Origin: a virus
Strand: one strand, 5' to 3'
IMG/VR virus record: IMGVR_UViG_3300025151_000240
Location: 1-26,965 of that record
Length of the DNA stretch: 26,965 nt
Part shown: one piece after another, positions 1-26,965 of the stretch
Numbering within the stretch: the stretch's first letter is position 1
How the letters are laid out: each line of letters starts with the position of its first letter
Notes under the pieces: generated by a model
Seen by the model: the letters and a program-made list of their open reading frames with translations, nothing else
What the model was told of the DNA's origin: nothing
Databases searched by the model: none
Position numbers and translations under genes: made by a program

Positions 1-446
1 GATTCGTTTTGTATTGAAACTGCTTTTCTAAATTTGTCCATGTTTATATTACCCCCAATAGACTCTACTAATTCTTTTACTAACTCGTAGTTAATCATTT
101 CGTCTATCGAAGAAGCTTCATCGATTGTATTTTCATCTTCGATCATCTCGTCGATCATACATCCGATTTCAAACAGAGGGTTATACTTTGGAGATACCAT
201 AGGTAAGTCTAAAGGTACTTTTAAACCGTTATACTCTCCGTATTCTCCTATATCTGTTGTTTCTAAAAGTTCTTTATCGGTTTCATCTAACTCAATAGCT
301 TCGTCTCTAAGAGCTTCTCTTGCTTCTTTGAATAGTTGTATAAAGGCATCCGAATTGTAACGGTAGACATGCTCGTGTAAAGAGAGCTTATTGTCTACGT
401 GGTACTTTAATGATGGGTATCCGATAATGTCTTTTAGTTTAATCAT
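1..446 (-). CDS. Acidic phage protein of unknown function, cut by window edge
   Basis: An open frame starts at the ATG at 446-444 and runs off the left end without a stop, giving about 148 residues. The N-terminus reads MIKLKDIIGYPSL, and the rest is rich in Glu and Asp with several Met-rich acidic stretches (for example CMIDEMIEDENTIDEASSID). It begins 2 bases after the stop of the Cys-rich gene upstream, so it belongs to the same late operon. The MKLxDI-type start is shared with the next gene (MKLSDIILIE), a common look for small virion-associated proteins of T4-like marine phages. I do not recognise a catalytic motif. The C-terminal part is missing, so no function is assigned. Confidence 0.75.
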   Translation of the reverse strand, partial: MIKLKDIIGYPSLKYHVDNKLSLHEHVYRYNSDAFIQLFKEAREALRDEAIELDETDKELLETTDIGEYGEYNGLKVPLDLPMVSPKYNPLFEIGCMIDEMIEDENTIDEASSIDEMINYELVKELVESIGGNINMDKFRKAVSIQNE

Positions 447-448
447 AA

Positions 449-868
449 TTATTCTTTTTCTCCACGCTCTTGCCATTCTAAAGATACGGAATCTTTTTCA
501 ATTGGACCACCTTTTGCCCAAGTTCTGCAACTTCTAGCAGAGTGACATTTAAAATGATGCATCCAACAGTATCCTAATCTACCTTCTTTATCTGAAGTAA
601 CACCAGGCATACATTCATCCATTCTTGGTGATATATCGAAAGCTACACAATTGCTACAGTTAGATAGTCTAGCTGCTTTTTCTGTAGTATTCCAATACTT
701 AGCAATGTCTTTCCAATAACTACCAGGCTCACTTACATTAAGTGGTCCGTACTGAATATGTTCTGCTTTTATAGAAGCATCTCTATTCTTTGTATTCAGC
801 ATCAAGTTTTGAGTAGCTGCTGGACAAGAGTCGTTTTTTTCTATTAATATTATATCGCTTAATTTCAT
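449..868 (-). CDS. Cys-rich protein, possible HiPIP-like iron-sulfur protein
   Basis: This is a 139-residue protein. Its second half has cysteines spaced C-x2-C-x11-C-x14-C (CSNCVAF, DEC, GYC), followed by the segment HFKCHSARSCRTWAKGGP. The C-x2-C ... C ... G-[WY]-C order resembles high-potential [4Fe-4S] ferredoxins, which carry C-x2-C, then C, then GWC. HiPIPs are normally exported electron carriers, and this protein has no signal peptide, so a structural zinc or iron-sulfur site is an equally good reading. Its ATG overlaps the stop of the GIY-YIG gene (ATGA), indicating translational coupling. The Cys pattern is seen directly; iron-sulfur binding is inference. Confidence 0.7.
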   Translation of the reverse strand: MKLSDIILIEKNDSCPAATQNLMLNTKNRDASIKAEHIQYGPLNVSEPGSYWKDIAKYWNTTEKAARLSNCSNCVAFDISPRMDECMPGVTSDKEGRLGYCWMHHFKCHSARSCRTWAKGGPIEKDSVSLEWQERGEKE

Positions 869-1341
869 AAATTGAAATCTTTACTATAAAATTTTCCTAG
901 AATATTATCGTTTATATAATTATTACGAGTATCTAGTACTTCATTTATAAATAGGTGCTTACATTCAAAATACGTAAGTTGCTTTTTATTACTAACATAC
1001 TGTAAAATTCTTCTTTCAAATTGTTCTACTGGATGATTAGCAATTAGTTTTTTAATAGTATCATGAGAGCCGTAATAATCTTGCCAATCAGATTCAGTTA
1101 TTACTTTTTGCTTAAGAGGTACTCTTCCTCCAATCCCTTTAGATTTTCTCTCTTCTCTTAATGCTTGAAGAGCTCTTTTTCCAAGTCTTTTATTTCTTTC
1201 AAAATAAAGTACTTTTTTACCTATATACTTCAAGCCGGAAGGTTTGTGTAGTACTTCATATATAAAGCCGTAAGTACCTTCAGGCATATCTGATATTTCG
1301 TTTACGATTTTTCCGTCGTAAATCCAGCATGGATTTGTCAT
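865..1341 (-). CDS. Seg-like GIY-YIG endonuclease
   Basis: A 158-residue protein with a GIY-YIG nuclease N-terminus: GFIYEV at residues 25-30 and KYIGKK at 38-43 form the two core strands. It continues with ESDWQDYYGSH (83-93), ERRILQ (109-114) and TYFECKHLF (123-131). This layout (GFIY...YIGKK...ESDWxxYYGS...E) is that of the Seg-type and related GIY-YIG proteins common in T4-like phages, which cut DNA and can act as freestanding homing endonucleases. The Glu at 126 is a candidate metal ligand. It sits inside the late operon between the Hint-domain protein (2-base gap) and the Cys-rich gene (4-base overlap). Homing activity is inference; the fold call is fairly firm. Confidence 0.85.
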   Translation of the reverse strand: MTNPCWIYDGKIVNEISDMPEGTYGFIYEVLHKPSGLKYIGKKVLYFERNKRLGKRALQALREERKSKGIGGRVPLKQKVITESDWQDYYGSHDTIKKLIANHPVEQFERRILQYVSNKKQLTYFECKHLFINEVLDTRNNYINDNILGKFYSKDFNL

Positions 1342-1343
1342 AA

Positions 1344-2417
1344 TTAAAATTTATACAAGGCTACAGAATCTACTAAAATTTTATTTGCATAAAAATTATC
1401 ATTTTTAGTGTAGATAGTATAGTTTGGTTGATTACCTTCTATCTTTTCTATAGTGTTAACTGTTTCTAAACTACCGTTATGGGTTATCATCTCATCACCA
1501 ATCTTAAGCCCAGCTACTTTCATTTTATAATTTTCTAAAGTAGCAATAGGATCTATTGAGGCTAGTTCACCATTTTTTAAGTACACTGGGTGTTCAGAGG
1601 TCATTATAAGGTTATTTATTTTATAATCATTATTTCTTATTACTTTCACTGTACCGAGAATAGGTTGAATCTCTTTTTGTTTAGTATGTAAGTTATAGGT
1701 ATCTACTTTATCCCCAACCTTAAGCTTACTTATATGCATTTCTCCCATTGGGGTACTTATAAGCATACTGTCGTGAACACAACATATATCACATCCACCT
1801 CCACTTCCTATTCCACTTCCTACAGAACCAGAATGTGGGTAACCTTGGAACTGTAATGAAGAGGATACCTGAGTACTAGGGTCAGTAATTGTTCCTGTAA
1901 TCGATTCATCGAATCCCCAAGGTATAGAAGCAGAAATAAAATCATTGAAGGTACTTCCAGAAAAAGTCATATATTGATCTCCTACTGATTGTGATACTGC
2001 TCCTTCTATAGAGCTGTAATGTTTAGAACCTGTTTTGTACATGTAGAAATTACCAGCATAATAATCAACATAAGGAATAGAACCTGTAACAGAAAAACTT
2101 CCAATACCTAAACATGCAATTTTATCAGTAATCTCTCCGTCTGCAGCTATTTTAAATACGTATGTAGGCGCACCGCTGTCTCCTACTGCTCTAAATCCAT
2201 AATATTCATTTTCTCCGTCCCATTCAGTAGTGATATTAGCGTCAGTAAAAGCGTGATCTCCTAGGCTTATTTGTGACGGAGTTGCATAAAGTGGGTTATC
2301 TATATAGATACGAAGTGCAGTTCCGAACTCTGTGGTAAGATTACAGGCTGTAATAGGGTTGGTAAGCCCTCCTCCCTCAATTCTGTTTACTTCAAATTCC
2401 GACGAGAATGATGGCAT
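1344..2417 (-). CDS. Tail-surface protein with C-terminal Hint (intein/hedgehog-like) domain
   Basis: This 357-residue protein has two parts. Residues 1 to about 195 are a Ser/Gly/Thr-rich beta-type virion region in the style of its neighbours. A flexible SGSVGSGIGSGGG linker follows, then a Hint domain from about residue 209: CDICCVHDSMLISTP, the block A continuation KLKVGDKV (231-238), the block B TSEHPVYL (273-280) and a second KIGDEMITH (305-313). C213 (or C212) is in the place of the splicing nucleophile. The C-terminus ends ANKILVDSVALYKF and lacks the His-Asn and downstream nucleophile of true inteins. Hint domains catalyse N-S acyl shifts, and without the Asn the expected outcome is N-terminal cleavage or ester transfer rather than splicing. 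It lies directly downstream of the fibre gene. Confidence 0.85.
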   Translation of the reverse strand: MPSFSSEFEVNRIEGGGLTNPITACNLTTEFGTALRIYIDNPLYATPSQISLGDHAFTDANITTEWDGENEYYGFRAVGDSGAPTYVFKIAADGEITDKIACLGIGSFSVTGSIPYVDYYAGNFYMYKTGSKHYSSIEGAVSQSVGDQYMTFSGSTFNDFISASIPWGFDESITGTITDPSTQVSSSLQFQGYPHSGSVGSGIGSGGGCDICCVHDSMLISTPMGEMHISKLKVGDKVDTYNLHTKQKEIQPILGTVKVIRNNDYKINNLIMTSEHPVYLKNGELASIDPIATLENYKMKVAGLKIGDEMITHNGSLETVNTIEKIEGNQPNYTIYTKNDNFYANKILVDSVALYKF

Positions 2418-2423
2418 GACTTA

Positions 2424-5400
2424 TTATTTTAATTTTTCTTCTATATCAGATAATCTTTTGTCGAGTTCTAAAATAGCTTTGTGTATGTGAGCTACGATCG
2501 GTTTAGTGTTCATTCCTAAATACCCATCCTGTCTTACATGAACTGCATATGGTAATGGTTCTTGAACCTCTTGTGCTATAAATCCAGCATCTTTTTCACC
2601 TTGTAGTTCATATTCATAAGATACGAATTTTTTTAACGTTTCCAAACCTTCTTTTATAGGGGTAATATTTTCTTTTAACTCTCTATCAGAAGTTGTAATA
2701 AAGTTATTAGCAGTAACGTTACCTGTAAATAATCCATGAGATCCTGAAACGTTACCAGTTGTATAGAGGCCGCCTGAAGATTCAAATACACCTCCTAGAG
2801 AGCCTGTAAAGTAATAGCTGAATCTTGTATGTATACCGCCATTTCCATCATAGTCTCTTAAAAATAACGTTTGTGTTGGGTCCCCTTGAAAGTCAAAATA
2901 AAAGTCGTTATTGTTAGAGTGTAGCCTTAGTCCTTTGTCAGCAGTAGCAGCTGAGATTTCGTTTCCTAAAAATAAGTTAGCTTGACCTGATTGACCTACA
3001 ACAAGTCCTTGTACACCTGTAGCAGTTGTCATTCTTAAGTTATTAGACCCTGAAATCGTATCAGCATCAGTAAATATTGCTATCTGTTGATTTGCTGGTG
3101 TCCCTGTTTTATTTACATATCCAGATAGTCTAGATGTTACGTGATCATATACTGCGTTTCCGTTTGGAATATCAGTTGATCCATTAGTAACAGATGTTGT
3201 AGAATTCTTATTGTATATAGTTCCTAGTCCTAAATCAGATCTTACTTCAGAATAGCTTCTACCTTGTAGTCCATTAGCAGTAAATTTAGCGTAATCGTTA
3301 TCAGCTGCATCAGCATCGTCGACCTCTAATAAATTATCATTAGCGATTCCTATTGCTTGGTGAGCTAGAACGTTAGTTCCAATTACTAAGCCTAAGTCAG
3401 ATCTTACTTGTGAATAACTTCTACCCTCTAATCCATTGGCAGTAAATTTAGCATAATCATTATCAGCTGCATCAGCATCATCTACCTCAAGCAAGTTATC
3501 ATCAGCAATACCTATTGTTTGCTGTGCTAGAACATCTGTTCCGATTTCTAGATCTAATGCTGCTCTCATTTCAGCTGCAGTAAGAGCTTTTAAAGTATCA
3601 CCATCGTGGAATCTAGCAAATTCATTTGCATTTACAGTACCTGTTGTATTTACAAATCCACTTACGTCTATATCAACCTTAGAAGCAGAGATTACATACC
3701 CTTCCCAGTAGGCGTTACTAATTTGATAGCCATGCATATCTAATCCTCCGCTTATAGCGACAGAACCAGTAAACTCATGCTTATCGGTTGATTGGTCTCC
3801 AAATGTATTTGAGCCGGTGGTAAGTAGAATAGATGAGCTTACAATATCAGAATGTAGATATGAAAAAGAAGCTGAAGTCGCAGTAAATGTGCTTGCTGTT
3901 ATATGCCCAAGAACGTTTAATCCTGCAAATGTAGGTGTGTCGGATGTACCTATTGGTAAATCAACAAAAGTATTAAAAGCAGAGCCTATTCCTGTAAAGG
4001 TTAGACGTCCGTTAGATGTAGTATATCCAACATTTGAAACATAGTTATTGTCATTGTTGTCATCTATAGCTATCGAATGAGTTGCTATATAAGTATATAG
4101 TTTTATAGTATCTCCATGTATAGAGCTAGAGCGGTAGTTAAGATCAGCTGAGTCTGCTTTTACAGCATGTGAAGCTGAGGTAGCAGTAGTTGCACTATTA
4201 GCTACGTGAGCTAGGTCAGCAAATTCTGCATGAGATGCAGATGCTACTTCAGTTAAAGATATGTCTACTTCAGCATCTGGTGCTCCATTAATTCTAGATA
4301 ATGTAAGAGTGTTTCCTGAGTATGATACACCGTCGAAGCCATTAAAACAAGTTATTATATCAAATGAACCGCTGATTATATTACCTGCTAAGTCGGCATA
4401 TTCTGCATGTGAAGCAGAAGGTGTGCTATCAGCTAGGTCTGCAAATTCGGCATGTGAGGCTGTATCAACAGAGGTAATAGATATACCGCCATCAAAAGCT
4501 GACCCTACTCCTGTAAATGTTATATCATGTCCATTGGTTACTTGTACATTTGAAATATAGTCTCTTTGGTTTGCATCATCTATAGCTAAAGAATGAGTTG
4601 CTGTTCCTGTAAATAGTTTTATAGTATCTCCACTAATCGAAGAAGAGTTATAGTATGAACTTGTAACAGAATTTATTGCTTCGAATCTAACGTTACCTGA
4701 ACCGGACACTTCTGTTTTCAGAGCATAAGAAGAAGTAGCAGCTTCTATAGTATTTAACCTTAATTTAACTGAACCTGATTCTAATAGTAAACCATCAACT
4801 CTATCATCTGTTCCTCCACCAACAACGTAATCCAAATTAAGACCATTTTCTGTATGTAGTCTTAACGTATCAGCATTTGTTTTAGATCCAGAAATAATAC
4901 TATTATTAATTCCTGCACCTAGGTTAGTTCTAATAGCTGATTTAGATGCCGATGAAATCGAAGAAGCATTTTCAAAATAAGTTATAATAGAGGAAGCTGA
5001 GTGTATTCCTGCTGCTAAATCTACTATAGCGGCAGCAGATAGAGAGCCTGATATATCTGTTGCAATTTGAGCTGAAGATGATAGTACTCCATATCCAGAA
5101 GAGGATAAAAAGCCATACTCTGTAATTTGAGCTGAAGAGGATATCACACCGCCTGGTAGTGAGCCAGTTGCTACTGTCACGGTAAAGCTAGAAGCATCTC
5201 CTTTTACAAACGTTAGTACGTTGTTTTCTGCACTAGCACCAGTTACTGCATTACCTACAAATGATGCTGTTTCAGATAATACTTCAGTTACTATTTCATG
5301 AGAAGAAGATAGTGCGTAAGAAGCTGTAACAGCATAAGAGGAGCTTGCAACGTTGTTAATGGTAAAGGTATGAGTTTTGTCTGCTATACTTCCTGTAGAG

Positions 5401-5546
5401 GTAAAAGCAAATAATGAAACAGTAGGGCCAGAAACTGAGGATGATTGAAATGCTTGAGATGCACTTACTTGTAGATCAGAGAAGTTATTATCTACTTCAT
5501 CATACGACATTGATCTTCCTAATCTAAGTCTTAAATTTATTGCCAT
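2424..5546 (-). CDS. Long tail fibre with S74 intramolecular chaperone domain
   Basis: A 1040-residue protein. The N-terminus (LRLRLGRSMSYDEVDNNF) resembles the fibre-attachment start of many phage fibres. The long Ser/Ala/Thr-rich shaft carries degenerate copies of SASHAEFADLA and a tandem pair of 54-residue repeats (3225-3386 and 3387-3548). The last ~88 residues, from SDRELKENI at about residue 953 through GFIAQEV to a terminal helix (LDKRLSDIEEKLK), match the peptidase S74 chaperone. In that family the domain trimerises the fibre and then cuts itself off just before the conserved Ser, using a Ser-Lys pair. The role is receptor recognition at the virion surface. Six bases separate it from the Hint gene. 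The receptor is unknown. Confidence 0.92.
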   Translation of the reverse strand: MAINLRLRLGRSMSYDEVDNNFSDLQVSASQAFQSSSVSGPTVSLFAFTSTGSIADKTHTFTINNVASSSYAVTASYALSSSHEIVTEVLSETASFVGNAVTGASAENNVLTFVKGDASSFTVTVATGSLPGGVISSSAQITEYGFLSSSGYGVLSSSAQIATDISGSLSAAAIVDLAAGIHSASSIITYFENASSISSASKSAIRTNLGAGINNSIISGSKTNADTLRLHTENGLNLDYVVGGGTDDRVDGLLLESGSVKLRLNTIEAATSSYALKTEVSGSGNVRFEAINSVTSSYYNSSSISGDTIKLFTGTATHSLAIDDANQRDYISNVQVTNGHDITFTGVGSAFDGGISITSVDTASHAEFADLADSTPSASHAEYADLAGNIISGSFDIITCFNGFDGVSYSGNTLTLSRINGAPDAEVDISLTEVASASHAEFADLAHVANSATTATSASHAVKADSADLNYRSSSIHGDTIKLYTYIATHSIAIDDNNDNNYVSNVGYTTSNGRLTFTGIGSAFNTFVDLPIGTSDTPTFAGLNVLGHITASTFTATSASFSYLHSDIVSSSILLTTGSNTFGDQSTDKHEFTGSVAISGGLDMHGYQISNAYWEGYVISASKVDIDVSGFVNTTGTVNANEFARFHDGDTLKALTAAEMRAALDLEIGTDVLAQQTIGIADDNLLEVDDADAADNDYAKFTANGLEGRSYSQVRSDLGLVIGTNVLAHQAIGIANDNLLEVDDADAADNDYAKFTANGLQGRSYSEVRSDLGLGTIYNKNSTTSVTNGSTDIPNGNAVYDHVTSRLSGYVNKTGTPANQQIAIFTDADTISGSNNLRMTTATGVQGLVVGQSGQANLFLGNEISAATADKGLRLHSNNNDFYFDFQGDPTQTLFLRDYDGNGGIHTRFSYYFTGSLGGVFESSGGLYTTGNVSGSHGLFTGNVTANNFITTSDRELKENITPIKEGLETLKKFVSYEYELQGEKDAGFIAQEVQEPLPYAVHVRQDGYLGMNTKPIVAHIHKAILELDKRLSDIEEKLK
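3225..3548 (-). repeat. Two tandem 162-base (54-residue) repeats in the fibre shaft
   Basis: Two adjacent in-frame units each encode a 54-residue module. Each begins IGT(D/N)VLA, contains the identical stretch NLLEVDDADAADNDYAKF and ends with RSYS(Q/E)VRSDLGL. The units differ at only a few residues and at several synonymous bases, so the duplication is not brand new. Copy-number change by recombination could alter fibre length. Confidence 0.9.
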
Positions 5547-5547
5547 T

Positions 5548-6588
5548 TTATATATCTAATTTTACCTGTATAGTTAATTCTGTGTCTGCTGGTTTTTGTA
5601 GCGGTTGACTTAGTTTTCCTATAGCTATTAATTCGTTTGCATCATTATATAATCCTACAGAAGTAATGTATGGTTGAAATGCAGAACCAGTTACATTATT
5701 TTTTAATCTGTTGTTACTTCCGGTTAAAGCAGTTGGATTAAGAGTATGGTTGAATTCATAATCTGATACTTTAACGTGGTAGTTATATGTATAAATAGGT
5801 TGATTAGATTTCCATCGTATAACATCTAATCTTGGATCATTAATATAGTATGTAGCCACGTCTACGTCAGTAAGTATTATTATACCGTGACTGTATATTA
5901 TGTTTCCAATAAATGAATGGTTAGTTTCAATTAATTTTAAATTACCTTCTCCGTCGTCGACTATAGCTTCTAATCCTCCTAAGTATCCATCTGTTCCTAT
6001 ATCTGCTACAGCTTCAATATAACCCACCTCTACATATTCATCTGTTACATAAGGTTCTCTAATAATTGAAGTGTTAAAGCGAGGAATAATTTTAAAAGTT
6101 CCTGGTTCTATATGTGTGCCTATAATATCTCTTGGTAGAGAATAAACAAGTGCTCTATTTCCTAAAGTTCTTGAACCTGACTGGTTATTGCTTAAATCTT
6201 CTATAAAAGATAAAGACGATTGTTCATAGTTGTCAAATAATTTACCAGAAGAGGTAGAGTTTGTAGTTACACTTGAACCGGACAATGCCTGAGTATAGAA
6301 GCTTGGTTCTATTATTGAACCGTTGGTATTATTGTAATTAGAATAATAAAGTTGATTTATACTTCTGTAAGTAAGTTTTCTAAGTTGATTACCATTAAAG
6401 TCTATAGATACACCTGGTGAGTAGTTTCTATCGTTGTCCACAGATTCGTTAACTACTGAACTAGTAAAAGCTTCTAATACAGTTATACCGTAGTTATTAA
6501 GGTTACTACCGGTAACTGCCCAGTCTTTTTTAGCTACATACGTGGTGACAAACGCATCTGTCGATTTTAATTTTTTGAACGCACTCAT
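5548..6588 (-). CDS. Tail-surface structural protein, paralogue of the adjacent gene
   Basis: A 346-residue virion-type protein rich in Ser, Thr, Asn and Tyr, with no catalytic motif. Its C-terminal ~100 residues align with those of the next gene upstream. The shared track runs from a (F/L)N(H/Y)(T/S)xNPxxxTGS region through YITSVGLYNDANELIAIGKL to a final QPLQK...TELTIQVKLDI. The pair therefore arose by duplication. It lies one base from the fibre gene and three bases from its paralogue. A baseplate-periphery or fibre-connector role is inferred from position only. Confidence 0.85.
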   Translation of the reverse strand: MSAFKKLKSTDAFVTTYVAKKDWAVTGSNLNNYGITVLEAFTSSVVNESVDNDRNYSPGVSIDFNGNQLRKLTYRSINQLYYSNYNNTNGSIIEPSFYTQALSGSSVTTNSTSSGKLFDNYEQSSLSFIEDLSNNQSGSRTLGNRALVYSLPRDIIGTHIEPGTFKIIPRFNTSIIREPYVTDEYVEVGYIEAVADIGTDGYLGGLEAIVDDGEGNLKLIETNHSFIGNIIYSHGIIILTDVDVATYYINDPRLDVIRWKSNQPIYTYNYHVKVSDYEFNHTLNPTALTGSNNRLKNNVTGSAFQPYITSVGLYNDANELIAIGKLSQPLQKPADTELTIQVKLDI

Positions 6589-6591
6589 TCA

Positions 6592-7599
6592 TTAATAATC
6601 AAGTTTGATTCTAATAAGAGCCTCTTTTGTAAAATCTTTTTGTAATGGAGTAGATAGTTTAGCTACTGCTAAAAGATCATTATTATCGTTATACAATCCA
6701 ACTTGAGTTACATATGCTTGAGGATTATCAATCATTACACTATGTCTAAGTTCTCCTGATCCTGTAATATTAGATGGATTAGTAGAGTAGTTAAACTCAC
6801 TATTTCTTGCTCTTACAAAAACAAAATTTGAACTTAAAGTTTCATCAGATCTTAATCTAAAAGATCCGCCATCTTCAATAGCTTCTAATAAAGGCTTTAT
6901 GTTACTTCCGCCTGAATAGTTACTTGTTTCAACTAATGTAGCAGCTCCTTCTGAACCGCTTAAGTATCCTGAGCTGGAAATTAAATCTCCGTTTAATACT
7001 ATAGTACCAATGTCTGGGTATAATTTTCCGTATTCGTTAGTTGTTGATGTAACAGTTCCAGCTGCAGAACCAGAGTATATACTGTAAACTCTTCCTGCAT
7101 CTACAAAGGTATCGGTAGCTACATTTTTGCTGTTGTCTGTTAAATGTACAAATCCCTTTGAACCAGATAGAGTTAAAAATAAAGATCCTGGTAAGATTTT
7201 TTCTTTAAATCTTGATCTCTGTATAGATATAGCATAAATATTATCTGGGGTATTGACCGTACCTCCTTCTGTAAAAGTAAAATCTGTATCTTCGTCTCCG
7301 TTTATTAAAGTTCTAAACTGTCCATATACGGTAGAGCTATATGATTTTCCTGTTATACCTGAGTTGTATAGTTGAGAGCCTGAACCTAATCTATTTCCAT
7401 AAGCTATTGAAAACTGAATTTCTTGATTAGCTGTATCGGAGTTATATACTTGGTAGTAGTACTTACCGCTGTCAGCAGCTACTTGAGTACTTGAAGTATG
7501 GAAAGTAGTAAGCTCTACTACATTATTACTCCATGCAGGAGCTGTTATAGAATCTGCACTTACGACTACATCTTCTGAATCGAATCTTCTATATGACAT
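6592..7599 (-). CDS. Tail-surface structural protein, paralogue of the downstream gene
   Basis: A 335-residue protein beginning MSYRRFDSEDVVVSADS. It shares with its downstream neighbour the C-terminal block VTQVGLYNDNNDLLAVAKL, a PLQK motif and a closing strand ending in IKLDY. The N-terminal halves are more diverged, consistent with a conserved docking end and a variable outer part, although which end docks is unknown. No enzyme motif is seen. It sits 2 bases downstream of the 220-residue structural gene in the late operon. Confidence 0.85.
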   Translation of the reverse strand: MSYRRFDSEDVVVSADSITAPAWSNNVVELTTFHTSSTQVAADSGKYYYQVYNSDTANQEIQFSIAYGNRLGSGSQLYNSGITGKSYSSTVYGQFRTLINGDEDTDFTFTEGGTVNTPDNIYAISIQRSRFKEKILPGSLFLTLSGSKGFVHLTDNSKNVATDTFVDAGRVYSIYSGSAAGTVTSTTNEYGKLYPDIGTIVLNGDLISSSGYLSGSEGAATLVETSNYSGGSNIKPLLEAIEDGGSFRLRSDETLSSNFVFVRARNSEFNYSTNPSNITGSGELRHSVMIDNPQAYVTQVGLYNDNNDLLAVAKLSTPLQKDFTKEALIRIKLDY

Positions 7600-7601
7600 A
7601 A

Positions 7602-8264
7602 TTAATTATTTACTTTAGTTATAGTTACTGGGATTGTTACCCTTGCTCCACTATCTCTACCAATTAAAGTAACTGTAGTAGTAAGGTTAGTTTTGGATGC
7701 TCCAAATAAAGTATTTACTGTTGTAGCAGTTAAATTTATAGATGTTCCAATTACTGTTTTAGATACATTAGTACCTAACGTAGTAGTTGTGTTTAATCTT
7801 TCTGCTTCGTCAGTATTAATACCTACTCCTGTAAAGTTAGATAATACTCTTGCGTCCGCTATAGTTGCTGTATATCCTCCAGCTTCGAATGTTGAAGTTG
7901 CACCTAGGTAGTTTAATGTTTGAGGAGTAATTGCTAGAGAAGCTCCTTGTCTTAAACTTATTGATGCATACCCTGCTTCTAGTAAAGGTAGTTTAGATGT
8001 ACCTCTCGGTAGTGTAGCAAGTTTATATTTCATAACTTGATTTTCGTCAGGAAATGCTTCTAATAAAGGCATATTCTCTATAGCTTGTCCGTAGAAAGCA
8101 GAACCTGATGCATGATCAGGATTATATAGAGTGTAGTCTATCTCGTCATCAGCTAAAGCAAATTGTGTAATTTTGAAAGAGCCGTCTCCTCTAGCTAAAA
8201 GCTCTCTTCCTTTTTTTGTTAAAATTGCGTCGACTGTTACGACTGCATTATTTAAATATCCCAT
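7602..8264 (-). CDS. Tail structural protein of unknown role
   Basis: A 220-residue protein starting MGYLNNAVVTVDAILTKKGR. The next segment, GDGSFKITQFALADDEIDYTLY, is a block I recall as recurring in structural gene clusters of marine T4-like phages, but no biochemical role is known to me. The C-terminal half is a Thr/Val-rich beta-type region (ATTVNTLF, TTTVTLIGRDSGARVTIPVT). It is flanked by tail genes on both sides, and a 46-base gap, one of the few in the operon, precedes its start. It is probably a baseplate-proximal connector; that is inference from context. Confidence 0.8.
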   Translation of the reverse strand: MGYLNNAVVTVDAILTKKGRELLARGDGSFKITQFALADDEIDYTLYNPDHASGSAFYGQAIENMPLLEAFPDENQVMKYKLATLPRGTSKLPLLEAGYASISLRQGASLAITPQTLNYLGATSTFEAGGYTATIADARVLSNFTGVGINTDEAERLNTTTTLGTNVSKTVIGTSINLTATTVNTLFGASKTNLTTTVTLIGRDSGARVTIPVTITKVNN

Positions 8265-8310
8265 TGTTTATCTCTTTTTATATAAATATATTGTTTTATT
8301 GTTTTTCTTA

Positions 8311-9546
8311 TTAAGCGTCTATTGATCGTGAAATTATTCTAGATACATAAGTTTTCTCTCTACCTAAAGTAGATTGCCATGGTTGATGGTTCGGAGAATA
8401 TATTCCAGATAATCTTTCTCCGTCTGATGCAGGAGCGTCTGTATCAAACATTCCTAATTCACCTAAGTATGTACCACTAACAATTAGTTCTTCAGAATCT
8501 CCTGGTCTAATAAAGTATTCTTTAAGAGACTGAGATGGGTTACTAGCATGTCTATCACTAGTCCAGTAGTAGATAGTATCTCCTTGACTTGATAGTGTTT
8601 GGAATTCTAGTAAGAAAATATTTTCTGCATTTGATGCTGAAGGTATATCAGCAGGATTTATTTCGTATGCTGCTTTATCTTCTACTATTTTTATAATTTC
8701 ATCTATGTTAGGAATATAGAGCTTAGATCTAGTTAGTCTTTTATAGTCTTTTCCTTCTAATTCATATACAGGTTGATTAATAGGAGGTCTACTTGATACG
8801 CTTCCTTGGAAATAAGACTTCATTCCTGGTCTAGAAGTAATAAAAGGAGGGTTGAAATAAAAAGTTTCTATATCAAGATCTGAAAATGATTTACTTCTTA
8901 TTAGGCTTGAGGTTTCAAATAAGTCGAATTTAGCAGCTTGAAAAGCTGTAAACGATAAAGCAGGGTCGTTAAGGTATAAACTTCCGCTGTCTAGTTTAGA
9001 GCCTTCGTATCGAGGTAAAACCCACGATTTAGCATACAAGTTAGATTCTTGAAAAGATGCTGTTGTAGCTGAACCTGTTAATATTGCGTTTAAATTTTGA
9101 GGTATTATTTGATCATCTTTTCTATCTATCTCGAACACACCTCCAACGCCTTGTGCTTGAGAGCCTGTCTGTTGTATTCTTCTTGGCTCAGTTGCATTAT
9201 TAAATACTATATTAAACTGACTATTTCTAAACGTGTCGATCTTTGGAGGTGGTGTAAGAGATGTATTTGTACATGCTCCTACAATACTAGCGATAGAACC
9301 GGTATAAACATATGGACTTACATCGTAATAAAAGTAACCTGAGTATGCTTGTCCGTTCACAGTATTTACAGTAAAGTCTCCTACTGTAAATGTTGAAAGA
9401 TTACCAATAGAGTCAATTCTACTAGAACCATTACAGTCGTTTACACTTATTGTCATTCCAACAACTTGACCTAAGTTGTTATGTAAAAATTTTGCTTCAC
9501 CTTGTGCTGGTGGAGTTGCTTTAAATGTATTTAAATCTTGTCCCAT
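8311..9546 (-). CDS. Large tail/baseplate structural protein, unknown family
   Basis: A 411-residue protein starting MGQDLNTFKATPPAQGEAKF. It has aromatic, Gly/Ser-rich beta-type composition with no signal peptide, membrane segment or catalytic motif that I can recognise. Residues ~240-300 include FNPPFITSRPGMKSYFQG and a short helical stretch (IPNIDEIIKIVEDKAAYEI). It begins 6 bases after the 1148-residue tail gene and precedes the smaller connector-like genes, so a baseplate-edge role is likely. Function is unassigned. Confidence 0.8.
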   Translation of the reverse strand: MGQDLNTFKATPPAQGEAKFLHNNLGQVVGMTISVNDCNGSSRIDSIGNLSTFTVGDFTVNTVNGQAYSGYFYYDVSPYVYTGSIASIVGACTNTSLTPPPKIDTFRNSQFNIVFNNATEPRRIQQTGSQAQGVGGVFEIDRKDDQIIPQNLNAILTGSATTASFQESNLYAKSWVLPRYEGSKLDSGSLYLNDPALSFTAFQAAKFDLFETSSLIRSKSFSDLDIETFYFNPPFITSRPGMKSYFQGSVSSRPPINQPVYELEGKDYKRLTRSKLYIPNIDEIIKIVEDKAAYEINPADIPSASNAENIFLLEFQTLSSQGDTIYYWTSDRHASNPSQSLKEYFIRPGDSEELIVSGTYLGELGMFDTDAPASDGERLSGIYSPNHQPWQSTLGREKTYVSRIISRSIDA

Positions 9547-9552
9547 AATCTA

Positions 9553-12500
9553 TTAAAAATCGTCGCAATCGAAATAAGAGTCAACAGTACCATTACCGTT
9601 TATAAGTATTACATTTTCCGGTTCAGATGTGTCTACCATTCTATAGTGTATACCGTAATTAATATTAGTTAAACCTGAATTCGTATAAGTCACCTGACCT
9701 GGGTCTGGAAGTAGTTGTAAGCTTCTTAACTTTTGGAAATATAATGTAACTGTAAAGTCTGGTATCTGCATTGGATCACAGAAGCTTCCAGCTACGTCAT
9801 CTCCAGTTGCTTCAGCAGTAGTTGCGTTAAAGCTTTGTACTCCGAATCCTGAAGTTGTAGTTGCGCTAATAGTATCTCCGTAGGCTGTACATACGGATGA
9901 AGAAGCAAATGCTCTATAGTAGTAAGTACTACCAGCTGTAAGTCCTGTAAAGTTATGTTCAAATGCACCTAAACCTTGACCTGGTGTTGTTGCAACTATT
10001 GATTCAGTAACTCCATTAGTAATACTTCCTGAGGCATTACTTCTATCTACTACCGCTGATGAAGTAAGTGAGAATATAAACCCTCTTCCTAGTAGTATAT
10101 GAGATCCAGAGCTATTAACTTTAGCTTGAGCTCTTAATACTGAAGTTGTAATGTTATTAGCAGCTAGAGAGCTTACACTTGGACAAGTAATACTTTCTTG
10201 GATTACTGCACCGTATACATCTCCACAGTCAGGTGTTTGTGCATATGCTCTTATATACCAACTTCCTGTTTGCAGGTTATTAAGTACCATACTAAAAGGC
10301 GAGGAAGAAGAGGCAAAGAAACTACTAGTATCTGATGGTCTAGTTGGAGTAGTATTAGTTTGAGAATATACAAAACCTCTAGCAGCATTTTCAGAATAAG
10401 TAACGCTTCCAGTCGCACCAATACTTAAGCCATCAGCAAGTATATTTGTTCCGTCTGTAGATACAGTAGGACATACTATTAATTCAACTAAAGCAGGCTT
10501 GTAGTCTACTTGAGAAGCATTTTTATATTTCCATTCGTTTTCGTCATTAAGTTCTCCATTACTAACTTTAAATTCACTTCCACTTAATTCACCGTCAAAT
10601 CTTGCTCTTTCTTTTAAGTGGTATGTATATGGAGCAAGTCCGTCTGGTGTTACTATACTATGTGTATAGCTAGCAGTTAGTGGTATTTCAAACTCTTTAT
10701 CGTAAAAGTTGGTATAAGATCCACCTTGACTACCTGAGCTAAAAGCAGTATCTATTGAGGCTGTAAACTGGTCGTGTGAACCGCTTACGCTTACTTGCTT
10801 TATTTTATTTCTTTCTAATATATGAGGTTTTATAATAATACCTGTATCAATATTTGATCTAGCAGGTACAAAGTCTTTTATCATTTTAAAGAGTACGTTG
10901 TCGTAAAATTTAAGTACTCTTACAAATTCTCCATAATGATGCGGAGATGATTGTGTGATAACTCGATTAGATTCTGATACTAGTAATTCGTAGCTACCAG
11001 ATTGTGCTTGTCCTGGGTCACCTATATAGTTGTCTATATCGAATCCTGATACTAACTGCCCTCTTATATACTCGTTTAGAGGATAAGTAGGAGAGTATCC
11101 AACCTCTACTGTATGTATATCATCTGAATATTTACTATCTCTCTGCATTACAGAAGTATACTTTGATAAAGTATTTCCCGTAGTAATACTTCCTGTGTTA
11201 TCAGTTTTTACTTTACCCGCAGAAGAAGTATACTCTAGTAAAGGTCCGTAATTATGGCTACCGGAAGTATTTTCTCCTCCAATAGTTCTTACATAAAGAC
11301 CATTTATTGACCCAACTGCTCCTTGTAGGTTATTATCAGTAGGAACTCCAAATGAAGATATTAAAGCTTTTAATCCCCTCTCAGTTCCTTTAGTCTTAAG
11401 TAGGTAAGGTAGGTTATGGTATAATCTCTTATGTATTTCGTTCCTATATTTTTCTATAGAATCAATACTATTAGATGCTGAGGTAATCTCTTTTGTCCAG
11501 TCGCTTCCAGTTTGGTATATTTCTCCGGTAAAAATTTTAAATAAATCTTCTGATGATCTAGTATTATTGTATATTTTGACTCCAAAATTTTTAAGAGTAT
11601 CTTGTACTAAGTCTTTTGAAATTCCGTATTCAAGCCTATTATCATTATCATACTTGCTAGCTAAAGCTTTACCGTAAATCCATATATTATCAAAATGTTG
11701 ACCTAGCATGTTTATAAAAACACTGTAGTTTACACTGTCAGGGTCTTCTTTGAGATACTCTGGGATAGTATTTAAAAGCTGTGAGTAATTAGAGGTATCG
11801 TAGTTACTAGCTGAGATTATTTGTGCATTATAAAACGAGCCGGTTGCACTACCTGTAGCATTTATATAAGGTTTGTTGCCTGGTGCTTGTTTAGGCCAAG
11901 AAGTAGAGCTTGATTCGTAATATAAATGTTTATCGTAGTGGTCAAAGTTATCTAGTATATTATTTATCTTGTCTTTCCAGAAGTTTTCACTTCCTGTCAT
12001 ATACCCAGAATATCCGTTCTCTATTATTGCTGATGATTTAGATACATTTACCTGATAGCTTTCTATAAGATTAAGTTTATATTGAAAGTTTTTAAGTCTT
12101 TCTTCAGCTGAGCTAAATTGTATAAAATTAGAGTAGTCTGAATAATCTATACTGAGATTAATACCTTTTTGAGAAAAAGCTGAGTTTAGTTCTCTATAGG
12201 TATTATTAGTAGGGAAAGAAAATAAGTCATTATAACTTAAGTACGATGTCTGTGCAGGAGCATCTTCTGGTTTCTCTATATTAAAATTAGGTCCCTTTAA
12301 GTATGGTATTTCTACTTCATCTACTATAGTTGATGTTTCGATAGCAAATGCAACAGTATCAGAGATTACTCTATCTACTGTAACTATGTCTTTTAATTTA
12401 TATGCTTCTGGTAACGGTTCATAGAGCTTTACTATAACAGAATTGAAGTCTCTATATTTTTGTATATCTATATTTATTCCTATAAATAAATCGTTGTTCT

Positions 12501-12999
12501 TGAGATTAAGCCTAAATTCATTAAAAAATGATGTACTTGCTAAATCTTTTTTTACTTTATCTGTATAACGTATAACGTCTTCATCAGTTATTTGATTTGT
12601 AAGAAGTCTTATTTCAGTTCTATCTTGAGATATCTCTTCAATAAAAAACTCTCCTCCTTTTTGATTTTCACTGTATAAATTATCTAAAAAATTATAAACA
12701 AGATTTATACCTCCATAAATATACCCTAGCTTTTTAGAGTCTGATTCTGGATCTATATCGAGAGAAGAAGCACCTGTAGTACCGGCAGTTTCACTGCCTT
12801 GAAGAAATTTTTCACCTCTATAATCATAAACCGAATCTATTAATGTTTCGTCATCTCCATATACATGTAGCTCTATCTTATGTTGGAATGCATCAAAAGT
12901 TTCGTTTACTTTAAAAGAGTCTACTACTTTAATATCTTCTTCTGAAAAGTTTTCCAGTCCGATAGGGTTTATTGGTGATATTGTATACTGTATAGCCAT
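9553..12999 (-). CDS. Baseplate/tail protein with gpI-like motif and FN3-like C-terminal modules
   Basis: A 1148-residue protein, close in size to T4 gp7. The first ~830 residues are a mixed alpha/beta scaffold. Around residues 525-555 it has YHNLPYLLKTKGTERGLKAL followed by SSFGVP, a motif typical of phage tail proteins of the P2 gpI type and their large relatives. From about 840 to 1050 come two similar ~100-residue modules that start with CPTV or CPSV, contain ARGFVYS or GRGFIFS, and end with a LxxGSxYYxRA(Y/F)A strand. This is a fibronectin-III-like pattern. The protein is probably a wedge or peripheral baseplate component with surface-exposed adhesive modules. The exact T4 counterpart is uncertain. 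Confidence 0.85.
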   Translation of the reverse strand: MAIQYTISPINPIGLENFSEEDIKVVDSFKVNETFDAFQHKIELHVYGDDETLIDSVYDYRGEKFLQGSETAGTTGASSLDIDPESDSKKLGYIYGGINLVYNFLDNLYSENQKGGEFFIEEISQDRTEIRLLTNQITDEDVIRYTDKVKKDLASTSFFNEFRLNLKNNDLFIGINIDIQKYRDFNSVIVKLYEPLPEAYKLKDIVTVDRVISDTVAFAIETSTIVDEVEIPYLKGPNFNIEKPEDAPAQTSYLSYNDLFSFPTNNTYRELNSAFSQKGINLSIDYSDYSNFIQFSSAEERLKNFQYKLNLIESYQVNVSKSSAIIENGYSGYMTGSENFWKDKINNILDNFDHYDKHLYYESSSTSWPKQAPGNKPYINATGSATGSFYNAQIISASNYDTSNYSQLLNTIPEYLKEDPDSVNYSVFINMLGQHFDNIWIYGKALASKYDNDNRLEYGISKDLVQDTLKNFGVKIYNNTRSSEDLFKIFTGEIYQTGSDWTKEITSASNSIDSIEKYRNEIHKRLYHNLPYLLKTKGTERGLKALISSFGVPTDNNLQGAVGSINGLYVRTIGGENTSGSHNYGPLLEYTSSAGKVKTDNTGSITTGNTLSKYTSVMQRDSKYSDDIHTVEVGYSPTYPLNEYIRGQLVSGFDIDNYIGDPGQAQSGSYELLVSESNRVITQSSPHHYGEFVRVLKFYDNVLFKMIKDFVPARSNIDTGIIIKPHILERNKIKQVSVSGSHDQFTASIDTAFSSGSQGGSYTNFYDKEFEIPLTASYTHSIVTPDGLAPYTYHLKERARFDGELSGSEFKVSNGELNDENEWKYKNASQVDYKPALVELIVCPTVSTDGTNILADGLSIGATGSVTYSENAARGFVYSQTNTTPTRPSDTSSFFASSSSPFSMVLNNLQTGSWYIRAYAQTPDCGDVYGAVIQESITCPSVSSLAANNITTSVLRAQAKVNSSGSHILLGRGFIFSLTSSAVVDRSNASGSITNGVTESIVATTPGQGLGAFEHNFTGLTAGSTYYYRAFASSSVCTAYGDTISATTTSGFGVQSFNATTAEATGDDVAGSFCDPMQIPDFTVTLYFQKLRSLQLLPDPGQVTYTNSGLTNINYGIHYRMVDTSEPENVILINGNGTVDSYFDCDDF

Positions 13000-13002
13000 T
13001 TA

Positions 13003-13596
13003 TTATCCTGGGAATAATCTATCCCACTGTTGTTTGTTACGGTTCCACCTATAGGCTTTACCTTCAAATTTTTTTACTTCATTCGGTCTTAAACCAGGTT
13101 TTCCAAAAGGTCTAAATTTTCTTCCTGCTATAACCTGTTGTGTTGAAGGCTTTGGAGCTGGTGCTTCAACTCTTTCATTGCTTGCTTTTTCTATATTTTT
13201 TCTTACACTATCTATCATCTTTTCATTCTCTATTGTAGAATCAGACGACTGATTAGTTATGGTTTTAAGAATTTCGTTTTGAGTATCTAAAGAATTTACA
13301 TTTTGTTGAAGTAGTCTTTCTCTTAAATCTGATATCTCATCTAATAATGGCTGTACTTCAAGATCTTCTTTTTCTAATTCAACCATTTTAGAGCTTTCTC
13401 TTATAAGGTATTCATGAGAGTTTTCTGCTCCCTCTGCAGGTATTTCATAAAATAATTTATTGTATAATCTAAATAATTCTTCTACTGTATCGTTATCTTC
13501 CTCAACTATATCAACAAAAGTCTTAAAGGAACTATCTATAGATTTTTCAAGTTCATCTTTTTTAAATACAGTTTTAGATAATCTTATGTTAGCCAT
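13003..13596 (-). CDS. Coiled-coil baseplate-associated protein
   Basis: A 197-residue, charged, mostly helical protein. Heptad-like segments run from about residue 55 to 140 (for example LEVQPLLDEISDLRERLLQQ). A Pro/Ala linker (EAPAPKPST) follows, then a basic tail (GRKFRPFGKPGLRPNEVKKF ending AYRWNRNKQQWDRLFPG). The tail resembles short Gly/Trp-ending motifs that dock onto a partner. It overlaps the upstream gene by 8 bases and lies 3 bases before the 1148-residue gene, consistent with a chaperone or linker role in baseplate assembly. Family unknown. Confidence 0.8.
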   Translation of the reverse strand: MANIRLSKTVFKKDELEKSIDSSFKTFVDIVEEDNDTVEELFRLYNKLFYEIPAEGAENSHEYLIRESSKMVELEKEDLEVQPLLDEISDLRERLLQQNVNSLDTQNEILKTITNQSSDSTIENEKMIDSVRKNIEKASNERVEAPAPKPSTQQVIAGRKFRPFGKPGLRPNEVKKFEGKAYRWNRNKQQWDRLFPG

Positions 13597-14710
13597 TTCT
13601 TACAATCTTAAATACGTTAGCATCATCAAAAGTACATAGGGTTCCATCTATTTCTGATCTAACTAATATCCTGTAATATCTTTCGGGTTGTAGACCATTC
13701 ATAAAGATATCAAAATAAGGTCCTGAGTTATCACAGCTTATTTTGCTATATGCGCTATTAAACGGAATGACTAAATCTTCAGTAAATTCATCTCTAAGTG
13801 CATATAGAGAACCGCTATTCAAAGCATAATTAGTTCTATATATACTTCCTGTTGTAAATGTTCTACTAGGGTATTTAGGTCTAGCTAATAGCCTAAATCT
13901 TTGTTTACCAACGTCAGGGTATTCTCCACCGTTATTAGTAATTTTTACATAAGCAGTAGGGTCTGATAATACATTCAGGCTCCCTGTTACGTAACTTTGA
14001 TCATCCCAAGTAAAGGTTAGAGTAGGAGGGTATATAGTATTAGTATTAGCACTAAAGTATTTTGCTCTTATTGAAGAAGTTGTATTAAATTCAATACCGT
14101 CTTCAAACTTAAGTAGAAATCCATAGTTATTAAGAGTACCGCTGTAGTGTAAATGTACACCATTAGTTACATCCATTCTTATGTCTAGATCATCGTTCGT
14201 ATCAAAGCTTTGAGTAGACATTAAATTTAATCCACTTGAGCCAGTATACCAAGATCCGCCTCCAACAAAAGCACTAGTATAAGAACCTGTTACGTTGTTA
14301 GGAAATGAACCTTCTTCGTGCCAGGCTATTTTTTTACCAGCTTTAGTATATTTCCAAGAACCACCGGATGTATCTTCAGATCCTGTATATAAGTCATCCC
14401 CGTATTTCCCTATACCTCCGTCCCAATATTGTGCTACAGGAAAACATTCTACTGAGTGAGATGCAGGTATTTCGTATGCTGATGCAATGTCGAGATGTAT
14501 ACTAGCTGTAAACGGATAAGAGCCGATTTTAGTATTTACAACGTTTGTAATTTCGGTATCTTTCCAGTGTATTAGTATTCTCGAAGTTTGACCTATTTCT
14601 TGTATAGGGTATGCTCCTATCTCTATCATTTCATCGTATCCGGCATTAGCAGTAGCTAATTCTGTAAAAATAAACGTGTCTTTATCGGGAAAAATTTTAT
14701 ATACTGCCAT
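13589..14710 (-). CDS. Virion protein with DNRLRE-like N-terminal beta domain
   Basis: A 373-residue protein. The N-terminal ~170 residues follow the order KIFPDKDTFIFTE, then SRILIHWKDTEI, then ASIHLDIASAYEIP, and later AWHEEGSFP. This resembles the DNRLRE / disaggregatase-related beta-sandwich, in which a 'D-T' start, a repeated aligned-strand core and a W-containing strand are typical. Such domains occur in surface and carbohydrate-associated proteins. The C-terminal ~130 residues are another beta-rich part (FRLLARPKYPSRTF, YRILVRSEIDG). It sits 1 base downstream of gp6, where baseplate-periphery genes are expected. The domain match is by eye only. Confidence 0.75.
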   Translation of the reverse strand: MAVYKIFPDKDTFIFTELATANAGYDEMIEIGAYPIQEIGQTSRILIHWKDTEITNVVNTKIGSYPFTASIHLDIASAYEIPASHSVECFPVAQYWDGGIGKYGDDLYTGSEDTSGGSWKYTKAGKKIAWHEEGSFPNNVTGSYTSAFVGGGSWYTGSSGLNLMSTQSFDTNDDLDIRMDVTNGVHLHYSGTLNNYGFLLKFEDGIEFNTTSSIRAKYFSANTNTIYPPTLTFTWDDQSYVTGSLNVLSDPTAYVKITNNGGEYPDVGKQRFRLLARPKYPSRTFTTGSIYRTNYALNSGSLYALRDEFTEDLVIPFNSAYSKISCDNSGPYFDIFMNGLQPERYYRILVRSEIDGTLCTFDDANVFKIVRNG

Positions 14711-14711
14711 C

Positions 14712-16532
14712 TTATAAGTTTATTACTCTACCTTTTATATCTTTTTTTGGAAACTTTACTTCAAAAATACATGGATCATATGACGGATATACTACGTTGT
14801 TTTTAGTAGCACCTAATACATCGTACCCGTATTGAGAATAGTTACCTCCGTTAAGGTTTTTAATTTCTATTTTTTGTACTGTTTGTACTCCTTTTACTTT
14901 GTCTAATAAAGTAAATAGTTCTGATATATTTATAGGTTGATTTATATTACGTTTCGATATTTCAAAATAATCTTGAAGTTCAAGGTTACAGTTAAGTAAG
15001 ACGTCTCTACCAGAGTAGCTTGGTCTTACTATAATTTCATAGTTTACTTCTACGTTTACTATAAATGCATCTTTTATATTTATACTATCTGATATTAGCA
15101 TAAACTCAGCTAAATATTTTTTAAGGTTTTCTTTTAATGTTTTTGTTCCTGTAGTAAGTTTTTTATCATTATCGTAAGCTAGAACATAAAGTGAAAGAGC
15201 TAAAGGATTATTATCTACTATAGAGTCGTTCTTTTTAGTATTAGTAAGTTGATCTTGAGTTACATATGCTTTTGCTATACTACCAAATTTTGACGGTAAT
15301 GATAATGCTCTTACTGTGTAGTCTTGTAGAGTTACTGCTCTGTTTTGTTCATTAAAAGCTCTAAGAGCGTTTTCTCTCAACTCTTCTACTGTATCTCCAT
15401 CTCTTCCGCCTGCTGCTGGTAATTCGTTGTTAAATGTTAAACTACCAAGGTTAGTACCAGAGTATACAACAGAGGTAAGAGTATTTGCTGGAACGTTGGC
15501 ACTTATTCCTCCTCCTTGTACGTAACTTGCAGTTAACACGGTATTAGAAGGAGCGATTCCGTATGATTTACTATAGGTAAAGTTTGTTGGGTCATAAGCT
15601 GATGTTACAGAACCAGAGCCATTATAATTGAGAGACCCTTGGTTGCTTAAATTACCTATACTTGTAGCATCAGGTAAAATAATACTATCATCGTCATTCG
15701 ATATACCTGAGCCGAATTGTATGTCTAAATCACCATTAGATCTAAATCTTGTTACAAATCTTCTTGGTACTTTCTTTAATGCTAATGAATAAGGTACGTT
15801 ACCTGAATCAGATGAACTGTTAGTTTCGTCTAAGAAAATAGTATCTTGGCCTAAAAATGGTACTTCAAAATACTCGTTACCGTCACTATCTGTAATGCTT
15901 AGTACCTGTACAATATTACTATCAGAAAGAGTAACTGTTTTAAATTTATCAGCAGTACCTATTGTAAAATACTCTGTTTTTATTTTTCCAGATATTGCTT
16001 TAACATTCTTTGTTAATTTATATGTTTCAGGTTCATTAGCTGCTGTTATAGATTCTACTACTATTTCAGTAGGGTTATAAGAGCTACTAAAGCTAAAGTC
16101 TAGTGGTTCTGGAATAAAGAAACTAGTTTGGCTACTATCTGAAGATACTATGGTTGCATTAGCGTTTATTTTAGCAGCTTGGCTAAAATCTGGAATATAA
16201 CTTCCTCCTGATGCTGATATAATTTGTTCTACTTTTATTATAGCTTCTGAGGTTCCTGTTACTCTTGGTTTATACCCCATCATATACGCTAAGTTAAAAA
16301 GATTTTTTGGGTCTTTAGCGTGGGTAAGAAATGTTTCTTGAAGTTGTGAGTCTTGGTAAAAAGATAATACATCTCCTACATAAGAGGCCATTTCTATAAA
16401 CATCATTCCAGGTGAGGTAGGAGAGAAGTCGTTATATGTATCAGGAAAGTAATTTTTAGCAAACTCTATTAGCTGACTTCTAAAGTCGTCAAATTCTCTG
16501 TTTATATATTTTAGGTCTCTAGTTTGTGCCAT
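14712..16532 (-). CDS. Baseplate wedge protein, gp6 / J-like
   Basis: A 606-residue protein (T4 gp6 has 660). The N-terminus matches the gp6-like pattern: RDLKYINREFDDFRSQLIEF, then NYFPDTYNDFSPTSPGMMF, then ASYVGDVLSFYQDSQLQETF. Around residues 370-390 it carries GGRDGDTVEELRENALRAF, the signature of the baseplate J superfamily. Gp6 dimers link wedges into the ring surrounding the hub. Its ATG overlaps the stop of gp25 (TAATG), and the gp25-gp6 order is conserved in contractile-tail systems. This is one of the firmest assignments in the window. Confidence 0.95.
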   Translation of the reverse strand: MAQTRDLKYINREFDDFRSQLIEFAKNYFPDTYNDFSPTSPGMMFIEMASYVGDVLSFYQDSQLQETFLTHAKDPKNLFNLAYMMGYKPRVTGTSEAIIKVEQIISASGGSYIPDFSQAAKINANATIVSSDSSQTSFFIPEPLDFSFSSSYNPTEIVVESITAANEPETYKLTKNVKAISGKIKTEYFTIGTADKFKTVTLSDSNIVQVLSITDSDGNEYFEVPFLGQDTIFLDETNSSSDSGNVPYSLALKKVPRRFVTRFRSNGDLDIQFGSGISNDDDSIILPDATSIGNLSNQGSLNYNGSGSVTSAYDPTNFTYSKSYGIAPSNTVLTASYVQGGGISANVPANTLTSVVYSGTNLGSLTFNNELPAAGGRDGDTVEELRENALRAFNEQNRAVTLQDYTVRALSLPSKFGSIAKAYVTQDQLTNTKKNDSIVDNNPLALSLYVLAYDNDKKLTTGTKTLKENLKKYLAEFMLISDSINIKDAFIVNVEVNYEIIVRPSYSGRDVLLNCNLELQDYFEISKRNINQPINISELFTLLDKVKGVQTVQKIEIKNLNGGNYSQYGYDVLGATKNNVVYPSYDPCIFEVKFPKKDIKGRVINL

Positions 16533-16939
16533 TATTCTATATTAATTAATACTTCGTCTTCTATATTCTGATCCGCTATAGCATATCTTAGAAAAAAGCT
16601 TACTAAATTTGTATCAGGGTCGCTTGTCACTTCTACTTTTGTAGGTTTTATATTAGGAAAAAATGTTTTTATAGAAAACGAAATTCTTTCTTTAATGTTT
16701 TCCAAATCTTCTTGATTTATATTACTAAATAGTAAATCTCTTATACCTGCTCCGAAAGTAGGATTAAGAGGTCTTTCGCCGGTATTAGTCAATAGGTAGT
16801 TTATTAAATTTACTTTAATAGCATCTTTAGTTTGATATGTTGAATTAAATACCGATCCTGCAGAAAAGGGTAGGTCTACTCCTACTGCTTTTCGAGGCTG
16901 TCTATCTAAAGGGTTTATTTTTTTAGCTTCTATTGCCAT
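16532..16939 (-). CDS. Baseplate wedge protein gp25 (lysozyme-like family)
   Basis: A 135-residue protein (T4 gp25 has 132). The conserved core TGERPLNPTFGAGIRDLL (53-70) is the family signature, preceded by a helix over an NLINYLLT segment and followed by the strand region IKPTKVEVTSDP. Gp25 links the wedge to the sheath and seeds sheath polymerisation. Despite the old family name it is not expected to be a lysozyme. Its start overlaps the stop of the upstream gene by one base, and its stop overlaps the gp6 start. Confidence 0.95.
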   Translation of the reverse strand: MAIEAKKINPLDRQPRKAVGVDLPFSAGSVFNSTYQTKDAIKVNLINYLLTNTGERPLNPTFGAGIRDLLFSNINQEDLENIKERISFSIKTFFPNIKPTKVEVTSDPDTNLVSFFLRYAIADQNIEDEVLINIE

Positions 16940-17382
16940 TAAACTGCTCTTGCTTTATCTTTTTCGTACGATTTATCTAGTACTGCTTTCGCTTTACTAA
17001 CAAAATCTAATTTACTTATATCTATACCCGGTAAAGGTCTAGTACTTTCAGTCATACCCATATTAGATGCCATTGAAGAAGCAAAATTAGGTTTAGCAAC
17101 CATACTTGAATCAGCGTTGATTACGTTCTTGTAATCTTCCCCAGTCATTTGTTGCTTAGTCATATTTAACATTTCCTCCAATGGTACAGTACCTGGGTTC
17201 ATTCTACCAGTAGACCAAGATCTTTTTAAATCTTTTTGCTTTACAGCTTTGTAGTCTAAGTTAGAACTTTTAACGGGTTCACTTGCTACTTTAACTGCTT
17301 CAGTAAGCATTTCTTGTAACTCATCCTTTACGGCTGATCGAACCTCTTCTCGGATTATTTTTCTTAATTGATCTAGTTTCAT
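16939..17382 (-). CDS. Small helical protein of unknown function
   Basis: A 147-residue protein starting MKLDQLRKIIREEVRSAVKD, an amphipathic N-terminal helix. A Met-rich, flexible middle (RMNPGTVPLEEMLNMTKQQM) and a short C-terminal helix follow. The 'MKLxxLRxIIREE' opening is frequent in small T4-like marine phage proteins near structural genes. There is no catalytic motif. It sits between a 272-residue unknown gene and gp25, so it may be a baseplate chaperone or minor virion protein. Confidence 0.78.
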   Translation of the reverse strand: MKLDQLRKIIREEVRSAVKDELQEMLTEAVKVASEPVKSSNLDYKAVKQKDLKRSWSTGRMNPGTVPLEEMLNMTKQQMTGEDYKNVINADSSMVAKPNFASSMASNMGMTESTRPLPGIDISKLDFVSKAKAVLDKSYEKDKARAV

Positions 17383-17399
17383 ATTAATAAATAGTTGGT

Positions 17400-18218
17400 T
17401 TATGGAAGTTGATTGTTTATTCTAAATTTAAGTTCTTTAATAAGTACATCGGTACTACTAGAAAAACTAAGAGGTCCTTCTAATATTACTATTCCTCTAT
17501 TATCTTTTGCTATAGCTTTTCTTTTAGGTGCTATCTGAGGAGAGTTTGGATCGGTTATTACTTCAATAGAAAATACTTTACCGTTATTAGCAGTAAATTG
17601 AAGAGCATCTTTTCCTGATAAAGTCTTTCTATTAATATTATCAAGTATTGATTGTCTTTCTTCTAATGATAAGTTTTGATCAGTAGCGCATGATGTAGCT
17701 AGTGATTTAACAGCAGAGATTTTTAACAGTATAGGGTCAAATCTTTCGGTTGCACTACTTATAGAGTCTCCTACTGCTTTAATATCATCTTCTAGCGTTT
17801 CAACTGTTTTACGTAGCCATACTAGGAGATTAGATTGAGCCTGGATTAATCCTTGAGGAAATGATAGTACTAAACCAATCATTCCTGGTCCACCGTAAGC
17901 AGTTAAAGCAGGAAAATGAGCTAGAATGTCTGCTGCAACTTTTCCAGCAGTAGTTGCTGCTTTGAGTTTTTTCTGAACATCTCTGTATTTTTGTATTTTT
18001 GAGTTGGTATTCTGTGTTACGTTTTCTATAGCCTCTAATTTTTTAAACGTTTTCTTTAATTCTGCTGTAGGAGGGCATACATCTTTAACTAGAAGTTGTA
18101 TTTGTTTATCTAGTTCTTTTTCTGCATAATCTCTAGCATATATTTCTGCTGTAGTTAGAGCTATAGTAGTATAGTATCCAACGTTGCTTTTAAAATCTTT
18201 AAGTAGTGAGTGTGGCAT
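17400..18218 (-). CDS. Putative baseplate hub-associated protein
   Basis: A 272-residue protein. It has a helical, charged first third (ELKKTFKKLEAIENVTQNT), a hydrophobic Gly/Pro-rich middle (AYGGPGMIGLVLSFPQGLI, about residues 106-124) and a C-terminal beta part (GKVFSIEVITDPNSPQIAP). The hydrophobic patch is too short and Pro-rich for a confident membrane helix. It shares a base with the gp5-like gene upstream (TAATG), so it may be produced with, and bind, the hub. No family recognised. Confidence 0.75.
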   Translation of the reverse strand: MPHSLLKDFKSNVGYYTTIALTTAEIYARDYAEKELDKQIQLLVKDVCPPTAELKKTFKKLEAIENVTQNTNSKIQKYRDVQKKLKAATTAGKVAADILAHFPALTAYGGPGMIGLVLSFPQGLIQAQSNLLVWLRKTVETLEDDIKAVGDSISSATERFDPILLKISAVKSLATSCATDQNLSLEERQSILDNINRKTLSGKDALQFTANNGKVFSIEVITDPNSPQIAPKRKAIAKDNRGIVILEGPLSFSSSTDVLIKELKFRINNQLP

Positions 18219-19402
18219 TATTCAATAAATACTTTTTTAGATTTTATAGTAGAGTTCTTTTTTAACGGGTTTACTTTAGGTAACAGGTTTTTAGAAATAC
18301 TGTTCTCTAAAATTTTACCATAAGCGTTTAAGTTAAGTATAAACTTACCGTCTACTGTTTTTGCTTTAGCTAATTCTTTTCCTAAGGTTTTTATTAGTGT
18401 TAATAAATCGTGAAGTAAAATTTCAAGCTGGTCACCTAATACTGCAGGTTGTGGTAATCTATCTCCTGTATCTCTATCTTTAGCTTCATGTCCTAGGTAT
18501 ATCTTTTTAGCATCTAAGCTTATATAGTCTTCTCCGTCTATGTTAATATCTAATCCTGAAGCTCCTATAGATTCTTTTGAAGAAAGTAGAATATCATTAT
18601 CTTTAGCATTAAAGAACAGTCTGTCAGAATTAAGAATAATTTGAGAACCTTTAAATGATTTAGCGTTAGTATTTTTGTCTACAGCTGATAGGTTTTTTAT
18701 TCTAGCTTCTTCTAGAGGTATACTATGATCAGAAGTAATATATATAGATGAATTATCTTTATTTATATCTTCATATGTCGGTAGATCGTTATCACCTGTA
18801 AATTCTCTTCCGTTACTTATTATAGTATATGGTTTACCTTCGTTATCATTATCCGTAATAATGTTTTTACTTCCTTTATAGCCTCCTAATCTAATTGAAT
18901 TACCGAATCTTCCCTGTATTATATGGTCTCCGTGATTAGGATAAAGTGTATTGACATTAGCAAGTTCTTTAACTTCGTATCCAAGATCGGTTTCAGGAAC
19001 ATTTTTACCATCTCCTTTCATAGCAGCATTATGAGAAGCTGCATTCCAGATGGATATAACGCTTGAATAGTACATCTTATAGTCACTATCGCTTCTATCT
19101 GAGAGGTCGTTAGGACCGGGGCTGAGTACTACTATTTCGTTTTTAAGAGGATATGTTCTAGTTGTACTATCTAGAGGATATGCAAAACTTAAAAAGTTTT
19201 TATCGTCTATAAAATAGTCTTCGTTAAATAGGTGGTATCTTATAGCTCCTATAGCATAACCAGAAAGTTCGAAATCTGGGTGTTTATCGTCTAGTATTAT
19301 ATCGTATACTCTACCTAGTTTAGGTTTTGACGCTTTAACAGAGTTAAACGAATCAGTTTGTTTAGCGTTATTAAATCCTAGCCCTATATTATATCTGCTC
19401 AT
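18218..19402 (-). CDS. Baseplate hub/spike protein, gp5-like, without an evident lysozyme domain
   Basis: A 394-residue protein. Residues ~28-125 look like the gp5/VgrG N-terminal OB region (LGRVYDIILDDKHPDF, then YPLKNEIVVLSPGPND). Residues 160-180 contain HIIQGRFGNSIRLGGYKGSK, a pattern typical of phage hub proteins. After ~240 comes repetitive strand-rich sequence (SQIILNSDRLFFNAKDND, ILLSSKESI, EDYISLDAKKIYLG) fitting the beta-helical spike. The end is helical (LHDLLTLIKTLGKELAKA). T4 gp5 is 575 residues because it includes a lysozyme domain; none is evident here. It overlaps the upstream gene by 14 bases. Confidence 0.85.
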   Translation of the reverse strand: MSRYNIGLGFNNAKQTDSFNSVKASKPKLGRVYDIILDDKHPDFELSGYAIGAIRYHLFNEDYFIDDKNFLSFAYPLDSTTRTYPLKNEIVVLSPGPNDLSDRSDSDYKMYYSSVISIWNAASHNAAMKGDGKNVPETDLGYEVKELANVNTLYPNHGDHIIQGRFGNSIRLGGYKGSKNIITDNDNEGKPYTIISNGREFTGDNDLPTYEDINKDNSSIYITSDHSIPLEEARIKNLSAVDKNTNAKSFKGSQIILNSDRLFFNAKDNDILLSSKESIGASGLDINIDGEDYISLDAKKIYLGHEAKDRDTGDRLPQPAVLGDQLEILLHDLLTLIKTLGKELAKAKTVDGKFILNLNAYGKILENSISKNLLPKVNPLKKNSTIKSKKVFIE

Positions 19403-19760
19403 TATCTTGTTCGGGTTTCTCTACTTCTTCTACTTCAGCTTCTAAAGCTTCTTGCTCTTCTAATAAATCTTGTAAATCAGAGAAATCGAATTCATCTGTA
19501 TCTCCTTTAGCAGCAGCTGTTTCTATACGCTGTATCACTGTCGCTAACTTAATCAAATGTTCATCATTCTTAACTCCTATCTCCATATATTCTTTTATCA
19601 TAGGAACTATAAGAGTAGCGTCTCCTATGTTTTCTATAAGAGGTTTTAACTCTCCGATTAAGCCTTTTACTTGACCTTTAGTTTCTTTAGAATTGTCGTA
19701 GATTTCACCGAAAAGATCAGATAGAGTTTTTCCTTTAAATATTTCTTTATCTAAGCTCAT
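19389..19760 (-). CDS. Small acidic helical protein, unknown
   Basis: A 123-residue protein. It has a helical body (GQVKGLIGELKPLIENIG, then IVPMIKEYMEIGVKNDEHLI) and a very acidic tail (EEQEALEAEVEEVEKPEQDN). It lies between the sigma-factor gene and the hub gene, 23 bases after the former. An acidic tail of this kind could act in assembly or in protein-protein contacts. No family recognised. Confidence 0.78.
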   Translation of the reverse strand: MSLDKEIFKGKTLSDLFGEIYDNSKETKGQVKGLIGELKPLIENIGDATLIVPMIKEYMEIGVKNDEHLIKLATVIQRIETAAAKGDTDEFDFSDLQDLLEEQEALEAEVEEVEKPEQDNEQI

Positions 19761-19783
19761 AGTATTTTATTATAAATATAGCG

Positions 19784-20485
19784 TTAGATACTATTGGTCA
19801 GATAACCTAAATCATATAGTTTTTGATACTTCTTTTTAAAATCTTCTTTAAGTACAGTTACAACCTTGGTGAGCTTAGGGGTATCGCAATCTGTCATCTC
19901 TCTTATATAGATGTATAGAGCTTTCTTTTTAAATATTTCTAGATCGTGTCTCTTTTTAAAAATAGTAAGAACGGCATCAGCAATTTTTTTATCTTCATGT
20001 TTTATAAATAATTCATCTAACTGTTCATACATTGAATCTACCCATTCATCTAAGAATTTAGATAACGTTTTTGAAGAAGGTACGTCCATATTTAAGTTAT
20101 CTTCGTAAGATTCTTCTATATCTTGAAAGTTTCCTATCTTTTTTAACTTTTTATAGTTTTTATTATTGTAATTTATCAACCACCTTTTAACTATAGTACC
20201 GAAATACGAGTATGCTTTAGCTCCATTAGTAGGATCAAACTTCATAATCTTCTCTTCTAGTAAAACAGATACCAGTTCATGTTTAAGATCTTCTATTTTA
20301 TCGACATCTGTATAGTAGAACTTAAAGGTATGTATAATATTTTCTGAAAGTTTATAAAAAGGGAGGTAAATGTGTTCAGTAAAGATTTTATTTCTATAAT
20401 CTTGGTCTGTAGAGTTATTGTATTTTACTATGTATTCTTCTGTTTCTTTTGTAAAATAATTAGCTTTCGCTCGTTTCCTTGCCAT
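19784..20485 (-). CDS. Late-transcription sigma factor, gp55-like
   Basis: A 233-residue protein. The region KIMKFDPTNGAKAYSYFGTI (about 79-98), followed by VKRWLINYNNKNYKK, is a sigma-70 region-2 motif of the type found in T4 gp55 and relatives, which recognise TATAAATA late promoters with the sliding clamp gp45. Upstream, residues 30-75 are helical and consistent with the rest of region 2. There is no region 4, as in gp55 (185 residues in T4). It overlaps the preceding membrane-protein gene by 26 bases. It should direct host RNA polymerase to late genes such as this operon. A gp45-binding C-terminal motif is not obvious. Confidence 0.85.
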   Translation of the reverse strand: MARKRAKANYFTKETEEYIVKYNNSTDQDYRNKIFTEHIYLPFYKLSENIIHTFKFYYTDVDKIEDLKHELVSVLLEEKIMKFDPTNGAKAYSYFGTIVKRWLINYNNKNYKKLKKIGNFQDIEESYEDNLNMDVPSSKTLSKFLDEWVDSMYEQLDELFIKHEDKKIADAVLTIFKKRHDLEIFKKKALYIYIREMTDCDTPKLTKVVTVLKEDFKKKYQKLYDLGYLTNSI

Positions 20486-20780
20486 AATTTTGGGGAAGCA
20501 TATAGTCGTTCAGTTGCTCCTGTACTGCTTTCATTTGGTTAAAAAATTCACCAACTTCATCATCTGACTGAAAGACCCCATTTTCATCAAGTGTTTGTAA
20601 GTGTCGTTTTGATTCTCCTACGATATTTGAGATATTTTGTAGATATTTCACTTGATCTTGTGTGACATCTTCGTATCTCTCTACTTTTACTAGTAGGTTT
20701 CTAATAATATAAGCAGAAGTTACCAATAAGGCAACTAATATACCAAGGATTATGTAAAATAATGTAGGATTAAGTTCCAT
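20460..20780 (-). CDS. Small membrane-anchored helical protein
   Basis: A 106-residue protein with one N-terminal transmembrane helix (FYIILGILVALLVTSAYII, residues 8-26). A basic RNLLVKVERYED stop-transfer segment follows, then a helical cytoplasmic part (QDQVKYLQNISNIVGESK ... EFFNQMKAVQEQLNDYM). It lies 1 base after the HD gene and overlaps the sigma gene by 26 bases. The topology is clear; the function is not known to me. Confidence 0.8.
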   Translation of the reverse strand: MELNPTLFYIILGILVALLVTSAYIIRNLLVKVERYEDVTQDQVKYLQNISNIVGESKRHLQTLDENGVFQSDDEVGEFFNQMKAVQEQLNDYMLPQNYGKETSES

Positions 20781-21515
20781 TTATAAGTTTTTTAGCATAT
20801 TTTGTAGGCCTGGAGAGGAATTTACTCGTCTTCCTGTAGAGGCTTGTGTTTTCTTGACTTTTTGAGTAGCACCACCAGTAGATTTTAGCCAAATATCGTA
20901 TTCTACCTTAGAAGCCATGAAATCTGCCATGTGTAGTACGTATACTATGTTAGTTTTCATCCTAGAGTTAGGGTTATGACTGTAGAAGTACGCTTCATTT
21001 GCTTTATCGAACACTCCATCATGTAGTCTGATACCTAAAAACTCGTTATGACTAACTTTAATACCAAATTTCTGTAAGATATACAAAGATCTATCTGGAA
21101 TAAGCATAAAAGGTAAGTCCGGATTAAAGTTATACATCTCATGTAGCTTATCCTGCCTCCATTTATCAGTCTGAGGTATATAGTTATGTGTATCTCCATC
21201 ACCTAGCTTACCTAGATCATGAAATATAGCAGCAAAAACTAGTTCTTCATCGGTGAAATCTATAGTTCCACCCATTTCCTCGTATAATCTCTTGGATTTT
21301 ATGGCATATTCTACTACTCTATTAACGTGATCTACATATCCACCGGGTATAGCATTATGATGCCATGTTTTAGAACTAGCAGGTGCCATAATATACGTTT
21401 CACCTATATGTTCTATTAACTTTTTTACCTTATCCTTACGATCACCTATGTAAGTATCTACTATTTTAAGATGTTTCTCGTAATTTGAATGGATTTTCTC
21501 CGCTGTTAATGTCAT
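20781..21515 (-). CDS. HD-domain metal-dependent phosphohydrolase
   Basis: A 244-residue protein with HD-superfamily ligands in order: WHHNAIPGGYVDHVNRVVEY with H63, IFHDLGK with H99-D100, RLHDG with H165-D166, and HMADFMAS with D198. These coordinate one or two metal ions for phosphate-ester hydrolysis. The substrate cannot be read from sequence; relatives act on nucleotides, cyclic dinucleotides and RNA 2',3'-phosphates. It is the first gene of the late operon and directly follows the two TATAAATA boxes. A C-terminal basic tail (KVKKTQASTGRRVNS) may bind nucleic acid (inference). Confidence 0.88.
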   Translation of the reverse strand: MTLTAEKIHSNYEKHLKIVDTYIGDRKDKVKKLIEHIGETYIMAPASSKTWHHNAIPGGYVDHVNRVVEYAIKSKRLYEEMGGTIDFTDEELVFAAIFHDLGKLGDGDTHNYIPQTDKWRQDKLHEMYNFNPDLPFMLIPDRSLYILQKFGIKVSHNEFLGIRLHDGVFDKANEAYFYSHNPNSRMKTNIVYVLHMADFMASKVEYDIWLKSTGGATQKVKKTQASTGRRVNSSPGLQNMLKNL

Positions 21516-21544
21516 ATTAGATTAATTACTATAATTATTATATT

Positions 21545-21570
21545 TATTTATATATCTTTATATATTTATA
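21545..21570 (-). promoter_or_regulatory. Two candidate T4-type late promoters (TATAAATA)
   Basis: On the minus strand TATAAATA occurs at 21552-21545 and again at 21570-21563, 30 and 48 bases before the ATG of the HD gene. This octamer is the T4 late promoter recognised by gp55, and a gp55-like gene is third from here in the same operon. The region is nearly all A/T, so chance matches are possible; placement just before a long leaderless operon is what supports the call. Confidence 0.55.
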
Positions 21571-21633
21571 TATACCTTATTATTAAATATTTTAATATAT
21601 AATTAAGATAATGTTTTTAAAGCAGAAAAGCAA

Positions 21634-22137
21634 CTATTTCAATGTAATTTTTTGAAAATATTTTTTCCTCTTAGTATATTTTCCTGCTTCCCACCATATA
21701 TCAACCTGTAAATTAAGAGTTTTACCTGATAATTCTGGTCTGACTCCTATAATTTGTGAAATAATTACCTTATCTCCAACTAAACTACCAAAAGTCTCCC
21801 TATCTGCTGAGTTTATTTCATCAAAACTATAGGAATTACGTACAAAATACGTAAGATCCCCTGACCAATATCCTGAAACTGCCGGTATTCCGTTATATCT
21901 CCATTGAGGGGACGTGGGAGTAGCGTGTACTTCTATTGTAAAGTATTGAATTTTAGGGTTATTCTCATCTATATCGAATGTAAACGTGTTATTTTCTACT
22001 ATAGGTTTAATAATAGCAGTGCAATCTCCACCTAAACAAGTGGGTTCGGCGAGGGGTTCGGGGGAGCATGATAGGAATAGTGCGAAGCCCGCCGCGCAAA
22101 ACGCGCGAAGTTGCCACGAAAATTTTTTACTTATCAT
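21634..22137 (-). CDS. Predicted lipoprotein
   Basis: A 167-residue protein. The N-terminus has a basic start (MISKKFSWQLR), a hydrophobic core (AFCAAGFALFLS) and a Cys at 24 followed by SPEPLAEP, i.e. a lipoprotein signal with a relaxed lipobox as in Bacteroidota. The mature part is beta-rich and contains CLGGDC, possibly a disulfide pair. It should be exported and lipid-anchored; an effect on superinfection is possible but unproven. Its ATG overlaps the end of the T5orf172-domain gene by 11 bases. The signal-peptide DNA is strikingly G+C rich against its surroundings, with a perfect CGCGC/GCGCG hairpin at 22093-22107. Confidence 0.8.
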   Translation of the reverse strand: MISKKFSWQLRAFCAAGFALFLSCSPEPLAEPTCLGGDCTAIIKPIVENNTFTFDIDENNPKIQYFTIEVHATPTSPQWRYNGIPAVSGYWSGDLTYFVRNSYSFDEINSADRETFGSLVGDKVIISQIIGVRPELSGKTLNLQVDIWWEAGKYTKRKKYFQKITLK

Positions 22138-22621
22138 TTTTACCAGTATAACGTTCTCCTAATCTTTCGATTACAGCTTTCGCTTCATCTACAGTCATTC
22201 TAAAGAATTCCCTTTTATTGTTAACTCTAAAGGATTCACAGTATCTATGAACTTCTTGTTCTAATTCGATACCATTGTAACAACCAAAAGCCCAAGCTAC
22301 CTCGAAGTCTTGTGCGACTCCGGTAGAGGCATTTATCTGCTTTACTCTCTTAGACGGAGCATTCTTAGTATAACCTATCTTAACCATACCGGGTATAGTA
22401 GGATTGGTAAGTACATATACATATTGTTTAGACGTATCTGGTGTATATGTGAGTCTATTAGAACGTGCCGTATAGTATGTAACGTCTTCCCAACCATCTT
22501 CTGCGGTATATCTCTCTGATGTACTGGGAGTAATAGTAAAGTATTTAACAGGCGAGTCTGTGAAGTCCTCAGTGGCTTTGATTAAACCTTCTGCTTTTTC
22601 TTTTGATATTCTTTGTATCAT
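22127..22621 (-). CDS. T5orf172-domain protein (GIY-YIG superfamily)
   Basis: A 164-residue protein. After ~65 variable residues comes QYVYVLTNPTIPGMVKIGYT (66-85), then KRVKQINASTGV with R92, then ELEQEVHRYCESFRV with H125, then REFFRMTVDEA with E138. This order (YVYxxxN, KIGxT, R, H, E-FF) is the T5orf172 / MUG113 pattern, a GIY-YIG-related nuclease fold found in phages and often attached to DNA-binding or KilA-type domains. DNA cleavage is likely but not shown. It is expressed from the repeated promoter cassette just upstream and is coupled to the lipoprotein gene. Confidence 0.85.
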   Translation of the reverse strand: MIQRISKEKAEGLIKATEDFTDSPVKYFTITPSTSERYTAEDGWEDVTYYTARSNRLTYTPDTSKQYVYVLTNPTIPGMVKIGYTKNAPSKRVKQINASTGVAQDFEVAWAFGCYNGIELEQEVHRYCESFRVNNKREFFRMTVDEAKAVIERLGERYTGKNDK

Positions 22622-22623
22622 AT

Positions 22624-22677
22624 ATATAACCTTTATTTATACCTTAATGTACGAATATTATCTCATATAAGCAACTT
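22624..22677 (-). promoter_or_regulatory. Repeated promoter-leader cassette, copy P3
   Basis: On the minus strand TTG (22674-22672) is followed after exactly 20 bases by TACATT (22651-22646). An A/T leader containing AATAAAGGTT then ends just before the T5orf172 ATG. The spacing and the GAGATA block between the boxes match the three other copies. A TATAAATA at 22641-22634 lies within the leader, too close to the ATG to be a convincing late promoter. Confidence 0.7.
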
Positions 22678-23115
22678 TTTCTTAGGTAATTGTCTATAAG
22701 CTTCACTATATAAGGTATCAATTGTGTTTTTAACTACTAAACACTTTTCATACATTTCATATTTTTCAAAAAATATTCTTAAATCATCTAACTTCTTTAC
22801 TATATTAGGCAAATCATAAGATTCTCCTATAACATATTTAATAGCCTTTATATCATCTACTACTAATCTATCTAGATAAAAGTATAATTTAGTAAAATAT
22901 TTTAATTTTACATCTTCTCTAACATTTTTATAATTATCTGGATAGTTTTTCATATATAACATATCCATAATAGCATAATTATCTATACCTCTGGCGACCA
23001 TATTAAGAATTACATACGGATTACTAAGAGCACTATCTACTCCATGCTCTTTATATACTTCTTCATCTCCTTGTTCAAAGAGAGAAAACAACGTATGTGG
23101 ATCTAATTTATTCAT
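22663..23115 (-). CDS. Unknown 150-residue helical protein
   Basis: A protein with no recognised motif. It is rich in Lys, Tyr, Leu and Asp, and is likely all helical (for example LKYFTKLYFYLDRLVVDDIK and KKLDDLRIFFEKYEMYEKC). It ends with a basic KKKLL tail. The start ATG is at 23115 on the minus strand, divergent from the plus-strand pair. The 41-base gap to the T5orf172 gene contains promoter cassette P3, so it is transcribed separately from that gene. Codon use is typical of the window. Confidence 0.8.
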   Translation of the reverse strand: MNKLDPHTLFSLFEQGDEEVYKEHGVDSALSNPYVILNMVARGIDNYAIMDMLYMKNYPDNYKNVREDVKLKYFTKLYFYLDRLVVDDIKAIKYVIGESYDLPNIVKKLDDLRIFFEKYEMYEKCLVVKNTIDTLYSEAYRQLPKKKLLI

Positions 23116-23135
23116 TTTATATAAATAGTTACTAA

Positions 23136-23192
23136 AATAGTTGTTATTCCGATATATTATTCATATATTGTATGTATATAAAAATAAAGGTT
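23136..23192 (+). promoter_or_regulatory. Repeated promoter-leader cassette, copy P4 (plus strand)
   Basis: TTG at 23141-23143 and TATATT at 23164-23169 are separated by 20 bases. The GATATATTATTCAT block lies between them, and a leader ending in AATAAAGGTT sits directly before the ATG at 23193. This is the same architecture as the minus-strand copies P1-P3, here in the opposite orientation and driving the 50-residue gene and the oxygenase. A TATAAATA box at 23120-23127 on the same strand could add late expression. Confidence 0.7.
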
Positions 23193-23345
23193 ATGGATTT
23201 TAGTATTACATTTTTAGGAGACGGGTTTTTAATAGGATTTACATTCTTTGCAAAAGACGATAGAATAGAAGCATTCGAAGATGAAGACTGGACTGAGTTA
23301 AATTTATACTTAGGAATAGCTAAACTAACTTGGAGGTGGTTCTAG
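23193..23345 (+). CDS. 50-residue protein ahead of the oxygenase
   Basis: The frame ATG 23193 to TAG 23343-23345 encodes 50 residues, MDFSITFLGDGFLIGFTFFA and onward, ending KLTWRWF. The first 20 residues are hydrophobic and aromatic but contain an Asp and Gly, so a membrane helix is possible, not certain. The rest is acidic (DRIEAFEDEDW). The ATG is preceded by AATAAAGGTT from cassette P4, which is strong evidence that it is translated. Its end overlaps the start of the oxygenase. No family recognised. Confidence 0.75.
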   Translation: MDFSITFLGDGFLIGFTFFAKDDRIEAFEDEDWTELNLYLGIAKLTWRWF

Positions 23346-23791
23346 ATTATCAAATATATAGAGGGTATGTACCTGAGGATAAGTGTGATTACATAGTTGA
23401 GAACTATATTAATCATTCTAAATGGAGTAAGAATGCCCATAATATTCAAAAGGGTTCCTTATATACGGAAATTTTGGAAATTTTTTCTCCCTTGATTCCG
23501 TATAAGTTTATTGAAAATCGTATTCACATAACGAAGTATAGCCCTGGTAAATACTTAAGGGATCATTTAGACGGTTATTCAACTTTAACCACAGTGTGTG
23601 ATATCAGTGATGGCTATATAGGAGGACGTTTTATCTTTAATAGAGACACCTATGTTAAGTTAAATAAAGGTGATGTACTAGTTTTTGATGGTTCTCAATT
23701 AATACACGGTGTAGAAAAAGTAACAGAAGGCACTAGACTATCTTTGAATATATGGACGTTACCAATAGAGAAACCTTCTAAGTTATTATAA
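23330..23791 (+). CDS. 2-oxoglutarate/Fe(II)-dependent oxygenase, prolyl-hydroxylase type
   Basis: A ~153-residue protein with a complete double-stranded beta-helix signature. HLD at residues 79-81 supplies the H-x-D iron ligands, and H126 in LIHGVEK supplies the distal His. R136 in TEGTRLSLNIWT is the 2-oxoglutarate-binding Arg. IGGRFIF (97-103) and GDVLVFDG are also typical. It should hydroxylate a protein, nucleotide or small molecule; such enzymes are frequent in marine T4-like phages. The frame has no ATG near its start. TTG at 23330 and GTG at 23336 are the candidates; GTG overlaps the preceding gene's stop region and favours coupled reinitiation. The exact start is therefore uncertain by a few codons. 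Confidence 0.9.
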   Translation: MEVVLDYQIYRGYVPEDKCDYIVENYINHSKWSKNAHNIQKGSLYTEILEIFSPLIPYKFIENRIHITKYSPGKYLRDHLDGYSTLTTVCDISDGYIGGRFIFNRDTYVKLNKGDVLVFDGSQLIHGVEKVTEGTRLSLNIWTLPIEKPSKLL

Positions 23792-23937
23792 CAATATATA
23801 AATATATATTACTATACATTGAAATCTAGCAGAATTATGAAAATAGGTTTAGGCAAAATCACGCATATAACCAACCGATAAGGGAACTATACTGTCACTG
23901 TTATATCAAGGTGAGAGCAGCCTACCGGCCGATTGCG
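23792..23937 (+). ncRNA. Gene-free patch between convergent genes, candidate phage RNA
   Basis: This 146-base stretch separates two convergent stop codons. It begins with a plus-strand TATAAATA box (23797-23804). From about 23820 the base composition shifts to a higher G+C content unlike the flanks, with GCC-TACC-GGC able to form a small tetraloop hairpin nested in GCA/TGC, and a weak palindrome TATACTGTCACTGTTATA. A 14-codon frame (MKIGLGKITHITNR) starts at 23837. A non-coding RNA, a bidirectional terminator with spacer, or a decayed gene are all possible. No known RNA family was recognised. Confidence 0.3.
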
Positions 23938-24132
23938 TTAGGATTTCTTGGAGAAGAAAATAATTAGGAGTAAGCCTAATAGAGAGGAAGCTATAGTAGG
24001 TATAGGGTTAGTAATAGCGAAGTGTAGCCCTAGTACTGCTACATCTATAATAACACCCAGTACATATACTCCTATTATAAGTACCGCTATAGAGGCTATT
24101 GTATATAATATATCTTTTCTATTAAGCCTCAT
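23938..24132 (-). CDS. Small two-helix membrane protein
   Basis: A 64-residue protein with two predicted transmembrane helices: YTIASIAVLIIGVYVLGVII (about 10-29) and a Gly/Leu-rich second one (TIASSLLGLLLIIFF, about 46-60). It is bracketed by a basic start (MRLNRK) and a basic end (SKKS). Its ATG lies inside the end of the upstream gene (11-base overlap), so the two are probably co-translated. Small membrane proteins of this type often sit in early accessory regions; function unknown. Confidence 0.7.
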   Translation of the reverse strand: MRLNRKDILYTIASIAVLIIGVYVLGVIIDVAVLGLHFAITNPIPTIASSLLGLLLIIFFSKKS

Positions 24133-24319
24133 ATATAGATATTATATTATCATACTGAGCTTTAGTCTTTATTCTATGCTCTTTCTTTAACACCTGAGGA
24201 TTATAATGCCACTCTATACATTGCAATTGATGTAGGAAGGACATCTTATTGATAACCTTTGAGGGTATAAACTCTGTCATTTGTACGTTTAAATCGTTAA
24301 CTATGTCTATTGTATTCAT
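24122..24319 (-). CDS. Small unknown protein behind promoter cassette P2
   Basis: A 65-residue protein starting MNTIDIVNDLNVQMTEF and ending YDNIISIYEA. It has mixed charge, with one Cys and a HWHYNP-like middle (CIEWHYNPQVLKKEHR). No family recognised. The best evidence for reality is the promoter cassette P2 ending just before its ATG and the overlap with the membrane-protein gene downstream. Confidence 0.72.
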   Translation of the reverse strand: MNTIDIVNDLNVQMTEFIPSKVINKMSFLHQLQCIEWHYNPQVLKKEHRIKTKAQYDNIISIYEA

Positions 24320-24321
24320 AT

Positions 24322-24378
24322 CTATAACCGTTTAATTTACCTTAATATATGAAGAATATCTCGAATAGGCAAGCTTTT
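24322..24378 (-). promoter_or_regulatory. Repeated promoter-leader cassette, copy P2
   Basis: On the minus strand TTG (24372-24370) and TATATT (24349-24344) are 20 bases apart with GAGATATTCTTCA between them. A leader with ACGGTT in place of AAAGGTT leads to the ATG at 24319. It is the most diverged of the four copies at the ribosome-binding part. It overlaps the 3' end of the candidate 41-residue gene at 24332-24457. Confidence 0.65.
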
Positions 24379-24457
24379 TAACGGTTATTTCCGGTGCTAT
24401 ATAGAAAAAAACGAATAGGGACACACACGCCTCTATGATAACTTCTATGTTTCCCAT
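24332..24457 (-). CDS. Candidate 41-residue membrane peptide
   Basis: The frame from ATG 24457-24455 to TAA at 24334-24332 encodes MGNIEVIIEACVSLFVFFYI and 21 further residues ending IKVN. Residues ~5-21 could be one membrane helix, followed by a basic KKLAYSRYSSY tail. An AGAGAGATAG stretch upstream is a weak ribosome site. Against it, the last third coincides with promoter cassette P2, which constrains the same bases for another reason. Treat as possible. Confidence 0.3.
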   Translation of the reverse strand: MGNIEVIIEACVSLFVFFYIAPEITVKKLAYSRYSSYIKVN

Positions 24458-24653
24458 ACATTATCTATCTCTCTTTCTATACATCATATATGTTTATATA
24501 ACTATATCTTTATATCATTATATACTTATATGTTCTCTTCTATACTTATGTCTTATTAGAGGATAGTCTCCCTTTATCTACCTATATTAGCTTATATCTC
24601 CTTATAGATCTATATGGTAAGGTATCTATGTGTAGCCTCAGCCTTACACTACC
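24458..24653. other. Low-complexity TAT/CTAT-rich spacer
   Basis: 196 bases of irregular TATA, CTAT and CTCT runs with no frame of note on either strand. At its right edge, 5 bases after the stop of the 71-residue gene (minus strand), a hairpin GTGTA(24630-24634)/TACAC(24645-24649) has a perfect 5-base stem. It lacks a T-tract, so it is only a weak terminator candidate. Such AT-rich low-complexity DNA can also be an unwinding site, for which there is no other evidence here. Confidence 0.4.
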
Positions 24654-24869
24654 TCAGACACTCTCTTCCATATAATCAGATGTAGAGCGTAATCCGCTAT
24701 AATGGCATAGGTTCTTGGTATGTATGGAGGTACGATTGAGAACTTTGTTCGAAATCCGCGTGCGACCTTCGGTCGAGAGAGGAGAAACGCCCCTCCCTCT
24801 CCCTAACGCCATCATGTCAAACCCCCAACCCTCAAGCGCACGGCCATATTTCTTTATCTTATTTATCAT
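24654..24869 (-). CDS. Candidate 71-residue basic protein in a G+C-rich patch
   Basis: The ATG at 24869-24867 is directly preceded by AATAAAGGTT, the same leader found before four well-supported starts in this window, which is why I chose it over the upstream ATG at 24926. The product starts MINKIKKYGRALEGWGFDMM, is basic and contains GRGRGVSPLSTEGRTR. The middle is coded by DNA much richer in G+C than the flanks, with hairpins CGACC-TTC-GGTCG (24763-24775) and GAGAGG/CCTCTC (24777-24801). It overlaps the 39-residue gene upstream by 11 bases. The patch could instead be a structured RNA or inserted DNA that merely stays open. Confidence 0.45.
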   Translation of the reverse strand: MINKIKKYGRALEGWGFDMMALGRGRGVSPLSTEGRTRISNKVLNRTSIHTKNLCHYSGLRSTSDYMEESV

Positions 24870-24978
24870 AACCTTTATTCTTATGTTTATTCTTTCTATT
24901 ATATTTCTTCTTATTTCTATAGACATTAGGCTTCATAGCATCATATATCTCTCTCATTGTCGCTATTATCCTTTTCAT
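24859..24978 (-). CDS. 39-residue very basic peptide
   Basis: The frame from ATG 24978 to TAA 24861-24859 encodes MKRIIATMREIYDAMKPNVY and then RNKKKYNRKNKHKNKGYDK. It starts 3 bases after the stop of the 66-residue gene and overlaps the next gene's start by 11 bases, the same tight packing as the rest of this array. About a third of residues are Lys or Arg, suggesting nucleic acid or acidic protein binding (inference). AT-rich DNA readily gives Lys/Asn-rich frames, hence moderate confidence. Confidence 0.5.
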   Translation of the reverse strand: MKRIIATMREIYDAMKPNVYRNKKKYNRKNKHKNKGYDK

Positions 24979-24981
24979 ATC

Positions 24982-25182
24982 CTATAGATTATATTTCTTT
25001 TTATATATCTCTCTAAATCGTTTACCTACTCCTAGAGCGACTATCTCATCATAGTAAGGTATTCTAGAACTTCTTTTAGTAATAAGCTTATCTGGACACC
25101 TTAGGTCTTTAAACACTCTTAGCCTCATTCTACCTCTTTGGCCTTTAGTGACTACATATATTGGAACGTTCTTCTTTACCAT
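24982..25182 (-). CDS. 66-residue basic protein, third of an ATGGTAA-coupled trio
   Basis: The product starts MVKKNVPIYVVTKGQRGRMR and ends KRFREIYKKKYNL. I place the start at the ATG at 25182-25180 because it overlaps the stop of the preceding gene as ATGGTAA; the open frame extends further upstream to 25248 but that part reads through the 38-residue gene in another frame. The protein is strongly basic with RSSRIPYYDEIVALGVGKRF near the end. No family recognised; small basic phage proteins of this sort often target host factors. Confidence 0.65.
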   Translation of the reverse strand: MVKKNVPIYVVTKGQRGRMRLRVFKDLRCPDKLITKRSSRIPYYDEIVALGVGKRFREIYKKKYNL

Positions 25183-25292
25183 GTTGTTATTATTTCTACG
25201 AATAGAAAAGCAAATAATAGTCCTAAAAAGAATAATGCTAATGCACATCCTTTACCTGCCAGACTTAGCTTCTCCTCTTTTCTTTTTACCAT
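25176..25292 (-). CDS. 38-residue membrane peptide, second of the coupled trio
   Basis: The frame from ATG 25292-25290 to TAA 25178-25176 encodes MVKRKEEKLSLAGKGCALAL and then FFLGLLFAFLFVEIITTW. A basic N-terminus precedes one hydrophobic helix of about 20 residues, a simple single-pass topology. It starts inside the stop of the 25-residue gene (ATGGTAA) and its own stop overlaps the next start in the same way. The two identical junctions make chance unlikely. Confidence 0.6.
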   Translation of the reverse strand: MVKRKEEKLSLAGKGCALALFFLGLLFAFLFVEIITTW

Positions 25293-25363
25293 ATCAGATC
25301 TACTATTAAAGCTATTACAGATCCTGCCACTGCTAATATAGCAGCTACAGCTATTAGTTTCAT
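25286..25363 (-). CDS. 25-residue membrane peptide, first of the coupled trio
   Basis: The frame from ATG 25363-25361 to TAA 25288-25286 encodes MKLIAVAAILAVAGSVIALI then VDLIW. It is a single hydrophobic helix with one Lys at the start and could be membrane-inserted or a signal-like peptide. A strong Shine-Dalgarno sequence AGGAGAG (25377-25371) lies 7 bases upstream, unusual for this window and good evidence for translation. Its stop overlaps the next ATG as ATGGTAA. Confidence 0.6.
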   Translation of the reverse strand: MKLIAVAAILAVAGSVIALIVDLIW

Positions 25364-25370
25364 AGTTTCT

Positions 25371-25377
25371 CTCTCCT
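25371..25377 (-). promoter_or_regulatory. Strong Shine-Dalgarno site of the micro-gene trio
   Basis: AGGAGAG on the minus strand, 7 bases before the ATG of the 25-residue gene. Most genes in the window lack such a site, so this one decides the start and suggests high translation of the coupled trio. Confidence 0.55.
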
Positions 25378-25403
25378 GCTTAGGAGACCTTCCTTGATTT
25401 GAT

Positions 25404-25631
25404 CTATACTGTCTCATTTAATGTATGTTTAAAGAGAGTAGAAGACTCAAAGATAAAATGAACTATCTCTTCAACGTCTATACTCTGAGGATTATCTACT
25501 TCGTTAAATGCGTCTTTAACTTCTTTAACTAATATTTCGAATTGAACCGGAGTTAACCAGTCTACTATATTAGCTTTTAAAATTTCTTGGACTTCGCTTC
25601 GGATCCAAGAGTTGAATTCTATATTTCTCAT
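25404..25631 (-). CDS. Unknown 75-residue acidic helical protein
   Basis: A protein starting MRNIEFNSWIRSEVQEILKA. It is mostly helical and acidic, with VQFEILVKEVKDAFNEVD and VEEIVHFIFESSTLF. The ATG is directly preceded by AATAAAGGTT, the leader of the promoter cassettes, although the upstream TTG-N20-TAyATT part is not evident here. It may therefore depend on transcription from upstream. No family recognised. Confidence 0.75.
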   Translation of the reverse strand: MRNIEFNSWIRSEVQEILKANIVDWLTPVQFEILVKEVKDAFNEVDNPQSIDVEEIVHFIFESSTLFKHTLNETV

Positions 25632-25653
25632 AACCTTTATTTTTTAAAATTAA

Positions 25654-25776
25654 TTAAGCAATATACTTGCTCTTTGCTTTCCATATTACTCTAGGAGTAG
25701 TAGAAAAGATCTTCTTTCTACGCTTATTAGCGTAATCTAAACGCAGACCTTTTTGGTCAGGCATCATGTTGTTCAT
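25654..25776 (-). CDS. 40-residue basic peptide
   Basis: The frame from ATG 25776-25774 to TAA 25656-25654 encodes MNNMMPDQKGLRLDYANKRR and then KKIFSTTPRVIWKAKSKYIA. It overlaps the 3' end of the 81-residue gene by 20 bases; alternative starts at the ATGs at 25767 and 25764 would reduce this. Composition (basic, with KRRKK) and position between two real genes favour a true gene. Confidence 0.6.
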   Translation of the reverse strand: MNNMMPDQKGLRLDYANKRRKKIFSTTPRVIWKAKSKYIA

Positions 25777-26002
25777 AGTTTTGATTGATTAATACTTGTT
25801 GGTACTTAATATAATTCTCTAATAGTTTATATTGTCTAGATAACTCTTTATTGTTATTATCAATAAATAGCTCTAAAAACCTATTCTTACATAGTTTGAC
25901 ATAGGTTTCTGCATGTTTTAATTGCTCTAGCGAACGGCAGCTCTGAATAACTTTCAAAGCCTTTGCCGCTGCTATTACAAACTCTGTTTTTATTGTAGTC
26001 AT
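25757..26002 (-). CDS. Unknown 81-residue helical protein
   Basis: The product starts MTTIKTEFVIAAAKALKVIQ, continues CRSLEQLKHAETYVKLCKNR and ends QNYEQHDA; it is probably all helical. I chose the ATG at 26002 rather than the in-frame ATG at 26017 because it overlaps the stop of the upstream gene as TAATG, a coupling junction used throughout this genome. Two Cys at 27 and 43 are the only distinctive residues. No family recognised. Confidence 0.72.
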   Translation of the reverse strand: MTTIKTEFVIAAAKALKVIQSCRSLEQLKHAETYVKLCKNRFLELFIDNNNKELSRQYKLLENYIKYQQVLINQNYEQHDA

Positions 26003-26895
26003 TATACTCTTTCCCAAGTTAAACCGTTATAGTTAGTAACGAAAGAATCAAGTATATTTTGAATTCTAACCTTAGTTAACTTTCTATCGTAGATAGTATC
26101 AACATAAGCTTCCTTTTCTTTATCCCACATTCTACCTTTAGTTTTAACATCTAAGTCAGCAGATTTACCTGAATAAGACATTCTAGTAATCTTAGCTTCA
26201 ACGACATTAGCTACACCATAGTCAAATCTTTCTTGAATATAAGCAGTTTTATCTTCTAATATCTTGATACCAGCTTTAAGATCCTCGATAATAATATCGT
26301 TTCTAAAAGCTTTAGTTTGATCCTGAATAGATCTAATCTCATTATTACATTTATTAACAGCTTCTTGAGTTTCAGAAATAAGCTCATTATGATCATCCCA
26401 TACTTTATTCATTTCAGCAAGTATATTATCTTTACAGTCTTGAATTATCATAGCATACTCACCAGATAATCTAAGTCTCTCATTATTAAAATCTGAGTAG
26501 TAATCAGAAGTAGAGTAAGTACTAATACCCATATCAGTAAATTGAGCTTCTTTAGTAGTATTATCCCATCTACTATACTCTTGAACTTTAATAGTAGCTA
26601 CTTCTTTAGTTCTAAAAAGCTTCTTAGTAACATAGTCATCTTTCTCTTCTGACCATACTTCCTTTTCATACTCATCACCTCTAGCAGTAATCTCCATCGA
26701 TGAACCATAGCTAGTATGGAATTGCATATCTTCTAAGTTAGATTCAATAGGACTGAAGTATGATTTAAGAACATTATTCAAAGCGATATTTTTAGCTTTA
26801 ACAGCTTCATCGTTTTTAGTTCTTAACTTAGTTAATTTAGCTTCTAATTTAGACTCTTTAGCTTTTAGAGTTTCGAAAATTGATTTATTATTCAT
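26002..26895 (-). CDS. Unknown 297-residue coiled-coil protein
   Basis: A protein with an N-terminal coiled coil (ETLKAKESKLEAKLTKLRTK) and a charged middle with aromatic strand-like repeats. Two similar segments recur: EKEVWSEEKDDYVTKKLFRT (residues ~76-95) and MWDKEKEAYVDTIYDRKLTK (residues ~260-279), suggesting an internal repeat. A second helical zone lies at about 140-215. It is the first gene after promoter cassette P1 and heads the minus-strand array of tiny genes. No enzyme motif seen. Probably cytoplasmic; role unknown. Confidence 0.8.
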   Translation of the reverse strand: MNNKSIFETLKAKESKLEAKLTKLRTKNDEAVKAKNIALNNVLKSYFSPIESNLEDMQFHTSYGSSMEITARGDEYEKEVWSEEKDDYVTKKLFRTKEVATIKVQEYSRWDNTTKEAQFTDMGISTYSTSDYYSDFNNERLRLSGEYAMIIQDCKDNILAEMNKVWDDHNELISETQEAVNKCNNEIRSIQDQTKAFRNDIIIEDLKAGIKILEDKTAYIQERFDYGVANVVEAKITRMSYSGKSADLDVKTKGRMWDKEKEAYVDTIYDRKLTKVRIQNILDSFVTNYNGLTWERV

Positions 26896-26896
26896 A

Positions 26897-26958
26897 ACCT
26901 TTATTTTATCTTTTTAATTATACTTAAATGTATGAATAATATCTCAGACTAGCAACTA
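26897..26958 (-). promoter_or_regulatory. Repeated promoter-leader cassette, copy P1
   Basis: On the minus strand TTG (26955-26953) is followed after 20 bases by TACATT (26932-26927), with GAGATATTATTCA between. An A-rich leader ending AATAAAGGTT touches the ATG at 26895. It is the best-preserved copy and can serve as reference for P2-P4. The layout is close to the Bacteroidota TTG...TAnnTTTG promoter. Confidence 0.72.
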
Positions 26959-26965
26959 TTTCCAT

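Follow-up and report, generated by a model that had tools for sequence, protein, structure and literature searches.

An Asp-Ser-type Hint domain at the end of a predicted phage tail-region protein, a candidate for self-release

A-type BILs are defined by a conserved C-terminal His-Asn, and B-type BILs, in which the C-terminal motif is absent, still undergo N-terminal cleavage (PMC7765530). Hedgehog proteins use the acyl shift alone (PMC7664689), while BIL2 of Tetrahymena BUBL1 was reported to form an isopeptide bond with Lys (PMC8616854). Hint-bearing phage proteins are already named as such in databases, and intein domains appear in the annotation of some tail proteins; no study of Hint domains in phage virion proteins was found in the open-access literature.

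The Hint described here was found in the window, i.e., the whole 26,965-nt stretch of the viral record IMGVR_UViG_3300025151_000240, in an intact ORF with an ATG start at 1344-2417 on the minus strand, on which all gene features given below also lie. The encoded protein of 357 amino acids consists of an N-domain (residues 1-203; 1809-2417), a Gly/Ser/Cys linker comprising the SGGGCDIC region with C209 and C212 (residues 204-212; 1782-1808), and a C-terminal Hint domain (residues 213-351; 1365-1781). Its cysteines are at residues 25, 102, 209, 212, and 213. C213 (1779-1781) is the predicted nucleophile of an N-S acyl shift, with C212-C213 as the scissile bond and C212 as the predicted C-terminus of the mature protein. 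Further into the domain, alignment places H215 (1773-1775) and the block B motif T273-S-E-H276, followed by Pro (1590-1601). The protein ends with K346-ILV-D350-S351-VALYKF, so that D350-S351 (1365-1370) stand where inteins have His-Asn, and the tail VALYKF with its stop codon (1344-1364) leaves no C-extein. The initial annotation had described a C-terminal Hint domain behind a Gly/Ser linker, a nucleophile-site C213 beside C212, a TxxH motif at T273-H276, and an end, ILVDSVALYKF, with neither His-Asn nor a downstream extein. All of this held: Pfam, a profile of sister Hints and an AlphaFold model agree on the domain, it is C213, not C212, that falls on residue 1, and the chain continues for only six residues beyond D350-S351. 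A Cys four residues ahead of the catalytic Cys is present in the window (CDICC, residues 209-213; 1779-1793) as well as in L085 (CQDFC) and L082 (CADNC), and a Cys preceding the catalytic one could serve in its redox or metal control.

The Hint identity of residues 213-351 is confirmed well above chance. Pfam Hint_2 matches residues 212-287 (E 4.9e-6), scoring 31.2 bits against a curated cut-off of 28.4 with neighbours in frame counted, and a profile of six sister Hints scores the window Hint at 118 bits. The AlphaFold model of the Hint, first built from an alignment of 34 viral Hints, was confident (pLDDT 88.2, pTM 0.84) and matched solved Hint structures in Foldseek with E down to 9.6e-12. 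In total, 58 PDB chains matched at E ≤ 0.001, and the best 50 of these 58 are inteins, BILs, or Hedgehog. The best match among those listed was BIL2 of Tetrahymena BUBL1 (VIA; Z 23.2, rmsd 1.6 over 144 residues), and further solved matches included mini-inteins, a bacterial BIL, and Hedgehog. The domain thus has the horseshoe all-beta fold of the Hint superfamily together with the block A Cys and the block B TxxH, and the structural comparison with Hint folds that the initial annotation had named as a check recovered that fold. In a second model, for which the alignment register was set by the sister Hints described below, C213 coincides with residue 1 of inteins and with C258 of Hedgehog, and the terminal Asn is matched by S351. 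C212, which the first Hint alignment had suggested as Cys1, was ruled out once the sisters fixed the register. The PHROG names "DNA helicase" and "nucleotide kinase" obtained for the Hint part probably reflect intein-bearing families or weak matches, and an AXH match that overlaps the Hint was set aside as cross-matching, as it recurs on other phage Hints.

Compared with the described systems, the window Hint differs from class 1 splicing inteins in lacking both the terminal His-Asn (D350-S351 instead) and a C-extein with Cys, Ser, or Thr at +1, since V352 comes next and the chain ends six residues after S351. It also lacks the C-terminal His-Asn conserved in A-type BILs. Like B-type BILs, it keeps the intein motifs except the C-terminal one, a likeness by description alone that speaks for working in the same way, although B-type BILs are known from hypervariable bacterial proteins and the window Hint is part of a phage tail-region protein. 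BIL2 of BUBL1 (6y75/6tmm) has the closest solved fold; however, it shares only about 19% identity with the window Hint, bears a terminal Asn (construct C1A-N143A), and is flanked by ubiquitin-like domains. The Hedgehog Hog/Hint domain (1at0) matches in fold (Z 17.5 over 127 residues), with C258 on C213, but the six residues past S351 leave no room for a sterol-recognition region. By likeness to B-type BILs and Hedgehog, the window Hint is most likely N-cleaving.

Searching viral contigs for the pattern Y-A-N-x-[IV]-L-V-D-S returned 11 stretches, of which one is a near-copy of the window's and six are C-terminal Hints ending in NFYAN-x-[IV]LVDSE[IV] and a stop, one in each of the marine viral contigs L202, L203, L207, L208, L210, and L211. 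These sisters are 37-44% identical to the window Hint over 141 aa, compared with at most 32% for any other Hint examined, and in a tree computed without the last four columns, so that Asp-Ser was left out, all seven grouped together with a support of 0.994. The Asp-Ser invariance of the sisters is itself built into the pattern, which demanded this ending. Outside the pattern, N341-F342 and H215 are each present in 7/7 Hints and the E-[IV]-stop tail in 6/6 sisters; the Cys, Thr, and His of the first step are invariant in all seven members of this DS clade. H215, by comparison, occurs in about 1% of HN-type viral Hints. The sisters share C-[IV]-H, TxxH, and the NFYAN-x-[IV]LVDS stretch near the C-terminus with the window Hint; they differ in their tail, E-[IV] rather than VALYKF, and in their N-parts, which have no detectable relation to that of the window protein. 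Throughout the clade, [DS]-[MH] takes the place of the GT motif after Cys1, and block F has Thr (6/7) or Ala where Asn is usual, so changes to the active site may not be confined to the C-terminal pair.

DS-clade Hints are under purifying selection: in 5/5 sister pairs the Hint has a lower dN/dS than the attached part (0.11-0.33 vs. 0.30-0.68), with dS high in most pairs. For the window and L207, dS is 1.43 and dN/dS 0.37; selection on the window's own Hint is weakly probed by such comparisons because its gene has no close non-identical relative. As judged from the sequences, the missing His-Asn marks the whole DS clade and not the window gene alone, and since six other marine virus contigs share the altered ending, it looks like a maintained variant rather than an accident. 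The clade constitutes a defined active-site change that predicts N-cleavage without C-cleavage. No member was found in cultured phages or genome contigs. Viral-contig scans using the window protein or the Hint alone as a single query recovered only a 99.9%-identical contig, a scan with the Hint of L116 recovered only L116 itself, an alignment of five distant Hints offered no stretch suitable as a query, and tblastn with the whole window protein found no cultured phage; with the Hint alone and E up to 10, there was a weak match leading to Yersinia phage fHe-Yen9-02. The open-access literature yielded no description of a DS subclass with a rebuilt active site.

The N-domain has homologues in 12 further viral loci, with identities of 62% (L023), 53% (L093), 44% (L094-L099), and 45-46% (L015 and L100-L103). 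The L023 homologue, which has no Hint, stops at ...HSGSIGSGITDGPF, the L093 homologue at ...HSGSVGSGIGE, and those of L094-L099 at ...GFTGSGMGSE, where the window protein reads ...HSGSVGSGIG-SGGGCDIC/CVHD across the same boundary (slash, scissile bond). The homologues of L015 and L100-L103 continue past the N-domain into an unrelated part, which in L015 is C-terminal and comprises ~210 aa. Because homologues without the Hint exist, several of them ending almost exactly where it starts, the Hint is an optional appendage. Jumbo phages provide a parallel, in which a collagen-like tail protein with a C-terminal Hint is present in fHe-Yen9-02 and AD1, and the homologue of this protein in Dickeya phage JA29 (324 aa) ends at the Hint boundary. 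No Pfam family matched the N-domain, nor was there a Pfam match to a ubiquitin-like domain, the BUBL feature, in this part of the protein, whose model is of low confidence at residues 104-213. Its position in the tail run and a partly confident model speak for a beta-type virion region in the N-part.

In the window, the virion gene run comprises baseplate wedge homologues (14712-16939), a large tail-region protein (9553-12999), a fibre with a C-terminal Peptidase_S74 chaperone (2424-5546; E 2.6e-11), the Hint gene, and a SegE-type GIY-YIG gene (865-1341). The Hint gene thus directly follows the S74 fibre gene, as first noted. In L023, the homologue without a Hint is likewise flanked by the S74 fibre before it and the SegE gene after it; accordingly, neither the fibre adjacency as a sign of co-function with the Hint nor a link between the SegE endonuclease gene and the Hint was retained. 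The large tail-region protein of the window has no C-terminal Hint, but its homologues in L029, L030, and L035 carry one, and in other viruses related to that of the window the Hint ends other proteins (L060, L082, L085). By two proteins of the window's virion run, Flavobacterium phages of the immuto group are the nearest cultured relatives, and we infer from this that the virus is most likely a Bacteroidota myovirus.

The reading we favour, with a probability of roughly 0.55, is that of a minor tail or fibre-tip protein whose Hint releases itself. Once folded, the Hint would convert the C212-C213 peptide bond into a thioester on C213, assisted by T273 and H276. Water or another small nucleophile would then resolve the thioester, whereupon the Hint (residues 213-357) would depart, leaving a protein of ~212 aa that is near the Hint-less homologues in length. 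Asn cyclisation and splicing would not take place, as the protein has D350-S351 instead of His-Asn and lacks a C-extein. By known Hint chemistry, retention of the Cys, Thr, and His together with loss of the Asn-cyclisation pair favours a thioester followed by release or transfer of the N-side over splicing, in line with the initial proposal that autocleavage or transfer fits this protein and splicing does not. Splicing with a C-extein starting at Ser or a later residue could be argued from S351, a hydroxyl residue near the end; however, S351 occupies the site of the terminal Asn rather than +1, it is followed by V352 in the window and by E in the sisters, and the chain runs on for no more than 2-6 residues, making this the least probable reading of all. 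Release is preferred over transfer because it would yield a protein similar to the homologues that naturally have no Hint, although the predicted cleaved form keeps 8-9 residues that these do not have, which counts against release.

Transfer is the main novel rival, since BIL2, the closest solved fold, makes isopeptide bonds. An amine or hydroxyl on another virion protein or on the host surface would attack the C213 thioester, so that the N-part becomes covalently attached. In Hedgehog the acceptor is cholesterol, and BIL2 with its ubiquitin-like domains forms an isopeptide bond to Lys. The best structural match is this Lys isopeptide former (Z 23.2; PMC8616854), and the conserved Asp at the site of the penultimate His, together with the invariant H215, could activate an acceptor. 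On the other hand, a shared fold says nothing on function, BIL2 itself bears a terminal Asn (construct C1A-N143A), and neither an acceptor nor a sterol-binding or partner domain is identifiable, so that we regard transfer as rather unlikely. Somewhat less likely again is a dedicated transacylase function of the DS subclass as a whole, in which the rebuilt active site (His-Asn to Asp-Ser, a new His two residues past the Cys, block F Asn to Thr) would covalently fix tail proteins to a further virion component or to the surface of the host. If transfer rather than hydrolysis were true, phages would own a covalent protein-attachment system in their tails. The loss of His-Asn and the altered GT motif could also point to an unreactive Hint that is retained as a terminal module of the tail protein, be it a folded cap or a module for oligomerisation or receptor binding, and homologues do swap C-terminal modules, as in L015 with its unrelated part. 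A purely structural role has no evident need for the Cys, Thr, and His that are invariant across the DS clade, and we consider it doubtful, if slightly less so than transfer. The many block A positions at which the domain differs from HN-type viral Hints might raise the suspicion that a splicing intein or BIL has degenerated here and is in the course of being lost. The monophyly of the DS clade (0.994), its low dN/dS, and the conservation, outside the search pattern, of N341-F342 in 7/7 members and of the E-[IV]-stop tail in 6/6 sisters make such decay very improbable.

More broadly, we examined 103 non-redundant full-length Hints from viral loci. His-Asn ends 34 of the C-terminal Hints and is missing from four, and it is present in 64/65 internal Hints. 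His-Asn is followed by C, S, or T in only 3/34 C-terminal and 3/64 internal cases; with His-Asn kept and a +1 nucleophile rare, most viral Hints resemble A-type BILs. Besides the window copy, the C-terminal Hints lacking His-Asn are those that close arrays, for example in L176, L177, and L199, and these end in VLVSDE. Tail-protein C-terminal Hints are common in related phages, usually with His-Asn and without a downstream nucleophile. Those of Alexandravirus AD1, Yersinia phage fHe-Yen9-02, Erwinia phages Y3/Alexandra, L030, L085, and L200 resemble the window Hint in their Cys1, TxxH, and extreme C-terminal position, but, unlike it, end in His-Asn and a short tail. C-terminal Hints are a recurrent appendage in phages, occurring on tail, fibre, and baseplate-hub proteins, and homologues with and without the Hint form pairs.

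Several other arrangements were observed. Tandem Hint arrays, each in one virion-type ORF, occur in L128 (1571-7084), L126 (2-6565), L125, L138, L129, L187, and L182, with up to seven Hints head to tail (L128) and junctions of the type HN-K-CFIAGT, mostly without a +1 nucleophile. The last array Hint of L176, L177, L198, and L199 shows a separate loss of His-Asn (VLVSDES), and the close relative L187 keeps LAHNESDT. In phage NCTB (L004), a separate second Hint-like protein of 153 aa (5467-5928) lies directly behind the Hint-bearing tail protein. L200 (3395-4486) and L197 (3386-4480) combine a baseplate hub N-domain (in L200, Pfam Phage_phiJL001_Gp84_N, E 1.9e-5) with a Gly run and then a C-terminal Hint, and in L118 (2583-5675) two Hints are followed by an S74-like stretch (SDARLKRNIEL) within one protein.
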